DNA from: an uncultured Caulobacteraceae bacterium
GTDB lineage: Bacteria > Pseudomonadota > Alphaproteobacteria > Caulobacterales > Caulobacteraceae
Assembly: GCA_937138625.1 (NCBI GenBank)
Contig: CAKZPF010000004.1
Span: 62,001-126,000 of the forward strand
Length of the DNA stretch: 64,000 bases
Reading direction: 5' to 3'
Part shown: positions 1-64,000 of the stretch, in pieces
Numbering within the stretch: position 1 is the stretch's first letter
Layout of the letters: the number at the start of each line of letters is the position of its first letter
Program-made: the position numbers and the translations under genes
The notes under the pieces: generated by a model
The model's database searches: none
What the model was told of the DNA's origin: nothing
Seen by the model: the letters and a program-made list of their open reading frames with translations, nothing else

Positions 1-1476
1 CGACAGCGTCATGCCCTTGGGCCGCAACAAGGCGACCTCCTCGTCCATCACTTCGACGGTCAAATCCTCGACCTTGGGGCTGACAACCAAGCCATGCGCA
101 GTCTCAAGCAATTCGGCATCCACCAGAACGCGTTCTTGCACCATGCCGCGGGCGGGCCCCTTGGCCAACACCACGGCCAATTGATCTTGCACCACGGGGT
201 CAGGCACCCAGACCATTTGGGTGGCCTCGGGCCATGCCATCACCACGGACGCGCCCATGCCCTCTTGGTTGCGGCGCAGCATTTCCAAAGGTTCTGCCGT
301 GTCTTGCCGATTGGTGCCAAAGCGCAGCGACCAACTGGCCTCATCGGCCGCCACCGACAACAAAATCGATTTGTGCACCTTGGCGCGAAAGCCTGTAAAG
401 CTCGGCCCCTTAAACGTATCAATCTCTTTAATATAACGCTTGGCCGTTTGCAGCTCGGCAAGGTCCAGCTTGGCCGGCGTGTCAAATAGAACCCAGATGT
501 GATCCCCCCGCCGAAAAGCCGCCATGCCCACGGGCGCAGGCCAATTGAATTTCACTGTTGCGGACTCAAGGTCAGAAAAGACCTTCCCGGTGATGGGATC
601 AACCGGTGCTTGGGTCAGGCGGCGCGTGGCGATGGTGGCAGGATCCGCGTCGAGTGTATCGGTCTTGGCGACGGCGTCCGCCGTCTCAGCCTTGGCGGTT
701 TCTGATGATGTTGTGGTGTCCGGCTTAGGCGCCTGGGCCACTTCGGGCTTTGGGGGGGTGGCATCGAACACCACCTTGCCCTCACTCTTCCAATGTCGCC
801 ACCCTGCATTCGGGGCCAAGGTGATGGCCACACGCAACTGACCGTTCACCGAACGCGCGGTGACGGTTTTGATGTTTTTTGGGGGCTGTGCACGTATGGC
901 CGCCAAATTGGGCTTGGCATTGGCCTTAAAAGTCAAGGTCACCACGTCGCCATCCTTGGCGGTGGTATAGGCCACCGGGCGATCCCAGTGAAAAGCCAGG
1001 CGGCCAAAATCCCGCCCCGTGCTGCCCCGCACCGTCAATCGGGGGGCTTGCATGTCTACATCGTCAAATTTTTTAGCCGTACCCACAGCAGGCAAGGGAT
1101 CTTGGCCGGGTTTCAACAGGTCCACCGCGACCCGGCCAAGGGATTGCGATGTTTTCACTTGATAATCATCGCGCAAGGCCACCCGCAAGGTCCGCTGGTC
1201 ATCGTCAAGGCGCGCCATGGCAAAGGCCGCGGATTGTGCGGCCAAGCCAGTGACATCCGAAGACATCGGTTCATCAAAACGAACGATCAGGACCTGGTTT
1301 TTCACCTCGGCAGAAAAGCCGACAGGCTTGGTGCGATCCCGCCCCCAATCGGAAACCAGGCGGGTCACGCCATCAATGGATTGAACAGAAAAACGCACAT
1401 CCTGAACCGGGCCCGCTGCCATCAAGACAGCGGCCATCATCATCCAGACAACAGATCGGATGCCACGCATCATCAT
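1..1476 (-). CDS. Large exported protein of the flagellar neighbourhood, N-terminal 492 residues only
   Basis: The frame is open from an ATG triplet run at 1468-1476 to the left edge without a stop, so the C-terminus lies outside the window. Residues 1-22 form a signal-peptide-like segment (Arg at 4 and 7, then a Met/Ala/Val/Leu-rich stretch). Residues 25-240 look like beta-rich domains with alternating hydrophobic strands. Residues 240-280 are a Pro/Thr/Glu/Ala-rich linker, and a second globular part begins near 285. I do not recognise a catalytic motif. It lies just downstream of fliL-fliM-DUF6468-motE on the same strand, so a motility-linked envelope role is a guess from context. The first ATG has GGTGA only four bases upstream, so one of the next two ATGs may be the true start. 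Confidence 0.6.
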   Translation of the reverse strand, partial: MMMRGIRSVVWMMMAAVLMAAGPVQDVRFSVQSIDGVTRLVSDWGRDRTKPVGFSAEVKNQVLIVRFDEPMSSDVTGLAAQSAAFAMARLDDDQRTLRVALRDDYQVKTSQSLGRVAVDLLKPGQDPLPAVGTAKKFDDVDMQAPRLTVRGSTGRDFGRLAFHWDRPVAYTTAKDGDVVTLTFKANAKPNLAAIRAQPPKNIKTVTARSVNGQLRVAITLAPNAGWRHWKSEGKVVFDATPPKPEVAQAPKPDTTTSSETAKAETADAVAKTDTLDADPATIATRRLTQAPVDPITGKVFSDLESATVKFNWPAPVGMAAFRRGDHIWVLFDTPAKLDLAELQTAKRYIKEIDTFKGPSFTGFRAKVHKSILLSVAADEASWSLRFGTNRQDTAEPLEMLRRNQEGMGASVVMAWPEATQMVWVPDPVVQDQLAVVLAKGPARGMVQERVLVDAELLETAHGLVVSPKVEDLTVEVMDEEVALLRPKGMTLS

Positions 1477-1534
1477 TGGGGTCACCAGTTTCCCATATTA
1501 GACTGAACTATAAGGGATAGCGGTTAAGGGGCTG

Positions 1535-2308
1535 TTAGCTGCCCAAGCGGGTCTGAAGCTCGTCACGGCTGATGCTCGGGGGTTTGGACGCCAACAAAGT
1601 GGTCAGGCGGCGGGCCTCTTCTGGGTTCATATTGGCCAGCATCGCGGCCACCGCCTGGGGCTTCATGCCCGCAACCACTTGCACGGCCAGGTTTTCTTCA
1701 AGCTTTTCAAAAATCCGTGCCGAATCCTTGGGTTTCATTTTTTCATAAATGCCCACAAGCCTGTCGATTTGTTCCTGCTTTTTCTCGTCGGCCAAGTTCA
1801 GCATGATTTCAATTTCCGATTGCAAGGCTTCAAGCTCGCGCACACGGTCATCAATTTTACCCTCAGCGGCTGCCAACAATTTTTCTCGGGTGTCCAGCTC
1901 TTCTTCTCGTTGCTCAAGCTCAGCACGGCGACCGGACAAACTTTGCAGGACCCGGACCTCGGATTGCGACAAGCCGGACGCTTCGGCAATGGCCGCCGAG
2001 GCATCACAAGCCGCGCGTTCAATTTCCTGAGGTTCCTCTTTCGCCTTTTCCGTGGGCTTCAGATCGGGAATGTCATCAGCAGTGGCAGACTTGCCCTTCT
2101 GATCGGTGTCCTCTTCCCCCTCGGCCTTTTTATCCGGCTTTTTAAACCCTTGCTTTTTCGCCAACTCCTGAAGCTCAGGATCGACCTCTTCAGCTACAGC
2201 CTCGGGCGAGGTGTCCGCAATCAGACCCACGACCTGCAAAGCCTTAAACGCCAAAAGCCCCCCCAGCAGGATGGGCAACAAAGCAAATAAGCGTAGGGAC
2301 GTTTTCAT
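1535..2308 (-). CDS. motE: MotE-like flagellar motor chaperone (MgtE N-like domain)
   Basis: A 257-residue protein. An N-terminal hydrophobic segment (about residues 5-30) reads as a signal anchor. An acidic/Lys linker (about 40-90) and a long Glu/Arg/Leu coiled coil (about 110-190) follow. The C-terminal domain (about 190-250) has the pattern YEKMKPKDSARIFEKL and MLANMNPEEARRLT, typical of the MgtE intracellular-like domain of MotE proteins. MotE is a periplasmic helper for motor assembly in alphaproteobacteria. It sits 18 bases after the DUF6468 gene in the fliL-fliM series. Family assignment is good; the specific role in this organism is inferred. Confidence 0.7.
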   Translation of the reverse strand: MKTSLRLFALLPILLGGLLAFKALQVVGLIADTSPEAVAEEVDPELQELAKKQGFKKPDKKAEGEEDTDQKGKSATADDIPDLKPTEKAKEEPQEIERAACDASAAIAEASGLSQSEVRVLQSLSGRRAELEQREEELDTREKLLAAAEGKIDDRVRELEALQSEIEIMLNLADEKKQEQIDRLVGIYEKMKPKDSARIFEKLEENLAVQVVAGMKPQAVAAMLANMNPEEARRLTTLLASKPPSISRDELQTRLGS

Positions 2309-2326
2309 AGGGTCTTCTGTGGCTCC

Positions 2327-2854
2327 CTATCGTACGTGACGCAAACGATCAAGGCGGCTGTCCGACGCACTGACATCTTCAAACAAATCATCGCTATCCC
2401 GGCCAGCCAGTGGTCGTGTCGAACGTGTAGTCCTATTGGACAATATGGGATCGGTGTGGCCGCTGTAACTTGCGCTGGGCTCGGCAGCGCTGGGCGCGGT
2501 CACATAGGCACTTGCGGCTGCAGGCGCTGTGGGCCGCTGAACAGCGGTTTGGCTCAAGCGGTCCGCTCGACTTTCCCCAAGTTCAGTCAACAGGCGCAGT
2601 TCTTCACTCAGCGCATTGGCCTTTTGAATGCGGTGATCGAGGTCCCGGCCCGCATCTAGCGAGGTTTGCTGTAAAGTATGAATACTGCCCTCAGCCCGCT
2701 CGGCGGCCTGATTGAACTCCGAAACGATTTTCGCCAGTTCCGCCTGACGGTCGCGCAGAACCTTCAGCTTTTTGTCCAGACGAATGGAATAGATCAAGGC
2801 CGCGATTAACAATACGGCCAATCCGACCTCGAGGGCGATCACAGTTGGGCTCAT
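2327..2854 (-). CDS. DUF6468 single-pass membrane coiled-coil protein
   Basis: A 175-residue protein with one N-terminal membrane segment (about residues 5-25). A coiled coil follows (about 28-100) that contains the SEFNQAAERAEGSIHTLQ pattern seen in the DUF6468 proteins next to fliM in alphaproteobacteria. The tail is low-complexity Ala/Ser/Pro/Arg. Its ATG overlaps the fliM stop by four bases (ATGA), so it is translationally coupled to fliM. The function is not known; position suggests a role near the switch or stator. Confidence 0.65.
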   Translation of the reverse strand: MSPTVIALEVGLAVLLIAALIYSIRLDKKLKVLRDRQAELAKIVSEFNQAAERAEGSIHTLQQTSLDAGRDLDHRIQKANALSEELRLLTELGESRADRLSQTAVQRPTAPAAASAYVTAPSAAEPSASYSGHTDPILSNRTTRSTRPLAGRDSDDLFEDVSASDSRLDRLRHVR

Positions 2855-3990
2855 GATTGGAACCTCATCAGGGCTTGTTTGGCCGAAGACGCCAGGGGGG
2901 CCTCCATACGAACCGCCACATGGTGCTTGATTCGGCCCATGCGCGCGCGTGTCAACTTTACGTCACCAGCCCGAATTTCCACCAAACTGTCAGGGCCCGC
3001 GTTCAACAGCAGGGTATCGCCCACTTTCAGCTCCAAAGCTTGTTTCAAGGGCACGACCATTTCATCCAATATGGCCCGCACATCCATACGTGTGGACCAC
3101 AGCTCGGTGGCCAAGTGGCCTTCCCAGATGTTATCGCGGCCAAACTTTTCCCCCATGAACTGCTGCAGCAGCATTTTCCGAATCGGCTCGAGGGTCGCAT
3201 AAGGCAACAGCAATTCAATGCGACCGCCGCGATCCTCCATATCCACGCGCAGCTTGACCAAAATGGCGGCATTGGCCGGACGGGCAATGGCGGCGAAACG
3301 CGGGTTGGTTTCCACGCGATCAAGCTCGAAATTCACAGGCGTCAGAGGCTCAAAAGCCGCTGTCATATCTTCCAGCACCACTTCGATCATCCGCTGCACC
3401 AAAACACGCTCGATCGTCGTGTACGGACGCCCCTCAATGCGCATGGCGGTGGTGCCACGGCGCCCCCCCAACAACACGTCAACGATGGAGTAAATTAGGT
3501 TGCTGTCCACCGTCATCAGCCCATAGTTATCAAGCTCTTCAGCCCGGGTGACGGCCAAGATTGCCGGCAGAGGAATTGAATTCAAATAATCGCCAAATCG
3601 CAAAGAGGTGATGCTGTCGAGCGAGACTTCGACGTTGTCCGAAGTAAAATTCCGCAAAGACGTCGTCATCAACCGCACCAGACGGTCAAAGACGATCTCG
3701 AGCATCGGCAAGCGTTCGTACGATACCAGCGCCGAGTTGATGATGGCCCGAATGCCGTTTTTGTCGCCGTCTTCGTCTTCGTTGAAATCAAAGCCCAAAA
3801 GGCTGTCGATTTCTTCCTGGTTCAGAATGCGCTCGTTGCCCATGCTGGGCGCAGCCATCATTTCGGCGTCGCCGCCTTCTTCGGTTTCCGCCTCCCAGGC
3901 GGCCATCATTTCTTCTTGGTTATCGCCGCCACCATCAGTTTCCGCTTCCCAGGCGGCCATCATGGCTTCCTGATCAACATCTTCTGACAC
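2851..3990 (-). CDS. fliM: Flagellar motor switch protein FliM
   Basis: FliM forms the middle of the C-ring and binds phospho-CheY, FliG and FliN. The EIDSLLGFD segment at residues 60-68 is the N-terminal FliM motif. A CheC-like middle domain (about 90-280) and a C-terminal SpoA domain (about 300-370) follow. The start is GTG with a near-perfect AAAGGAGGT ribosome site eight bases upstream. At 379 residues it is longer than the usual 320-340. The extra length is an N-terminal extension holding two copies of MMAAWEAET (residues 10-18 and 28-36) and a third partial copy. fliL is upstream and DUF6468 downstream. Confidence 0.95.
   Translation of the reverse strand: MSEDVDQEAMMAAWEAETDGGGDNQEEMMAAWEAETEEGGDAEMMAAPSMGNERILNQEEIDSLLGFDFNEDEDGDKNGIRAIINSALVSYERLPMLEIVFDRLVRLMTTSLRNFTSDNVEVSLDSITSLRFGDYLNSIPLPAILAVTRAEELDNYGLMTVDSNLIYSIVDVLLGGRRGTTAMRIEGRPYTTIERVLVQRMIEVVLEDMTAAFEPLTPVNFELDRVETNPRFAAIARPANAAILVKLRVDMEDRGGRIELLLPYATLEPIRKMLLQQFMGEKFGRDNIWEGHLATELWSTRMDVRAILDEMVVPLKQALELKVGDTLLLNAGPDSLVEIRAGDVKLTRARMGRIKHHVAVRMEAPLASSAKQALMRFQS
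3865..3975 (-). repeat. Tandem MMAAWEAET repeat in the FliM N-terminus
   Basis: Two near-identical 13-15 residue units (FliM residues 8-21 and 27-40) and a degenerate third unit (DAEMMAAP) lie ahead of the EIDSLL motif. The DNA repeats are nearly identical, which points to recent duplication or selection on the peptide. Each unit is an acidic amphipathic helix candidate with a central Trp. Confidence 0.8.
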
Positions 3991-4023
3991 GGGGACCTCC
4001 TTTGGCTGTGGTAAGTGGGGTGC

Positions 4024-4656
4024 TTATTGCACCAGCATTTCTTCGATCAAAACGGCGTTGACCTTGCCCTCGTCCTCAAGGGCCAAGTTCACGCGCCGCA
4101 GCAACTCCATGCGCAAGCGCAACGAGCCTTCTGAACCGGCCAAATCATCGGTACGCAGCTCGCGCAGGAAGCTCATGAACAAGTCCGAAACACGGGGCAA
4201 AATGGGCTCGAGGGCATAGGCCACGTCTTCGTTTGGGGCCTCGAGCGTCAATTTCAATTTCAAAAATGTCGGGCGACCATCGTTGGACTGAATGTTAACC
4301 AGAATATCCGGCATGGTGACGAACATAATGCCATCCGGCCCCTCTTTCATCACCAGGGCGCCGGGCTCACCATCTTTGCCCTTATCCTTATCCTTGTCCT
4401 TCTTCTTTTTCTCTTTTTCTTTCTTGTCCTTCTTGTCTTTGTCTGCATCTTCACCCTCAGCACCTTCGGCATTAGGCGACGGCTTTAACAAGAAAAAGGC
4501 CGCGGCCCCGCCGCCGATGATCAACACCAGCACGGGCACACCCACGAACAGGATTAGCTTTTTCAGGCCAAGCTTTTTCTTGCCCTCGCCTTCACCGTCT
4601 TCGCCTTCGGCATCTTCGTCGCGGTCTTCGTCGGTTTTGGTATCTTCGTCTGCCAT
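4024..4656 (-). CDS. fliL: Flagellar basal body-associated protein FliL
   Basis: FliL is a single-pass inner-membrane protein around the stator. The first 28 residues are strongly acidic. A membrane helix spans about residues 33-57. A very charged Lys/Asp linker covers about 65-100 and makes a homopyrimidine-rich stretch near 4380-4442. The FliL periplasmic domain occupies about 105-210, with the conserved LVNIQSNDGRPTFLKLKLTLE region. I chose the ATG at 4656; a GTG sits just before it. It heads the minus-strand fliL-fliM-DUF6468-motE group and diverges from flgF. Confidence 0.9.
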   Translation of the reverse strand: MADEDTKTDEDRDEDAEGEDGEGEGKKKLGLKKLILFVGVPVLVLIIGGGAAAFFLLKPSPNAEGAEGEDADKDKKDKKEKEKKKKDKDKDKGKDGEPGALVMKEGPDGIMFVTMPDILVNIQSNDGRPTFLKLKLTLEAPNEDVAYALEPILPRVSDLFMSFLRELRTDDLAGSEGSLRLRMELLRRVNLALEDEGKVNAVLIEEMLVQ

Positions 4657-4731
4657 CACTCATATACTCGTCTGCTGATGGGCACATTGTTACAGCGAAC
4701 CGTTAACGAACAGTTTTAACGTTTTCGAAAC

Positions 4732-4746
4732 CGGCAAATCGTGCCG
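4732..4746. promoter_or_regulatory. ftr-like palindrome 1 between fliL and flgF
   Basis: CGGCAAATCGTGCCG is a perfect CGGCA-N5-TGCCG inverted repeat. It ends 73 bp before the flgF sigma54 element. Its form resembles the ftr elements bound by the sigma54 activator FlbD in Caulobacter. Binding here is inferred. Confidence 0.55.
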
Positions 4747-4751
4747 AGACC

Positions 4752-4766
4752 CGGATAAGTTTGCCG
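4752..4766. promoter_or_regulatory. ftr-like palindrome 2 between fliL and flgF
   Basis: CGGATAAGTTTGCCG is an imperfect copy of the neighbouring box. Its centre is 20 bp away, about two helical turns, which suits cooperative binding on one DNA face. It may also affect the divergent fliL promoter. Confidence 0.45.
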
Positions 4767-4819
4767 GGATTTTTACACCCACCGCCAGACAACTCCATTG
4801 ATTTTTAATAGGTATTTCT

Positions 4820-4834
4820 TGGCCCGGGCTTTGC
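4820..4834 (+). promoter_or_regulatory. sigma54 (-24/-12) promoter of flgF
   Basis: TGGCCCGGGCTTTGC keeps the GG and GC dinucleotides of the sigma54 consensus at the right spacing. The predicted transcript start (about 4846) falls only a few bases before the flgF ATG at 4850, so the message would be almost leaderless. Confidence 0.65.
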
Positions 4835-4849
4835 GATATCACTCGCACC

Positions 4850-5581
4850 ATGGATAATATTATGTACATCAACCTGACCACCCAGACGACGCTGCGGCGT
4901 GCGATGGATGTGGTGGCCAACAATGTAGCCAATATGAACACCATCGGCTTCAAGGCCGAACAGGTGATGATGGAGCCTGAAACCATGGCCCCGGCGTCGA
5001 TGCGTGTGGGGCCAGAACCCATTAAGTTTGTGACCGACTGGGGCCAGTGGCGCGACATGACCGAAGGCGCCATCGAGCAAACCAGCAACCCATTGGATTT
5101 CGCCATTGGCGGCGAAGGTTTTTTCGAGATCGATACCCCCAATGGCCCCCGATACACACGGGCAGGCAATTTCACACTGGATGATGCCGGACAATTGGTC
5201 ACCCAAGATGGCCACCCGGTCATTGGCGATGGCGGAGCCATTACCCTGCTGCCCGATGGCGGCCGCCCCACCGTCAGCAAAGACGGCACCATTTCCCAAA
5301 ACGGCGAGCCCGTAGGCCGTCTGACCGCGGTCAGCTTTGCGAACAATAAAGCCCTTGAGAAAGTGGGCAACAACATGTTCGCCAGCGAAGAGCCGCCCCA
5401 AGCCGCACCCGCCGCCAGCATCAATCAGGGCATGTTGGAGCGATCCAACGTCAACGGCATTTTGGAAATGACCCGCCTGATGGAGATTCAAAAAGCTTAC
5501 AAACGCGCCTCGGACACGATTGGTTCGATGGATGACATGGCCAAGCGCACCATTCAGCGCTTCGGTCGCAACGCACAATAA
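4850..5581 (+). CDS. flgF: Flagellar basal-body rod protein FlgF
   Basis: FlgF is a proximal rod subunit exported by the flagellar type III system. The 243-residue length fits. The N-terminal rod signature (LRRAMDVVANNVANMNTIGFKAE) is followed by the FlgE/F/G-like core and the C-terminal helix (LMEIQKAYKRASDTI). The start at 4850 matches the usual family N-terminus (MENxxY-type); ATG 4862 is an alternative. No clear ribosome site precedes 4850. It is the first gene of flgF-flgG-flgA-flgH under the sigma54 element at 4820. Confidence 0.93.
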   Translation: MDNIMYINLTTQTTLRRAMDVVANNVANMNTIGFKAEQVMMEPETMAPASMRVGPEPIKFVTDWGQWRDMTEGAIEQTSNPLDFAIGGEGFFEIDTPNGPRYTRAGNFTLDDAGQLVTQDGHPVIGDGGAITLLPDGGRPTVSKDGTISQNGEPVGRLTAVSFANNKALEKVGNNMFASEEPPQAAPAASINQGMLERSNVNGILEMTRLMEIQKAYKRASDTIGSMDDMAKRTIQRFGRNAQ

Positions 5582-5595
5582 GGACGGAGTAGACA

Positions 5596-6384
5596 ATGCG
5601 CGCCTTAGCCACAGCCGCCACCGGGATGTACGCTCAGCAATTGAACCTTGAGGTCATCTCGAACAACATCGCCAACATGAACACGGTGGGCTTCAAACGC
5701 CAACGGGCCGAGTTCCAGGATCTGTTGTATCAAAACCATGCCCGCATGGGCGCCGATGCCGGTAATGGCTTGGTTGTGCCCTCGGGCATCCAGATCGGGG
5801 CGGGTGTGAAGGCAGGCTCGGTGCAGCGTGTAACCGAACAAGGCAATATGCAAAACACCGGCAATCCGCTGGATTTGGCCCTGAACCGTCAAAACGGGTA
5901 TTTTCAAGTGACCCTGCCCAGCGGCGAGACCGCCTATACCCGTGCCGGTAACTTTGACCGCGATCCCAGCGGGCAGTTGGTGACGGAAGATGGCTATGTT
6001 GTTCAACCGGGCATCACCATTCCGGAAAATGCCTTGTCCATTACGGTGACCAAGGAAGGCATCGTCCAGGTCACGATCGACGGGCAAACGGGCTCCACGA
6101 CGGTGGGGCAGCTGGAAGTCGCCATGTTCGCCAACCAGGCGGGCCTTGATCCCATTGGAGACAACCTGTTTTTGGAAAGCGGATCTTCAGGCGCGCCCAC
6201 CACAGGCACGCCAGGCTCCACGGGCTTCCCCACCTTGCTACAAGGGTTTTTGGAAAGCTCGAACGTGGATCCCGTGCGCGAGATTTCACGAATGATTTTT
6301 GCGCAAAGGGCCTATGAGATGGGCTCGAAAACCATTTCGACAGCCGATGACATGATGCAAACCGCATCCAACCTGAAACGATAG
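5596..6384 (+). CDS. flgG: Flagellar distal rod protein FlgG
   Basis: FlgG builds the distal rod. At 262 residues it has the family length. It has the MRALATAATGMYAQQLNLEV start, the rod motif SNNIANMNTVGFKRQRAEFQDLLYQ at about residues 21-45, and the C-terminal SRMIFAQRAYEMGSKTIST helix. A GGACGGAGT ribosome site precedes the ATG, 14 bases after flgF. Highly typical sequence. Confidence 0.96.
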   Translation: MRALATAATGMYAQQLNLEVISNNIANMNTVGFKRQRAEFQDLLYQNHARMGADAGNGLVVPSGIQIGAGVKAGSVQRVTEQGNMQNTGNPLDLALNRQNGYFQVTLPSGETAYTRAGNFDRDPSGQLVTEDGYVVQPGITIPENALSITVTKEGIVQVTIDGQTGSTTVGQLEVAMFANQAGLDPIGDNLFLESGSSGAPTTGTPGSTGFPTLLQGFLESSNVDPVREISRMIFAQRAYEMGSKTISTADDMMQTASNLKR

Positions 6385-6389
6385 GGCTG

Positions 6390-7163
6390 ATGATGCGTAG
6401 TCTTGTGACCCTGATGGTGATGCTGGCGGGCCTTTGGCTCGGGTCGGTGGCTTATGCCGCCGAGGGGGCAGAGGTCACCACTTTGGTCTTGAAGGCGCAG
6501 CCCATCTCGCAAGGCGAGCGTGTCACTCTGGGTGACCTGTTTGAAAATGCGGGCGACCAAGCCGGTGTAGAGGTCGTACGGATCAAGCGCGCGGGCGATC
6601 GCGTGGCCTTGGATGGTCAAGCCCTGAAAGCCTTTGTCAGCAAACAGGGCCTGTCATGGCCCAACACCGAAGGGCGCAATCGTGTGATGGTGACGCGGGC
6701 CTTTGTACGCGATTATGTCAGCCCCGCGGACGCCGAGCCCAAAGTGCGAGTCCCGACGTTGAATACAATTGTGCGCACCGGTGACATCATTCGCCAAGAC
6801 CAAATCACCTGGTCCGAGGTGCCCGAACGCCTGTTGCCCAATAACTATTTCGCCCTACCCGAAGAGCTGGTGGGGCTGGTGGCCCAACAAACCATTCGCC
6901 CCGGCGTGGTCATTGGTAAGGCCACGCTGAAACCAGAACCGTTGGTGCGCAAAGATGAACTGATCACCGTTGTCTATCAGGCACCGGGACTGGCCATCAG
7001 TTTGCGTTGTAAGGCCTTGGGTGATGGGCACAAAGATCAAGCGGTCCGCTGCGAGAACAGCACCTCGAAACGGGTGATTGATGCCCGCGTCATTGGCGAA
7101 AGCCTGGCGGTGATCGAGGCGGCAAACCCCGCCGTGCAAGTTGCCGATGTGCGGGGACAATAA
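6390..7163 (+). CDS. flgA: Flagellar P-ring assembly chaperone FlgA
   Basis: FlgA is a periplasmic chaperone for FlgI polymerisation into the P-ring. Residues 1-24 form a cleavable signal peptide ending at AYA. The rest contains a SAF-like domain and the C-terminal FlgA domain (VRTGDIIRQDQITW, then LVGLVAQQTIRPG). It begins six bases after the flgG stop, so it is in the same operon. A second ATG directly follows the first. Confidence 0.9.
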   Translation: MMRSLVTLMVMLAGLWLGSVAYAAEGAEVTTLVLKAQPISQGERVTLGDLFENAGDQAGVEVVRIKRAGDRVALDGQALKAFVSKQGLSWPNTEGRNRVMVTRAFVRDYVSPADAEPKVRVPTLNTIVRTGDIIRQDQITWSEVPERLLPNNYFALPEELVGLVAQQTIRPGVVIGKATLKPEPLVRKDELITVVYQAPGLAISLRCKALGDGHKDQAVRCENSTSKRVIDARVIGESLAVIEAANPAVQVADVRGQ

Positions 7164-7187
7164 CCCATAAACAATAAGGGATGTGGA

Positions 7188-7961
7188 GTGTCGAAAATGT
7201 CTAAGATGATGAAACCTGCAATCGTGATGATGTGCTTGGCCGTCATGATGGGCCTGACCTTGGCCGGCTGTGGCACCGTGCGTGAGTTGCGCCAAATTGG
7301 CCAACCCGAACCGATGGCCCCGATGACGTACCCCATGGTCTATCCCGCCCAAAGCCCACGACTGATGGCCATGGCCCAACCAAAAAATCCGGTGCAACCC
7401 AACACCAACTCGTTGTGGTTGACCGGAGCACGGGCTTTTTTCAATGACCAGCGCGCCCGCGAAATCGGGGATATCCTGACGGTAAACATCTCGATTGCGG
7501 ACACGGCGAAAGTGCAAAACAAAACCGAGACCAGTCGATCCGCCACCCGGGATGCGGCCATTGATGGCTTTCTGGGATTTGAAGGCAAGCTGGGCAACAT
7601 TCTGCCCAATGGTGTTGATGCCAGTGCCTTAGTGGATACCTCCAGCACCGCCGATACCTCGGGTGATGGCAGCATTGACCGCTCCGAGTCCATCGAAACC
7701 ACTGTGGCCGCCGTGGTCACGGATGTTTTGGTCAATGGCAATATGGTGATTGCCGGCCGCCAAGAGGTGCGCATCAACAACGAAGTGCGAGAACTGTTGG
7801 TCACCGGCATCGTCCGCCCTGAAGACATTTCAGCCGCCAATACCATCAAACACACGCAAATCGCTGAGGCCCGCATTTCCTATGGTGGGCGGGGTCAGAT
7901 TAGCCGCGTACAGCAACCACCCAAGGCCCACCAAGCTGGCGAGATTTTGCTGCCCTTCTAA
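7188..7961 (+). CDS. flgH: Flagellar L-ring lipoprotein FlgH
   Basis: FlgH forms the outer-membrane L-ring. The N-terminal hydrophobic segment ends in a lipobox (LAGC, around residues 25-28). The conserved core includes SLWLTGARAFFNDQRAREIGDILTVNISI and the C-terminal region with ISYGGRGQISRVQQP. The GTG at 7188 has an AAGGGATGTGGAG region upstream; ATG 7197 is also possible. It is the last gene of the flgFGAH operon and is followed by a strong terminator. Confidence 0.93.
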   Translation: MSKMSKMMKPAIVMMCLAVMMGLTLAGCGTVRELRQIGQPEPMAPMTYPMVYPAQSPRLMAMAQPKNPVQPNTNSLWLTGARAFFNDQRAREIGDILTVNISIADTAKVQNKTETSRSATRDAAIDGFLGFEGKLGNILPNGVDASALVDTSSTADTSGDGSIDRSESIETTVAAVVTDVLVNGNMVIAGRQEVRINNEVRELLVTGIVRPEDISAANTIKHTQIAEARISYGGRGQISRVQQPPKAHQAGEILLPF

Positions 7962-7983
7962 CCGGGTCCTACCGTTCGTAAAA

Positions 7984-8011
7984 AAACGCCCCAATCGAAA
8001 CTGGGGCGTTT
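7984..8011. terminator. Bidirectional terminator between flgH and dksA
   Basis: ACGCCCCA and TGGGGCGT pair around a short loop. There is an A run on the left and a T run on the right, so it can stop transcription from both convergent operons. Confidence 0.85.
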
Positions 8012-8034
8012 GTCTTTGATTTTTGGCAAACGCC

Positions 8035-8457
8035 CTATTCCCACTCGTCCCGCTGGGTGCGCTCGGCGCGCTCGTGACGCTCTTGGGCTTCGATGCTGAG
8101 TGTAGCCACCGGCCGCGCCATCAGGCGTGAAATGCCAATGGGCTCGCCGGTTTCTTCGCAATAGCCATATTCTTCATCGTCAATGCGCTGAATGGCCTCT
8201 TCGATCTTGGAAATCAATTTGCGCTGGCGGTCGCGAGTGCGCAGCTCAAGGGCGCGCTCGCTTTCGGCTGTGGCACGATCAGCAAGGTCAGGGTGTGTCG
8301 AGCTATCCTCTTTCATATGTTCGATGGTGGCCTTGGCCTCTTCGAGGATTTCCTCTTTCCAGTCCAACAAACGCCGACGAAAAAACGCCAGCATTTTCGG
8401 GTTCATATAGGGCTCATTCTCGGTGGGGGTGTATCCATCCTCTGGGGTCTTGCTCAT
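8035..8457 (-). CDS. dksA: DksA-family transcription factor
   Basis: DksA binds the RNA polymerase secondary channel and acts with ppGpp. A 140-residue protein with the coiled-coil N-terminal part (about 30-95) and a C-terminal globule containing YGYCEETGEPIGISRLMARP. Of the four zinc-binding cysteines of E. coli DksA only the first is kept. The others are replaced (TGE, then TLSIEAQ), as in many alphaproteobacterial DksA proteins, so zinc binding is unlikely. It lies between flgH and fliX, on the opposite strand from the flg operons. Confidence 0.88.
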   Translation of the reverse strand: MSKTPEDGYTPTENEPYMNPKMLAFFRRRLLDWKEEILEEAKATIEHMKEDSSTHPDLADRATAESERALELRTRDRQRKLISKIEEAIQRIDDEEYGYCEETGEPIGISRLMARPVATLSIEAQERHERAERTQRDEWE

Positions 8458-8536
8458 CCTCAGCCTCCCTGCGCTAATGTGTCGCTATGGGGCGTGTTTA
8501 AGCGCCCTGTCGATGAAAAATGCAAGGAAAATTTTG

Positions 8537-8965
8537 TCAGGCGGCGCGCGAAGTTGCCAGTTTGGCCTTCTCGACCTCGGCCCTGATCTCGACCTGTTCC
8601 AGCAAGCTGTTCAGCCCCGGATCTTCGACATCTTCACGCTTTTGCTGCAACAAGCGCTCGATGCGGGCCAAGATTACCGGACTGGCTTGGCCTGTTACCA
8701 AAGCCAATTTCAACTCTTCCAAAGCATCCAGCAAATGATTGGCGCGGGCCATCATGCGCCGATGACGGCCCTCGACACCCTCATCACCTTGCAGAGCCAA
8801 CAACGCATCAACCGAGTTCACACCCTCCACTTGAGCAGTGGCTGTGGGCGCGGCGGCTTTATCAACGGCCTCGGTGGACACCCGAAAGCCCTTGGCTTTG
8901 CTGGTCGCTTTGGTCTTTTTCGATGATGCAGGGCCTGTGACCCGTTGTGTGGACGAAATCTTCAT
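8537..8965 (-). CDS. fliX: Flagellar assembly regulator FliX
   Basis: FliX couples early basal-body assembly to sigma54-dependent late gene expression by acting with FlbD in Caulobacter. This 142-residue protein has a basic, disordered N-terminus (1-45) and a helical FliX core (about 50-140: VDALLALQ, then RANHLLDALEELKLALVTG). It diverges from flgI, the usual neighbour. Its presence supports a FlbD-type control of the sigma54 promoters found nearby. Confidence 0.85.
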   Translation of the reverse strand: MKISSTQRVTGPASSKKTKATSKAKGFRVSTEAVDKAAAPTATAQVEGVNSVDALLALQGDEGVEGRHRRMMARANHLLDALEELKLALVTGQASPVILARIERLLQQKREDVEDPGLNSLLEQVEIRAEVEKAKLATSRAA

Positions 8966-9090
8966 CCCACTCCTCGATTTTTGCGTTGTGCTATTCCCGC
9001 CCCCTGTTGGCGAGGAATGACCATCTTGAAGGCTGCATGTTAATAGGGAGTTTCCAAACCCCCTGCCCCCGGAATTTCTCGCCCAGCGTC

Positions 9091-9105
9091 AGGCAAGCTT
9101 TGCCT
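9091..9105. promoter_or_regulatory. ftr-like palindrome upstream of flgI
   Basis: AGGCAAGCTTTGCCT has the GGCA-N5-TGCC geometry of the boxes near flgF and the flagellins. It ends 99 bp before the flgI sigma54 element. The 8966-9268 gap between fliX and flgI holds only this box, a TTAACC half-site near 9147 and the sigma54 promoter. Confidence 0.5.
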
Positions 9106-9204
9106 AAGGGCCGCTGGCACAGGACCAAAAGCCGATATTTACCGGCAATTAACCTTATAAGCCACTGTATTTATATGGTATTATTTTCTGTCACCTTGGC
9201 AAAT

Positions 9205-9219
9205 TGGCCTCAAGCTTGC
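9205..9219 (+). promoter_or_regulatory. sigma54 (-24/-12) promoter of flgI
   Basis: TGGCCTCAAGCTTGC matches the consensus at GG (-24) and TTGC (-12) with correct spacing. The predicted start near 9231 leaves a leader of about 38 bases before the ATG at 9269. Confidence 0.75.
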
Positions 9220-9268
9220 ACCACCCTAGCCGAACAAACAGCACACAAGACTTATGGGTGGGACGGGC

Positions 9269-10402
9269 ATGACAAAAACAGCGATCAAACAGGCAATCCA
9301 TTGGAGTTTGGCTGTGGCCGTCATGATCACGGCCTGGATGCCCGCACCCGCCCATGCCGTGTCCCGCATCAAAGATGTTGTCGAAATCGAAGGTGTACGC
9401 GAAAACATGTTGGTAGGCTATGGCCTGGTCGTGGGTCTGAATGGCTCAGGCGACAGTTTGCGCAACGCCCCCTTCACCAAACAATCGCTTGAATCGATGC
9501 TGGAGCGCCTGGGCGTCAACATCCGTGAAACCAACCTGAACACCCGCAACGTGGCCGCCGTGATGGTCACGGCTTATTTGCCGCCCTTTGCCGCCCAGGG
9601 GGGGCGCATTGATGTGGCCATTTCCTCGTTGGGTGATGCCAAATCGCTGTTGGGCGGCACCTTGCTGGTCACCCCCCTGATGGGGGCTGATGGCGAGGTC
9701 TATGCGGTGGCTCAGGGCACCATCGCCACCAGTTCCGTCTCGGCTGAGGGGGATTCAGGATCAAGCGTGACCAAAGGTGTGCCCACATCGGGCCGTATTG
9801 CCGCGGGCGCAATCATCGAGCGCGAAGTGGCCTTTACCTTCAAAAATATGAGCGAAGTGCGCCTGAGTTTGCGCAATCCCGATTTCACCACCGCCGCCAT
9901 GATGGCCGACACCATCAACCAGGCCATGGGCATGACCCTGGCCCAAGCTAATGATCCGGGCACCGTTACCGTGCGCCGGCCACAAAATTTCCCAGGCGAT
10001 ATGGCCGCCCTGATCACCCGCATTGAAAATCTGCCTGTGACCGTCGACACCCCCGCCAAGGTCATTATCGACGAGGTCTCGGGCATCATTGTCATTGGCG
10101 AAAATGTGCGTTTATCAAAGGTGGCGATCGCCCAGGGCAATCTGACCATCTCGGTCCAAGAAAGTCCCGCTGTCAGCCAACCCAACCCCCTGGCCAATGG
10201 CGAAACCGTTGTGGTGCCACAATCCGATGTGGTGATTTCCGAAGAAACCGGCAAACAGCTGTTGTCTTTGGACTCGGGGGCCTCATTGCAATCGTTGGTG
10301 GATGGGCTGAACACCCTTGGGGTTACACCGCGGGACATGATCGCTATTTTGCAAGCCATCAGAGCCGCCGGTGCCCTGCAAGCCGATATCGAGGTGATGT
10401 AA
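9269..10402 (+). CDS. flgI: Flagellar P-ring protein FlgI
   Basis: FlgI polymerises into the periplasmic P-ring. A cleavable signal peptide covers about residues 1-30 (ending PAHA). The core begins with VSRIKDVVEIEGVRENMLVGYGLVVGLNGSGDS and continues through the family's full length (377 residues). I prefer ATG 9269, with GGTGGGAC upstream, over an ATG five codons earlier. The stop overlaps the next start (TAATG), so flgJ is coupled. Confidence 0.95.
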   Translation: MTKTAIKQAIHWSLAVAVMITAWMPAPAHAVSRIKDVVEIEGVRENMLVGYGLVVGLNGSGDSLRNAPFTKQSLESMLERLGVNIRETNLNTRNVAAVMVTAYLPPFAAQGGRIDVAISSLGDAKSLLGGTLLVTPLMGADGEVYAVAQGTIATSSVSAEGDSGSSVTKGVPTSGRIAAGAIIEREVAFTFKNMSEVRLSLRNPDFTTAAMMADTINQAMGMTLAQANDPGTVTVRRPQNFPGDMAALITRIENLPVTVDTPAKVIIDEVSGIIVIGENVRLSKVAIAQGNLTISVQESPAVSQPNPLANGETVVVPQSDVVISEETGKQLLSLDSGASLQSLVDGLNTLGVTPRDMIAILQAIRAAGALQADIEVM

Positions 10403-10731
10403 TGTCATACTTCAGCACCCCCGCTATCGCCGCTAACCTGTCACAGTCTTTGATCGGTGATCCCAAAAATTTGGGCCGGCAAAAGGCCGAGCAAACCGCC
10501 AAAGAATTCGAGTCGATGTTCTTGACGCAGATGCTGAACGAAATGACTCGCGAGCTGAAACCCGATGCCAACTTTGGAGGCGGCCAGGGTGAACAGGCCT
10601 ATCGGTCGTTTTTGAATACAGAATATGCAAACGCCATCACCAATGCGGGCGGCATTGGCCTTGCCGATACGGTGCTGGCGCAAATCATCCGGATGCAAGG
10701 TGAAAGCCCTGCGCCCCCAGCACATTCATAA
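10402..10731 (+). CDS. flgJ: Rod-binding protein, FlgJ N-terminal type
   Basis: A 109-residue protein with the FlgJ rod-cap domain (AEQTAKEFESMFLTQMLNEMTRELKPD at about 30-57, then GGQGEQAYRSFLNTEYA). It lacks the muramidase domain of enterobacterial FlgJ, as is usual in alphaproteobacteria. It caps or scaffolds rod polymerisation. It is translationally coupled to flgI and followed by a FlgN-like gene. Confidence 0.85.
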   Translation: MSYFSTPAIAANLSQSLIGDPKNLGRQKAEQTAKEFESMFLTQMLNEMTRELKPDANFGGGQGEQAYRSFLNTEYANAITNAGGIGLADTVLAQIIRMQGESPAPPAHS

Positions 10732-10743
10732 CGGAGAGATCAC

Positions 10744-11190
10744 ATGGTTTTGGCAGGCAACACGACAACAGAGCGTATAGAACAGCTGGTGCTTTTGACC
10801 CGGCGGTTGTGTGATTTGATGGAGCAGGAGGCCGAATTTTTCAAAGCCCGACGCCCCCAGGATGCTGCCGAGATCACCCAGGAAAAAGGCCGACTGGCCA
10901 ATATCTATCGTCTGGAGTGTTTAGATATCGAGCGCAATCCCAGTCTTTTGGATGACATCCCCGCCGACCTCAGAGCCACTTTAACGGCGGAAACCAAACG
11001 CTTTCAGAATACGCTGAACAGCAGTGAAACGACTATCGAAGCCGCTCGCACCGTCACCGAAGGTTTGGTACACGCCATCGCCGAGGAAGTGGCCAAAACC
11101 CGCACCAAACACACGGGATACGGCCCCAACGCCCAGTTGGATCAAAACGCGCGGGCCAATGTGGGTGTGACCATCGACAAAAGCGCCTAG
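10744..11190 (+). CDS. FlgN-like flagellar export chaperone
   Basis: A 148-residue all-helical protein. It starts with a long helix (TERIEQLVLLTRRLCDLMEQEAEFFKARRPQDAAE) characteristic of the FlgN/FliT-like chaperones for hook-filament junction proteins. A GGAGAG ribosome site precedes the ATG, 12 bases after flgJ. The C-terminal 40 residues are polar and probably disordered. Family call rests on length, helicity and position. Confidence 0.65.
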   Translation: MVLAGNTTTERIEQLVLLTRRLCDLMEQEAEFFKARRPQDAAEITQEKGRLANIYRLECLDIERNPSLLDDIPADLRATLTAETKRFQNTLNSSETTIEAARTVTEGLVHAIAEEVAKTRTKHTGYGPNAQLDQNARANVGVTIDKSA

Positions 11191-11224
11191 TTGCCTTTTC
11201 ACAGCCAACCCAATTCGTCTAAAA

Positions 11225-11249
11225 AAACGCCCCCGTAATGGGGGCGTTT
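11225..11249. terminator. Bidirectional terminator between the flgIJN operon and the giant gene
   Basis: ACGCCCCC and GGGGGCGT pair around GTAAT, flanked by an A run on the left and TTT on the right. It serves both convergent units. Confidence 0.85.
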
Positions 11250-11274
11250 CAGTGTTGGCTGTCAGAGGGGGAGA

Positions 11275-14200
11275 TCAGCCAAAAAGTCCACCGCCACCAG
11301 AACCAAAGCCCGAATTGTTCTGGCCAAAGAACCCTGTGGATTGATTGCCGGTGATGGCCTGGATGCGCACCAGCGCATTTTGATAATGGGCGATACGATC
11401 TTGCATGTACTGGGTCGGCCCGTTGCCTTGCTTACCCGGTTTATCATCGCCGTATTTAAAGGCCATGCGCTCTTCCTTGGTCATCACGCTTTCCCGATAG
11501 GCCCGTTTCAAAGTCGAGATCGCATAGTTCAGGCGCTCGTCGGCGTATTTACGGTTTTCTTCGGTATCGATTTTCAGCTCTGAAGGCAGACGCAAACCAT
11601 AAATCGGACCGGTTACTGGCTCGATTTCGCGGCCTTTGCTGTCACGTTCGGTAATTCGAACCATTCCGGGCGCCAAGCCCAGGGCTTTCAAAACGTCTCG
11701 ACCTTCTTCACCTTCTTGCAGCAACACCGATTGCCCTTTGCGGGCGGTGATTTTCAAAACCTGGCCGTCATCCTTATAGCGGACCTCGGCGCGGCCATCG
11801 ATGCCCAGGCGCTGATTGATCTTGTTGGCCAGGGTGCGCAGGGTGTCATCAGCTTCGATGCGAATTTTCACCGGGCTGCGCTCGTTGCGGCTGAGATAGA
11901 AATAATCACCTGAGCGCAGAGAGCTGTTTTGTGTGATCAACTGGCTGGATGAATAATCAATGGTGCCGGTCGGCAAACCCAGCTTGGCCAAATCAGATGA
12001 GCCATCAGCCACACCAATGACCACATCCTGCAAGCGGGTGCCCGAGCGACCAAATTGTTTGGTGTAGTCAATGTTCAGGTCTGTGCCATCAAATGTCAGT
12101 TTGGCCAGAATACCATCGCGAGATCCGCGTTTCAGCTGGCCATCGAGCTCGCCATAGGTGCTGCCGCCCACATAAATGGCGCTCGCATCCGTGGTGCCGC
12201 CACCTGTGCCCTCGGTGCCCTCCTCACCTGGGGTCCAGGTGTTCGGTGTGCCTTCGGTCACGGTATAGTATGACACGCCGGCTTCGTCTTGTTCGCCGGT
12301 ATCAAGCCACATCAAAAACTCGTTAGAGCCAGAACCACTGTGCGGGTTCTGAATTTGTGTGGTGAGGCTGGTAGCCCCACTGCCGTCATTGTCCTCGTCA
12401 AACTCGGGGCTCAGGCCCGTGTCTGTGGTCGAACCCTGAAGATAGAAGGTACCAGAATTGAACTCACCGCCCGTCAGGGTGGCACCATCAACATTGTAAG
12501 CGTCTTCTTGGTTAATGGTGTAGGTGTTGGTCCCACTGGTATAGGTCACATCCAACTCATGTACGATGCCATCGCTACCACTGTTGCTGACAATGTATAT
12601 GGTTTGGTTTGCGCCTGTACTGGTATTGGGATCAATGATGATGTCCGCAGGATCCACATCCAGTCCAGGGGTGTCGGTATATAAGGCTTGCTGGGCAAAT
12701 TGCCCCGTGCTGGTTTCCCATTTGCCAACAGACACATTAATAATACCTGCCGTTGGCGAACCATCACGCTTGGCAAGAACAGCATGAACATTGCCATCGC
12801 CATCAACGCTCAGAGCTTCAACAGTGCGATTGGTCAAACCGGTGATGCTGTTGGTTTGCGTCAGGCTGGTGTCATACAGTCGGACTTCATTTTGGTCCGC
12901 GACATCATCATAGAAACCAACAGCCAAAGTGTTATTTTCAAAGGTCACGAGGGGTGAGGTGCCAGTAGCATAAGAAATGGCCGATGACTGCTGCAGCAAA
13001 TTGCCATCACTGTCGGTTTTCACCACATAGCCCGTGCCATCGGTGCCGTCAGTGATAAATCCATACAGATTGCCACTGCCGTCAAAATCATAGCTCTGCA
13101 GGGATCCCAAGCTCTCAACAGCTTGCAAGGCGGCTTCGATATTGGCGGCGTTATCGGCCTCGGTCAGCAAATTGCTGCGCATGGTCGAGAAATAATTGCC
13201 CCGGCTGTCCGCCAAATTCGAGGTGCCGATGGTCCCTGTCGAGGGGTCAAAATAAGCCGTCGCGCCTTCGTCTTGCTCGGCGGTATCGAGCCAGGTCACA
13301 AAGGTGTTGCTGCCAGAGCCCGTGTGCAAATTGGTAACACCCGAGGACAACGACACCACACCCGAGCCATCATCATCCTCGTCAAAGGTGGGGCTGAGGG
13401 CCGTATCCGTGCTGGCGCCATAGGTATAGAGCGTGCCATTGTTATAATCCGCGCGCTGAATGCTGGATCCCGACTGGTATTCATAGGTGCTGGTGTCATC
13501 AACCGTGAAGGTCCCGAAACCACCGTTGGTGGCATTGACTTCACGGACCAAGGCCCCGCCATCGCGATCCCCCACCAACATCAGACTGACATTGCTGCCC
13601 CCAGAGGTATGCACCGCGATGTCATTAATATTTTCATCAATCGAGGTTTGGTCACTGCTGTAAACATCATCACGACTGTAACCCGCGCCACTGTCATAGC
13701 CCCAGCGGCCCAACTGAATATTGACCACATTTCCGGTGCTGGTATCGATTTTCTGACTGGCAATATAGGCGTTACCATTGTCATCCAACTCGATGGCCAT
13801 GATGTCATGATCATTACCCACATTTTGAGACCCGACTGATGACGGTGTGCTCAGGGTCAAAACGCCACCACTGGCCGAGCTGGCAGATTCATCAATTTCT
13901 GTATAAATATGATAGCCGTCTGTATCCCGAATATAGCCCATGACGGCTTTGCCATTTTCAAACGCAATGCGGGGGGTGGTGCCCTCTTTGTAGTCATAAG
14001 TCGTTGAGGTGATATCGATGGTGGTTGGGCCACTGTCGGTGGTCACTTTGAAGACGCGGAAGGTGTCATAGCCTGTGCCACCACCAGATGTATCTTCGAT
14101 CAGACCAAAGATGTTGCCGTTTTCATCATAGTCATAATCCAGAACATTGCCGGCCCAGGCGTTGGCGTTTTGGATATCAGTCTCGTAGCCTGCCATGTCG

Positions 14201-17200
14201 TCGATCTCGGATTTGATCGCGTCATGATAGGTCTGCATGTAGGTGTTGCGGGCATCATCAGGCCCAAGCGCGCCAGGCGGCACGGTGCTGGTCGAAGCCA
14301 CGGCGTCTTCGTTGTTGGTGGGGTCTGTGCCGGGTGTGCCCCCACCCGTGCCTTCAATGGCCTCGACACCTGTTAGCACCAGCGAGTCGAGAATGTCATC
14401 ACTGACCGAGCCCACAAAAGCCACGGCCGCTGTGTCGTCGCCAGTATCCACACGGGCCACAAACCCGTCTTGCACGCCGTTTTGCGCGTTGGATAAACGG
14501 GTGGTGATGTTGCCCGCGCCCGATCCACTGTCGACGGTGAACTGCAAACTGGTTTGACTGGTGCCCCCGGCCACATAAAAGGCATCGCTGGCCGCCTTGA
14601 TGGATTTGATGCCACCCGTGCCAAGATTGCCAAGATCATAGACCTTACCGGCCGTAGGGGTGGTTTCGCCTTCGGCAACGCTGAAAATGCGCACCGTGCT
14701 GTTGGAGCCTTCAAGGCCCGCAACATATATCGTCTCGTCTCCTGTGCCCTCAGAGCCCCCCGAGCCCTCACCGCCAGAACCACCACCCGAAGGCTCGGCC
14801 CCTGGGTCACCAGTGGTGGGGTTATAATAGGCGATGGTGGCTTCATCATCCTCGGCAATATCAATCCAGGCGGCGATATCGTCTGTGCCGGAACCACTGT
14901 ATTCATTGATGATGCGCGTATCCATGCTGACGGCGCCGGTGCCGTCGTCACCCGCATCATAATCAGGGTCTAGGGATCCATTGCTGGCGGTGCCGTACGT
15001 GTACAGCGTACCGTTGTTGACGGTGGCATTGGTCAGCTCAGATCCGCTTTGGAAATCATAGGCGTCGTTGCTGTCGATGGTCAGGGTATTGCCAGCGTTG
15101 TCAAAAGTGAAATCAACCTTGCGCGCCAGGCCACCACCGTCGCGCCCACCCACCAGATAAATGGTTTGTTCGTCACCGGTGGCGGTATTGGGGTCGATGG
15201 CGATATCGTTGATAATCTCATCTAAATTCGAGCCGGACGCCGTGTAAATGGTGTCTTGGGCGAAATCATTATCGCCCACATCCCATTTGGCCACCGTCAA
15301 GTTTTCCACGTTATTGGTGTCGATGCCGCTGGAGGTATCATAATTGACACCTGCGATGATCAGGCTGCCTTCGTCATCGACCTTCAGGGCTGTTGGGCTG
15401 AAGCCTGTCGTGTCAAACCGATTGCCGTTTTGACTGGAAAAGAAGCTGAGACTCGTGCCGCCCGTGCTCTCAAAATTCAGGTCATGGGCCGTGTTGTTCA
15501 CGTATGTCAGGTTGTGGCGATACGAAATCCCCAGGGTATCGCCATTGACATCGATCTGGGGCGTGGTGCCATCCAAATAGGCACTCAGTCCCCCAGCGCC
15601 TTGTGTATAATAATAGTTGCCAGATGGGTTCGTGTTGCTGGGGTCGTCCACTTTCAATACGCGGAACGTTTTCAACCCCCCACCCCCGCCGGTGGTGTCT
15701 TCGATCAAGGCATACATCGCCCCGCTGTCATCGAAGGTATAGTCCAGCATGTCCCCAGCCCACGAGCCAAAGGTGCTTTGCATCACCCCTTCGACGGTTG
15801 CAGCGGCCTCGGCTTTGCTGAAGATATCATCGTGATAGGTGTCGATATAAGCGTCTCGACTGTCTGGCCCCGAGGTCCCCCCCGTACCTGCTGCCGTCGC
15901 CTGCGCCACCGCGATCGAGGTAATTTTATCATCGCTTGAGGTGCCATACTGATCCGTGAATATCAGCACGCCGTCTTCGTCGTATTTGCGGATGTAATTG
16001 TCATAACCGCCTTGCATATCATCGCCCGACAGCGATGATTTGGTGCGCCCACCCACATAAACGGAACCATCCGCGCCAATGGCCACGGCCGTGGCCTCGT
16101 CATCCAACACGCCACCTCGGCGACGAGTCCATTCTTCCTCGCCGCTAGCATCAAACTTGGTGACAAAGCTGTCTACACCATAACCAATGTCCAGGGTCGT
16201 CAAGCGTCCCTCGACCGCACCCGCCACAGCCACCGAGCCATCGGTCCCCACGGCCAGGGCATAACCTTTGCCGTCAACCGCCGCCCCCAGAACACGGGTA
16301 AAGACCACCTGCCCCGCACTGTCGTATTTCGTCAGGGCGACATCGCGATCGCCCTTGATGGGCTGGCCATCAATCTCGGCATTGGTTTCAGACAACACAA
16401 AATAGGAACCATCCGTATGGGTGGCACTGGCGCGGATCAGGGTTTCGCCGCCATCGGTTTCCAAAAAGTCTGACCAAGCCGTGTCGCCCAGAGTGCCGTT
16501 GGCCTCGACAAAACCAGTGGTGCGGGAAATGGGCTCGGAATCACTATCGAGAATGTTTCTCTCAGTGCCCGAGATAAAGATGTTGTCGTCTTCGTCCTCT
16601 AGCCCCTCGGCGGCGGCAAAACTGATGCTCTCCAGCAGCGAGCCTGAAATCTTAAAGCCCCATTTTTTCTCGGCGGTGATCGCGGTGTTCTCCTCGTCTG
16701 CCGAGGCCCCATCATCAACGATTTCATAGCGAGAAAACCGGCTGACCATACCGGCGTTTTCCAATTTTTGGTTCAGAAACGAAGCCACATTGTCCATGGT
16801 GCGGGTGGTACCGCCCATATCATCGAAATCCACGTTAAAGGTGATGGAGCTGCCATCCGCCTTGGTGGTGGTCATTTTGAACTGCACACGGTCGGCAAAC
16901 TGGCTGACCTCTTCCGTGTAGCTGCCGGTGTGCAAAGCCCCGGTTTTATAATAGGGATAATCGCGCGGCATATCGGTGGTGCTTTCCACCTTATCGGCGA
17001 CCTTTCCTTTCAACAGCGTGGTGTTATCCAGATCTAGGTCACGGAAATAGTTATTGACCTCACTCCAACCTTCATCAAACTTTTTCACAGCCCGGTCTTT
17101 TTCCAGGCTCGATGTGCCTTTGGCGCCGGCAAACTCCGACAAGGCTGACAGAGTGCGCAGCGCCGTGTGCAAGGCGAACATTTTCTTGTAATCTTTATCC

Positions 17201-17448
17201 AGCGCGTAGTTGCTGCCGCGCGCGGCATTTTCATCGATGAAATCTTTACCCGAAAAGGCATTGCGCACCAGCGCCTCATTTTCAGGCGGGTTATTACGCG
17301 GGTCCCACGGAGGAAGCGGTTGAGAACGCTGAGAAGATGAGGAATCGGCCTTGGTCGGCAAGACACCATTGACCCCGCCCAGGCGTAGGTTCACGCGGGC
17401 GCTGAGGTAACTCGATAACAGGTCCGTGCCAATTCCGAGAATGGCCAT
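11275..17448 (-). CDS. Giant FlaEY-like flagellar repeat protein, 2057 residues
   Basis: Residues 1-250 are a non-repetitive head with an amphipathic start (MAILGIGTDLLSSYLSARVN). Residues 310-525 carry SBBP-type beta-propeller repeats (KYDSAGQVVFTRVLG, TKFDASGEEEWTRRRG, RKYDEDGVLIFTDQYG). Three long homologous units follow at about 528-885, 1063-1405 and 1411-1730, separated by Gly/Thr-rich linkers. Residues 1750-1810 hold another SBBP repeat. Residues 1835-1925 resemble a flagellin hook-IN domain (DTLRTLANKINQRLG), and the tail is helical then Gly-rich. The overall plan resembles the FlaEY regulatory protein of Caulobacter flagellar clusters, but it is about twice as long. Composition is acidic and rich in Asp, Gly, Thr and Ser. 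There is no signal peptide, so flagellar export is possible. AAGGGGAG precedes the ATG. Function is unproven. Confidence 0.7.
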   Translation of the reverse strand: MAILGIGTDLLSSYLSARVNLRLGGVNGVLPTKADSSSSQRSQPLPPWDPRNNPPENEALVRNAFSGKDFIDENAARGSNYALDKDYKKMFALHTALRTLSALSEFAGAKGTSSLEKDRAVKKFDEGWSEVNNYFRDLDLDNTTLLKGKVADKVESTTDMPRDYPYYKTGALHTGSYTEEVSQFADRVQFKMTTTKADGSSITFNVDFDDMGGTTRTMDNVASFLNQKLENAGMVSRFSRYEIVDDGASADEENTAITAEKKWGFKISGSLLESISFAAAEGLEDEDDNIFISGTERNILDSDSEPISRTTGFVEANGTLGDTAWSDFLETDGGETLIRASATHTDGSYFVLSETNAEIDGQPIKGDRDVALTKYDSAGQVVFTRVLGAAVDGKGYALAVGTDGSVAVAGAVEGRLTTLDIGYGVDSFVTKFDASGEEEWTRRRGGVLDDEATAVAIGADGSVYVGGRTKSSLSGDDMQGGYDNYIRKYDEDGVLIFTDQYGTSSDDKITSIAVAQATAAGTGGTSGPDSRDAYIDTYHDDIFSKAEAAATVEGVMQSTFGSWAGDMLDYTFDDSGAMYALIEDTTGGGGGLKTFRVLKVDDPSNTNPSGNYYYTQGAGGLSAYLDGTTPQIDVNGDTLGISYRHNLTYVNNTAHDLNFESTGGTSLSFFSSQNGNRFDTTGFSPTALKVDDEGSLIIAGVNYDTSSGIDTNNVENLTVAKWDVGDNDFAQDTIYTASGSNLDEIINDIAIDPNTATGDEQTIYLVGGRDGGGLARKVDFTFDNAGNTLTIDSNDAYDFQSGSELTNATVNNGTLYTYGTASNGSLDPDYDAGDDGTGAVSMDTRIINEYSGSGTDDIAAWIDIAEDDEATIAYYNPTTGDPGAEPSGGGSGGEGSGGSEGTGDETIYVAGLEGSNSTVRIFSVAEGETTPTAGKVYDLGNLGTGGIKSIKAASDAFYVAGGTSQTSLQFTVDSGSGAGNITTRLSNAQNGVQDGFVARVDTGDDTAAVAFVGSVSDDILDSLVLTGVEAIEGTGGGTPGTDPTNNEDAVASTSTVPPGALGPDDARNTYMQTYHDAIKSEIDDMAGYETDIQNANAWAGNVLDYDYDENGNIFGLIEDTSGGGTGYDTFRVFKVTTDSGPTTIDITSTTYDYKEGTTPRIAFENGKAVMGYIRDTDGYHIYTEIDESASSASGGVLTLSTPSSVGSQNVGNDHDIMAIELDDNGNAYIASQKIDTSTGNVVNIQLGRWGYDSGAGYSRDDVYSSDQTSIDENINDIAVHTSGGSNVSLMLVGDRDGGALVREVNATNGGFGTFTVDDTSTYEYQSGSSIQRADYNNGTLYTYGASTDTALSPTFDEDDDGSGVVSLSSGVTNLHTGSGSNTFVTWLDTAEQDEGATAYFDPSTGTIGTSNLADSRGNYFSTMRSNLLTEADNAANIEAALQAVESLGSLQSYDFDGSGNLYGFITDGTDGTGYVVKTDSDGNLLQQSSAISYATGTSPLVTFENNTLAVGFYDDVADQNEVRLYDTSLTQTNSITGLTNRTVEALSVDGDGNVHAVLAKRDGSPTAGIINVSVGKWETSTGQFAQQALYTDTPGLDVDPADIIIDPNTSTGANQTIYIVSNSGSDGIVHELDVTYTSGTNTYTINQEDAYNVDGATLTGGEFNSGTFYLQGSTTDTGLSPEFDEDNDGSGATSLTTQIQNPHSGSGSNEFLMWLDTGEQDEAGVSYYTVTEGTPNTWTPGEEGTEGTGGGTTDASAIYVGGSTYGELDGQLKRGSRDGILAKLTFDGTDLNIDYTKQFGRSGTRLQDVVIGVADGSSDLAKLGLPTGTIDYSSSQLITQNSSLRSGDYFYLSRNERSPVKIRIEADDTLRTLANKINQRLGIDGRAEVRYKDDGQVLKITARKGQSVLLQEGEEGRDVLKALGLAPGMVRITERDSKGREIEPVTGPIYGLRLPSELKIDTEENRKYADERLNYAISTLKRAYRESVMTKEERMAFKYGDDKPGKQGNGPTQYMQDRIAHYQNALVRIQAITGNQSTGFFGQNNSGFGSGGGGLFG
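12259..13218 (-). repeat. Giant protein, long repeat unit 3
   Basis: Residues about 1411-1730, directly after unit 2. It opens with DSRGNYFSTMRSNLLTEAD, passes LQSYDFDGSGNLYGFITD and SNSGSDGIVHELDV, and closes with GSGSNEFLMWLDTGEQDEAG. The final block is nearly identical to that of unit 2. Confidence 0.85.
13234..14262 (-). repeat. Giant protein, long repeat unit 2
   Basis: Residues about 1063-1405. It opens with DARNTYMQTYHDAIKSE, passes GNVLDYDYDENGNIFGLIEDT and VGDRDGGALVREV, and closes with GSGSNTFVTWLDTAEQDEGA. It is separated from unit 1 by about 180 residues of SBBP-like sequence. Confidence 0.85.
14797..15867 (-). repeat. Giant protein, long repeat unit 1
   Basis: Residues about 528-885. 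The unit opens with DSRDAYIDTYHDDIFSKAEA, passes through GDMLDYTFDDSGAMYALIEDT, an IIINDIAIDPN-like strand and GGRDGG, and closes with SGSGTDDIAAWIDIAEDDEA. The same markers occur in order in units 2 and 3. Confidence 0.85.
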
Positions 17449-17515
17449 CGCAAAATCTCCCCTTTCTGCGCACGTTTCAATTTACAGGAAAGGCAAGAAG
17501 AAAGTGTAAAGCGAT

Positions 17516-17523
17516 ATGGTTAA
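17516..17523 (-). promoter_or_regulatory. CtrA-like half-site upstream of the giant gene
   Basis: TTAACCAT on the minus strand, 68 bases before the ATG. It matches the second half of the alphaproteobacterial CtrA site; the first TTAA at seven bases is absent. No sigma54 element is visible in 17449-17541. Confidence 0.35.
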
Positions 17524-17541
17524 TAGGACCCTGTTTTTTCG

Positions 17542-18078
17542 TTACTTTTGCGTTGATGAATAGGGCGAGATTTGCCCGTACATCAAGCTATCGACGAACT
17601 GGCCATTGGTAAAATGATGATCCTTCAAGCGCCCCTCGAGGGTAAAGCCCAAATCCGGCAACAGCGCCTGTTTCCGCGTGTCATGATCATAAATTTCCGC
17701 CCAGATGCGATGCAGGTTCATCTCCTGAAAGCCATAATTCAACAGCAAACGACCGGCTTCCGGCGCATAGACGTCGTCGATATACAGATCCTCGGCCCCG
17801 ATATAGATCGAAAAATCAGCACTGCGGCGAACGGGATCGATGTAACACAAGCCACAAGCCCCCAGTAGGCGGGCATTGTCCGGTGTAGTGATAGCGAACA
17901 TCCGCACCGCCGGTGATGTCAAGACCACCTCGTGGTACCATCGCCGCTGATCGGCCATAGACAGCTCGCGCACTTCACGAAAATACGTGCGATAGTCTGG
18001 CCGATTGCGCCAGCGCAGCAGGGTTTCCAAGTCCCCTTCTTCTATGGCGCGCAGCCCGACATGTTCACCGGTGATCAC
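17542..18078 (-). CDS. GNAT-family N-acetyltransferase, PseH-like
   Basis: A 178-residue protein of the RimJ/PseH type (GLRAIEEGDLETLLRWRNRPDYRTYF at the start, then LLGACGLCYIDPVRRSADFSIYIG, and a C-terminal LLPDLGFTLEGRLKDHHF). In the pseudaminic acid pathway PseH acetylates the amino sugar nucleotide. I place the start at GTG 18078, which overlaps the neuB stop by four bases and has GGAGGA at seven bases; a GTG at 18093 is weaker. Last gene of the minus-strand sugar operon. The substrate is inferred from context. Confidence 0.7.
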   Translation of the reverse strand: MITGEHVGLRAIEEGDLETLLRWRNRPDYRTYFREVRELSMADQRRWYHEVVLTSPAVRMFAITTPDNARLLGACGLCYIDPVRRSADFSIYIGAEDLYIDDVYAPEAGRLLLNYGFQEMNLHRIWAEIYDHDTRKQALLPDLGFTLEGRLKDHHFTNGQFVDSLMYGQISPYSSTQK

Positions 18079-19151
18079 AACAGATCCTCCCACATCAACG
18101 GCTCGCCCGCTTTCAAGGCGCGATTGAGACGTTTATCCGTAACCGTGGGCAAGGCATAGGGTTCCACCGAGCCCACGGGACGGGGCCGCAAAGGCTCGAG
18201 ATCACCACCGCTCAGCACCTGCCCTTCAGGCAAATCCCGCTTGGCGCATAAGGCCCGGCGTTGCACCACGGCGCTATCGTGTTCGTTGGCTTCGATGCGT
18301 TTCACACCATCACCAAGGGCCAGTTCTAACTCGCGGGTGCGCGCCACCATCTCGGCCCAGGTTTTCGGCGTCATCGAGAACGCATGATCCGGACCTTCAC
18401 GACTGTTGTCATCCGTAAAATGCTTTTCCACAACCCGCGCCCCAAGGGCCACAGCCCCCAACACAGCAGCATGCCCCGGCGTGTGATCCGACAAGCCCAG
18501 CACCATGCCCGGATAAGCGGTGGCGTAACCTTTCAGCACATACAAATTCACGCATGAAAAATTCTCGAGACTGCCCGTGTAATTGGTGTTGCATTGCATC
18601 AGACACAGCTTGCGTGTGTGGGCCAATGCGGCCTCAACGGCGCGCTGTACATCCACCATATCGGCGGCACCTGTGGCCAGAAATACCGGTTTGTTGCGAG
18701 CAGCGATGGCCCCAATAAATTGCGTCCAACCAATATCGCCCGAGCCAATTTTGAAGGCCTGCAACAGACCATCCATCAAGTCCAAAGCCGCAAAGTCATA
18801 GGGCGTGGTCATAAATTCAATGCCCGCCTTTTTGGCCTCGGCGTACAAGGTCTCGGTCCAGTCTCGTGGGGTTTGGTACTTTTCGAACACCTCATATACT
18901 GAACCTTGCCAATCCGCTTGATGCGCCATTTGCCCGCCCAGCGCCTTGAAGCCCGTATCAGAGACAATATCACGCGCCAGAAAGTGTTGGAATTTGGCGA
19001 CATCGGCCCCGGCCTCCTTGGCCAGCCAGATCAGGTCCTTGGCACGGGACAGGTCACCATCATGAGACGAGGCAATGTCGGCAATGAAATAGGTTGGACG
19101 GTCCAAAGCAATTTCTCGCTCGCCGACCCATAGCTGGTGATCATATCGCAT
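18075..19151 (-). CDS. neuB: NeuB/PseI-type nonulosonic acid synthase
   Basis: Condenses phosphoenolpyruvate with a six-carbon amino sugar to make a nine-carbon sialic acid-like sugar. A 358-residue protein. The TIM-barrel domain has FIADIASSHDGDLSRAKDLIWLAKEAGAD near 15-45, KFQHF, FKIGSGDIGW, SDHTPGHAAVLGAVALGARVVEKHFT and the DHAFSM motif. A C-terminal SAF domain covers about 285-350. The ATG at 19151 has GGAGGA seven bases upstream and overlaps the RmlD-like gene by 11 bases. The cluster suggests the product decorates flagellin. Confidence 0.88.
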   Translation of the reverse strand: MRYDHQLWVGEREIALDRPTYFIADIASSHDGDLSRAKDLIWLAKEAGADVAKFQHFLARDIVSDTGFKALGGQMAHQADWQGSVYEVFEKYQTPRDWTETLYAEAKKAGIEFMTTPYDFAALDLMDGLLQAFKIGSGDIGWTQFIGAIAARNKPVFLATGAADMVDVQRAVEAALAHTRKLCLMQCNTNYTGSLENFSCVNLYVLKGYATAYPGMVLGLSDHTPGHAAVLGAVALGARVVEKHFTDDNSREGPDHAFSMTPKTWAEMVARTRELELALGDGVKRIEANEHDSAVVQRRALCAKRDLPEGQVLSGGDLEPLRPRPVGSVEPYALPTVTDKRLNRALKAGEPLMWEDLL

Positions 19152-20025
19152 GGCGTGTTTCCTCCGCCACCAATTGGGCACAAACGCTGTTCAAATTTGG
19201 TAAAGACCAGGGCAGATGCGCTTGGAGCTTACGGCTGTCCATGCCACCGGCGCGCACCCGCGGCGGCACTAACCCTGCCACCGTGCCCGTTTTGACCTCA
19301 GCCGCCACCTCAGCTTGCTTCAGCAACTCCTGAATAAACTTCAGCTTTGAAAACACATCTGATGCACCCAGATTATAAAGCCCTGTGATGGGCATAACCG
19401 CGGCCTCCAGGATCGCTTTGGCTGCTGTTTCCACATCCAAAAGCGAGCAATAGGCATCGGCAAAGCCTGTAATCTCGCCTTGTTCTCGTGCCGTCTTCAG
19501 CACCCACGCCCCAAAGGGTAAGGCCTCGTTATGCTTAACTGCCGAGGTGAAGTTGGTGCGAAATATCAAAACATTCGAATAGCCTAATGCAAAGCTTTCA
19601 CCTGATAATTTCGTTTTTGCGTATATGTTATAGGGCTGAATTTGGCTCGATTCTGTGTGGGCCGCAGCCCCCTCACCTGCATAAATATGATCGGTTGAGA
19701 TGTGGACCAATCGTGTCTGGTCCGGCGACAAGACCTCGGTCAACACACGCACCAAATCGCTATGCAAGGCCTGGGCGCGGTCAGGCTCGGCTTCGCAGGC
19801 CGCAAGGCTGACCATGGCCGCACAATTGATCACCACAGATGGGCGGGTATCAGTCAGCAATCGCTGAACCGCGGCCCCATCGGTCAGATCCAGTTGATGA
19901 TCAGCATTCTGGCGCGCAACCGTTTCGACAACTTGGCCCTGGGTGCGCAATTGGCGCACCAGACGCGCCCCCAACAGGCCGGTCCCCCCCAGCACCAACC
20001 ACGGCCGCCCGGATCCCGGCATCAC
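19141..20025 (-). CDS. RmlD-like NAD(P)-dependent sugar nucleotide reductase
   Basis: A 294-residue short-chain dehydrogenase of the extended/RmlD type. It has a Rossmann GGTGLLGARLV near residue 13, a VVINCAAMVSLAACEAEPD segment and the catalytic YAKTKLSGE (Y-x3-K) near 135. RmlD enzymes reduce 4-keto sugar nucleotides. It overlaps the cytidylyltransferase stop by four bases. The actual sugar cannot be told from sequence; it probably tailors the nonulosonic acid or a linked sugar. Confidence 0.7.
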   Translation of the reverse strand: MMPGSGRPWLVLGGTGLLGARLVRQLRTQGQVVETVARQNADHQLDLTDGAAVQRLLTDTRPSVVINCAAMVSLAACEAEPDRAQALHSDLVRVLTEVLSPDQTRLVHISTDHIYAGEGAAAHTESSQIQPYNIYAKTKLSGESFALGYSNVLIFRTNFTSAVKHNEALPFGAWVLKTAREQGEITGFADAYCSLLDVETAAKAILEAAVMPITGLYNLGASDVFSKLKFIQELLKQAEVAAEVKTGTVAGLVPPRVRAGGMDSRKLQAHLPWSLPNLNSVCAQLVAEETRHAI

Positions 20026-20807
20026 GCCGCCAATTTACAGGGTCGTGTGGCGAATGTCGGCCGCAAGGCCTGCGCCAGGCGATCCAGGTCGACCTTATGC
20101 GCGTTGATGCCCAAAATATCCGGCCGTCTGAGGCACAAACTGGCAAGCTCGGCGGCACGGGCATACTCGGCCCGCGCGGGCCCCATAGCCTCGACCAAAG
20201 CGCGAAAAAAGCGCAAATCATCACCATAGTCCAAGGTCCAACGCAAGCGCGCCAACATGCCACCTGGTCCCGTAAAGTTCACACGGTTCAGGTCCGCGTG
20301 ACGACGAATCCAGGGCGTGACATGTTCCCGCTCATAGCCCTCTTGGGCCACGGCATCGGCCTGATGCAACAGACTGGCGGGCATCAGCTCACAATCCAAA
20401 CCATGCGGCCAACTTGGGGGCATATTGTTGCAAGCATAGTCCGCCTTATGACGAAAAAAAGTCTCGATCACATGGTTGCAAATGCGCGGGTCGATCAGCG
20501 GACAATCGCTGGTCACGCGCATGACAAATTCCGCCCCTGTATCCCTGGCCGCCTTGGCGGTGCGGCTCAGGACATCATGATCACTACCGCGCACGACCTT
20601 GTAGCCGGCCTGCCAGGCCAGGTCCGCCACGGCGTCACTGTCGGGCGCTTCAGACACCGCCACGACCACATATGCGCCTTCAATGTGCTGACATCGATCT
20701 AGACACCACAACAGGGCGGGCTTGCCGCCAATGTCTTCCAACACCTTGGCGGGCAAGCGGTTTGAGCCGCCACGGGCCTGCACAATCACATGCACGGGGG
20801 CTGTCAT
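20022..20807 (-). CDS. SpsF/NeuA-like cytidylyltransferase
   Basis: A 261-residue nucleotidyltransferase. The N-terminal motif VIVQARGGSNRLPAKVLEDIGGKP and MRVTSDCPLIDP (around 95-106) are typical of the SpsF/acylneuraminate cytidylyltransferase family, which activates nonulosonic acids as CMP sugars. Start and stop each overlap the neighbouring gene by four bases. A PseF role is likely given neuB and pseB, but KDO-like substrates cannot be excluded. Confidence 0.75.
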   Translation of the reverse strand: MTAPVHVIVQARGGSNRLPAKVLEDIGGKPALLWCLDRCQHIEGAYVVVAVSEAPDSDAVADLAWQAGYKVVRGSDHDVLSRTAKAARDTGAEFVMRVTSDCPLIDPRICNHVIETFFRHKADYACNNMPPSWPHGLDCELMPASLLHQADAVAQEGYEREHVTPWIRRHADLNRVNFTGPGGMLARLRWTLDYGDDLRFFRALVEAMGPARAEYARAAELASLCLRRPDILGINAHKVDLDRLAQALRPTFATRPCKLAA

Positions 20808-21682
20808 GCCTCGGCCTTTTGCAAGGGCGCGCGTGCCAGCAGGCGTTCACACAAGGCCGGCACAAAACCGCTGATGCGAAACACACTGGCCATCCAAAAA
20901 TAGGGGATCGCCAGGGGCTTGCCCTTCAGCAATGCGCGCAGGGGCCGCACGATCGGGTAGCGCACAAACAGATGATAAACCATGCTCCAGGCCCGTCCCG
21001 GGTGCTTGGTGCAAAAGCCCGCATCATCGCGGCCGTACCAACGGAACTTTTTGATATACGCCTGCAGGTCCGGGAAATGCTCCTGAGCCACCACCGTGCG
21101 ACCAATGCCAAAGCGAAACCGTTTCAACCGCATCAACCGATAGGAAAAGTCCGCATCATCCGAGACCTCGGGGTCGTTGTCCTCAAAACGGATATGATCA
21201 AACAGGGATTTCTTATAAAGGGCCGGCGCAGTACCGATCATGGTGCGGGGCCCGGGGATATGGTGAAAAACCTCCATAGCCGCATTTTCCGACTGCACCC
21301 AAAACCCGTCACCGGTCATGCGCACACCAGCCTGCACGACATCAAAACCAAAGTCCTGCATATCACGCCACAGACTGTCCAGCGTATCACCACCCACGCG
21401 GTGGTCGGCATCAATCATGGCCACCAGGTCATAACTGGCGGCATCGATGCCCTTTTGCCGATCTCGGGCCACACCGCCCTTGTCGCTGATGATCACTTGA
21501 TCGGCGTATCGTTTGGCGATTTCAACCGTGGCGTCACTTGAGCCCCCATCGACAACGATCAGCTCTTCTATGCCAGTGGCCTTCAGGGCCTTCAGGCAGG
21601 GCTCGATGCGGCGGGCTTCGTTCAGCGCAATGACCACCGCCGACATCGGCGGCCGAGGATCCAAAGCGGGGTGTGTGCACAT
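20804..21682 (-). CDS. Family 2 glycosyltransferase
   Basis: A 292-residue GT-A enzyme. It opens with SAVVIALNEARRIEPCLKALKATGIEELIVVDGGSSDAT, then IDADHR in place of a classical DxD, and a C-terminal hydrophobic stretch (YFWMASVFRISGFVP). ATG 21682 has GGAGG seven bases upstream and follows the methyltransferase stop by one base; longer readings enter that gene. It probably transfers a sugar in the same surface-glycan or flagellin pathway. Confidence 0.75.
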   Translation of the reverse strand: MCTHPALDPRPPMSAVVIALNEARRIEPCLKALKATGIEELIVVDGGSSDATVEIAKRYADQVIISDKGGVARDRQKGIDAASYDLVAMIDADHRVGGDTLDSLWRDMQDFGFDVVQAGVRMTGDGFWVQSENAAMEVFHHIPGPRTMIGTAPALYKKSLFDHIRFEDNDPEVSDDADFSYRLMRLKRFRFGIGRTVVAQEHFPDLQAYIKKFRWYGRDDAGFCTKHPGRAWSMVYHLFVRYPIVRPLRALLKGKPLAIPYFWMASVFRISGFVPALCERLLARAPLQKAEA

Positions 21683-21683
21683 A

Positions 21684-22505
21684 CTATATCCTCCGTAAAG
21701 CCGCGAGCGCGCAACCGGCCGCGTGTCCACGGCCATGACTGCTGACATCACTGAGGTCACCGGGTCCCGTAACCGCACGCCAACCATCTTCGGTTTCTCG
21801 GTAAAAGGCTTGTTCGATGACCTCAAAGCCTGGCGCGGCCATCAAACCCGCCCAGCTGCTGGCATTGTACTCATACTGACAGGCGTACAAACCCAAGCTG
21901 TCTTGCAAAATCGCCGGGCCGCCCCGCCCCATGGGCACGGTGACCACCACTATACCGCCAGGCTGAAGGGCTTTGGCACATTGGGCCATCACACGCGCAT
22001 CCGTGTCTGGGTCGCGGTGGGTCTTCACATCCTTAAGGTCTTTGGGGCGATCAAAGGCCCCGCCCCCTACCGACCCCGGCGCGTCAAAGCCGACGTGTTC
22101 CAAAGTCGAAACCAAGGCCACCAAATCATACGTCTGGTCTGGTAAATCGCAGCTGCGTACATCACCCAGCTGCACAGGCACTTGCAAAATCGCTTCGCGC
22201 CAGGGTTCAGGATAGCGGTTGGTGACGCTGGCCGGGGGGATAATATCCAAACCCGTGATCGCGACCCCCGCATCCTGGGCCGCCAACAACAGGCCCATAT
22301 AGTCGGGGCTGGCGAAGGTAAACCCCACATCCAGCATCCGTTTGGCATTACGGATATATTGGGCCGCAAAGGCGACCTCGATGGCACGTTCACTGGCACC
22401 CGCTGCCACCGCGCCACCATCGGATGTCAGCACCCCCGAGGCCAAAACGGCCATGGCACGGTCAAGATTGGCGCGATGTTGCGGGCGAAGGCAGTCCATA
22501 TCCAT
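21684..22505 (-). CDS. SAM-dependent methyltransferase-like protein
   Basis: A 273-residue class I methyltransferase fold. It has motif I (RMLDVGFTFASPD near 55-68), an acidic residue at the end of strand 2 (GLDIIPP), motif IV-like (DLVALVSTLEHVG) and a motif V region (GGIVVVTVPMGRGG). It is the first gene of the minus-strand sugar operon. The target is unknown; O-methylation of a flagellar sugar is plausible. Confidence 0.65.
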   Translation of the reverse strand: MDMDCLRPQHRANLDRAMAVLASGVLTSDGGAVAAGASERAIEVAFAAQYIRNAKRMLDVGFTFASPDYMGLLLAAQDAGVAITGLDIIPPASVTNRYPEPWREAILQVPVQLGDVRSCDLPDQTYDLVALVSTLEHVGFDAPGSVGGGAFDRPKDLKDVKTHRDPDTDARVMAQCAKALQPGGIVVVTVPMGRGGPAILQDSLGLYACQYEYNASSWAGLMAAPGFEVIEQAFYRETEDGWRAVTGPGDLSDVSSHGRGHAAGCALAALRRI

Positions 22506-22543
22506 GCTATCATTAGGCCCGCAAAGCGCTAATAGCCGGTTAA

Positions 22544-23698
<1,155 letters not shown>

Positions 23699-23868
23699 TC
23701 GTACATCAGCCGACAATATCCCCAAGACAATTCCCTACCTTGTTGTGGGTCAGGATGCCGTGACCAGACCCGGCCTACAATACCCTTAAATTAGAATAAC
23801 ATTATATAAATCCCAAATCGGCTCCACCTTCATGCCTCAGAATTCAATTATAAATGATAAAAGAAAAA

Positions 23869-23892
23869 TGCCCGGAGCCAAAGCGCCGGGCA
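23869..23892 (-). terminator. Terminator of flagellin gene 1
   Basis: TGCCCGG pairs with CCGGGCA. Read on the minus strand it is followed by a T-rich tail (A-rich 23855-23868). The 23699-23929 gap holds nothing else I can name. Confidence 0.7.
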
Positions 23893-23929
23893 GTTTAAAT
23901 TTGGTGTGAACCCGTAGACTGTTTAGTGA

Positions 23930-24757
23930 TTATTGGAACAGGTTCAGAATGATCTGCGGGGCCTGGTTGGCAATTGACAAAGCCTGGGCGCCCAGCTGCT
24001 GCTGCACCTGCAAGGCTTGCAAGCGCGCGCTTTCCTTGCTCAGGTCTGCATCCACCAGGTTCCCAATGCCGGCCTCGATGCTGTCTTGCATCTTGCTGAC
24101 AAAAGTCGAGTGGAGCTCGTAAGCTTTGTGAGCCGCACCCAAACGCGACAAGGAAGCATTCAAGTTGGTAATGGACGAGTTCACCGAGCTCAGGAAGTTA
24201 TCCGACATGGTGTACGTGCCCAAGGACGCCGTGGCATCCAATACGATGATCGAGCTGCCCAAAGACAGGTTCTCGGACCGCGCGGTCAGCAGTGACGTGT
24301 TATCCGGATTGGCCAAGGCATAATAATTGGTTGCCCCCGAGCCCACCAGGGTCGCGCCGTCAAACTCGGCGTTGGAAATCACCTTAGTGATTTGGTCCCG
24401 CAGGGCCTTGAAGTCTTCGTTCAAGGCCGCACGTGAAGCGCTATCCAGCGAGCGGTCCGTGGCCGCAATGGCTTTTTCTTTCAGGTCAATCAGCAGGTTC
24501 GAGACAATATCAGCTGCCGCCAAAGACACATCCAGGATGCTTTTCCCGCGGTTCAGGGACTGGTTCACAGCCTCGAACCCACGCAGGTCACCCCGTTGCT
24601 TTTGCGCGATCCCATAGATCGCCGCGTTGTCTTTGGCATCCTTGACCTTCAAACCGGTTGAGATCCGATCTTGAGTCATAGCCAATTTGCTGGTGGTTGA
24701 ATTCAAGTTCTGCAGCGCCACCATCGCCTGCACATTTGTGTTCACACTCGTCGCCAT
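23930..24757 (-). CDS. Flagellin 1
   Basis: Filament subunit of 275 residues, made of the D0/D1 regions only, with no D2/D3 insert. The N-terminal domain carries VNTNVQAMVALQNLNSTTSKLAMTQDRISTGLKV. The C-terminal domain ends with SKESARLQALQVQQQLGAQALSIANQAPQIILNLF. A sigma54 promoter lies at 24830-24844 and GAGGA precedes the ATG. About 60% of positions look identical to flagellin 2 by eye. Likely glycosylated and secreted without a signal peptide. Confidence 0.95.
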   Translation of the reverse strand: MATSVNTNVQAMVALQNLNSTTSKLAMTQDRISTGLKVKDAKDNAAIYGIAQKQRGDLRGFEAVNQSLNRGKSILDVSLAAADIVSNLLIDLKEKAIAATDRSLDSASRAALNEDFKALRDQITKVISNAEFDGATLVGSGATNYYALANPDNTSLLTARSENLSLGSSIIVLDATASLGTYTMSDNFLSSVNSSITNLNASLSRLGAAHKAYELHSTFVSKMQDSIEAGIGNLVDADLSKESARLQALQVQQQLGAQALSIANQAPQIILNLFQ

Positions 24758-24829
24758 TGTGGTCGTCCTCTTTTTTCCTACCCGTCGGCCATATGTTTAA
24801 CTTGGCCTTTTGGGGCTGTTGGCTGTAAC

Positions 24830-24844
24830 GCAAGAGCAATGCCA
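24830..24844 (-). promoter_or_regulatory. sigma54 promoter of flagellin 1
   Basis: On the minus strand the sequence is TGGCATTGCTCTTGC, with GG and GC at the correct spacing. The predicted start near 24818 leaves a leader of about 60 bases. Confidence 0.75.
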
Positions 24845-24920
24845 ACTCTCGGTTTCATTGATTATCTGGCGAAAAAGGGTAAGCAGGCCGTTAATGGCCC
24901 GCGATCAATGGGTAAAAAAA

Positions 24921-24946
24921 GGCCGCCATCACGTTTGATGGCGGCC
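24921..24946 (-). terminator. Terminator of the FlaG-like gene
   Basis: On the minus strand GGCCGCCATCA and TGATGGCGGCC pair around AACG and are followed by seven T. It lies between the FlaG-like stop and the flagellin 1 promoter. Confidence 0.85.
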
Positions 24947-24956
24947 AAATCTGCCG
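24942..24956. promoter_or_regulatory. ftr-like box upstream of flagellin 1
   Basis: CGGCCAAATCTGCCG keeps CGGC and TGCCG at the spacing of the other boxes. It lies 97 bp upstream of the sigma54 element. It overlaps the arm of the terminator at 24921-24946. Confidence 0.45.
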
Positions 24957-24978
24957 AGCCTGAGGACGAAAGGCCCGG

Positions 24979-25533
24979 CTAAATATTACGATCGGCAAGG
25001 ACCCCGGAGATGTCGCGCAGGTATTCCACCTTGCGCAAAAAATCATCCCTGGGCCACTGCGCCTTGACATTTCCCTCCTTGTCCACAGTTTTGTAGACAA
25101 AGGAACCAGAGCTGGGGTCTGGCTCAATGACAAGACGGCTGTCTCCACCTGTCAGGCGTTCTGCAAGCGCCCGATTGGCTTCTTCAACGGCCTTTCTTAC
25201 CTCGGCGTCGATCTGGGGGCCTGACTTTTCAGGCCCTTGTAGTTGATCTTCGCCTTCACTCCGCTCCAGCCGGCTGGCGTATGCAGCCGATTGGGCTCGA
25301 ACGGCTTCCGCGGTGGCTTTCATTTGTGTGCGAAAGCTTTCCACGGATTGGGCTGTTTGATCGACTTTGGACTCTCGTCTAACTTCACGAGCGACCGCTG
25401 TCTCCTCAGCTTTTTTTCGTTTTGAGACCTCTTGTTCGGTCTTCTCCGTTTTTTTGGCTTCGGGAACAGTCTCTCGGTGAACGCGAAAGCTGTCCGACGA
25501 ATTCACGGAAGGTGATTGTGGGACTTGGTTCAT
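24979..25533 (-). CDS. FlaG-family-like protein between flagellin genes
   Basis: A 184-residue protein. Residues 1-115 are highly charged, Glu/Lys/Arg-rich and probably disordered or coiled. Residues 120-184 form a compact domain (EANRALAERL, RLVIEPDPSSGSFVYKTVDKEGN, DDFLRKVEYLRDISG) that resembles the FlaG domain. FlaG proteins affect filament length in other bacteria. It is 149 bases after flagellin 2 with no promoter I can see, and it has its own strong terminator, so it is probably co-transcribed with flagellin 2. Confidence 0.5.
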   Translation of the reverse strand: MNQVPQSPSVNSSDSFRVHRETVPEAKKTEKTEQEVSKRKKAEETAVAREVRRESKVDQTAQSVESFRTQMKATAEAVRAQSAAYASRLERSEGEDQLQGPEKSGPQIDAEVRKAVEEANRALAERLTGGDSRLVIEPDPSSGSFVYKTVDKEGNVKAQWPRDDFLRKVEYLRDISGVLADRNI

Positions 25534-25682
25534 GACGTTGCCGTCGCTTTTTTCGACGTCTCCCCTTTCAAAGCTTGTTTTACGTCGTCCTCACGTTGTC
25601 TGTCCTTAAGCTTACAGTGAAATCTTGGGCGATGGTGGGAAAGCCGGATCGTTGTCACTTTACCCACCACCATTGTTTAGGC

Positions 25683-26513
25683 TTATCTAAACAGAGCCAA
25701 GATTGACTGAGGCTGCTGGTTGGCGATCGACAGCGCCTGGAGACCCAACTGCTGCTTGGTCTGCAAGGCCTGCAAGCGCGCGCTTTCCTTACTCAGGTCA
25801 GCGTCAACCAGGTTACCGATACCCGTTTCAATGGTATCCTGAAGCTTGGAGACAAAGTTGTAGTGAGTCTCGAACGCTTTCGAAGCGGTACCCAGACGGG
25901 CCATCGAAGAGTTCAGGTTGTTGATCGAGCTTTCGATCGAGGTCAGGAAGTTCGACGACAGGGTCGAAGTGCCCAACGAGGCCGTGGCATCCAACACCAA
26001 GACCGAAGAGCCCAAGGTCAACACTTCGTTGCGGATCGTCAGCGTCGAGGTGTTATCGGGGTTCGCCAAAGCGTAGAAGTTCGCAGAACTCGAATCCAAC
26101 AGGTTCACGCCGTTAAAGTCGGCGTTGGAAATGGTTTTGTTGATTTGGTTCCGAAGGGCTTTGAAGTCTTCGTTCAAAGCTGCACGCGATGAGGAGTCGA
26201 TAGACGTATCCGATGCCGCAATGGCCTTCTCTTTCATCTGAATCAGAAGGTCAGAAACGGTCTCAGAGGCCGCAATGGCCACGTCCACAGTGGACATCCC
26301 GCGTTGCAAAGATTGTTTCACAGCGTTGTAGCTGGCCACGTCAGCCCGCTGCGCCTGCGCAATACCATAAATCGCACCATTGTCTTTGGCGCTGGCAACA
26401 GCCAGGCCGGTGTTGATGCGGTTTTGGGTGGTGAATAGGGACTGCTCCGTCATGCGCAAGTTCTGCAGCGCGACAATCGCCCCAGCGTTCGTATTGATGC
26501 TCCCTAAAGCCAT
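25683..26513 (-). CDS. Flagellin 2
   Basis: A 276-residue D0/D1-only flagellin. It begins ALGSINTNAGAIVALQNLRMTEQSLFTTQNRINTGLAV and ends SKESARLQALQTKQQLGLQALSIANQQPQSILALF. AAAGGAAAA precedes the ATG. The promoter at 26587-26601 and two palindromic boxes further upstream are the best-formed regulatory set in the window. It may drive the FlaG-like gene as well. Confidence 0.95.
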   Translation of the reverse strand: MALGSINTNAGAIVALQNLRMTEQSLFTTQNRINTGLAVASAKDNGAIYGIAQAQRADVASYNAVKQSLQRGMSTVDVAIAASETVSDLLIQMKEKAIAASDTSIDSSSRAALNEDFKALRNQINKTISNADFNGVNLLDSSSANFYALANPDNTSTLTIRNEVLTLGSSVLVLDATASLGTSTLSSNFLTSIESSINNLNSSMARLGTASKAFETHYNFVSKLQDTIETGIGNLVDADLSKESARLQALQTKQQLGLQALSIANQQPQSILALFR

Positions 26514-26586
26514 GGGATTTTCCTTTCGCTTTGTTTCGAATGTCCCCGTATTTTCACGAGGAGGCTTTTTGCCTGACCCCTACAAG

Positions 26587-26601
26587 GCAAGATGCGCGCC
26601 A
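26587..26601 (-). promoter_or_regulatory. sigma54 promoter of flagellin 2
   Basis: On the minus strand TGGCGCGCATCTTGC matches the sigma54 consensus at both key dinucleotides. The predicted start near 26575 leaves a 62-base leader. Confidence 0.8.
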
Positions 26602-26609
26602 GACGCGCA

Positions 26610-26617
26610 TTAACCAT
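26610..26617 (+). promoter_or_regulatory. CtrA-like half-site near the flagellin 2 promoter
   Basis: TTAACCAT lies nine bases upstream of the sigma54 element (reading on the minus strand), in the opposite orientation to the gene. A second copy on the minus strand is at 26751-26758. Confidence 0.3.
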
Positions 26618-26708
26618 GATTTTTCCCCTATCCGTTGAGAACCGGTCTTAGGGTTTTTTTCATATTTACATTTGGGGGTGAAAATCTTGCCGGGTCACAG
26701 AATGCCAT

Positions 26709-26723
26709 CGGCAGAATTTGCCG
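26709..26723. promoter_or_regulatory. ftr-like palindrome, flagellin 2, proximal
   Basis: CGGCAGAATTTGCCG is a perfect CGGCA-N5-TGCCG palindrome, 107 bp upstream of the flagellin 2 sigma54 promoter. Confidence 0.65.
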
Positions 26724-26729
26724 CCTAGT

Positions 26730-26744
26730 CGGCAGAACTTGCCG
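26730..26744. promoter_or_regulatory. ftr-like palindrome, flagellin 2, distal
   Basis: CGGCAGAACTTGCCG differs from the proximal box at one position. The centres are 21 bp apart, two helical turns, so two activator dimers could sit side by side. Confidence 0.65.
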
Positions 26745-26750
26745 TGCAAC

Positions 26751-26758
26751 ATGGTTAA
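26751..26758 (-). promoter_or_regulatory. CtrA-like half-site upstream of the flagellin 2 boxes
   Basis: TTAACCAT on the minus strand, six bases beyond the distal palindrome. Only a half-site. Confidence 0.3.
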
Positions 26759-26765
26759 AACTTTG

Positions 26766-26792
26766 AAAAAAAAAGGGGGGCAAGCGCCCCCC
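26766..26792 (-). terminator. Terminator of flagellin gene 3
   Basis: Read on the minus strand, GGGGGGCG and CGCCCCCC-type arms (26775-26792) close a four-base loop and run into nine T. The 26514-26814 gap thus holds this terminator plus the flagellin 2 control region. Confidence 0.85.
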
Positions 26793-26814
26793 AAGTCCCA
26801 CAAGTCTTCCAAAA

Positions 26815-27645
26815 TCAGGATTGAAACAACGCCAGTACAACCTGCGTCGAGCGATTGGCGATGGCCAGCCCCTCTTGGCGCAGCTGAAGGCGCGTTTGCT
26901 CGGCCTGAAACCGAGCGGACTCACGAGCCATATCGGCATCCACAAGGTTGCCGATGCCCCGTTGCACAGCTTCTTGGTGCCGAAGCAACATGTCGCTCTG
27001 CTGATCAAACCGGCGTTGACCGGCTGACAATCGAGTCATCGCCAAGGACAGATTTTCGATAGAGCTATCAATCTCGCTGATCAAAGCGTTCGACAAGGTC
27101 TGTGTTCCCAGACTGGCTGTCGCCGCCATGGTCAGAATACCTCCACCCAATGACAAATCTTCACCTTGGACAGTTATGGACCCTCCACTTTCATCAGACA
27201 GGGCAGAATGGCTTGACGTCGAGCCATCCACCAAGTTGACGTTGTTGAACTCGGCGTTGGACAAGATTTTTTCTATATTGTCCCGAAGACCTTTGAAGTC
27301 CTCGTTGATCGCCTGACGGCTGACAGAATCCAGTGTTCCATCAGCTGCCGCGAGGGCCTTTTCCTTCATTTGGATCAACATATCCGATATCGTGTCCGCC
27401 GCAGCCAAAGCAGGGTCAATGACCGAGCTGCCCCGGTTCAGTGATTGGATTACACGTCCCAGCGAAGCGACCTCAGAGCGTTGTGTCTGGGCGATCGACC
27501 AAATCGCGCCATTGTCACGTACGTCTGCGACCATCTTGCCCGTGCTAATCCGTTTGCTGATTTCTGCGGCTCTCATTTCGGATGTATTGAGTGAATGGAG
27601 CGCCGTTATGGCACTCATGTTGGTGTTCACTGAAAAGTTCAGCAT
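26815..27645 (-). CDS. Flagellin 3 (divergent paralogue)
   Basis: A 276-residue D0/D1 flagellin that is more diverged than flagellins 1 and 2 (start FSVNTNMSAITALHSLNTSEMRAAEISKRISTG; end FQAEQTRLQLRQEGLAIANRSTQVVLALF). ATG 27645 has GGAGAGGACGAA directly upstream; the frame continues 48 codons further up but that part has no flagellin character. The sigma54 promoter is at 27711-27725. Confidence 0.93.
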   Translation of the reverse strand: MLNFSVNTNMSAITALHSLNTSEMRAAEISKRISTGKMVADVRDNGAIWSIAQTQRSEVASLGRVIQSLNRGSSVIDPALAAADTISDMLIQMKEKALAAADGTLDSVSRQAINEDFKGLRDNIEKILSNAEFNNVNLVDGSTSSHSALSDESGGSITVQGEDLSLGGGILTMAATASLGTQTLSNALISEIDSSIENLSLAMTRLSAGQRRFDQQSDMLLRHQEAVQRGIGNLVDADMARESARFQAEQTRLQLRQEGLAIANRSTQVVLALFQS

Positions 27646-27710
27646 TTCGTCCTCTCCATTTTGGAAAATGCGCATGACACGCCGGCCAGTTTTGGCCTGA
27701 AGAGGCAATC

Positions 27711-27725
27711 GCAAGTTGTGTGCCG
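27711..27725 (-). promoter_or_regulatory. sigma54 promoter of flagellin 3
   Basis: On the minus strand CGGCACACAACTTGC fits the consensus except for C in place of the first T. The predicted start is near 27699. Confidence 0.7.
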
Positions 27726-27774
27726 CAGACCCTGCGCCCGAGGAGAAAAAATACTGTTTTAAATCAAACAAAAA

Positions 27775-27796
27775 AAGGGAAGCTCTCACTTCCCTT
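27775..27796 (-). terminator. Terminator of the flbT-flaF operon
   Basis: AAGGGAAG pairs with CTTCCCTT around CTCTCA. On the minus strand it is followed by a T-rich run (27765-27774). Confidence 0.75.
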
Positions 27797-27829
27797 CCTC
27801 TGAAACATAGCGCCTAGGTCAGCCTGACT

Positions 27830-27844
27830 CGGCAGACTTGGGCA
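27830..27844. promoter_or_regulatory. Possible degenerate ftr-like half-box upstream of flagellin 3
   Basis: CGGCAGACTTGGGCA shares CGGCAGA and CTTG with the distal flagellin 2 box, but the right half is broken. It lies 104 bp upstream of the sigma54 element, the same distance as in the other flagellins. Weak. Confidence 0.25.
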
Positions 27845-27865
27845 ACATAGGCAAATGATGCCGGA

Positions 27866-28249
27866 TCAGCCGCTGGCCTTCAGGTCGGCTTCCACTTGGG
27901 TTTTGGAGGTCAAGCCTTCCATAATTTGCTTGTTGATATCGATCAAAGCGTCAAAATCCTCTTGGCCGCGCATCACTTCACTGGAATGACGATTGACCCA
28001 GATGCTTAGGGAAATGATACCTGCGCGAATTTCATTGGACAGGGCATTATCCTTGTCCGCACATGCGGTCGCCAGGGCGCTCCACATCCGGCGGTTCCAG
28101 TCCACCGCTTTGATGCGGATTTGCGTGGCATAAGCCGGAGCCTCCTTGGCCCGGATCAACTCGCGCGTGACCTGTGTAAACAGGCGATATTCAGTTTCCC
28201 GAGGGGTTTCACCCTGCGACGCGGTTTTCTTGTACGCCTGAAGCGACAT
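27866..28249 (-). CDS. flaF: Flagellar biosynthesis regulator FlaF
   Basis: FlaF acts as a flagellin-specific secretion factor and translation regulator opposing FlbT in Caulobacter. This 127-residue helical protein has the family pattern [28 protein letters not shown] and [16 protein letters not shown]. Its reading frame overlaps flbT by 41 bases, unusually much for a coupled pair. Adjacent to all three flagellins, as expected. Confidence 0.9.
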
Positions 28250-28634
28250 CCTGCAACCTCTCTTCTTCGTATTCCATCAGACGGCGGATTTTGACCAAGG
28301 CCTTGTAGTTTTCGCCCGCCATCAAATCACGGTTTACAGCTATGCATTCGGTCAGGATTTCCGGATTCGAAATCGCACCCATAAATTCACTCATGCGCAC
28401 TACAAATTCTTCGTAGTACTCGTCAACGCTCTCGGGGTTCAGATACATCATCATCACCGGGAAATAGATCCGCTTGGCCGGGGAATTGGCATCTGTAGAC
28501 TGCATGATGTCCTTTTCCCGTAGAACATTTGACCGGTTCATGATGGTCAAACTGGCGCGATGATCGCCATTTTCCACCACAGCCCCGTTGATCACAAAGC
28601 GCTCACCTGGCTTGAGGGTCAATTTTAAAGGCAT
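28209..28634 (-). CDS. flbT: Flagellin post-transcriptional regulator FlbT
   Basis: FlbT binds the flagellin mRNA leader and promotes its decay until the hook is complete (Caulobacter). This 141-residue protein begins [30 protein letters not shown], the FlbT signature. A GGAGG ribosome site lies seven bases ahead of the ATG. I see no sigma54 element in 28635-28846; a TTAACCAT half-site at 28727-28734 points towards it. Confidence 0.92.
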
Positions 28635-28726
28635 AGAATTCCTCCGTCACAGCCGTCTTTTGGCAATATCAAGAGCGCGTGAGTACCTACACTACGCATG
28701 CTCATCTGAACATTTTCTAAAAAATC

Positions 28727-28734
28727 ATGGTTAA
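28727..28734 (-). promoter_or_regulatory. CtrA-like half-site between flbT and the TPR-glycosyltransferase gene
   Basis: TTAACCAT on the minus strand, 93 bases before the flbT ATG, in a locally AT-rich divergent gap (28635-28846). The region also contains two CTTAAG-type sites near 28774-28787. No promoter is certain. Confidence 0.3.
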
Positions 28735-28846
28735 CAAAAGAATATCGACATCAGAAAAATTCCCAACCCCTCTTAAGGTGTTCTTAAGACCCAAGCGCGT
28801 TTAAATTAAAGAAAATTTCGATTCTCACTGTGCAAGGATTGGTTCC

Positions 28847-30670
28847 ATGACCACACCATCGCCAAACGCTCACGACAACGCGTCCAATACCAACAAAGAC
28901 CCTTTGAACGTAAATTTTGAACAAGTGGACGCCACCAAGGCCGCCTCGGCCCATGCCGCTGAAGTTCTGGTCAAGAATACGCAATCCTTGAACGCGCAGA
29001 ACACCGTGCACCCCAAGTTCAAGGCCTTGCTGCAAGACGGCGTCAAACTGATGAATGCCGAGCAGTATGACGAAGCTGCGCAACAAGCGCTAGCCGCCCT
29101 TGAAATGGACGAGCGTTCCCCCATCGCTTGGCAGCTGCTGGCGATTTGCATGGAGCGTCTGAGCTTCACGGCGCGCGCGATTTCTTGCTACGAGAAGGTG
29201 CTAGAACTCGACCCAGACATCAACGAGACCTACCACAATCTCGGTCTGTTGGCCTGGAAGCTGGAGCTGCATGATGCGGCTTTGCAGTTCTTGCAAATCT
29301 ACATGGCCCGCGAGCCTGACAGCATTGATGGCCCCAACAACTTTGCCAGCGTTCTGCGTGACATGGGGCGCTATGAAGACGCCATCGAGGTGTTGCGCAG
29401 TGCCATCATGAGCAATGAAGACAGTCATCTGTTGTGGAACAGTCTGGGCACGATTTTGAATGACTGTGGTCAGCTCGAAGACGCCTTGACCTTTTATGAT
29501 GAAGCCATTCGTCTGAAACCGGATTTCGCCCGCGCTTATTTCAATCGTGGCAACGCCAAGCTGTTCTTAGGCCCCCTCGAAGGGGCACTCCAGGACTTTG
29601 ATAAAGCCCTCGAAAACCCTGACAGCGATTACGACAAAATGCATATGAGCTATGCACGGGCGCAATGCCTGTTGGCGATGGGAAACCTGAAAGAAGGCTG
29701 GCCCGCCTACGAGGCCCGCATGGATCCGCGCTATCCGGGGGCTGCGAAATTCGTGCTGCCATTGACCCGCTGGCAACCCGAAGATGGCTTGGAGGGCAAA
29801 CGCTTTGTGTTGGTGGGTGAACAGGGTCTCGGGGACGAAGTGATGTTCCTGAGTGTGCTGGCTGACCTGAAAAAAGCCATCGGCCCCGAGGGCAAATTGT
29901 CTGTGGCCTGCGAACGCCGTTTGGTGCCTCTGTTGAAAGCTGTGCACAAGGACATTGAGTTCGGCCCCCACCTAACCATTCGTGACAATGGCCAGCCGGC
30001 CCGCTTGGTGCCCTGGGTCAGCGCGCGCCCCAATGATTTCGACTGCTGGGCACCGATGGCCAGTGTGATGGCCACCTTGCGCCCGACGCTGAAATCGTTC
30101 CCGAAAAAAGCCTTCTTTAAGCCCAATAAAAAACGGGGAGGCGCTTGGAAGCATGAGCTAACCCACGGCAAAGACGTGCCGTTGATTGGCTTGGCGTGGA
30201 AAAGCTTGAAAACCGATGCAAAGCGTTCGCGCTTTTATGCCCCCTTTGAGCATATGGGCCCGCTGTTTGACACACCAGTCAAATTTGTCTGCTTACAGTA
30301 TGGCGATGTCGAGGCCGAGATTGAATACGCCCGTGAACATTTCGGCGTGGACATTCTGATGCCTGAAGACATTGATCTCAGAAATGATCTTGAAAACCTG
30401 ACGGATTTGGCCTCGGCTATGGATCTGGTCATCGGCCCCATGAACGCCAGCACCAATCTGGCCATGGCCGCGGGTGTCGAAACCTGGATCATGGATGGCT
30501 CGGGTTTGGCCTGGGCTTATTTGGGCGAGCGCACGTCGGTCCCCTGGTACAAGGACGGCAGCGTCTTCTCGCCAGAAACCCAAAGCCAGTGGGAACCTTT
30601 GATCGCCGATATGGCCAGCGAGCTGAAATCTCGGTACACGCCCAAAGGCCGACGCCGCAAGATCGCCTAA
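28847..30670 (+). CDS. flmG: TPR-glycosyltransferase, FlmG-like flagellin glycosyltransferase
   Basis: A 607-residue protein. Residues 1-60 are polar. TPR repeats cover about 62-270 (for example SPIAWQLLAICMERLSFTARAISCYEKVLELDPD and LLWNSLGTILNDCGQLEDALTFYDEAIRLKPDFARAYFNRGNAKL). A GT-B-like domain with GEQGLGDEVMFLSVL at about 325 and a C-terminal nucleotide-sugar region (DLENLTDLASAMDLVIGPMNAS) follow. This two-part plan is that of Caulobacter FlmG, whose TPRs bind flagellin and whose GT domain attaches pseudaminic acid. Its position beside flbT, flaF and three flagellins supports this. AAGGA precedes the ATG. Confidence 0.65.
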   Translation: MTTPSPNAHDNASNTNKDPLNVNFEQVDATKAASAHAAEVLVKNTQSLNAQNTVHPKFKALLQDGVKLMNAEQYDEAAQQALAALEMDERSPIAWQLLAICMERLSFTARAISCYEKVLELDPDINETYHNLGLLAWKLELHDAALQFLQIYMAREPDSIDGPNNFASVLRDMGRYEDAIEVLRSAIMSNEDSHLLWNSLGTILNDCGQLEDALTFYDEAIRLKPDFARAYFNRGNAKLFLGPLEGALQDFDKALENPDSDYDKMHMSYARAQCLLAMGNLKEGWPAYEARMDPRYPGAAKFVLPLTRWQPEDGLEGKRFVLVGEQGLGDEVMFLSVLADLKKAIGPEGKLSVACERRLVPLLKAVHKDIEFGPHLTIRDNGQPARLVPWVSARPNDFDCWAPMASVMATLRPTLKSFPKKAFFKPNKKRGGAWKHELTHGKDVPLIGLAWKSLKTDAKRSRFYAPFEHMGPLFDTPVKFVCLQYGDVEAEIEYAREHFGVDILMPEDIDLRNDLENLTDLASAMDLVIGPMNASTNLAMAAGVETWIMDGSGLAWAYLGERTSVPWYKDGSVFSPETQSQWEPLIADMASELKSRYTPKGRRRKIA

Positions 30671-30691
30671 GCTTCACCATCATCAAATGTT

Positions 30692-30718
30692 AAAAGGCCC
30701 TCGCGATGAGGGCCTTTT
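30692..30718. terminator. Bidirectional terminator after the FlmG-like gene
   Basis: AAAAGGCCCTC and GAGGGCCTTTT pair around a five-base loop, with T and A runs on both sides. It separates two convergent genes. Confidence 0.9.
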
Positions 30719-30749
30719 TGATGGTCAGTCGCACCGCTAAGACTGGGCC

Positions 30750-31568
30750 TCACTGCCCCCGTAACAACCGGCCAAATTCCCACGCGCATTGTGCATACCG
30801 CCAAAACAGGCGCTTAGGCTCGCTGCTTAAGCGCCACAGCCACTCTAGACCTGCAGTTTGCATCCATTTTGGTGCACGCTGCACATCACCCGCAATAAAA
30901 TCCAAGCCGGCGCCTATGCACAGATAGCCCACCGAGGCCTCGGCGCTGGCGGGATGGCGGGCGGCATGAGCCGCAAACAGCTCTTGCTTCGGGGCACCCA
31001 AAGCTAGAAAACACAGACGCGCGCCAGAGCCCGCGATGCGGTCAATCGCGTCAGCCGCCGCCTCGCCATTCGGATCAAAGCCCATAGCCGGGGCCTCAAG
31101 GCCCGCCACCTGCAGACCGGGAGCCACCGCTTTCAGTTGCCCCATTGCCGTTTCTAAAACCTGTTGCCGGCTGCCAAACACATACACCGGCCAGCCCTGT
31201 TGGGCCGCCAACTGACACAAAGGCACAATCAAATCCGATCCCGCCACACGTTCAACATGCGCCCCAGCCTTTCGCGCCAAATGCACGATGGGCGCACCGT
31301 CAGCGGTGATGAGTTCAGCACCGGCATAGGCTTCGCGGAAGTCCGCCGACTGGCGCAGCTTCACAGCATGATCGAGATTGAGCGTGTAGAGGCGGAAACT
31401 GGTCTGGGCCGCTAGAAGATCGTGTACGGCCTGCAGCACATCACCTTCGGTGAACAGGTTGACCCCCTGCCCGGCCACAGTGACGGCCGGCAAATCCGGT
31501 TTGGGCACAACGCCCGCAGTCGGTTTTACCCGTGATTTGAGATCAAAACTGGCATAGGCATCCATCAT
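30750..31568 (-). CDS. WecG/TagA/CpsF-family glycosyltransferase
   Basis: A 272-residue GT26 enzyme. Conserved features are LYTLNLDHAVKLRQSADFREAYAGAELITADGAPIV (catalytic region with the Asp of ADG), VAGSDLIVPLC, and LGAPKQELFAAHAARHP with VGYLCIGAGLDFIAGDVQRAPKWMQTAGLEWLWRL. Such enzymes add N-acetylmannosamine-type sugars to lipid-linked intermediates of surface polymers. ATG 31565 directly follows the first ATG. It stands alone between two other units. Confidence 0.88.
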   Translation of the reverse strand: MMDAYASFDLKSRVKPTAGVVPKPDLPAVTVAGQGVNLFTEGDVLQAVHDLLAAQTSFRLYTLNLDHAVKLRQSADFREAYAGAELITADGAPIVHLARKAGAHVERVAGSDLIVPLCQLAAQQGWPVYVFGSRQQVLETAMGQLKAVAPGLQVAGLEAPAMGFDPNGEAAADAIDRIAGSGARLCFLALGAPKQELFAAHAARHPASAEASVGYLCIGAGLDFIAGDVQRAPKWMQTAGLEWLWRLSSEPKRLFWRYAQCAWEFGRLLRGQ

Positions 31569-31619
31569 TCACCCCATTATAGGGCCCAGAGGTTACCATT
31601 TCGGTATACGCCGAAGATT

Positions 31620-31946
31620 TTACGGCTCTGAACCTGGTGCTAGGGTGACTTCTAGACCATCTAAGGCCTCAGACATCAAGATCTGACAACTGAGACGCGA
31701 ATTGTCCTCGACCTCAAAGGCATCATCCAAACGCTCCTCTTCCTCCTCAGATTTCTCTGGAAGCTTCTCAAGCCACTCGGGCGCGACATAGACATGACAG
31801 GTGGCGCACTCCAGCGCGCCGCCGCATTCGGCCTTGATGGGCAAGCCATAATCGCGAATGACCTCCATCACCCGCCAGCCTGAAATGCCGACCAATGTGT
31901 GGCGCTTGCCCTCTTGGTCCGTGACATGCAGTTTTGGATCGGCCAT
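31620..31946 (-). CDS. 2Fe-2S ferredoxin, adrenodoxin type
   Basis: A 108-residue electron carrier. The cluster ligands are Cys41, Cys47, Cys50 and Cys87 (pattern C-x5-C-x2-C-x36-C, within AECGGALECATCHVYV and LSCQ). A very acidic stretch (SEEEEERLDDAFEVE at 66-80) is the likely partner-docking surface. It lies 12 bases after a ferredoxin reductase on the same strand, so the two form an electron-transfer pair. The terminal acceptor is not visible here. Confidence 0.92.
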   Translation of the reverse strand: MADPKLHVTDQEGKRHTLVGISGWRVMEVIRDYGLPIKAECGGALECATCHVYVAPEWLEKLPEKSEEEEERLDDAFEVEDNSRLSCQILMSEALDGLEVTLAPGSEP

Positions 31947-31958
31947 CAGAACGACTCC

Positions 31959-33110
<1,152 letters not shown>

Positions 33111-33138
33111 TCACATATCCCTGGCAAAAGGATCCATC

Positions 33139-33489
33139 ATGACCCAACAGACCAAGCCATCCGCCCTGTCCCTGATTCCCGATCAGATCGTCATGCCCGA
33201 GGACTGCACCCTGATGACCGAGGTGCGCGCCGGCGTGGACGCCATCGATCGGCATTTGGTGGAGCTCTTTATCCTGCGCACAGGGTATATGGAGGCCGCC
33301 GCCCGCATCAAACCCACACGCGAACACGTTTATGATCAGTGGCGGGTCGATGATGTCCTGGAAAAGGTCAAAGCCCAAGCCGAGGCCCGGGGCCTCAGCA
33401 CCGCCTTTTCACAACCTGTGTGGGAGGAGATCATCAAGCGCTCAATCGCGCACGAATACGATACCTATGACGAGGTGCGCAGCGACTGA
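33139..33489 (+). CDS. Chorismate mutase (AroQ class)
   Basis: Converts chorismate to prephenate, or is related to isochorismate pyruvate lyase. A 116-residue all-helical AroQ fold with LMTEVRAGVDAIDRHLVELFILRTGYMEAAARIKP followed by a KVKAQAEARGLS loop and PVWEEIIKRSIAHEYD. The Arg/Lys/Glu active-site pattern appears kept. AAAGGATC precedes the ATG. The last 25 bases overlap the tail of the convergent HPt gene. Confidence 0.85.
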   Translation: MTQQTKPSALSLIPDQIVMPEDCTLMTEVRAGVDAIDRHLVELFILRTGYMEAAARIKPTREHVYDQWRVDDVLEKVKAQAEARGLSTAFSQPVWEEIIKRSIAHEYDTYDEVRSD

Positions 33490-33848
33490 AGCGCTGATTT
33501 GTGCTCAATCACCGAAATGTCGCTCAGAACCTGGTCCAAGGCTTCGCGGATCTGCCCGGCACCCACGGCCTTTTCGGCCAAACTTAGGTCGCCAGCGGCG
33601 GCTTTGCGCTCGATGCCTTCACAGACCTCAGCCAGGGGCCACGCGCCAATGCCGCGGGCCGCGCCCTTGATGGTGTGCACCCCATCGGCAAAGCCTTCGT
33701 CGCCATTTTGGGTATCCAGCAAGCGCACCCACATCTCAGCTTGGTGCTGAAAAATCGACAGGATCTCAGAGCGCACGGCCGGATCTCCGCCCGTGTAGGC
33801 GTCCAGATGGTCCAAATCCACGACATTGGTGCGATCCATTAAGCCCAT
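33465..33848 (-). CDS. Histidine phosphotransfer (HPt) domain protein
   Basis: A stand-alone 127-residue HPt domain. Phosphorylatable His58 lies in GVHTIKGAARGIGAW, with the HxxKG motif intact. ATG 33848 has GGAGAAAGACC directly upstream. Such proteins shuttle phosphate between hybrid kinases and response regulators. The hybrid kinase at 43966-46686 has its own receiver domain and no HPt, so this could be its partner, but they are 10 kb apart. No response regulator lies next to it. Confidence 0.85.
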   Translation of the reverse strand: MGLMDRTNVVDLDHLDAYTGGDPAVRSEILSIFQHQAEMWVRLLDTQNGDEGFADGVHTIKGAARGIGAWPLAEVCEGIERKAAAGDLSLAEKAVGAGQIREALDQVLSDISVIEHKSALQSLRTSS

Positions 33849-34007
33849 GGTCTTTCTCCAGAATTCTTGCACACTTCCCCAGTCTGGTGAGTGTGCTGTC
33901 AAGATCATTAGAAAAACATTAAGATATTCAGCCAGGCTTCAGCTAGTTTTTATTAGATTTGGCATGTTCACCATGAACACTATGTTCGATAGCCAAAGGA
34001 GACGAAC

Positions 34008-34574
34008 ATGAAAACCACAGCGCTCCTCAGCATCCTGACCTTGGCCATCACAGGTCTGGCCGGTGCCGCCATGGCCGATGATCGCGGCCACCGTGGCAAA
34101 GCCCATCAGGCAGAACGCCATCACAAGGGCAATGCTGATCATTACTTCAAACGCAACTCCCAACACCAAAAATTTTATAAACATGACGATCGCAATCGTC
34201 ATAAAGCCCGTCACCACCATCATCGCAAACGCCATCATGCCCATCACCGCGACAAGCGCGTAATTGTGGTCGCGCCTCAGGTGCACGCCCCGCGTCACCA
34301 TGTACGCCCACACCCCCACCGCCGCGCGGAATACCGGTATGTGAACCGTCACCACCCCCATGGCCTGAAGATCATTGCTTCCTATGTGGTGCCGCGGGTG
34401 CACACCTTTTACTATGATGGTGCGCACTTTCACCCGCGCAGCTGCCACCGGATGTTCTTCACCAAATACCGGCATGGCAAGCGGGCTGAATTTTCCGAAG
34501 TCGTCTGCACCAATCGCTATAATCGCAGCGTCGTGGTGCCAGACACCCGTCAGTTCGAAGGCTGGGTTTTTTAA
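34008..34574 (+). CDS. Histidine-rich exported protein
   Basis: A 188-residue protein. Residues 1-23 are a clear signal peptide ending AMA. Residues 24-115 are extremely His/Arg/Lys-rich (for example RHHHHRKRHHAHHRDKR at about 68-84). Residues 115-188 form a Tyr/Val-rich domain with two cysteines (CHRMFF and VVCTNRY), likely a disulfide. AAAGGAGACGAAC precedes the ATG. The His-rich part suggests periplasmic binding of Ni, Zn, Cu or haem, but I recognise no family. Its stop overlaps that of the convergent manC-type gene. Confidence 0.75.
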   Translation: MKTTALLSILTLAITGLAGAAMADDRGHRGKAHQAERHHKGNADHYFKRNSQHQKFYKHDDRNRHKARHHHHRKRHHAHHRDKRVIVVAPQVHAPRHHVRPHPHRRAEYRYVNRHHPHGLKIIASYVVPRVHTFYYDGAHFHPRSCHRMFFTKYRHGKRAEFSEVVCTNRYNRSVVVPDTRQFEGWVF

Positions 34575-35629
34575 TCCGACACCAGTGCCAAGGCGGCCTG
34601 TCGCAAGTCTTTGATGGCTTGTGACTGGCCCCGCGGCAGTGTGACTGTGCCCGCGGGCGTGCTGACGACAATCTGATCCGCCAGCCCTGTGACCGCCAGC
34701 GGTTTTTCCGCCGCTATCAACAGGCAGTTTTGACAGTCTGTGGCCACCACGGGCCCCAGGGCAACGTTGCCCTGATCATCCTTGGCGGATAAGCGCCAAA
34801 TCTCGTCAAACGAGCCCACATCCGCCCACCCCACATCGGCAGGCACCACAGCGGCACGGCGGGTTTTTTCCATCACGGCCGTATCAATGGGGGCCTTGGG
34901 GGCCTGGGCCGTGGCCTCGGCATCCAAAACTTTGCCTGTTCGCTGCGCATACGCTGCGCGCGCCGCGGCCAGAATATCCGGGGCATGGGCCTCAAGTTCC
35001 GATAGCATCACCTGAGGCGCGAACAAAAACACGCCCGCGTTCCAAACGTGACCGCCCTGGTCCAACAGACTTTGGGCCGTTTTCTGGTCTGGCTTTTCCA
35101 AAAACCGATCCACAACAAAGGCGCCCGCCGCCAAGTCAGCGCCCTGACGAATATATCCATAACCCGTTTCCGGGCGTGTGGGCGCCATGCCAAACGTCAC
35201 GATGTGGTCCTGGGCCACCTGGGCCGCCTGTTGCACCAAATTGGCAAATTCAGCCCCTGCACCGACCAGATGATCCGCAGGGCTCAGCAGCACCGTGGCC
35301 TCAGGGGCCTCTTGCGCGGCCCAAACCGCAGCTACTGCCGCCGTAAAGGCCGTGTTGCGCCCCATGGGCTCCATCAACAGATGGAAATCAGTGCCACAGG
35401 CGGCTTTGGCCGCCGCCAACAGGTGTAAGCGATCCGGCTCGGCGCCAATGATCATCGGCGGCAGAAACCCAGGATGACGAAAGCGCAGTAGGGTCTCGGT
35501 CAACAAGCTGTGCTCGCCAAACAGGGCATGAAACTGCTTGGGCGTTTCAGGCGTAGACAGGGGCCACAGGCGGGTCCCCGCCCCCCCTGACATGATCACT
35601 GGCACGATGCTGAACGGCACATTGGACAT
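34571..35629 (-). CDS. manC: Mannose-1-phosphate guanylyltransferase
   Basis: Makes GDP-mannose from GTP and mannose-1-phosphate. A single-domain 352-residue enzyme lacking the C-terminal isomerase half of long ManC proteins. The signature PVIMSGGAGTRLWPLSTPETPKQF starts at about residue 9. Also present are LMEPMGRNTAFTAAVAA, LLSPADHLV, VDRFLEKPDQKTAQ, and WADVGSFDEIW. ATG 35629 is the family start. It diverges from an AGE-family epimerase, which could supply the missing isomerase activity. Confidence 0.92.
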   Translation of the reverse strand: MSNVPFSIVPVIMSGGAGTRLWPLSTPETPKQFHALFGEHSLLTETLLRFRHPGFLPPMIIGAEPDRLHLLAAAKAACGTDFHLLMEPMGRNTAFTAAVAAVWAAQEAPEATVLLSPADHLVGAGAEFANLVQQAAQVAQDHIVTFGMAPTRPETGYGYIRQGADLAAGAFVVDRFLEKPDQKTAQSLLDQGGHVWNAGVFLFAPQVMLSELEAHAPDILAAARAAYAQRTGKVLDAEATAQAPKAPIDTAVMEKTRRAAVVPADVGWADVGSFDEIWRLSAKDDQGNVALGPVVATDCQNCLLIAAEKPLAVTGLADQIVVSTPAGTVTLPRGQSQAIKDLRQAALALVSD

Positions 35630-35719
35630 GGCGCCATTGAACGCCAAAGGTCTTGCGATTTGTTTACTGATGCAGATTTGCCAGATTGCTTTTTTGCAAA
35701 ATCCAGGCACCTTTTGATC

Positions 35720-36889
35720 ATGGGTGAAGCACAAGAAAAATTGAATGATTCGCAAGCGCACGCGGCCGTGCCCACACCGCCAATGACCGAGCGCATTCGC
35801 GATTGGTTGGCCGACAGCGCTCTGCCATTTTGGGCCGAGGTTGGCCGTGACCCGCGCGGGGGCCTGCACGAGGATCTGACCCTTGAGGCCACAGCCCCTG
35901 GTCCCTCAGATTTTAAGCGTACACGCGTTCAAGCCCGTCAGATGTATGTCTATGCCGCCGCCCACGATATGGACTGGGACGGCCCGGCCCTGACGGTGGC
36001 AGAAGACGCCTATCGGTTTCTCATGTCCCATGCTCGGCTTGACGGGGGCGCTTGGGCCCGACGCCTCAGCCCGGATGGCAAGGTCATTGACGACACGGTT
36101 GATCTTTATGATTTGGCCTTTGTGATCTATGGGATGGCGCACCTTTACAAGGTGACGGATGACCCCGAGCCCTTGGCCATGGCCCGACAGACGCTAGAGT
36201 TCATTACCGCCCACCTCAGTCATCCCATGGGTGGATTTCACGAGACCAAACCCAAGACCACCAGCCACCGCTTGCAAAACCCCCATATGCATCTGCTGGA
36301 GGCCTTGCTGGCCCTGTACGAAGCCGCAGGGGATCGCCGGGTGTTGCGCCAAGCCACCCAAATCCGAGATCTGATTCTGACGGAAATGATGTCGCGACAG
36401 TCCGGTCATATGATCTTGCTTGAACGCGCTGATGACCACTGGCGCACCTTGACAACGCCCGAGGGTCGCACCATCGAGCCCGGACACCATTTTGAATGGA
36501 CCTGGCTGTTGGCCGAGCACGCCCGCCTGAGTGGACAAGACATCCCCGAACACCAACACGGTCTCTATGAGACCGCCACCACCTGGGGCCTGAACTCAAA
36601 AAACGGTCTGGTGTATGACGAAATCACCACCCAGGGCCGCTGCGTACACGCCACCAGCCGCTGCTGGACAGTCACCGAAGCCCTGCGCAGCCATTTGATC
36701 ATGGGCCACCAAGACCGCGCCGAAGCCATGGCCGAGCGCCTGTTCCAGTATTACCTCGATCCCGCGCCTACAGGCACCTGGCGCGACCAGATGGACGCCA
36801 ACGGCCAGGCCATCTGTCAGCGCATTCCCGCCAGCACCTTTTACCATCTGATGACGGCCTTTTCGGCTTGGTTAAGCTTGGTGGATTAA
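35720..36889 (+). CDS. AGE-family sugar epimerase/isomerase
   Basis: A 389-residue (alpha/alpha)6-barrel protein of the N-acylglucosamine 2-epimerase/mannose-6-phosphate isomerase-like family. Markers are FKRTRVQARQMYVYAAAH, MGGFHETKPKTTSHRLQNPHMHLLEALLALYEA, PGHHFEWTWLL and TSRCWTVTEALRSH; the last two carry the catalytic His residues. Paired head-to-head with manC, so a mannose-6-phosphate isomerase role is plausible. The start at 35720 is uncertain because no strong ribosome site is present. Confidence 0.8.
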   Translation: MGEAQEKLNDSQAHAAVPTPPMTERIRDWLADSALPFWAEVGRDPRGGLHEDLTLEATAPGPSDFKRTRVQARQMYVYAAAHDMDWDGPALTVAEDAYRFLMSHARLDGGAWARRLSPDGKVIDDTVDLYDLAFVIYGMAHLYKVTDDPEPLAMARQTLEFITAHLSHPMGGFHETKPKTTSHRLQNPHMHLLEALLALYEAAGDRRVLRQATQIRDLILTEMMSRQSGHMILLERADDHWRTLTTPEGRTIEPGHHFEWTWLLAEHARLSGQDIPEHQHGLYETATTWGLNSKNGLVYDEITTQGRCVHATSRCWTVTEALRSHLIMGHQDRAEAMAERLFQYYLDPAPTGTWRDQMDANGQAICQRIPASTFYHLMTAFSAWLSLVD

Positions 36890-37166
36890 GGGCTTCGTGC
36901 CATTGCCGAAAGTGTCGCCTCAGGCTTGCATCCTTCCCCTAAGACGCGTAGGTTCTGCACAGGAATTTTGGGGCATGATGAGCACGCACGCCATGGCCTG
37001 GCCATGGGCTGCCGTTCACGTCCCGCTCCTCCACCGCACCGGATAAGTTTGGGCCGCTGGCCATGTTTATCTTGTGTTTCACTTGACCTCGGCTTGGATG
37101 GGTCTCCGTGCCCGACGACCAACAGGCCTGAACCAACCTTTGATGGCGACGCACGGCGAATTAGGA

Positions 37167-39896
37167 ATGGCAAAACAGACCCCTCCCTCTAAGACCACAA
37201 CAGACACCGCCGCAGCGGACACCGAGCGCTTGTCGCCTGAAATCTTGACGGGAACCCGTGGCACCAAGACCTTGGAGGCCGCGCCCAAGGCCGATGTCAT
37301 CCCACCGGCCCATGTTGTCGAAGTACCGGCCATTCCCTCGCGGCTTTCTCGTTTGGCGGCCGAAAAAGACGAGGTGGCCTTTCGCGACGAGCCCGTGCGC
37401 AAACGACGCAAAACTCGCATACGCAAAACTGAGAACACCAAAACCAAAACCAAAACCACAACGACCAAGACCATAACGGAGCCGTCGTCGAAGAAGGACG
37501 CCGCCAAAACCGCACCAACCGAAACCCCGCTAACAAACACCACAACTGCCAAGACCACATCTTCGACACCCAAAGACAAAACAGCAGAACCGGCGAAGAA
37601 ACCTCGAAAGCCCAGTCCAAAACCGAAAGCCAAAACAAAGGCCAACGCCAAAGCTTCAACGGGTACCGCTGTGGCCGTGACCTCAGACAAAAACACCCCT
37701 AGCCCCGAGGTCACCAAAGCCTCAACAGCAGCCCCGCGCAAACCGGCGCCTAAGGCCAAACGCAAGCCCTCTGCGGGCTCGCCGTTGTTCATGCTGGGCG
37801 GCGGTGTGGCCGCTGTGTTTTGGTTGGCGGCGGTGGCAGCCTATCATTTCGGTTTTTTGGGTCTTGAGGGGTTGATGGGCCTGACGCCCACCCAATGGTT
37901 GGGCCTTGCGGTGGTGGCCTTGTCACCATCTGTGTTCATGTTGACCTCCGCCTGGTTTGCGCAATTGGCCGCCGAAGCGCGCGCCGAAAGCCGACGCCTG
38001 CGTGAGATGACCGAAACCCTGCTGAGCCCCAACACCGCCTCGGCCCAAGGTGCGGCTGAAACCCTTAGCGGGAACATCCGTTCGGAGTTGTCGGCACTCG
38101 AAGATGGCCTGGAGAGTTTTATCAAACGCTTTGCCGAATTAGATGAGCAGTTGGCCGGCCGCACGGATGCCTTGCGCAAATCGGGGCTCGAGGCCCAGGG
38201 CGCGAGCCTTGATATTTCCGAAACCCTGCGCACCGAACGCAAGGGCCTGGAGGCCCTGGCCACGCGCCTGAGTGATCAAGCCCAAGACATTTCCCAAGCC
38301 ATTGGTAAAAAATCGAAAATGGTGGTCGAAGCCTCGGAGATGGCCGATGCCCAACTGCGTCAGGCCGGTGAGAAGCTGGATGCGCAAACCGAAGCCATGA
38401 GTATGGTGAGTGAAAAAATGAGCACCGCCAGCGACCAGCTGAGCGCCCAAAGCGAACGCGCCGTTGAGTTGACCGAAAGCCAAACCGAAGCCCTGGTTGC
38501 CGCCATCGAAACGCTGCGAGATCAGCAAGAGACCTTGGCGGAACTGACCAGCCAGCTTGATGCTCATCAGACCAACCTCTCAGAGCTTGCGGAAAAAACT
38601 CACGCCAATACCCAAGATGCCGTTACCGCCACCCAATCGGGGGCCCAGGCCCTGCACGATATGATGGATGCCGTCGTGCAACAGGCCAACAGGTTGAAAG
38701 ACATGGCCCATGATGAGCGCGCCACCACCGAGGAACACATTCGCGCCAGCCTGTCAGCGCTTGAAAGCCTGAGCGAAAAAACCCGCGAGTCCCTGGACGA
38801 GGTCAAAGCCGCTGCGGGGTCTCATGTAGACCTCGCCCGCAACAAGATTGAACAGTTGGGCGAAGCGACCTTTGAGCTGGCTGAGCGCAGCGACAAGGCC
38901 ATCGACCACCAATTGCAAGAAGCTCAAAAAATGGTTCAGCGCTCGAGTGTGGTGGTAGACGAAGCCGCAAGCCGCCTGACCGAGGGGCTTGAATCCGGTC
39001 TGGATGAAGCCACCCGGCGGCTGCAGCGGGTTGAAGATGACATTCAGGCCCTGTTGAAACGCCTAGAGCATCTGCCTGGTGGCGTTGAAAAACATGCCGA
39101 CGGCATCCGACAAGCCCTACACGCGGGCCTTGAGAACATTCACGCCACCGCTCATCAAGCCGCCCAAGACGCCCAAAGCTTTGAAACGGTATTTGAAGGT
39201 CGCATCCGCGCCCACACCGAGGCCATGGGCCACCTGCTGGCCCAGCTGGGACAGCCCATGCCGCCCCTGCCCGCTTTTGGAAAAAGCCCGACGCAACAAA
39301 AACCAACGCAAACGGTGGTCAAAACCCCCAGCGCAAAACCCGCAAATCCCAAAACCGCTGAACTGAAAGCCACTGGAAAAACCGAGAAGGCGGCACCTGC
39401 CAAACCGGTATCCCCGAAAGCGGAAAAAACCAAACATGACGAAGATGGCTGGACCTGGAAAGACCTGCTGTCATCCTTAGACGGTGGCCCCTCGGCCCAT
39501 GAAGAAACCTTGACCAACATCGAAGGTGTCATTGCCGCCCTCAACATCAAACCCACCGCCGCCCTGCCCGACGAGGTTCTGGGCGATATTTTGGCGACAT
39601 ACCGGGCTGAGGGGGCCGGTGCTGCCACCGCACTGACTTTGCGCATGGCGCCTGCCAGTGTGCGGCGTCTGTCGGTGCATTTGGAAAAAACGCCCAGCTT
39701 TAAATCAGATGCCAACGATTTTGTGCGCACCTATGGCCTGCACCTCGAAGATGCCTTGCACCACGATAACCTGGCCACTGGGGATCGCGCCTTGAAGAAG
39801 CTCTTGCTTTCCGACACCGGACGGGCCTATCTGATACTCAGAGCCGCCCTCAATGCCAAAGGGAAACCGCCACATGGCAAGACGACTGACGATTGA
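37167..39896 (+). CDS. Large membrane coiled-coil protein, TipN-like
   Basis: A 909-residue protein. Residues 75-190 are a Lys/Thr/Pro/Ala-rich cytoplasmic segment built on a repetitive AAAACC-type DNA tract (37430-37480). Two membrane helices lie at about 206-228 and 242-264. A long coiled coil covers about 265-690. A Lys/Pro linker precedes a conserved-looking globular end (about 760-900, WTWKDLLSSLDGG, NIEGVIAALNI, MAPASVRRLS, LLLSDTGRAYLILRAAL). Two membrane helices, a coiled coil and this end domain are the plan of the Caulobacter polarity protein TipN, which marks the new pole and guides flagellum placement. The assignment is tentative. A frame extension to 37074 looks non-coding. Confidence 0.5.
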   Translation: MAKQTPPSKTTTDTAAADTERLSPEILTGTRGTKTLEAAPKADVIPPAHVVEVPAIPSRLSRLAAEKDEVAFRDEPVRKRRKTRIRKTENTKTKTKTTTTKTITEPSSKKDAAKTAPTETPLTNTTTAKTTSSTPKDKTAEPAKKPRKPSPKPKAKTKANAKASTGTAVAVTSDKNTPSPEVTKASTAAPRKPAPKAKRKPSAGSPLFMLGGGVAAVFWLAAVAAYHFGFLGLEGLMGLTPTQWLGLAVVALSPSVFMLTSAWFAQLAAEARAESRRLREMTETLLSPNTASAQGAAETLSGNIRSELSALEDGLESFIKRFAELDEQLAGRTDALRKSGLEAQGASLDISETLRTERKGLEALATRLSDQAQDISQAIGKKSKMVVEASEMADAQLRQAGEKLDAQTEAMSMVSEKMSTASDQLSAQSERAVELTESQTEALVAAIETLRDQQETLAELTSQLDAHQTNLSELAEKTHANTQDAVTATQSGAQALHDMMDAVVQQANRLKDMAHDERATTEEHIRASLSALESLSEKTRESLDEVKAAAGSHVDLARNKIEQLGEATFELAERSDKAIDHQLQEAQKMVQRSSVVVDEAASRLTEGLESGLDEATRRLQRVEDDIQALLKRLEHLPGGVEKHADGIRQALHAGLENIHATAHQAAQDAQSFETVFEGRIRAHTEAMGHLLAQLGQPMPPLPAFGKSPTQQKPTQTVVKTPSAKPANPKTAELKATGKTEKAAPAKPVSPKAEKTKHDEDGWTWKDLLSSLDGGPSAHEETLTNIEGVIAALNIKPTAALPDEVLGDILATYRAEGAGAATALTLRMAPASVRRLSVHLEKTPSFKSDANDFVRTYGLHLEDALHHDNLATGDRALKKLLLSDTGRAYLILRAALNAKGKPPHGKTTDD

Positions 39897-40866
39897 TGTA
39901 GAATCCTGGCCCATCGCTGGGGAATTTCGCATCTCACGCGGTGCGAAAACCGAAGCCCATGTCGTGGTCGTCAACATCGAAGAGGACGGCCTGGTGGGCC
40001 GTGGCGAATGTGTGCCCTATCAGCGCTATCGGGAAACGGTTGAGTACACGGTCACCTTGATGGAGGCCGCGCGCCCTCACATCGAATCGGGCCTGAGCAT
40101 CGAAGATCTGCCAAGCGTGATGAAGGTAGGATCGACCGCGCGCAATGCCGTCGATGCCGCCCTTTGGGATCTGCGGGCCAAACAAACCGGCATCCCTGTG
40201 TGGAAACATTTGGGATTGGCCGAGCCCAAGGCCCGTGTGACCTGCACCACCATCAGCCTCTCAAGCCCCGAAGATATGGCCGCCAAAGCCAGCGCCATGA
40301 CCACGTCTAGCATGCTGAAAATGAAGCTGGGCGGCGAGCTGGAGGATATTGAGCGGGTACGCGCCGTGCGCGCCGTGCGTCCGGACGCCAAAATTTTTGC
40401 CGATGGCAACGAAGGCTTTGAGCCCGACGTGTTTTTGCAAGTTCTGCCAGAGCTTGAAAAATATAACCTTGAGCTGTTGGAGCAACCGCTGCGCGCGGGC
40501 TCTGATGCTATTCTGGAGACCCTAAAGACCCCCATTCCCATTTGCGCAGACGAAAGCATTCACACGCGCATTGACCTCGAGCAAGTCACACGGCGGAAAT
40601 ACGCGGCGCTGAACATCAAGCTGGATAAATGCGGTGGCCTGTCCGAAGCCGTTTATGTGGCCCGCGAAGGCCGCAAGCGGGGCATGAAAATCATGCTGGG
40701 CTGCATGGTGGGCACATCGCTCAGCATCGCCCCCATTTTTCAGCTTTCCAGTGTTGCCGATTGGTTGGACCTAGACGGGCCGTTGTTGCTGAAAAAAGAC
40801 CGCGAGCCTGGAATCCGTTTCGAGGGCTGCACCCTGCACCCCCCCACCCCAGATTTCTGGGGCTAG
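39874..40866 (+). CDS. Enolase-superfamily dipeptide epimerase (L-Ala-D/L-Glu epimerase type)
   Basis: A 330-residue muconate lactonizing-type enzyme. The second catalytic-lysine strand MLKMKLGG (KxK, near 147-154), metal ligands in FADGNEGF, LEQPL and CADESIH, and the third catalytic Lys in NIKLDKCGGL are all present. These match Ala-Glu dipeptide epimerases of peptidoglycan recycling. ATG 39874 is preceded by AAAGGGAAA and overlaps the end of the TipN-like gene by 23 bases, so the two are coupled. Confidence 0.85.
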   Translation: MARRLTIDVESWPIAGEFRISRGAKTEAHVVVVNIEEDGLVGRGECVPYQRYRETVEYTVTLMEAARPHIESGLSIEDLPSVMKVGSTARNAVDAALWDLRAKQTGIPVWKHLGLAEPKARVTCTTISLSSPEDMAAKASAMTTSSMLKMKLGGELEDIERVRAVRAVRPDAKIFADGNEGFEPDVFLQVLPELEKYNLELLEQPLRAGSDAILETLKTPIPICADESIHTRIDLEQVTRRKYAALNIKLDKCGGLSEAVYVAREGRKRGMKIMLGCMVGTSLSIAPIFQLSSVADWLDLDGPLLLKKDREPGIRFEGCTLHPPTPDFWG

Positions 40867-40951
40867 GCCTTCACCCTTATTTAGCAGAGCATCAACGGGC
40901 ACAGCAGGCGCGGTGTTTGCGCGTCTGTGAGTCATTATCTGATTTCGGAGA

Positions 40952-42196
40952 TTAAGGCGTGACAGATGTTTTTGCGCTGGCCTCGGCCGAGGTGGGCACG
41001 TCAGATGCCGTATCCTCGTCGTCACCAGTTTCCCTTTGGCTTGGGGCTTGGGGCTCAAGGAACAAGGCCAGAAACAGGCCCACACCCGCAATCGCGCCCA
41101 TCACCCAATAGCCCTCGGCGCCAACGCCCTTGAACAGCCAGCCTGACATCAAGGTGGTGAGTCCCAAAAACAAACCATAAGAAATGGAAGAGTTCAGCGT
41201 TTGGGCGACAGAAATCGCCCCATCTCGCGCGCGCTGATCAATCATGACCAGAACACCCAAATGCGTACACGCAAAGGTGAACAGATGCATGCCCTGAATG
41301 GCATAAAGCTCAAGACCTGTGGGACCCATGCCCAACAGCCACCAGCGCAACACCGCCGCCGCACCCCCCAGCAAAATTAAACCCTTGGCACCAATTTTAC
41401 GCCCGATGGGCCGGGAGACGATCAAAAAGGCAATTTCGGCCAAGATGCCACAGGCCCACAAGCGCCCGATCATGGCTTCGCTGATGCCTTGCTGCTGCCA
41501 GACCAAAGCTGAAAACCCATAATAAAATCCATGGCTGCTTTGGATCAGCGCCCCAATCAACAGCACCATGAACAAAGATGGCTTGGTAAATACATAGCGA
41601 AAGGCCGACCAGGTGCGGGTACCATAGGAGCTAGAGACATCAGGTGTGGGCTCGTAAGGCAAAAAGAACGAGGCCCCAAAGGCGGCCCAAGCCGCCGCGA
41701 TCACCCAAATCACCACCACCACCGGCGGATAGGCCACCAACAGCAAGCCACAAACCACGTTCGACAACATAAACGCCGCCGAACCAATGGCCCGCGGCTG
41801 TCCATAGGACACCCCTTCACGCAAGGCGCGCCGTACCGCCAAACCTTCGGTCAGCGGGATCATGGCCGAGAACATGGCGCCACCTAAGGTTGAAATCAAA
41901 AAATAGGCCCAAAAACCTTCGACCAAGGGGTAAAACGAGTACACAAACGCCGCCCCAAAAGCCAACCGTGTGAGGGCCGCGCCTCGGTGTTGCAGGCCAT
42001 CGGCCCAACTGCCCAACAGGGGGCTCGCGACCGCACGTGCAAACATGCCACCCGCAAGGATGGCACCGATGTCATTTCCCGACAATCCATGAGAGGCAAA
42101 CCACACGGGCAGATACGGCATCCCCGCACCCGTGCCCGCGAACATCGCTGCATAAAACAGCGCTAGCCGCCAGGTTTGTAAAAAATCTTTTCGCAC
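40952..42196 (-). CDS. MFS transporter of the HcaT/PPP type
   Basis: A 414-residue protein with 12 predicted membrane helices. The N-terminus (LALFYAAMFAGTGAGMPYLPVWFASHGLSGNDIG) and helix 2-3 loop (GSWADGLQHRGAALTRLAFG) are typical of the 3-phenylpropionate/nucleoside transporter-like MFS branch. The acidic cytoplasmic tail (about 380-414) is low complexity. The substrate is unknown. Confidence 0.8.
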   Translation of the reverse strand: MRKDFLQTWRLALFYAAMFAGTGAGMPYLPVWFASHGLSGNDIGAILAGGMFARAVASPLLGSWADGLQHRGAALTRLAFGAAFVYSFYPLVEGFWAYFLISTLGGAMFSAMIPLTEGLAVRRALREGVSYGQPRAIGSAAFMLSNVVCGLLLVAYPPVVVVIWVIAAAWAAFGASFFLPYEPTPDVSSSYGTRTWSAFRYVFTKPSLFMVLLIGALIQSSHGFYYGFSALVWQQQGISEAMIGRLWACGILAEIAFLIVSRPIGRKIGAKGLILLGGAAAVLRWWLLGMGPTGLELYAIQGMHLFTFACTHLGVLVMIDQRARDGAISVAQTLNSSISYGLFLGLTTLMSGWLFKGVGAEGYWVMGAIAGVGLFLALFLEPQAPSQRETGDDEDTASDVPTSAEASAKTSVTP

Positions 42197-42262
42197 CCCA
42201 GAGCTGTATACGAATTAGACGAAAAACAAAAGCGACAAAAAGCCCCGTCTGGCTTGCATCGG

Positions 42263-42838
42263 TCAAACGCCTGTTGATGAAATCTTCTGGAGTTTTTCCG
42301 CTTCAAACATGTAGAGATTTACGGCCTCGTCTAACTGTTGTGCGGCATCGGGGCTGAGGCGCGGTTGAAGATACATGACCGCTTTTTGCAAGGTGGCCCC
42401 TGCCTTTTGGCTGCTGGAAATCACAGCCTTGAGTTGATTTTGATCCTCGGCCCCGAGGGGTGTATCCGCCGAGGCCTGCACGACCGCGCGGGCTGCCTCA
42501 GTCATCATTTGGGCGTCAGTGTGCACGCCACGAGCCTGAAGGGTTGGCGTTTCGCCTTTGCGCTCCAGATACGCTTGCACGGTGTCTTGGGGCTTGTCAG
42601 GGTCTTCTGATCGCCCACTCAGCAGCAAATCGGTTAAACGCGAAACCGCAGCCGCCACACGGTTGGCCTCCACCAACCCGCGACTTTTACACAACTCGTA
42701 AAAGGTTTCCATGCGCTGCTGCAGTGTGAGGTCTTGGGAGCCCATACCCCCCGTTGCACAGCCGCCCAAACCCATTGCCACCACACAGCTGATCAAAATG
42801 AAAAACCGGGCTGGGGTTCGCCTTGCGGGGTTGCGCAT
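42263..42838 (-). CDS. Putative outer-membrane or periplasmic lipoprotein
   Basis: A 191-residue protein. The ATG at 42838 follows GAGGAGGAG and opens a signal peptide with a lipobox (MGLGGC at about 20-25). The mature part is helical (LTLQQRMETFYELCKSRGLVEANRVAAAVSRLTDLL and a C-terminal four-helix-like region). I recognise no family. It lies 66 bases upstream of the MFS gene on the same strand and may share its transcript. Confidence 0.7.
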   Translation of the reverse strand: MRNPARRTPARFFILISCVVAMGLGGCATGGMGSQDLTLQQRMETFYELCKSRGLVEANRVAAAVSRLTDLLLSGRSEDPDKPQDTVQAYLERKGETPTLQARGVHTDAQMMTEAARAVVQASADTPLGAEDQNQLKAVISSSQKAGATLQKAVMYLQPRLSPDAAQQLDEAVNLYMFEAEKLQKISSTGV

Positions 42839-42927
42839 ATCTCTCCTCCTCACTACCACTGGGATCATACAGGGTTCGCCCTGAAGCGCAAATGAATAGA
42901 CCATAAAAATCCGAGGGATGACCGCAA

Positions 42928-43914
42928 ATGGCTGATACACACACACCACCACGTCAACACTTAACGCCCCTCTTCCCCCCGATCGAGCCTTATAACACTG
43001 GCATGCTGGATGTGGGGGATGGGCACACGCTTTACTATGAGCAAAGCGGCAACCCCCAGGGCCGCCCCGTTGTGGCGTTGCACGGCGGGCCCGGTGGTGC
43101 CTCAAATCCAGCCATGCGGCGGTTTTTTGACCCCGATAAATGGAACATCACCTTGTTTGATCAACGCGGCTGCGGCCAAAGTCGGCCTCACGCCAGCTTG
43201 GACAACAACACCACCTGGCACCTGGTGGCGGATATCGAACGTCTGCGCCAACATTTGGGGCATGACCGCTGGGCGGTGTTTGGAGGCTCGTGGGGGTCAA
43301 CCTTGTCTTTGGCCTATGCCATGAGCCACCCAGAGCGCACCACGGCCCTGTTCTTGAGGGGCATCTTTTTGCTGCGTAAACACGAGCTCGATTGGTTCTA
43401 TCAAAAGGGCGCGTCCATGATGTACCCCGATGCTTGGCAAGGGTTTCTGGATCCCATCCCCGCGGACGAACGTCACGATTTGATGAGCGCCTATTACAAG
43501 CGCCTGATGTCTGACAACAAAGACGAACGCCTGGCCGCCGCCAAAGGCTGGGCGCAGTGGGAAGGCGATACGCTGTCGTTCTCGGGCCCAGCGTCACGGT
43601 CGGATCGATTTGATGAAAATGACTATGTCGATGCCTTTGCCCGCATCGAGTGCCATTACTTTGTCAACAAAGGCTTTTTTGAAACCGAAGACTGGTGGAA
43701 AACCGCCGTTGAAAAGGCGCGCGATATCCCCACCTGGATCGTCCAGGGGCGGTATGATGTCGTCACCCCCGCCAGCACCGCCTGGGATCTGCACCAAGCT
43801 TGGCCCGAAGCCCGGTTTGAAATGGTCCACGTTGCCGGTCACGCCGCCACCGACCCCGGTCTGGTGGACGCCTTGGTGCGGGCTACAAATCAAGCGGTTT
43901 CAACGGAAAAGTAA
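42928..43914 (+). CDS. pip: Proline iminopeptidase
   Basis: An alpha/beta hydrolase that removes N-terminal proline. A 328-residue protein with the family head PLFPPIEPYNTGMLDVGDGHTLYYEQSGNPQG, the oxyanion HGGPGG motif near residue 52, DQRGCGQSRPHA, and the nucleophile elbow GGSWGS near 112. The catalytic Asp lies in the QGRYDVVTP segment and the His in VAGHAA. It diverges from the lipoprotein gene. Confidence 0.95.
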   Translation: MADTHTPPRQHLTPLFPPIEPYNTGMLDVGDGHTLYYEQSGNPQGRPVVALHGGPGGASNPAMRRFFDPDKWNITLFDQRGCGQSRPHASLDNNTTWHLVADIERLRQHLGHDRWAVFGGSWGSTLSLAYAMSHPERTTALFLRGIFLLRKHELDWFYQKGASMMYPDAWQGFLDPIPADERHDLMSAYYKRLMSDNKDERLAAAKGWAQWEGDTLSFSGPASRSDRFDENDYVDAFARIECHYFVNKGFFETEDWWKTAVEKARDIPTWIVQGRYDVVTPASTAWDLHQAWPEARFEMVHVAGHAATDPGLVDALVRATNQAVSTEK

Positions 43915-43965
43915 AGACTTGGGGCTATAGTCTTCTCACGGAACGTCTGGGAAAGTGTCAAGCCC

Positions 43966-46686
43966 GTGAGTGAGATGGAAACCGACGCCAAATTCTTTGA
44001 GCACCTGACGACGCTCGCGGATTTGGCCTACTGGCGTTATGTGCCAGACAGCCAAACCTGGGTTTGGTCAAAGCGCCTGCGCGCCCTGTTGGGCTGGCCC
44101 GACGAAGCCAACACCCCGGCCCTGTTCGACATTTTGGACGATGCGCTTGATCAAGCCGAATTGAAGAGCGCGATCGAGCAGGCGGGCACTACCCCCTTTG
44201 ACATCGAATTGCGCTTTTGTCGCTCGGACGGGACCACCTTTGACGCCTGTGTCAGCGCACGGGCCACACAGCACGAAGACACGGGCGAGCTTGAGGTTTA
44301 TGGCCTTGTCCAACCCCTGAAGCGTCAAGATGGCCTGACCGCCCCAGCTGAAAGCCCAAAACAAACCGAACCCGAAGGCGTGGAAATTGGTCTGATTGAC
44401 GTCGATCTGCCCACCAAACGCATTTACCTCTCGCCCGAAATGTCCAAAATGATGGGCACGGGCGCTGCGGCGCGTTGGGAAACCACCACCTGGTTTGTGG
44501 AGTGCATCCACCCCGAAGATTTCACCAAACTGCAATCGCTGTGGTTGGCTCAGCGCGATACGCGCCAAACCATCGTGTCGGAATTCCGCCTGAAAACCGC
44601 CGCCCAAGACTATCTGTGGGTTGAGGCCCGTTGGCGAGGCATCATTAATGGTGATGGCGAGATGGTGCGCATCGTCTCGAGTGTCGCCAACATTCACGAA
44701 CGCAAGCTGCAAGAAGCCGCCGTCATACGTGTGCAAGAGCGTCTAGATCTGGCCATTGACCTCGCGGGGCTTGGCATTTGGGAGTGTGATCTTTCAACAG
44801 GCGAGATCGAGGCCTCGGACCAATTTTATGAAATTCTGGGTCTGCCCGCCAGCACCCGCATGACGTTCGAAGATTACATCGCCCGCCTGCACCCCCAGGA
44901 ACGTGATGCTGTTATCGACAATTTTTTTGATTATGCCGTTGAACACAACAGCGCCGCCTTTGATCTTGAACATCGGTTGCTGCACGAAAATGGTGATTAC
45001 ATCTGGGTGCACGCCAATGGGCGTATGAAAAATGGTCCCGATGGTGCCAGTGAAATTGGCGGCGTGATCGCCGACATCAGCGAACGCAAAGCCAGTGAAA
45101 TCGAATTGCTGAATTCGGAACGCCGCTTCCACAGTGTTGTGGATCTGTTGGGCGAGGCCGTGTTCGAGATGGATGCCAATCTGAACTACACCTATATTTC
45201 AGATCGCATCATGGACATATCGGGATATAAACCCGAGGAAATCATTGGCAGGTCCGCGTTTGATTTTACGGTCCCCCGCGGGGTCGAAAATTTCAAACCC
45301 TTTATAGCCGCCCTCGAGCAAGATCCCGGGCATTTCAAAAATCGTGAAGTGCGCGCCACCTGCAAAGATGGCCGCATGATTTGGGTGCGGTTGAACGGTA
45401 CGCCACTGTTCAACACCCACGGCGAACGCATCGGCTGGCGCGGGGCCATTTTGGACATCACCGAGCGCAAAAAGACCGAACAAGAGCTGATCAACGCCAA
45501 GAAAATCGCCGAAGAAGCGGCCAAAGCCAAGGCTCAGTTCCTGGCCACCATGAGCCATGAAATCCGCACCCCCCTGAACGCCGTGATCGGTATGACGGGG
45601 CTGCTGCTGGATGCCGGTTTGAACGAGAAACAAACCGAATTGGCCAAAGCCGCCAACAAAGGTGGCGAGCATTTGCTGTGCGTCATCAATGATATATTAG
45701 ATTTTTCTAAACTCGAAGCTGACCGCGTTGAGATCGAAAGCATCCCCGTTCATCTTCCCGATGAGTTGGACACCTGCCTGAGTATGTTTGAACTGCAGTT
45801 GGCGGAAAAGGGACTTGAAATTGAAACCACGCTTGATGACGGCGCCAACACGGCCTTCCTGGGTGACCCGGCCCGCCTACGTCAGGTGTTGGTGAATTAT
45901 ATTTCGAACTCCATCAAATTTACCGACACGGGCACCATTACCATTTCAGGCAAGACCATTGAAACGGGCGAGCCCTGGAAATGGCTGCGGATTGAGGTGC
46001 AAGACACAGGCTGTGGCATCGCACCCGAGGCCATGGAGCGGCTCTTCCAAGACTTCACCCAAGCCGACAGCTCGACCACGCGTAAATATGGAGGCACAGG
46101 CCTGGGGCTGGCCATCAGCAAAAAGATCATCACCCTGATGGGCGGACGCGTAGGGGCAGACAGCGAGCCAGGACACGGCAGCTGTTTCTGGTTTGAGGTT
46201 CCGGCCGAGTATGTTGACACCGCCATAGATGACGCCACCGACGAGCACACAAACCGGGATGCCCCCTTGCGCATTCTGGCCGCCGAGGATCACCCCGCCA
46301 ACCAGATTTTGCTGCGCACGCTGTTGGGCACCTTGGGTCACGAGGTGCAGATTGTCGGCACTGGCCTGAAAGCCCTCGAAGCCCTAGAGACCAACACCTT
46401 TGACATGATCCTGATGGATGTGAACATGCCAGAGCTCGATGGCTTGGACGCCACCCGCCGCATTCGCGCCATGGACGGCGCTGTCAAAAATATTCCCATT
46501 ATCGGCCTGACCGCTTATGTGATGCAGGGGGATATTGATGAATGCCTGAAGGCCGGGATGTCGGATGTGCTGTCGAAGCCTTTTGCGCCAGAACGGCTAG
46601 TGGCTTTGATGCAAAAATGGGCCCCCGAGCCAGAGGATCACCCCCAAGCCTTCGATGACATAGACTCAGCTTCAAAGTCCGCTTAA
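43966..46686 (+). CDS. Soluble hybrid sensor histidine kinase with multiple PAS domains
   Basis: A 906-residue protein without membrane segments. About four PAS/PAC units cover residues 20-510 (for example VVDLLGEAVFEMDANLNYTYISDRI). HisKA has phospho-accepting His531 in FLATMSHEIRTPLNAVIG. HATPase has NYISNSIKF, DTGCGIAPEAMERLF and GGTGLGLAI. A C-terminal receiver has Asp818 in LMDVNMPELDG and Lys in LSKPF. It therefore needs an external HPt to pass phosphate on. GTG 43966 or ATG 43975 may be the start. Four bases overlap the convergent rodA. The signal is unknown; cytosolic small-molecule or redox sensing is typical. Confidence 0.92.
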   Translation: MSEMETDAKFFEHLTTLADLAYWRYVPDSQTWVWSKRLRALLGWPDEANTPALFDILDDALDQAELKSAIEQAGTTPFDIELRFCRSDGTTFDACVSARATQHEDTGELEVYGLVQPLKRQDGLTAPAESPKQTEPEGVEIGLIDVDLPTKRIYLSPEMSKMMGTGAAARWETTTWFVECIHPEDFTKLQSLWLAQRDTRQTIVSEFRLKTAAQDYLWVEARWRGIINGDGEMVRIVSSVANIHERKLQEAAVIRVQERLDLAIDLAGLGIWECDLSTGEIEASDQFYEILGLPASTRMTFEDYIARLHPQERDAVIDNFFDYAVEHNSAAFDLEHRLLHENGDYIWVHANGRMKNGPDGASEIGGVIADISERKASEIELLNSERRFHSVVDLLGEAVFEMDANLNYTYISDRIMDISGYKPEEIIGRSAFDFTVPRGVENFKPFIAALEQDPGHFKNREVRATCKDGRMIWVRLNGTPLFNTHGERIGWRGAILDITERKKTEQELINAKKIAEEAAKAKAQFLATMSHEIRTPLNAVIGMTGLLLDAGLNEKQTELAKAANKGGEHLLCVINDILDFSKLEADRVEIESIPVHLPDELDTCLSMFELQLAEKGLEIETTLDDGANTAFLGDPARLRQVLVNYISNSIKFTDTGTITISGKTIETGEPWKWLRIEVQDTGCGIAPEAMERLFQDFTQADSSTTRKYGGTGLGLAISKKIITLMGGRVGADSEPGHGSCFWFEVPAEYVDTAIDDATDEHTNRDAPLRILAAEDHPANQILLRTLLGTLGHEVQIVGTGLKALEALETNTFDMILMDVNMPELDGLDATRRIRAMDGAVKNIPIIGLTAYVMQGDIDECLKAGMSDVLSKPFAPERLVALMQKWAPEPEDHPQAFDDIDSASKSA

Positions 46687-47843
46687 CCGTGGCCCATCCG
46701 CGGCAGCTCGGCATGGCGGTGAATATGAGTAGACAGGATCAAACCAAAGCTGATCATAATGCTGATCATCGAGGTACCCCCATATGACAACAGCGGCATC
46801 GGCACCCCCACCACAGGGGCCAAGCCCATCACCATTGCGGCATTGATCAGGATATAAAGCGCAATCATACCCGTTAGGCCCGCCACCATCAGCCGGCCAA
46901 AATGGCTGCGAGCATTGGCAGAAATACCCAAGCAGCGCGCCAAGATCACCACATAAAGACACAACAACCCCAAGCCCCCCACCAAGCCAAATTCCTCGGC
47001 AAAAGCTGGAAAAATAAAGTCCGTGTGTTTCTCCGGCAGGAAGTTCAATTGGCTTTGGGTGCCCTGCATAAAGCCCTTGCCGAACACGCCACCAGATCCC
47101 ATGGCGATTTTGGATTGCATGATATGATAGCCCGCACCCATGGGATCACGGCTTGGGTCCAAAAAGGTCAAAATTCGACCCTTTTGGTAATCATGCAGCA
47201 CAAAATGAAAAGCGATAGGCACACTGGCGGCAAACAGCACAATGGCCCCCACCACCACGCGCCAATTGATGCCCGCCAGAAACACGATAATGCCGCCCGT
47301 CAAGCTCAGCAGCACGGCCGTACCCAAATCCGGCTGATGGGCCACCAAAGCCGCCGGCACCAAGGTCATCAAAATCGGCGGCACATGGGCCAGCAAACGC
47401 CGACTGTCTTCATCGCGCAGGGCATGATAATAACGCGCCAAAGCCAACAACAAGGCGATTTTCATGAACTCCGAGGGCTGAATTTGCACAGGCCCAATGT
47501 CCAGCCAGCGTTGCGCCCCCATGGCGGTTTTGCCCACCAACTCCACCAACACCAACAACACCAACACCACGCCGTACAGTGGATAGGCCACCGACAACCA
47601 GACACGCAAATTCACCATGGCCATGCCCATGCACAGCACCAGGCAAATCAGGAATCGCACCAAATGCTTCAACGCCCACGGATGCCACGAGCCAAAACCC
47701 GTGCCCGTTTCCGCCACCGAGTATAAAATGGCCACCCCCGCCGTCGCTACCAAACTGATCAGCAACAACAACGCATAATCCAGACCCATAATTTTGCCGA
47801 TGGCCCGGCGGCGCTCCATGGGGTGGACAAGCCCTTGGCTCAT
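46683..47843 (-). CDS. rodA: Rod shape-determining peptidoglycan glycosyltransferase RodA
   Basis: SEDS-family polymerase of the elongasome, partner of PBP2. A 386-residue protein with about ten membrane helices. Conserved segments are ALKHLVRFLI, GAQRWLDIGPVQIQPSEFMKIALLLALARYYH, VAHQPDLGTAVLL with the catalytic Asp, GKGFMQGTQSQLNFLPEKHTDFIFP, and VPMPLLSYGGTSM. Its start overlaps the mrdA stop by four bases. Last gene of the mre operon. Confidence 0.96.
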   Translation of the reverse strand: MSQGLVHPMERRRAIGKIMGLDYALLLLISLVATAGVAILYSVAETGTGFGSWHPWALKHLVRFLICLVLCMGMAMVNLRVWLSVAYPLYGVVLVLLVLVELVGKTAMGAQRWLDIGPVQIQPSEFMKIALLLALARYYHALRDEDSRRLLAHVPPILMTLVPAALVAHQPDLGTAVLLSLTGGIIVFLAGINWRVVVGAIVLFAASVPIAFHFVLHDYQKGRILTFLDPSRDPMGAGYHIMQSKIAMGSGGVFGKGFMQGTQSQLNFLPEKHTDFIFPAFAEEFGLVGGLGLLCLYVVILARCLGISANARSHFGRLMVAGLTGMIALYILINAAMVMGLAPVVGVPMPLLSYGGTSMISIMISFGLILSTHIHRHAELPRMGHG

Positions 47844-49708
47844 AGGATGTCCCCCATTTTTTCTGCGGCCATTTTTTGCAAGCGAATACGGGTGGCGGGG
47901 TCGCGCAACAGGGCTTCGCGCATGATGTCGCGCGCGCGCGGCGCGGCCACCGTCGAGCCCCCACCCCCATGTTCCACGACGACAGAAATCGCGAACCGAG
48001 GCGCGTCTGATGGCGCAAAGGCCACAAACAACGCATGGTCACGCAAACGCCACGGCAGATCTTCGTTTTTCAAAACACCTGTGCGTCGCTCCGCCAATGT
48101 GATGCGGCGCACCTGGGCGGTGCCGGTTTTCCCCGCCATCATCAGTCCGCCCAGGTCCAGTTGCGAATTGCGAAAGGCTGTCCCCGTCATCTCGTTGGAT
48201 ACAGACGCCATCGCCTCGCGCACCATGTCCACATGATTGCGCGCCACCGGCAGAGATTCAAATCGGGGTGTTTCGGGGCTGTCGATCACCAACCTGGGTT
48301 CCACAGACCGACCGGCGGCCAGACGCGCCGTCATCACACACAGCTGCAGCGGGTTGCACAGCAAATACCCCTGCCCGATCCCATAGTTATAGGTTTCCCC
48401 CGGCAGCCATCCGCGACCATACCGCCCGCGTTTCCAATTGGGGTCGGGCACGATGCCTTCTTTTTGTCCACTGACCGCCAGGTCATAGGTTTCTCCCAAT
48501 CCAAAAATACGCGCCATCTTGGCAATGCGCGCCGGGCCCACACGGCGGGCACATTCGTAAAAATATATATCGCACGAGGTCTTGATGGCTTCATGCATAT
48601 TGACCATGCCATGACCGCCGCGCTTCCAGCAGTGGAACCTATGGCTGCCCAATTGGGTATGGCCGATACAATTGACCCGCTCGAGCGCCGGCATGGCGCC
48701 CGCTTCCAGGGCCGCCAAAGCCACCACGGTTTTAAACGTCGATCCCGGCGGGTACAAACCCGAGAACGGTTTGTTGCGCAGAGGCGTGCGCTCATCTTCG
48801 CGCAGCATGCCATATTCGTCATAGGAAATGCCCGAAACAAAGCTGTTGGGGTCAAAAGCGGGCGTCGAGGTCATGGCCAGAATGTCGCCGGTTTCAATGT
48901 CCATCAGTACCGCCGAGGCACTGTCCTCGCGCAAGCGCCATGCGGCATATTCCTGTAGGTGGGCATCCACCGTCAGTTTCAACGGGTCACCGGGCACGGG
49001 CGGACGCACATCCCCCGACCATTCCTTGATCACACGACCAAAGGCATCAACCTCGATCTTTCGTGCACCCGCCACACCCCGCAGGTGATGCTCGTAAGCT
49101 TTCTCGAGACCCGATTTGCCAATGCGATAGCTGGGGTTGCGCAAAAGGGCGATGTTTTCTTTCTGCAGATCTTTGTCGGCGACTTTGCCGACATATCCCA
49201 CCAGGTGGGCAAAAGCGGGCCCCTTGGGATACGCGCGAATTTCCCCAGTTTCCACCCGCACACCAGGGATTTCCGGCGCGCGCACTGCGAGTGCCGAAAA
49301 GGCCTGCCAGCTGAGGTTATCCTCGATCATCACGGGGGCCGCCCGGCCCCGGGATTTCAAATCGCGTTCGATGGTTTTCAGGCGCTGCTCGCTCAGCTCG
49401 ATCACCTGGCCGACACGGGCCAAAGTGGCCTGGACATCCTCGACCTTTTCAGGCTCTAGGATGGCACGAAAATCCAGCCGCACCCCAGCCACCACCACAT
49501 TGTTGCGATCAATAATGGCACCACGAGGCGGCACAATCAGACGAAAATTAAAACGGTTGTCAGCGGCCATAGCCTGATAGTTTTCAGCTTCGGACAATTG
49601 CAGCCAGGCCAGCCGACTGCCCACCAGCAAAAACCCCAAAGCGCCAAAGCCCGAGGCCACCAGCGCCCGGCGGTTAAACACAAACTGCTTGTCGACACGG
49701 GCCTTCAC
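47840..49708 (-). CDS. mrdA: Penicillin-binding protein 2 (elongasome transpeptidase)
   Basis: Cross-links peptidoglycan during side-wall growth. A 622-residue class B PBP. One N-terminal membrane helix (about 15-35), a dimerisation/pedestal domain (about 60-240), and a transpeptidase domain with STFK in YPPGSTFKTVVALAAL (near residue 320), an SCD motif in KTSCDIYFYE, and AGKTGTAQ. Four-base overlaps with mreD and rodA show tight coupling. Confidence 0.95.
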   Translation of the reverse strand: MKARVDKQFVFNRRALVASGFGALGFLLVGSRLAWLQLSEAENYQAMAADNRFNFRLIVPPRGAIIDRNNVVVAGVRLDFRAILEPEKVEDVQATLARVGQVIELSEQRLKTIERDLKSRGRAAPVMIEDNLSWQAFSALAVRAPEIPGVRVETGEIRAYPKGPAFAHLVGYVGKVADKDLQKENIALLRNPSYRIGKSGLEKAYEHHLRGVAGARKIEVDAFGRVIKEWSGDVRPPVPGDPLKLTVDAHLQEYAAWRLREDSASAVLMDIETGDILAMTSTPAFDPNSFVSGISYDEYGMLREDERTPLRNKPFSGLYPPGSTFKTVVALAALEAGAMPALERVNCIGHTQLGSHRFHCWKRGGHGMVNMHEAIKTSCDIYFYECARRVGPARIAKMARIFGLGETYDLAVSGQKEGIVPDPNWKRGRYGRGWLPGETYNYGIGQGYLLCNPLQLCVMTARLAAGRSVEPRLVIDSPETPRFESLPVARNHVDMVREAMASVSNEMTGTAFRNSQLDLGGLMMAGKTGTAQVRRITLAERRTGVLKNEDLPWRLRDHALFVAFAPSDAPRFAISVVVEHGGGGSTVAAPRARDIMREALLRDPATRIRLQKMAAEKMGDIL

Positions 49709-50241
49709 AAGGGGTCCTCTCGGTGAAATTCCATCGAGGTCGCCTGCACCGGCCGCAGCAAAAACGCCACCGGCGGGTACAACAACACGGTGAACAACAG
49801 CTGCAGGGCCAACAACCGCTCAGATGGCTCCACGCCCGCTAACCAGCCGAGCGCCTTGGCCAAGCCCGCAACAATCACCGCCACCAGCGCAAACACCGCC
49901 CACAAGGTTACCGCGGGCCGGCCCAAGACCGCCCGCCGCAACCCGGCCACCGTCGCAAAGGTGATCAGATAGATGGCCGTCCAGACCCCCAAGGGACCAA
50001 AGGTCAAAAGATCATGCGCCAGACCCAAACAAAAGATCACCAACCCGGCCCAGGCACTGGGCCGAAACATGGCCCACAAATAGATCACAATCAGCGGCAC
50101 GATGGGCATGGGCACCGGCTGCGCCCCCAACCGCGCCGGCAAGGCCACCAAGCCCAAACCCAAGACACAGGCCACCACTGGCATCAGCCAGCGGTTGATG
50201 ATGGCAAGGTCACTGTTCGGGTGGGCTTTTTTCTTCATCAC
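49705..50241 (-). CDS. mreD: Rod shape-determining protein MreD
   Basis: A 178-residue inner-membrane elongasome protein with about five membrane helices. Features are WLMPVVACVLGLGLVALP, PLIVIYLWAMFRPSAWAGLVIFCLGLAHDLLTFGPLGVWTAIYLI, the usual MreD core. It follows mreC by 18 bases and overlaps mrdA by four. Confidence 0.88.
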   Translation of the reverse strand: MMKKKAHPNSDLAIINRWLMPVVACVLGLGLVALPARLGAQPVPMPIVPLIVIYLWAMFRPSAWAGLVIFCLGLAHDLLTFGPLGVWTAIYLITFATVAGLRRAVLGRPAVTLWAVFALVAVIVAGLAKALGWLAGVEPSERLLALQLLFTVLLYPPVAFLLRPVQATSMEFHREDPL

Positions 50242-50259
50242 AGCAAAGGGTTTCGTCGT

Positions 50260-52466
<2,207 letters not shown>

Positions 52467-52602
52467 TTATCTAGCGCCCCTGGGGATGCATTTGCAAGCA
52501 GCCAAACTCCCCTTCTCCTGCAAAGAGTCTCGATCTGGGCCGAGATCCGTCACAAGGTGAAACATTCGCTCCTTGAGCGCGTCAGAACCACCTCCTCTCA
52601 CC

Positions 52603-52617
52603 CGGCACGGGTGTTGC
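52603..52617 (+). promoter_or_regulatory. sigma54 promoter of EF-hand-like gene 1
   Basis: CGGCACGGGTGTTGC matches the sigma54 consensus (YGGCACG-N4-TTGC) including the less conserved ACG. The predicted start near 52629 leaves a leader of about 32 bases. No GGCA-N5-TGCC palindrome is visible upstream in 52389-52602. Confidence 0.75.
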
Positions 52618-52660
52618 ACCGCTGCCCGCGCACTCTAACCACACATATAGGAGACCAACA

Positions 52661-53257
52661 ATGAGCGCAGGAAACCAAATTGACATCGCCTCAGTGGCGT
52701 ATACCCAAAGCCCCATTACCTATGACGTCAATGCTTTGCAAAGCGGTGACGCCAGCTTCCGTGACGTGGTGTTGTCACGCGCAGATCCAAACCGTGATGG
52801 TGTGATCGAAGCCGGGTCCGAGGCCATGCAGGCCGCCATGTTCCTGAACCAAATGGATTTTGGTCAAGATGGCATCGTGGATCTGGGTGAAGCTCATCAG
52901 TGGGCTGGTCAAGTCTTTAATAACGGCACCATGGCCATCAACCAAGGCGAAGACCGCCTACCTGAGCTTCAGGATAAACTGGATGAGGCCACAGCCGAGA
53001 TGGATACAGCTGCCGCGGAATTGACCGCTATGTTTGGCGTCAATGATGTGTCCGATATTAGCGTTGCCCAACGCCTCAGCAACCCACAGGCTCGTGCACT
53101 GTACAATACGTATGTGTCCGCTAAAAACGAAGCCACTATCTATCAGCGCGAAATTGATCACATCGCCAGCCAAGAAGTAGATATCAATGAAGCCCGTCTG
53201 GACATGTTCTACATGTATGGGGCTCTAGAAAATCTTGTGTTGAACGGCGGCAACTAA
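52661..53257 (+). CDS. EF-hand-like protein, family member 1
   Basis: A 198-residue protein of a family I do not recognise. Two Asp-rich loops sit close together: DPNRDGVIEAGSE (from Asp42) and DFGQDGIVDLGE (Asp66-Glu77). The second fits a canonical EF-hand loop with Glu at position 12. A helical second half follows (LPELQDKLDEATAEMDTAAAELTAMFGVND, and SNPQARALYNTYVSAKNEATIYQRE). No signal peptide or membrane segment. AGGAGA precedes the ATG. Calcium binding is inferred from motif only. It is paralogous to the next two genes and lies under its own sigma54 promoter. Confidence 0.8.
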   Translation: MSAGNQIDIASVAYTQSPITYDVNALQSGDASFRDVVLSRADPNRDGVIEAGSEAMQAAMFLNQMDFGQDGIVDLGEAHQWAGQVFNNGTMAINQGEDRLPELQDKLDEATAEMDTAAAELTAMFGVNDVSDISVAQRLSNPQARALYNTYVSAKNEATIYQREIDHIASQEVDINEARLDMFYMYGALENLVLNGGN

Positions 53258-53283
53258 GCGCCCTTCCCCACATTGACATGACG

Positions 53284-53315
53284 AACAGGGCCGCCACACG
53301 CGGCCCTGTTTTTTT
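53284..53315 (+). terminator. Terminator of EF-hand-like gene 1
   Basis: AACAGGGCCGC and GCGGCCCTGTT pair around CACAC and run into seven or more T. The first gene is therefore its own transcription unit. Confidence 0.9.
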
Positions 53316-53430
53316 ATGCGCTTATCAAGCTGTCCCATGGTGCAACACCAAACTGGCACACAGACCCCTCGCCGCATCCCAAACCTGGCCATTTCCCCTG
53401 AAAAGCGAGTTTTTCGAGACGTATTTCCCC

Positions 53431-53445
53431 TGGCACGCGTGTTGC
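53431..53445 (+). promoter_or_regulatory. sigma54 promoter of EF-hand-like gene 2
   Basis: TGGCACGCGTGTTGC is a perfect sigma54 consensus. It shares GGCACG-GTGTTGCACC with the promoter at 52603, so the control region was duplicated with the gene. The predicted start is near 53457. Confidence 0.85.
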
Positions 53446-53482
53446 ACCCTTTCCCTCAGACACCATTGCACGGGAGAACACC

Positions 53483-54091
53483 ATGAGCACCGCCAATTCA
53501 AACGCCCAGAACCAAATCCAAGTCTCGGCCCTGGCTTACGCCCAGGCCCCCATTGCCTATGATCAAATCGACAATCCTTTTTTCTCATCGATCTTCAGCC
53601 ACATTGACCCCAATCGTGACGGCGTGATCGAGCCCGGCATGGAAGCCGCCCAGGCCGCCTATATGTTGCATCAAATGGACATGGACCAAGACGGCATTGT
53701 CGATGTGCCCGATGCGCACCTTTATGCTTTTCATCAAGCTAACAATGCCTCGATTGCGTTGAAACATCATCGCGGCACCAACGGCACTCAACTGCAAGAC
53801 AATGTCTCGGCAGCACAGGCCAATCTCGCCAATATTGAAAACCAACTGACCAGCATGTTCGAAGTAGAAAATGTGGATGACATTTCAGTGGCCATGCGTG
53901 TCAGCAACCCCCAGGCCCGTGCGCTTTACAATCAATACAACGCCGCCAAGCACCAAGTGGAACAATCTGAGCGCGAGGTCGGCTATGCCGCTGCCAGTGC
54001 CTCGACCTTAGGCGCGCAACAATCCGATATGATGAGCCTTTATTATGACATGGAGTTTTTGGTCTCGGGCCATCAAAATATCACCATTTAA
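53483..54091 (+). CDS. EF-hand-like protein, family member 2
   Basis: A 202-residue paralogue of member 1. The loops are at the same positions: DPNRDGVIEPGME (from Asp42) and DMDQDGIVDVPD (Asp66-Asp77), the latter a near-ideal EF-hand loop. The C-terminal helix pattern LTSMFEVENVDDISVAMRVSNPQARALYNQYNAAK aligns with member 1 without gaps by eye. No signal peptide. GGGAGAACACC precedes the ATG. No clear terminator follows, so member 3 may be partly co-transcribed. Confidence 0.8.
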   Translation: MSTANSNAQNQIQVSALAYAQAPIAYDQIDNPFFSSIFSHIDPNRDGVIEPGMEAAQAAYMLHQMDMDQDGIVDVPDAHLYAFHQANNASIALKHHRGTNGTQLQDNVSAAQANLANIENQLTSMFEVENVDDISVAMRVSNPQARALYNQYNAAKHQVEQSEREVGYAAASASTLGAQQSDMMSLYYDMEFLVSGHQNITI

Positions 54092-54205
54092 GACTGACGG
54101 ATTTTTTTCTGAACGGGGCCCCTTTGCCATTGCTGGCGAACATTGACGGTTAAGATGGCACCTTGTATATAAATTTTATCATTACTTATTTAAAAGGTTC
54201 GCATT

Positions 54206-54895
54206 ATGTCCAACCCCTCCATTTCCATCGAAGCTTTGCGCAACATTGCCTTCGATCTTTCTTATGATAAAGGCACCCTAGCGAAAATTGATCTTGGCAT
54301 TGGGGATGCCGACTTCCAAAGCTTTGTGTTCGCCATGGTCGACCCCAATCAAGATGGCAAGATTGAAAGCGGCGCTGAGGCCGCTGAGGCCGCCAAGCTA
54401 TTGGCCAAAATGGATTACACCGACGCGGACCCTTTTGCTCTGATTTATGAAGTCGACGACACTTCTTACTCTGCTAGCTTTTTTCCTGATGACCTGAAGC
54501 CTGGCAGCATCACGCCCGCCGAGCTTTATTTGCACCAAATTGATGGGCGCGACACTGCGATAGACCTGAGTGAAAAGATCTCCGCAACAGTGGAAACGAT
54601 GGACGACAATCTGGAAACCGTGAAAGCGGGCCTGAATGCCCAAATCGACGACTTTCTTACCGCCCAAGGTGTTGAGTCTATAAAAGACTTGCCCGATGCG
54701 GCAAGGCATTCTCCTGGGTTTATAGAGTTGTCTGAAACTATAGAGCTATATAGAGGAATAGAAAGCCGGCTAGATGGGCTGCGCACACAAGAGCTTAAGA
54801 TGCTCAACCAAGTGCTCGCCAGCTATGAACGTGTTGGCCATGCCGCCGAGATTTTGCACCAAGACCTCAAAGCAACCCGTGAGCTCAAAGACTAA
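54206..54895 (+). CDS. EF-hand-like protein, family member 3 (divergent)
   Basis: A 229-residue, more distant paralogue. Loop 1 DPNQDGKIESGAE (from Asp46) is kept. Loop 2 has decayed and a roughly 30-residue insert follows (DADPFALIYEVDDTSYSASFFPDDLKPGSI). The C-terminal half is helical (VETMDDNLETVKAGLNAQIDDFLTAQGVESI). Bases about 54670-54780 use ATA, AGA, CTA and GGA codons that are rare in neighbouring genes, hinting at a different origin or relaxed selection. The upstream 54092-54205 gap is AT-rich, with no sigma54 element at proper spacing. Confidence 0.7.
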   Translation: MSNPSISIEALRNIAFDLSYDKGTLAKIDLGIGDADFQSFVFAMVDPNQDGKIESGAEAAEAAKLLAKMDYTDADPFALIYEVDDTSYSASFFPDDLKPGSITPAELYLHQIDGRDTAIDLSEKISATVETMDDNLETVKAGLNAQIDDFLTAQGVESIKDLPDAARHSPGFIELSETIELYRGIESRLDGLRTQELKMLNQVLASYERVGHAAEILHQDLKATRELKD

Positions 54896-54921
54896 ACGCG
54901 CAAAGTCTAAACCCTCAGAGA

Positions 54922-55632
54922 TCAGGCCTCCTCGCTCACGTCCTGGCGCACCCGTTTGCGCGCCCAGGCCATGATCAGCAACCACACGACAATGGCCGCG
55001 CCCAGCGCCATAATGGCCCATTGCCCCCGGCCCGATAACACTTGACCGACACTGGTGCCCGCCAAGGCCACCAGCGTGATTTTCGGTACAATCCCCAGGC
55101 CCGTGCCCAAGGCAAACGCCAGCGCGCTGATTTTCGCCGTGCCCGCCGCCATGTTCACGACAATAAACGGTGCTGATGGCACCAACCGCACCACCAGCGA
55201 CATGGAAAAGCCATTGCGCGATACCGCCGCGATCAACCGTTGCAGCCGACGACTGGGGATGTGGGGCATCAACCGCGCCCCGAACCGCACGCCCAAACCA
55301 TAGCCCACCATGGCGCTGATCATGGTGGCCAACCAACTGAGAACCCCACCCCACAACGGCCCCACCGCCAGCACCGCCGCGGCGATCAACACAAACTGCG
55401 GCACGCCCACAAAAGCCAAAACCACGAAGGCCAAAACCACTGCCGGAATGATGACCGGAGACGACGATGCCCCCACCAACCACTGCCCCAACCAGGCCTG
55501 GCTTTCTGGCCCCAAATAGACCTTCCCCAGCAACAAAATGGCCAGCACAATGCTGAACAGGGCCACACTGATCAGCACCGCCCGCACCAGCCGTGCATCC
55601 ATATTCAGAATAAATCTCCACAGCGCGCTCAT
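54922..55632 (-). CDS. TVP38/TMEM64-type (VTT domain) membrane protein
   Basis: A 236-residue protein with about six membrane segments and the VTT/SNARE-associated core (GVPQFVLIAAAVLAVGPLWGGVLSWLATMISAMVGYGLGVRFGARL, then VRLVPSAPFIVVNMAAGTAKISALAFALGTGLGIVP). DedA-superfamily proteins of this kind are linked to lipid scrambling or flipping. The start overlaps the ilvC-like stop by four bases. MDARL at 55602 is another possible start. Confidence 0.85.
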   Translation of the reverse strand: MSALWRFILNMDARLVRAVLISVALFSIVLAILLLGKVYLGPESQAWLGQWLVGASSSPVIIPAVVLAFVVLAFVGVPQFVLIAAAVLAVGPLWGGVLSWLATMISAMVGYGLGVRFGARLMPHIPSRRLQRLIAAVSRNGFSMSLVVRLVPSAPFIVVNMAAGTAKISALAFALGTGLGIVPKITLVALAGTSVGQVLSGRGQWAIMALGAAIVVWLLIMAWARKRVRQDVSEEA

Positions 55633-56642
55633 GCGCTGTCCTTTGAGGGTGCGAGTGGTGGCATGGCCATGTCGCGCACGGCCTGGCCCACCGTTTCCAT
55701 GTCATGCGCGGTCTTGGTGCGGCGATTGGCATCCAGGTGTGGATATCCGCTTTTGGCTTCGCTGCTGAGGGCCTCGGCAAAGGCCCCGGACTGGATTTCA
55801 GCCAACAGCTGTTGCATCTGGGCTTTGGCCTCGGGTCCCACCAAACGATCCGCCGCCTTCAGCGCGCCCAATTCTGCAGCATTGGAAATCTGCCCCAACA
55901 TAGCGGCGGGGCCAATCCGGTGCAGCAGGTCCACAACCAATTTCAGCTCGTGCACACATTCAAAATAGGCAAGCTCCGGCGCGTATCCGGCCTCGGTCAG
56001 GGTTTCATAGCCAGCGTATACCAAGCCCAACAGCCCGCCACACAGCACCGCTTGCTCGCCAAACAGGTCCGTTTCACACTCGTCTTTCAGCGTGGTTTGC
56101 AAAATCCCTGCACGCCCGGCCCCAATTCCATGCGCATAGGCCAAGGCCCGCGCCCAGGCCTGGCCCGAAGCGTCTTGGTGCACACCCGCCAAAGCACACA
56201 CCCCATGGCCCTGTTCATACAAACGCCGCACGGCCGCCCCCTGCCCCTTGGGCGCGACCAGCACCACATCCCAATCGGCACGCGGCTGCCACTGACCAAA
56301 GTGCACCGACAACCCATGGGCCAGCACCATCACCGCCCCCGTGGGGGCATGGGGCGCAATGTGATCGGCAACAACCTGGGCATGAAGTTCATCAGGACAC
56401 ATCAAAGCGATGGTGCGGGCCTGGGCGGCCACCTCGGCCACTGTGGCCACGGCAAACCCATCAGCGCGCGCCCGCACCTGAGAAACCGAAGACGCAGGCA
56501 ACCCAATCAAGACCTGATGGCCACTGTCCCGCAGATTTTTGGCCTGCGCCGCCCCTTGCGCCCCATAGCCGATGATGGCCACAGGCCCCTTGCCCAGGGC
56601 ATGGGGGTCGATATCCGCATCACGAAACACCGGTAAGCTCAT
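55629..56642 (-). CDS. ilvC: Ketol-acid reductoisomerase homologue (divergent IlvC)
   Basis: KARI makes dihydroxy acids in branched-chain amino acid synthesis using NADPH and Mg. A 337-residue class I-like protein. The dinucleotide fold has IIGYGAQGAAQAKNLRDSG (about 23-41). His109 lies in the AHG motif, Lys132 in VAPKGQG. Metal ligands Asp192 and Glu196 (ETDLFGEQ) and Glu228 and Glu232 (AYFECVHELKL) are present. Many normally invariant positions differ (GSQGHAHA-type and APKGPGHTVR-type segments). It follows miaA directly, without ilvBN between. Activity is plausible but divergence leaves room for a changed substrate. Confidence 0.8.
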   Translation of the reverse strand: MSLPVFRDADIDPHALGKGPVAIIGYGAQGAAQAKNLRDSGHQVLIGLPASSVSQVRARADGFAVATVAEVAAQARTIALMCPDELHAQVVADHIAPHAPTGAVMVLAHGLSVHFGQWQPRADWDVVLVAPKGQGAAVRRLYEQGHGVCALAGVHQDASGQAWARALAYAHGIGAGRAGILQTTLKDECETDLFGEQAVLCGGLLGLVYAGYETLTEAGYAPELAYFECVHELKLVVDLLHRIGPAAMLGQISNAAELGALKAADRLVGPEAKAQMQQLLAEIQSGAFAEALSSEAKSGYPHLDANRRTKTAHDMETVGQAVRDMAMPPLAPSKDSA

Positions 56643-56650
56643 GCCGCTTT

Positions 56651-57601
56651 TTACCGCACAGCCGCCGAATTCGATAGAGCAAACTGGTCACAGATGGCCG
56701 CTTCGCGGGCGGCGTCATCGGTGGTCTCCAGCCACAGCCAATCGGGGAACTGATGCCGAGCCCAGGTGCGTTGGCGTTTGGCATAGCGACGGGTGTCGCG
56801 GATGCTCAGCGCGCGGGCCTCCGCCAAGCTCAGCTCGCCAGCCAAATGCGCCAACAGATGCGGCAAGCCATGGGCCACCTGCATGGGTGCATCCGCTGGC
56901 AAGCCCCGGGCCGCAACCGCTTTGACTTCTTCGATCACGCCATCGGTCAGCATTTGATCAAAACGGGCCTCGATGCGCGCCACCAGCCAATCGGTTGGCG
57001 GGTTCAGCACGACGCCGTGATATGTCTTCAGAAGCGGCTTGGTATCGGCCTGATACGCACTGATGGCCCGCCCCGTTTGTCGCCACACCGCAAGCGCCCG
57101 GATCAGGCGCACATGGTCATGGGGGGCGATGCGGCCCTCGGCTTCGGGGTCGACAGCTTTCAGTTCCTCGCGCACGGCCTCCTCGCCCCCATCCGCCAGC
57201 TGGTCAGCAACCTGCTGGCGCAGGCTGGGATCAATCTCTGGGATCTCCGCCAAGCCTTCCGTCAAAGCTTTGAAATAAAGCCCTGTGCCCCCCACACAGA
57301 TCCAGGGTGTGTCTGTCGCCAACAGCGGCGTTGCCGCCCGCAGCCACGCCCCCACCGACCAGTCCCCGGCCCCGTCCACCGTGCCGAACAGATGATGAGG
57401 CACGGCTTCGGTGTCTTGGGGTGTGGGGCGGGCGCTGAGGATCCGAAGATCTGTGTACACCTGCATGCTGTCGGCATTGATAATCTCGGCGCCCAAGCGT
57501 TTGGCCAAGCGCACCGCCAGCCCGGTTTTACCACTGGCCGTGGGGCCATAAATCAAAATCGGTGGTGGTGGTGTCACAGTCGATGTCACGGTCAAGGTCA
57601 C
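56651..57601 (-). CDS. miaA: tRNA dimethylallyltransferase MiaA
   Basis: Adds the isopentenyl group to A37 of tRNAs reading UNN codons. A 316-residue protein. P-loop GPTASGKTGLAVRLAKRLGAEIINADSMQVYTDLRILSARP at about 19-59, then HHLFGTVDG, PWICVGGTGLYFKALTEG, and a C-terminal TRRYAKRQRTWARHQF segment. The start overlaps the protease stop by four bases. Confidence 0.96.
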   Translation of the reverse strand: MTLTVTSTVTPPPPILIYGPTASGKTGLAVRLAKRLGAEIINADSMQVYTDLRILSARPTPQDTEAVPHHLFGTVDGAGDWSVGAWLRAATPLLATDTPWICVGGTGLYFKALTEGLAEIPEIDPSLRQQVADQLADGGEEAVREELKAVDPEAEGRIAPHDHVRLIRALAVWRQTGRAISAYQADTKPLLKTYHGVVLNPPTDWLVARIEARFDQMLTDGVIEEVKAVAARGLPADAPMQVAHGLPHLLAHLAGELSLAEARALSIRDTRRYAKRQRTWARHQFPDWLWLETTDDAAREAAICDQFALSNSAAVR

Positions 57602-59031
57602 GGGCGAATGGCACGATAGACAAACCCGCCCCGACGATGGACCATCATCAAAACGGGGCGGTTGGGATGGGCCGCCAGCGCTTGGGCCACGGCTTCGCGG
57701 GCCTCGGCGCCTGAATTCACGCGCTCCAGCTCGATCTCCAGCACCACATCACCAGGCTGCAACAGGCCTCGGGCGGGGCTGTCCTCGGCGATGCGCACCA
57801 CGCGCGCGCCCTGGGCCTCACCAGGGGCGTCCCCTAGCACCACGCCCAACGGTACATCCTCGGCCACCGGTTCGGGCGGTGCCAATTCAGGTGGTGTCGG
57901 CGCGGGCGCCGAGGGTTCGCGCAATTGCCCCAAAGTCACGGCCATGCCCATGGGCACGCCATCCCGCACCAACCCAAGACCCACAGTGGAAAAGGGGCGG
58001 ATGTCCGCCGCCACGCGGCTCAGCTTGCGGGCATTGTCGATCGACTGCCCGCCCAAGTGCACGATGACGTCCCCACGCTGGACCCCAGCTTCGGCCGCAG
58101 GGGCCCCAGCGAAAATGCGTGTGACCAAGGCCCCCTTGGCGGCTTTTAGGCCAAAGCGCGCCGCCAGGTCCGGCGTCACATCTTGAGTCTCCACGCCCAA
58201 AAAGCCGCGATGAGGCGCCCCGTTTTCGATGATTTGCCGCACCACCGACGCCGCCAAATCCGCAGGAATGGCAAAGCCCACGCCCACCGAATTACCACTA
58301 GGAGACAGGATCGCCGAATTCACCCCCACAACGCGGCCGCGGGCATCAAACAGCGGCCCCCCAGAATTGCCCTGGTTGATGGCGGCATCGGTTTGAATAA
58401 AGGCATCATAACGCCCGTGGGAAATGTCACGCCCCACAGCCGAAACCACCCCCACCGACACACTGCCCCCCAGCCCAAAGGGATTGCCGATGGCCATCAC
58501 CCACTGCCCGGCTTGCGGCAGGCCATCCGTGGCGAAGCGCACAAAGGGCAGATTTTTGCCGCCCTTGATTTTCAGAACTGCCAGATCCGTTTCCCGATCT
58601 TGGCCCAACAAGGTGGCGGGCAGTTTGCGGCCATCATGCAGCGTGATTTCGATCTCGCCCACGCTGTCGATGACATGGGCGTTGGTGACCACCGTGCCCT
58701 GGGCATCGATCAAAAAGCCCGAGCCCGCCGCCGACAAAATGTGGGACTGCACGGGCCCATGTTCGCGGAAAAATTCATTATAGGGCGCCAGCGTCGAGCC
58801 CTTGGCAAACGGTTCCGCATTCAAGCGTTGATCTTGGCCGCGCACCTGAATGTTGACCACAGCGGGCTGCAGGGTTTGCACCAAGCCTGAAAAATCAGGC
58901 GTCTGGCCTGTGGGGGCCTGTGCGGCCGAGGGCACCGCCAGCCCGCAGACGGCCACAGCCAACAGGCCGGCCACCAAACCCTTGATGCCTAGCCTGAACC
59001 GCCCAGGAACCACACCCCGCCCCATCGACAC
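57598..59031 (-). CDS. Do-like periplasmic serine protease (DegP/DegQ type)
   Basis: Quality-control protease/chaperone of the envelope. A 477-residue protein. The signal peptide is at about 13-40. The trypsin-like domain has the triad His in VVTNAHVIDSV (near 118), Asp in DRETDLAVLKI (near 148) and Ser in INQGNSGGPLFD (near 222). Two PDZ domains follow (near 285-365 and 395-470), joined by a Pro/Ala linker. It lies directly downstream of hflC and upstream of miaA, the usual alphaproteobacterial order. Confidence 0.93.
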   Translation of the reverse strand: MSMGRGVVPGRFRLGIKGLVAGLLAVAVCGLAVPSAAQAPTGQTPDFSGLVQTLQPAVVNIQVRGQDQRLNAEPFAKGSTLAPYNEFFREHGPVQSHILSAAGSGFLIDAQGTVVTNAHVIDSVGEIEITLHDGRKLPATLLGQDRETDLAVLKIKGGKNLPFVRFATDGLPQAGQWVMAIGNPFGLGGSVSVGVVSAVGRDISHGRYDAFIQTDAAINQGNSGGPLFDARGRVVGVNSAILSPSGNSVGVGFAIPADLAASVVRQIIENGAPHRGFLGVETQDVTPDLAARFGLKAAKGALVTRIFAGAPAAEAGVQRGDVIVHLGGQSIDNARKLSRVAADIRPFSTVGLGLVRDGVPMGMAVTLGQLREPSAPAPTPPELAPPEPVAEDVPLGVVLGDAPGEAQGARVVRIAEDSPARGLLQPGDVVLEIELERVNSGAEAREAVAQALAAHPNRPVLMMVHRRGGFVYRAIRP

Positions 59032-59916
59032 CTAGTTCCCATTGCGCCAAGTGTTGAAGAAGGCACTGTCTGGCGAAATCAACACCTGGGTGCCAGGCTC
59101 GACAGCGGCCTCATAAGCCTGAAGCGAGCGATAGAAACCAGCGAACTCTGGGTCCTTGCCGAACGATTGCGCAAACAGTTTGGCGCGGGCGGCATCCCCC
59201 ACACCGCGCATGATTTGTGCTTCTTCTTGGGCGGTGGCCAAGGTCACGGTCACGGTTTTGTCGGCCTCGGCCATGATTTCCCGTTTGCGTTCCTCACCCC
59301 CGGCGCGAATTTCGGCGGCTTCTTGCTGACGCTCGGTGATCATGCGGCGGTAAACGGCTTGCGAGTTTTCAAGCGGCAGGTCCACCCGTTTGACGCGCAC
59401 ATCAATGATGTCCACACCCAAACGCGCCGACAGGGTTTGTTGGTTCACCAGCTTGGCGATGCTCAGCATCAATTCGGCCCGCTGGCCCGAGATGATCTCG
59501 TTGGCCGGCGCTTTACCCAAGACTTCACGCAAGCTCGAGTTCACCATAGGCTGCATCCGGTCCCGCCCGACGCTCATGTCCCGTACGGCTTGGTAAAAGC
59601 GCAGCGGGTCTTTGATGCGCCAACGCATAAAGGCATCCACCACCAGGCGCTCTTGGTCGGCGGCGATAATTTCCTCTTTGTCCACTTGGAAATTCATATT
59701 GCGGCGATCAAACTTCACCACATTTTCCAAAAACGGCACCTTGACCTTCAGGCCCGGATCAGCGGCTGTCGGGTCATAGGGGTTGACGATGCGCACCGGC
59801 TCACCAAAGCGCAGGACGATGGCTTGTTCGGTTTGTTTGACCACATACAGCGTGTTGGCCAACACCACAAAGACCACAACCAAAACGCCCAACAGAATTT
59901 TTGTCTTCAAGGACAT
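59032..59916 (-). CDS. hflC: HflC, SPFH-domain regulator of FtsH
   Basis: Membrane SPFH protein that forms a cage with HflK around FtsH. A 294-residue protein with one N-terminal membrane helix (about 5-25) and the core VVKQTEQAIVLRFGEPVRI, LVVDAFMRWRIKDPLRFYQAV, then VRIKRVDLP-like and RMITERQQEAAEIRAGGEERKREIMAEAD. The start and the hflK stop share one base (TAATG). Confidence 0.95.
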   Translation of the reverse strand: MSLKTKILLGVLVVVFVVLANTLYVVKQTEQAIVLRFGEPVRIVNPYDPTAADPGLKVKVPFLENVVKFDRRNMNFQVDKEEIIAADQERLVVDAFMRWRIKDPLRFYQAVRDMSVGRDRMQPMVNSSLREVLGKAPANEIISGQRAELMLSIAKLVNQQTLSARLGVDIIDVRVKRVDLPLENSQAVYRRMITERQQEAAEIRAGGEERKREIMAEADKTVTVTLATAQEEAQIMRGVGDAARAKLFAQSFGKDPEFAGFYRSLQAYEAAVEPGTQVLISPDSAFFNTWRNGN

Positions 59917-61055
59917 TAGCGACCCTCCTTCAGGGTTGGGGGTGTGACGGGACGGCGGTCAATGGGCAGGATCACCGGGGCTTGGCCCGCTTTGGCATCC
60001 AGGACAACTTTTTCGGCCTTGGCCAGAACACGTTCCATGGTCTCGAGGTACAAGCGCTCGCGGGTCACAGCCGGTGCCAAGCGATATTCGGCATACAGCT
60101 GGTTGAAGCGTTCGGCTTCCCCTTGGGCTTCGCGGGTGATTCGCTCTTTGTAGGCTTCGGCGTCTTGCAAGATCTTGGCGGCGTCCCCTCGGGCCTCGGG
60201 CACCACTCGGTTACGATAGGCCAAGGCTTCGTTGACTTTGGATTCCGCGTCTTGGGCGGCGTTCACCACCTCGCGGAAGGCATCGATCACGTCCGCCGGC
60301 GGGTCGGCGCGCTGGATCTGCACCTGGGTGATCAGAACACCACTGTTATAGTCATCCAGGGCCTGTTGCATCAGCTCTTGGGCCTTGCCTTGGATTTCGC
60401 TTCGACCGGTGGTGATGATGCTTTGCAGGCCCGATTTGCCCACGACCTCGCGCATGGCGCTTTCGGCCATGGCCTTCACGGCGAGGTCGGGACGTTCAAT
60501 GTTGAAAACGAATTTGGCCGCATCGCTGACACGCCAGAACACCGAAAATTCGATATCGACAATGTTTTCGTCCCCGGTCAGCATCAGGCTTTCTTCGGGG
60601 ATTTCCCGCTTGTTGCCGCTGCGGGCATTGCCCACAAAGCCAATGTCGGCCCGGTTAGATGTGGTCACGCGCACCTTTTGAATTTTATCAATAGGCGTCG
60701 GCAGCGCATAGCGTAAACCCGGGTCAGAAATATGGTGGAACTTTCCGAACCGAGTCACAACGGCTTTTTCGTCAGCCTCGACGAAATAAAAGCCGGTGAA
60801 GACCCAAATCAAAAGCGCCACCGCACCTAGGGCTGCCAAGCCCTGCGGTTTCAGGCCACGCCCCCCACCGCCGAACATGCGCTTTAGGCGATCTTCCCAC
60901 TCACGCAAACGGCGTTCAATGTCGTCTTGGCTGGGTGGTCGTCCGCCACCACCAGAACCACCGGGCTTGCCGCCACTGGGTTTCTGCCAGGGGGATGGCC
61001 CACCGTTTTGTCCACCGCCACCGGTGGGTCGATTGCCCCAAGGACCTGAACTCAT
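59916..61055 (-). CDS. hflK: HflK, SPFH-domain regulator of FtsH
   Basis: Partner of HflC. A 379-residue protein. Residues 1-75 are Gly/Pro-rich. The membrane helix is at about 85-105. The SPFH domain has VEADEKAVVTRFGKFHHISDPGLRYALP, and the tail includes RIEAYRNRVVPEARGDAAKIL-type helices. ATG 61055 has GAGGAGAAG upstream and starts the conserved MSSGPWGNRP-type head; a longer reading to 61121 looks non-coding. Confidence 0.95.
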   Translation of the reverse strand: MSSGPWGNRPTGGGGQNGGPSPWQKPSGGKPGGSGGGGRPPSQDDIERRLREWEDRLKRMFGGGGRGLKPQGLAALGAVALLIWVFTGFYFVEADEKAVVTRFGKFHHISDPGLRYALPTPIDKIQKVRVTTSNRADIGFVGNARSGNKREIPEESLMLTGDENIVDIEFSVFWRVSDAAKFVFNIERPDLAVKAMAESAMREVVGKSGLQSIITTGRSEIQGKAQELMQQALDDYNSGVLITQVQIQRADPPADVIDAFREVVNAAQDAESKVNEALAYRNRVVPEARGDAAKILQDAEAYKERITREAQGEAERFNQLYAEYRLAPAVTRERLYLETMERVLAKAEKVVLDAKAGQAPVILPIDRRPVTPPTLKEGR

Positions 61056-61197
61056 CTGCTTCTCCTCGCTGGTGTGGTCATGCCACTTGCATTTGCCAAG
61101 CTCCCCTCCGATATGTGACACATCTCTCGCCCATGCAAGCCCAACCGGCGAAAAGCCGGCAGATGAGATGAAAATCGACGATTAAGGACGGCATCTG

Positions 61198-62259
61198 ATG
61201 ATCACGGCCCGAAAACTTCGAAACCTGCTGAACACCATCCCCGACCCCGTCAGCCCAGACCTGAGCCTGGTGACCGCCGGACGGGTGCTGGAAGCCCGCG
61301 CCCAAAAAGGCCGCGCCAACATCGTTTTGGAAATTCCCAAATCCCATGCCGAAGCCTATGCCCCCCTTTCCCAAGAGCTGAAGACCAAGGCCGAAGCCCT
61401 GTGGGGCATCAAAACCGCCCAAGTGATTCTGACGGCCACTGGATCTGGCCACCCCGCGCCGGAGGCTGAACCTTCTGCAGCCCCGAAGTCGACACCCTCC
61501 AAACCTGAAACCCTCAAGCCCGAAACCCTCAAGCCCACAGGTGTGAAGCGCATCTTGGCCGTTACCAGCACCAAGGGCGGCGTGGGCAAATCGACCCTGG
61601 CTGTGTTGCTGGCCAAGGCCCTGAAGGCCCAGGGTTTGGCTGTGGGCGTGCTGGACGCCGACATTTACGGCCCCTCCCTGCCCCGTTTGCTAAACCTGTC
61701 CGGGCCGATCGAAGTGGACGACAACAATCGCATTCAACCCCGCGTTGCCGATGGTCTGAAGGCTTTGTCCATCGGCTTTTTGGTCGACCCAGAAAAAGCC
61801 GCCGTCTGGCGCGGCCCCATGGTTTCCGGTGCCATTCAACAGTTTATGCAGGACGCCGATTGGGGTGAGCTGGATGTGTTGGTGATCGACATGCCCCCCG
61901 GCACGGGGGATGCCCACATCACCGTGGCGCAAAAGGCCGGTGTGGACGGTGCCCTGGTCATCACCACACCCCACCAATTGTCGGTGGATGACACCCGCCG
62001 CGGCCTGCAACTGTTCGAGCGCCTGAACGTGCCCGTCTTGGGCTTGGTGGAAAACATGGCGCATTACCAAACGCCCGATGGCGATATCCACCACATATTC
62101 GGCCAAGGCGGCGCGCAAGCCCTGGCCCAAGCTGTCGACCTGCCCATTCTGACAAGTCTGCCCATTGATCCTCAGCTCAATGAACACCACCAAGGCCTGC
62201 AAGACTTGGCACAACAGGTGATGGACGGGCTGAGGCTGAAAGCGTCAGAACTGGCCTAG
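61198..62259 (+). CDS. mrp: Mrp/ApbC-type iron-sulfur cluster carrier ATPase
   Basis: P-loop ATPase that carries Fe-S clusters. A 353-residue protein. The N-terminal MIP18-like domain is at about 1-85. A Pro/Lys/Thr linker contains a short repeat (KPETLKPETLKP). The ATPase domain has TSTKGGVGKSTLAVLLAKAL with the deviant Walker A, DADIYGPSLPRLL and VIDMPPGTGDAHITV. The CxxC pair seen after ENM in many Mrp proteins is missing (VENMAHYQTPDGD), as in other alphaproteobacterial copies. Divergent from hflK; the stop overlaps that of folA by four bases. Confidence 0.93.
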   Translation: MITARKLRNLLNTIPDPVSPDLSLVTAGRVLEARAQKGRANIVLEIPKSHAEAYAPLSQELKTKAEALWGIKTAQVILTATGSGHPAPEAEPSAAPKSTPSKPETLKPETLKPTGVKRILAVTSTKGGVGKSTLAVLLAKALKAQGLAVGVLDADIYGPSLPRLLNLSGPIEVDDNNRIQPRVADGLKALSIGFLVDPEKAAVWRGPMVSGAIQQFMQDADWGELDVLVIDMPPGTGDAHITVAQKAGVDGALVITTPHQLSVDDTRRGLQLFERLNVPVLGLVENMAHYQTPDGDIHHIFGQGGAQALAQAVDLPILTSLPIDPQLNEHHQGLQDLAQQVMDGLRLKASELA

Positions 62260-62771
62260 GGTTTTCGGCGCAAGGTGCGGACGACAAAGGGATAATCGTC
62301 GTGCTCGCTGGTGGGGAAGGCTTGGTGTTCAATCTCCTGCCAGGTTTCGGGATTTGGCAGATCGAAATGGGCGTCACCCTCCACATTGGCATCCACTTCG
62401 GTCAGGTAGACCGTTTTGGCCAAAGGCAAGGCTTGGGCATAGATATGGGCCCCGCCCATGACGATCACCTCGTCCACGCCGTCATCATGGGCCTGTTCGG
62501 TGGCGATCTCGATGGCCTCTTCCAGACTGGTGACGGTGATGGCCCCAGGCGCGTCGTAAAATTCATCACGGCTGAGCACGATGTTCATACGGCCCGGCAA
62601 GGGGCGCTTGGGCAGGCTTTCCCAGGTTTTGCGGCCCATGATCACTGGCTTGCCCAGGGTCACGCGCTTGAAGGTTTGCAAATCCGAACGCAGCCGCCAA
62701 GGCAAGTCCCCGTCCCGACCGATGACACCATTTTTGGCGCGGGCCACGATCAGGGCGAGCGAGATGCTCAC
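62256..62771 (-). CDS. folA: Dihydrofolate reductase
   Basis: Reduces dihydrofolate with NADPH. A 171-residue protein with [56 protein letters not shown], carrying the catalytic Asp region (LPW-R-D) and NADPH loop. Four-base overlap with thyA gives a thyA-folA operon. Confidence 0.97.
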
Positions 62772-63562
62772 ACCGCCACCGGGGCTTTGATGTGGGGATG
62801 GGGGTCGTAATCGAGGATCTCAAAATCCTCGAATTTAAAATCAAAAATGCTGTCAACGTCTGGGTTGATGCGCAATTTCGGCAGAGGCCGGGGCGCGCGG
62901 GTCAGTTGCAGCTCGGCCTGTTCAAAATGGTTTTGGTAAAGGTGCGCGTCGCCCAAAACATGAGAAAACACCCCCGGCCTCAGGCCCGTGACCTGGGCCA
63001 TCATATGGGTCAGCAAAGCATAAGAGGCGATGTTGAACGGCACGCCCAAAAACACATCCGCCGAGCGTTGATAAAGCTGGCAGTTCAACCGCCCGGCCAT
63101 GACCTGAAACTGGAACAGACAATGGCACGGCGGCAAGGCCATATCGGGCACATCCGCCGGGTTCCAGGCCGAGACAATCAAACGGCGCGAGTTGGGATTG
63201 GTTTTGATTTGCGCTTCGACCTCGGCGATTTGGTCGATGGTCCCGCCACGCCCATTGGGCCAGCTGCGCCATTGGTGGCCATAAACGGGGCCGAGGTCAC
63301 CGTTGTCATCGGCCCATTCGTCCCAGATGCTGACGCCGTTATCCTTGAGGTAGCGGATGTTGGTGTCGCCGGACAGAAACCACAACAGCTCGTGAATGAT
63401 CGAGCGTATGTGCAGCTTTTTGGTGGTCAACAGCGGAAAGCCATCAGCCAAATCAAAGGCCATGCGGTGGCCAAAAATGGCGCGGGTGCCCGTGCCGGTG
63501 CGGTCATCGCGATCGACGCCGGTTTTTAGAATCAGGTCCAGAAGCTCGTGATAGGTTTGCAT
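62768..63562 (-). CDS. thyA: Thymidylate synthase ThyA
   Basis: Makes dTMP from dUMP with methylene-THF. The 264-residue length is that of bacterial ThyA. Signatures are [36 protein letters not shown], the catalytic Cys in [14 protein letters not shown], and [27 protein letters not shown]. Its substrate product dihydrofolate is recycled by folA next door. Confidence 0.98.
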
Positions 63563-63714
63563 AAACGTGTCTTACTGCGCGCGGGCGCATTTGCCAACAG
63601 AAAGGCTTACGGGTTCAAATCTAAGCTTTAGTCGATCCCCCTGCCTCTGGGCTCCAAAGGAATTGGTGCGCACCCGACAACGCCCCCTGGAAAATTAACG
63701 CGTTATGGCTTATA

Positions 63715-64000
63715 TTGGTAAGGTCAGCTTGCTGACTATGGCGATAAATGTTCGTGCAATAAGCGATCTGGACCCGGGGGCGGTACCCGGCGGCTCCACC
63801 CTTGATCATCGGTGTTATATGTTTCCGGTGATCAACGGCGGGGCCGAAATAGGTTCGACAGGCGTGTAAAGACGAGGCGTTCGCCCGGCATAGTACCACC
63901 GTTATCGGGCTGTTTTATAGTTGCGAACGATAACTTCGCTGAGGATATGGCTCTGGCTGCGTAAGCGGTTCGAGCAATCCAACTTAAGCCCTAAGGTTTC
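63715..64000 (+). ncRNA. ssrA: tmRNA gene (ssrA), circularly permuted two-piece type; right end at window edge
   Basis: The acceptor piece comes first. A T-arm (CCGGG, loop 63779-63785, CCCGG at 63774-63790) is followed by the 3' acceptor strand CGGCTCC at 63791-63797 and ACC. The spacer 63802-63835 can fold through TTGATCA and TGATCAA. The coding piece starts with GGGGCCG at 63840, which pairs with the acceptor strand over seven base pairs (one G-U). A tag frame lies at 63923-63964. This order (acceptor, removed spacer, coding piece) is the alphaproteobacterial permuted form. The 5' boundary of the acceptor piece is approximate. Confidence 0.92.
63923..63964 (+). other. tmRNA proteolysis-tag reading frame
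   Basis: GCG resume codon followed by a frame encoding ANDNFAEDMALAA and TAA. The AND start and ALAA end are the usual alphaproteobacterial degradation tag, recognised by ClpXP. Confidence 0.92.

What the first reader, a model, noticed from the sequence alone, without database searches (positions are those of the whole stretch)
52603..54895. Three tandem EF-hand-like paralogues, two with consensus sigma54 promoters: candidate new flagellum-co-regulated family
Three adjacent genes encode proteins sharing a DPNxDGxIExGxEA signature followed by a second DxDxDG-type loop and a helical C-terminal half (SNPQARALYNxY in the first two). None has a signal peptide. Genes 1 and 2 each have a near-perfect sigma54 element (52603-52617 and 53431-53445), the promoter class used by flagellin and rod genes here. 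Flagellin export also needs no signal peptide. The idea that they are calcium-responsive parts or cargo of the flagellar system is inference.
Basis: partly seen in the sequence, partly recalled or inferred. Interest (0 to 1): 0.8.

Follow-up and report, generated by a model that had tools for sequence, protein, structure and literature searches.

The report
Sigma54-driven EF-hand proteins, possibly exported
Three neighbouring genes in a small-genome bacterium encode lineage-specific calcium-binding-like proteins, two of them under the same type of switch as its glue-anchor and its protein-injection genes, which suggests that they may be exported proteins that fold when they meet calcium.

Summary
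Three tandem paralogues (198, 202 and 229 aa) share a compact EF-hand-like region and a helical C-terminal half; none has an evident signal peptide. Genes 1 and 2 are split by a strong terminator, and each has a sigma54 element 52-58 bp before its start (gene 2 consensus, gene 1 one mismatch). Gene 3 has none and only one intact loop. A fourth, shorter paralogue lies elsewhere in the genome. No full-length relative was found in 398 related genomes, 385 of the same class, or the other collections searched. AlphaFold models protein 1 (pLDDT 86) as an EF-hand pair on a long helical hairpin.

The flagellar link is not specific. Equal or comparable elements precede the holdfast-anchor operon and an operon of a non-flagellar type III secretion system (injectisome). 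The stretches read hold 36 signal-less calcium-loop proteins, several in tandem arrays, one inside the injectisome cluster; few have sigma54 elements. Most likely reading: exported type III substrates that fold on meeting calcium, as reported for the MIIA domain. Export, calcium binding and sigma54 dependence are untested. A lanthanide role is unlikely: two EF hands, no signal peptide, no PQQ alcohol dehydrogenase.

The parts
52603..52618 (+). sigma54-type -24/-12 element of gene 1 (CGGCACGGGTGTTGCA, 1 mismatch)
   Evidence: weight-matrix score 15.1 against 12.1 for the best of 224 reversed controls
52661..53257 (+). gene 1, 198 aa: EF-hand pair plus long helical hairpin
   Evidence: AlphaFold model pLDDT 86.0, pTM 0.62
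52784..52822 (+). gene 1 EF loop 1 (DPNRDGVIEAGSE; Pro at position 2, acidic residue at 13 instead of 12)
52856..52891 (+). gene 1 EF loop 2 (DFGQDGIVDLGE)
52883..53245 (+). gene 1 predicted helical hairpin (helices at residues 75-125 and 142-195)
53283..53311 (+). rho-independent terminator-like stem (12 pairs, then a T run) between genes 1 and 2
53431..53446 (+). sigma54-type -24/-12 element of gene 2 (TGGCACGCGTGTTGCA, 0 mismatches)
   Evidence: score 19.6
53483..54091 (+). gene 2, 202 aa: closest paralogue of gene 1 (44% identity)
   Evidence: sub-threshold EF-hand_1 match, 20.2 bits against a cut-off of 25.4
53606..53644 (+). gene 2 EF loop 1 (DPNRDGVIEPGME)
53678..53713 (+). gene 2 EF loop 2 (DMDQDGIVDVPD)
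54206..54895 (+). gene 3, 229 aa: divergent paralogue with one intact loop; no sigma54 element
   Evidence: poor model, pLDDT 52.2
54341..54379 (+). gene 3 EF loop (DPNQDGKIESGAE)

Best explanation
Genes 1-3, with a fourth copy elsewhere in the genome, are a lineage-restricted paralogous family of acidic proteins without signal peptides: a compact EF-hand pair fused to a long helical hairpin. Genes 1 and 2 are separate units with sigma54 promoters, in the same promoter class as genes for polar appendages (holdfast anchor, an injectisome operon and, more weakly, flagellin and rod genes). Most likely the products are non-Sec exported proteins of a type III pathway, more likely the injectisome than the flagellum. 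At low cytosolic calcium the EF pair would be loose and threadable; outside, or in a target cell, calcium would fold it and lock the hairpin. Shown by sequence: the genes, promoter elements, paralogy, predicted fold of protein 1, presence of RpoN, FlbD and injectisome genes, and the shared element class. Inferred: sigma54 dependence, calcium binding, export, route, and the folding switch.
For: Sigma54 elements above control, conserved between paralogues while the flanks diverge. RpoN; FlbD 800.9 bits against a cut-off of 750, NtrX 695.1 against 600. A non-flagellar type III system on contigs C1/C2: SctJ, SctN, SctQ, SctR, SctT and SctV exceed NCBIfam cut-offs; its SctV is 32% identical to the genome's FlhA-like protein. 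A consensus sigma54 element with gene 2's score lies 86 bp before the ATG of an SSB-like gene that is followed by a weakly YscE-like and a 65-aa gene in that cluster. hfaABD also has a consensus element (HfaA and HfaD above cut-off). A rule-based scan of 287 genes found 36 calcium-loop proteins without signal peptide or TM helix, several in tandem paralogue arrays, one inside the injectisome cluster (L150:5107-6729). With 4 housekeeping members dropped, the N-terminal 25 residues of the other 32 are richer in N and S and poorer in E, R and K than those of 155 other proteins, as is said of type III signals (recalled). Precedent: calcium-induced folding of an EF-hand-like domain of a type III-associated protein (PMC6506597, abstract and passages).
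Against: No direct evidence of export, calcium binding or expression. No chaperone gene was recognised beside the trio, which is not near the type III genes. Of the 32 calcium-loop genes only 4 (genes 1 and 2 and two in L120, one of whose elements lies inside the upstream gene) have a sigma54 element above the control, against 5 of 155 others; no k-mer or dyad stands out upstream (20 and 18 of 100 label shuffles do as well for 6- and 7-mers; dyads). The N-terminal bias is modest and uncorrected for 20 residues. Loop 1 is non-canonical (acidic residue at 13) and no Pfam EF-hand model reaches its cut-off. Only the best of five AlphaFold models is confident (86.0; the next is 62.6). No needle or translocator family matched the C-terminal parts. 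Completeness of the injectisome is not shown: SctD, SctS and SctU fall below cut-offs, the needle is only guessed, and only an N-terminal secretin fragment was found. The element in the type III cluster is placed by taking the ATG where the SSB domain begins; the ORF as called starts upstream of it.
Confidence: 0.4

Rival explanations
1. Cytosolic calcium sensors or buffers: EF-hand proteins that stay in the cell, bind calcium that enters during surface contact and act through their coiled-coil half on a partner (for example in the swarmer-to-attached switch), expressed from sigma54 with the polar organelles.
For: No signal peptide; EF pair plus coiled coil is a plausible sensor layout; shared promoter class with hfaABD. 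The best PDB matches of the family profile are eukaryotic cytosolic calcium sensors (guanylyl cyclase-activating protein 1, E 0.0006, then neuronal calcium sensor 1). It needs no export step.
Against: Does not explain the tandem, signal-less calcium-loop proteins in the stretches read or the one inside the injectisome cluster.
Confidence: 0.27
2. Flagellar parts or flagellar-export cargo: calcium-responsive proteins exported by FlhA/FlhB and attached to or released through the filament.
For: Same promoter class as flagellin and flgF by element sequence; FlbD present; long helical hairpin as in axial proteins (general resemblance only).
Against: No flagellin, rod, hook or cap family matches; not in or near a flagellar operon of the window; in strength the sigma54 elements are closer to those of hfaABD and the injectisome operon than to the flagellin ones.
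Confidence: 0.15
3. Lanmodulin-like metal binders that chelate lanthanides rather than calcium.
For: phmmer of protein 2 against PDB chains returns only two sequences up to E = 5, both lanmodulins, aligned without gaps over the EF pair but weakly (E 0.081 and 0.098); proline at loop position 2 and 12 residues between loops are two of the published hallmarks (PMC10232371).
Against: Two EF hands instead of four, no signal peptide, no PQQ alcohol dehydrogenase above cut-off in the genome. With the family profile, calcium sensors rank first and lanmodulins only at E 0.37 and 0.49. Both hallmarks also occur in an ordinary EF-hand protein of another genome (L149).
Confidence: 0.05
4. Fast-evolving orphan genes of no settled function, where the sigma54 elements are a relic or regulate weakly.
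For: No homologues found outside the genome; one paralogue shortened; gene 3 degenerate in loop 2.
Against: Codon positions 1 and 2 differ less than position 3 between paralogues (0.44, 0.33, 0.64 for genes 1 and 2); strong coding scores; a conserved promoter block; a confident best model from three sequences.
Confidence: 0.13

Closest known systems
MIIA-domain proteins (NopE1/NopE2 of Bradyrhizobium, VIC_001052 of Vibrio coralliilyticus; type III-associated)
   Same: Acidic, with EF-hand-like calcium loops; the VIC_001052 domain is reported to be disordered without calcium and to fold on binding it, proposed as post-secretion host sensing (PMC6506597, abstract and passages).
   Different: No DUF1521 among the Pfam matches up to E = 1; here a recognisable EF pair plus a coiled-coil hairpin, no cleavage site known, and export is unproven.
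Lanmodulin (6mi5, 8fns)
   Same: Compact adjacent EF hands 12 residues apart with Pro at loop position 2.
   Different: Two rather than four EF hands, no signal peptide, long helical C-terminal half, no lanthanide-type alcohol dehydrogenase above cut-off in the genome.
Periplasmic bacterial EF-hand proteins (for example Caulobacter CaBP, PMC13171946, outline and abstract)
   Same: Small bacterial EF-hand proteins; this genome has one of its own with a signal-like start and loops 24 residues apart (L117:4486-4953).
   Different: Those carry Sec signals; this family has none, has a coiled-coil half, and two members bear sigma54 elements.
RpoN-dependent flagellar genes with FlbD-type activators (PMC3930126, search listing only)
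   Same: Promoter class and presence of FlbD.
   Different: No flagellar domain or neighbourhood; no proof of FlbD control.

Membership tests
EF-hand superfamily | 12-residue D-x-[DN]-x-[DN]-G loop ending in an acidic residue, between two helices | tested here: met
   Loop 2 of proteins 1 and 2 ends in E or D at position 12 (position 3 is G in protein 1); loop 1 has the acidic residue at 13 in the trio, but at 12 in the fourth paralogue; helices flank both loops in the model of protein 1.
EF-hand superfamily | Pfam EF-hand model above its gathering score | tested here: not met
   Best is protein 2, PF00036, 20.2 bits against 25.4.
EF-hand superfamily | Calcium binding | not testable with these tools
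   Needs ITC or CD.
Lanmodulin (hallmarks as in PMC10232371) | Adjacent EF hands separated by 12-13 residues | tested here: met
   Loops start at residues 42 and 66 in proteins 1 and 2, so 12 residues lie between 12-residue loops.
Lanmodulin (hallmarks as in PMC10232371) | Proline at position 2 of at least one EF hand | tested here: met
   DPN in loop 1 of all four paralogues.
Lanmodulin (hallmarks as in PMC10232371) | Four EF-hand motifs | tested here: not met
   By motif, two in proteins 1 and 2, one in protein 3 and in the fourth copy.
Lanmodulin | Signal peptide (periplasmic) | tested here: not met
   Hydropathy rule only.
Flagellar axial protein (flagellin, rod, hook) | Flagellin or rod/hook domain | tested here: not met
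   No such match up to E = 1 in Pfam or NCBIfam, while the window's three flagellins and a FlgEFG-type protein match well.
Sigma54-dependent gene | -24/-12 element at a promoter distance in a genome with RpoN | tested here: met
   Genes 1 and 2; not gene 3.
Sigma54-dependent gene | Loss of transcription in an rpoN mutant | not testable with these tools
   Needs an experiment.
Type III secretion substrate | No Sec signal and a type III apparatus in the genome | tested here: met
   the completeness of the apparatus is not shown.
Type III secretion substrate | N-terminal type III signal | tested here: inconclusive
   Group bias towards N and S and away from E, R and K over 32 against 155 proteins; no predictor was available.
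Type III secretion substrate | Apparatus-dependent export | not testable with these tools
   Needs sctV and flhA deletions and secretome analysis.
Type III needle or translocator | Match to a needle or translocator family | tested here: inconclusive
   No such match for the C-terminal parts in Pfam up to E = 10 (three proteins) or in PDB sequences up to E = 10 (proteins 1 and 2); fold matches are generic hairpins.

The most novel reading that the evidence does not exclude
The trio belongs to a large, lineage-specific arsenal of calcium-loop proteins that a sigma54-controlled injectisome in a flagellated, holdfast-bearing bacterium with a small genome exports, with calcium as the fold-on-arrival switch. 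In it, compact EF-hand heads are fused to a long coiled-coil hairpin, and attachment (hfa), injection and part of the cargo are switched on by one sigma factor.
Probability: 0.3. Interest if true: 0.82.

Novelty: new variant of a known kind. Interest (0 to 1): 0.6.

Why it matters
If true, a swimming, surface-attaching bacterium would couple holdfast, injectisome and perhaps flagellum through one sigma factor, and would carry a family of substrates whose folding is gated by calcium. That would make an open question testable: whether calcium-gated folding, reported for type I substrates and proposed for MIIA proteins, is a general strategy for type III cargo. Even if export is wrong, the family is an EF-hand/coiled-coil design without detected relatives, with a clean sigma54 signature on two members.

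Tried and rejected
Homologues: of nine weak-hit loci read in six frames (seven from other genomes, two from the own genome), eight printed a frame with a DxDxDG-type motif and one (L025, own genome) did not; the eight are EF-hand proteins with a signal-like hydrophobic stretch at the start or after an internal Met, unlike the family outside the loops (judged by eye). L025 corresponds to a signal-less 175-aa protein (L127:3723-4250) that may be a distant relative (profile E 0.0016). Both genome-contig scans, one viral-contig scan and tblastn of plasmids and phages gave no relative.

Needle resemblance: I wondered whether the SNPQARALYNxY turn and second helix resemble type III needle proteins (recalled). 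PDB sequence and Pfam searches of the C-terminal parts found no needle family, so the idea was dropped. Foldseek and VIA-align gave only generic helical hairpins (no E at or below 1e-3, best Z 9.1); pore-forming-toxin and HlyD rows are read as common arrangement. No lanmodulin or flagellar axial protein was noticed in the 50 rows listed, which proves nothing.

A repressor-type palindrome (GTGTTGCAC, 3 in the window, all at this locus; 10 of 100 shuffles reach 3) overlaps the -12 region and was not pursued. Shared upstream motif of calcium-loop genes: the best 6-mer and 7-mer (CAAACT, CAAACTG) are matched by 20 and 18 of 100 label shuffles, and no dyad reached five sequences. The model of gene 3 is too poor to use. 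PHROGs gave only weak matches (best E 0.013). The EF-hand expansion is clear only by the loose first-look count (77 in 2.0 Mb); by accepted matches (21) the genome is merely among the densest of 60.
Full report
1. Observation. The three ORFs, their coordinates and the absence of evident signal peptides are confirmed. Proteins 1 and 2 are 44% identical over 192 aa; protein 3 is divergent and keeps one intact loop. A fourth member, 142 aa as called and 131 aa from its ATG, lies on contig C3 just after a guanylate-kinase-like gene (named by eye). Its loop 1 has the canonical 12-residue spacing, whereas the trio has the acidic residue one place later. A profile of the four finds these four in the own genome at E of 5e-31 or better; the next place has E 0.0016 and is a signal-less 175-aa protein on C9 that may be a distant relative. 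No call names the organism; gene content suggests an alphaproteobacterium.

2. Promoters. Gene 2 has a 16/16 match and gene 1 a 15/16 match to TGGCACRNNNNTTGCW. At low stringency the window has no excess (22 against 30 expected), so the claim rests on site quality. With a recalled weight matrix, scored over 224 upstream regions of the stretches then held, genes 2 and 1 rank 1st and 6th (19.6 and 15.1), above the same 224 regions read backwards (best 12.1). The elements of genes 2 and 1 start 52 and 58 bp before the ATG. A 30-nt block around them is 80% identical between the two genes, and the flanks diverge. A terminator-like 12-pair stem separates gene 1 from gene 2, so each looks like its own unit; the scan finds 4 such sites in the region against 3.4 expected, but this one has by far the longest stem. 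Gene 3 has no such element (5.6) and only a weak sigma70-like match.

3. What else shares the element. RpoN is present, with three strong activator candidates among seven matches. One lies in a fliF-like, fliG-like ... flhA-like gene run (by eye) and is FlbD by its curated model (800.9 bits against 750), one is NtrX (695.1 against 600), and the third, a response-regulator type, reaches no cut-off among the 25 models shown. The genome has five perfect TGGCACRNNNNTTGCW sites: before gene 2; before hfaABD (HfaA and HfaD above cut-off; HfaB as CsgG); before a glmM-like gene (by eye); near a gene at C4:453493 that I did not search; and on contig C2, 86 bp before the ATG of an SSB-like gene followed by a weakly YscE-like and a 65-aa gene. 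There the ORF as called starts upstream of the element; I take the ATG where the SSB domain begins. A weaker element (12.1) precedes the SctY-like gene. The three flagellins score 12.4, 11.3 and 10.9 and flgF 12.4, at the edge of the control.

4. A second type III system. Contigs C1 and C2 carry a non-flagellar apparatus. SctJ, SctN, SctQ, SctR, SctT and SctV exceed NCBIfam cut-offs, 6 of 10 proteins given; SctS, SctU and SctD are below theirs but match the non-flagellar models best; the 65-aa needle candidate matched nothing. SctO exceeds the Pfam score of YscO and SctK is just under; a 205-aa secretin N-terminal fragment exceeds two cut-offs; YscE-like and SctY-like matches are weak. SctV and the genome's FlhA-like protein are separate, at 32% identity. 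The assembly is reported as 98.78% complete with no contamination.

5. Calcium-loop proteins. Of 287 genes in the window and stretches fetched, 36 have a calcium-loop motif and neither signal peptide nor TM helix. The stretches were chosen partly around EF-hand hits, so this is no genome-wide rate. Several lie in tandem paralogue arrays (in L115, L118, L120, L123, L124 and the trio). One, L150:5107-6729, is encoded inside the injectisome cluster. Of ten such proteins given to Pfam (from L115, L116, L118 and L120-L124), five match nothing, three match EF-hand models, one FG-GAP and one a low-complexity model. After four housekeeping members were dropped (FliM and a FlgG-type protein, and two judged by eye as queA-like and DnaK-like), the N-terminal 25 residues of 32 proteins against 155 are enriched in N (p 0.002) and S (0.016) and depleted in E (0.002), R (0.001) and K (0.017), by label permutation without correction for 20 tests. 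Only 4 of the 32, against 5 of 155, have a sigma54 element above the control, and no shared upstream word stands out, so sigma54 is not the general control of this class. The three window proteins are acidic (net -21, -16, -24).

6. Fold. AlphaFold on the three-row alignment gives protein 1 a mean pLDDT of 86.0 and pTM 0.62; only the best of five models is that good (the next is 62.6). It shows an EF-hand-like pair and two long helices, 75-125 and 142-195. No PDB or viral match reaches E 1e-3, and VIA-align rows are generic hairpins, best Z 9.1. By sequence, protein 2 finds only two PDB sequences up to E = 5, both lanmodulins (E 0.081 and 0.098), aligned without gaps over the EF pair; but the profile of all four ranks eukaryotic calcium sensors first (best E 0.0006) and lanmodulins at 0.37 and 0.49. 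Two lanmodulin hallmarks (12-residue spacing, Pro 2) are met; four EF hands and a signal peptide are not; no PQQ alcohol dehydrogenase reaches its cut-off (44.3 bits against 480).

7. Distribution. Genomes with a match at the thresholds used, the own genome included each time: 3 of 198 relatives with protein 2, 5 of 398 relatives by profile and 3 of 385 class members by profile; the samples overlap. The others rest on the EF loops in differently built proteins. Scans of genome contigs (twice), viral contigs, plasmids and phages were empty.

8. Mechanism. Shown by sequence: a conserved sigma54-class element on two paralogues; presence of RpoN, FlbD and injectisome genes; the same element class on hfaABD and an injectisome operon; a predicted EF-pair/hairpin fold. 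Inferred: export by a type III route, and calcium as a folding switch after export. The closest published mechanism is the MIIA domain, disordered and acidic without calcium and folded with it, proposed as post-secretion host sensing (PMC6506597, abstract and passages). Rivals are a cytosolic sensor, flagellar cargo, a lanthanide binder and an orphan without settled role.

9. Literature. Seven searches listed no paper that by title or opening lines is about this family or about FlbD control of an injectisome; the listings were capped (for example 12 of 214, 10 of 27). I read passages of PMC10232371, PMC6506597 and PMC12700997 and the outline with abstract of PMC13171946; the rest was seen in listings only. 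In PMC12700997 the one passage shown with 'type III secretion' was in the reference list. The library is open-access only, so none of this shows absence from print.

Noticed in passing
L151 (G000:C1:12000-21956), L152, L150:1372-8467: A non-flagellar type III secretion apparatus in a flagellated genome of 2.0 Mb; SctD has a Y4YQ C-terminal domain and the only secretin piece found is a 205-aa N-terminal fragment, which recalls the split secretin of rhizobial systems (recalled).
   Followed up: partly
L150:7455-7898 (-): An SSB-family gene sits first in the putative sigma54-driven operon with weakly YscE-like and 65-aa genes, inside the type III cluster.
   Followed up: no
L115:969-5973, L118:4221-5577, L120:651-6336, L123:3968-5630, L124:3311-4381: Neighbouring signal-less paralogues, many with DxDxDG or FG-GAP-like loops; further such neighbours lie in L116 and L126 without detected similarity. 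Those in L120 are rich in N, Q, W and P, and two genes there have sigma54-like elements (the second lies inside the upstream gene).
   Followed up: partly
L127:3723-4250 (-): 175-aa signal-less protein, the next-best profile hit after the four paralogues (E 0.0016), with an acidic loop; possible distant fifth member.
   Followed up: no
window 11275-17448 (-): 2057-aa protein without a Pfam match up to E = 0.0001 near the flagellin cluster, with repeated propeller-like segments between helical-looking ends; possibly a giant flagellin-like or surface protein.
   Followed up: no
window 17542-21826: Sugar-biosynthesis block (NeuB, cytidylyltransferase, glycosyltransferase, epimerase, acetyltransferase) next to three flagellins, perhaps for flagellin glycosylation.
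   Followed up: no
L143:1824-5811: Three tandem genes with closely similar starts (1824, 3312, 4876); the middle one matches the phage Mu F domain (PF04233), an arrangement seen in polymorphic toxin cassettes (recalled).
   Followed up: no
L122:2920-4269 (-): A glmM-like gene (by eye) has a perfect sigma54-type element 116 bp upstream (score 18.9), unexpected for a cell-wall precursor gene.
   Followed up: no
window 53340-53348 (-): An inverted extra copy of GTGTTGCAC lies about 90 bp upstream of the gene 2 element; the three copies in the window are all at this locus.
   Followed up: partly
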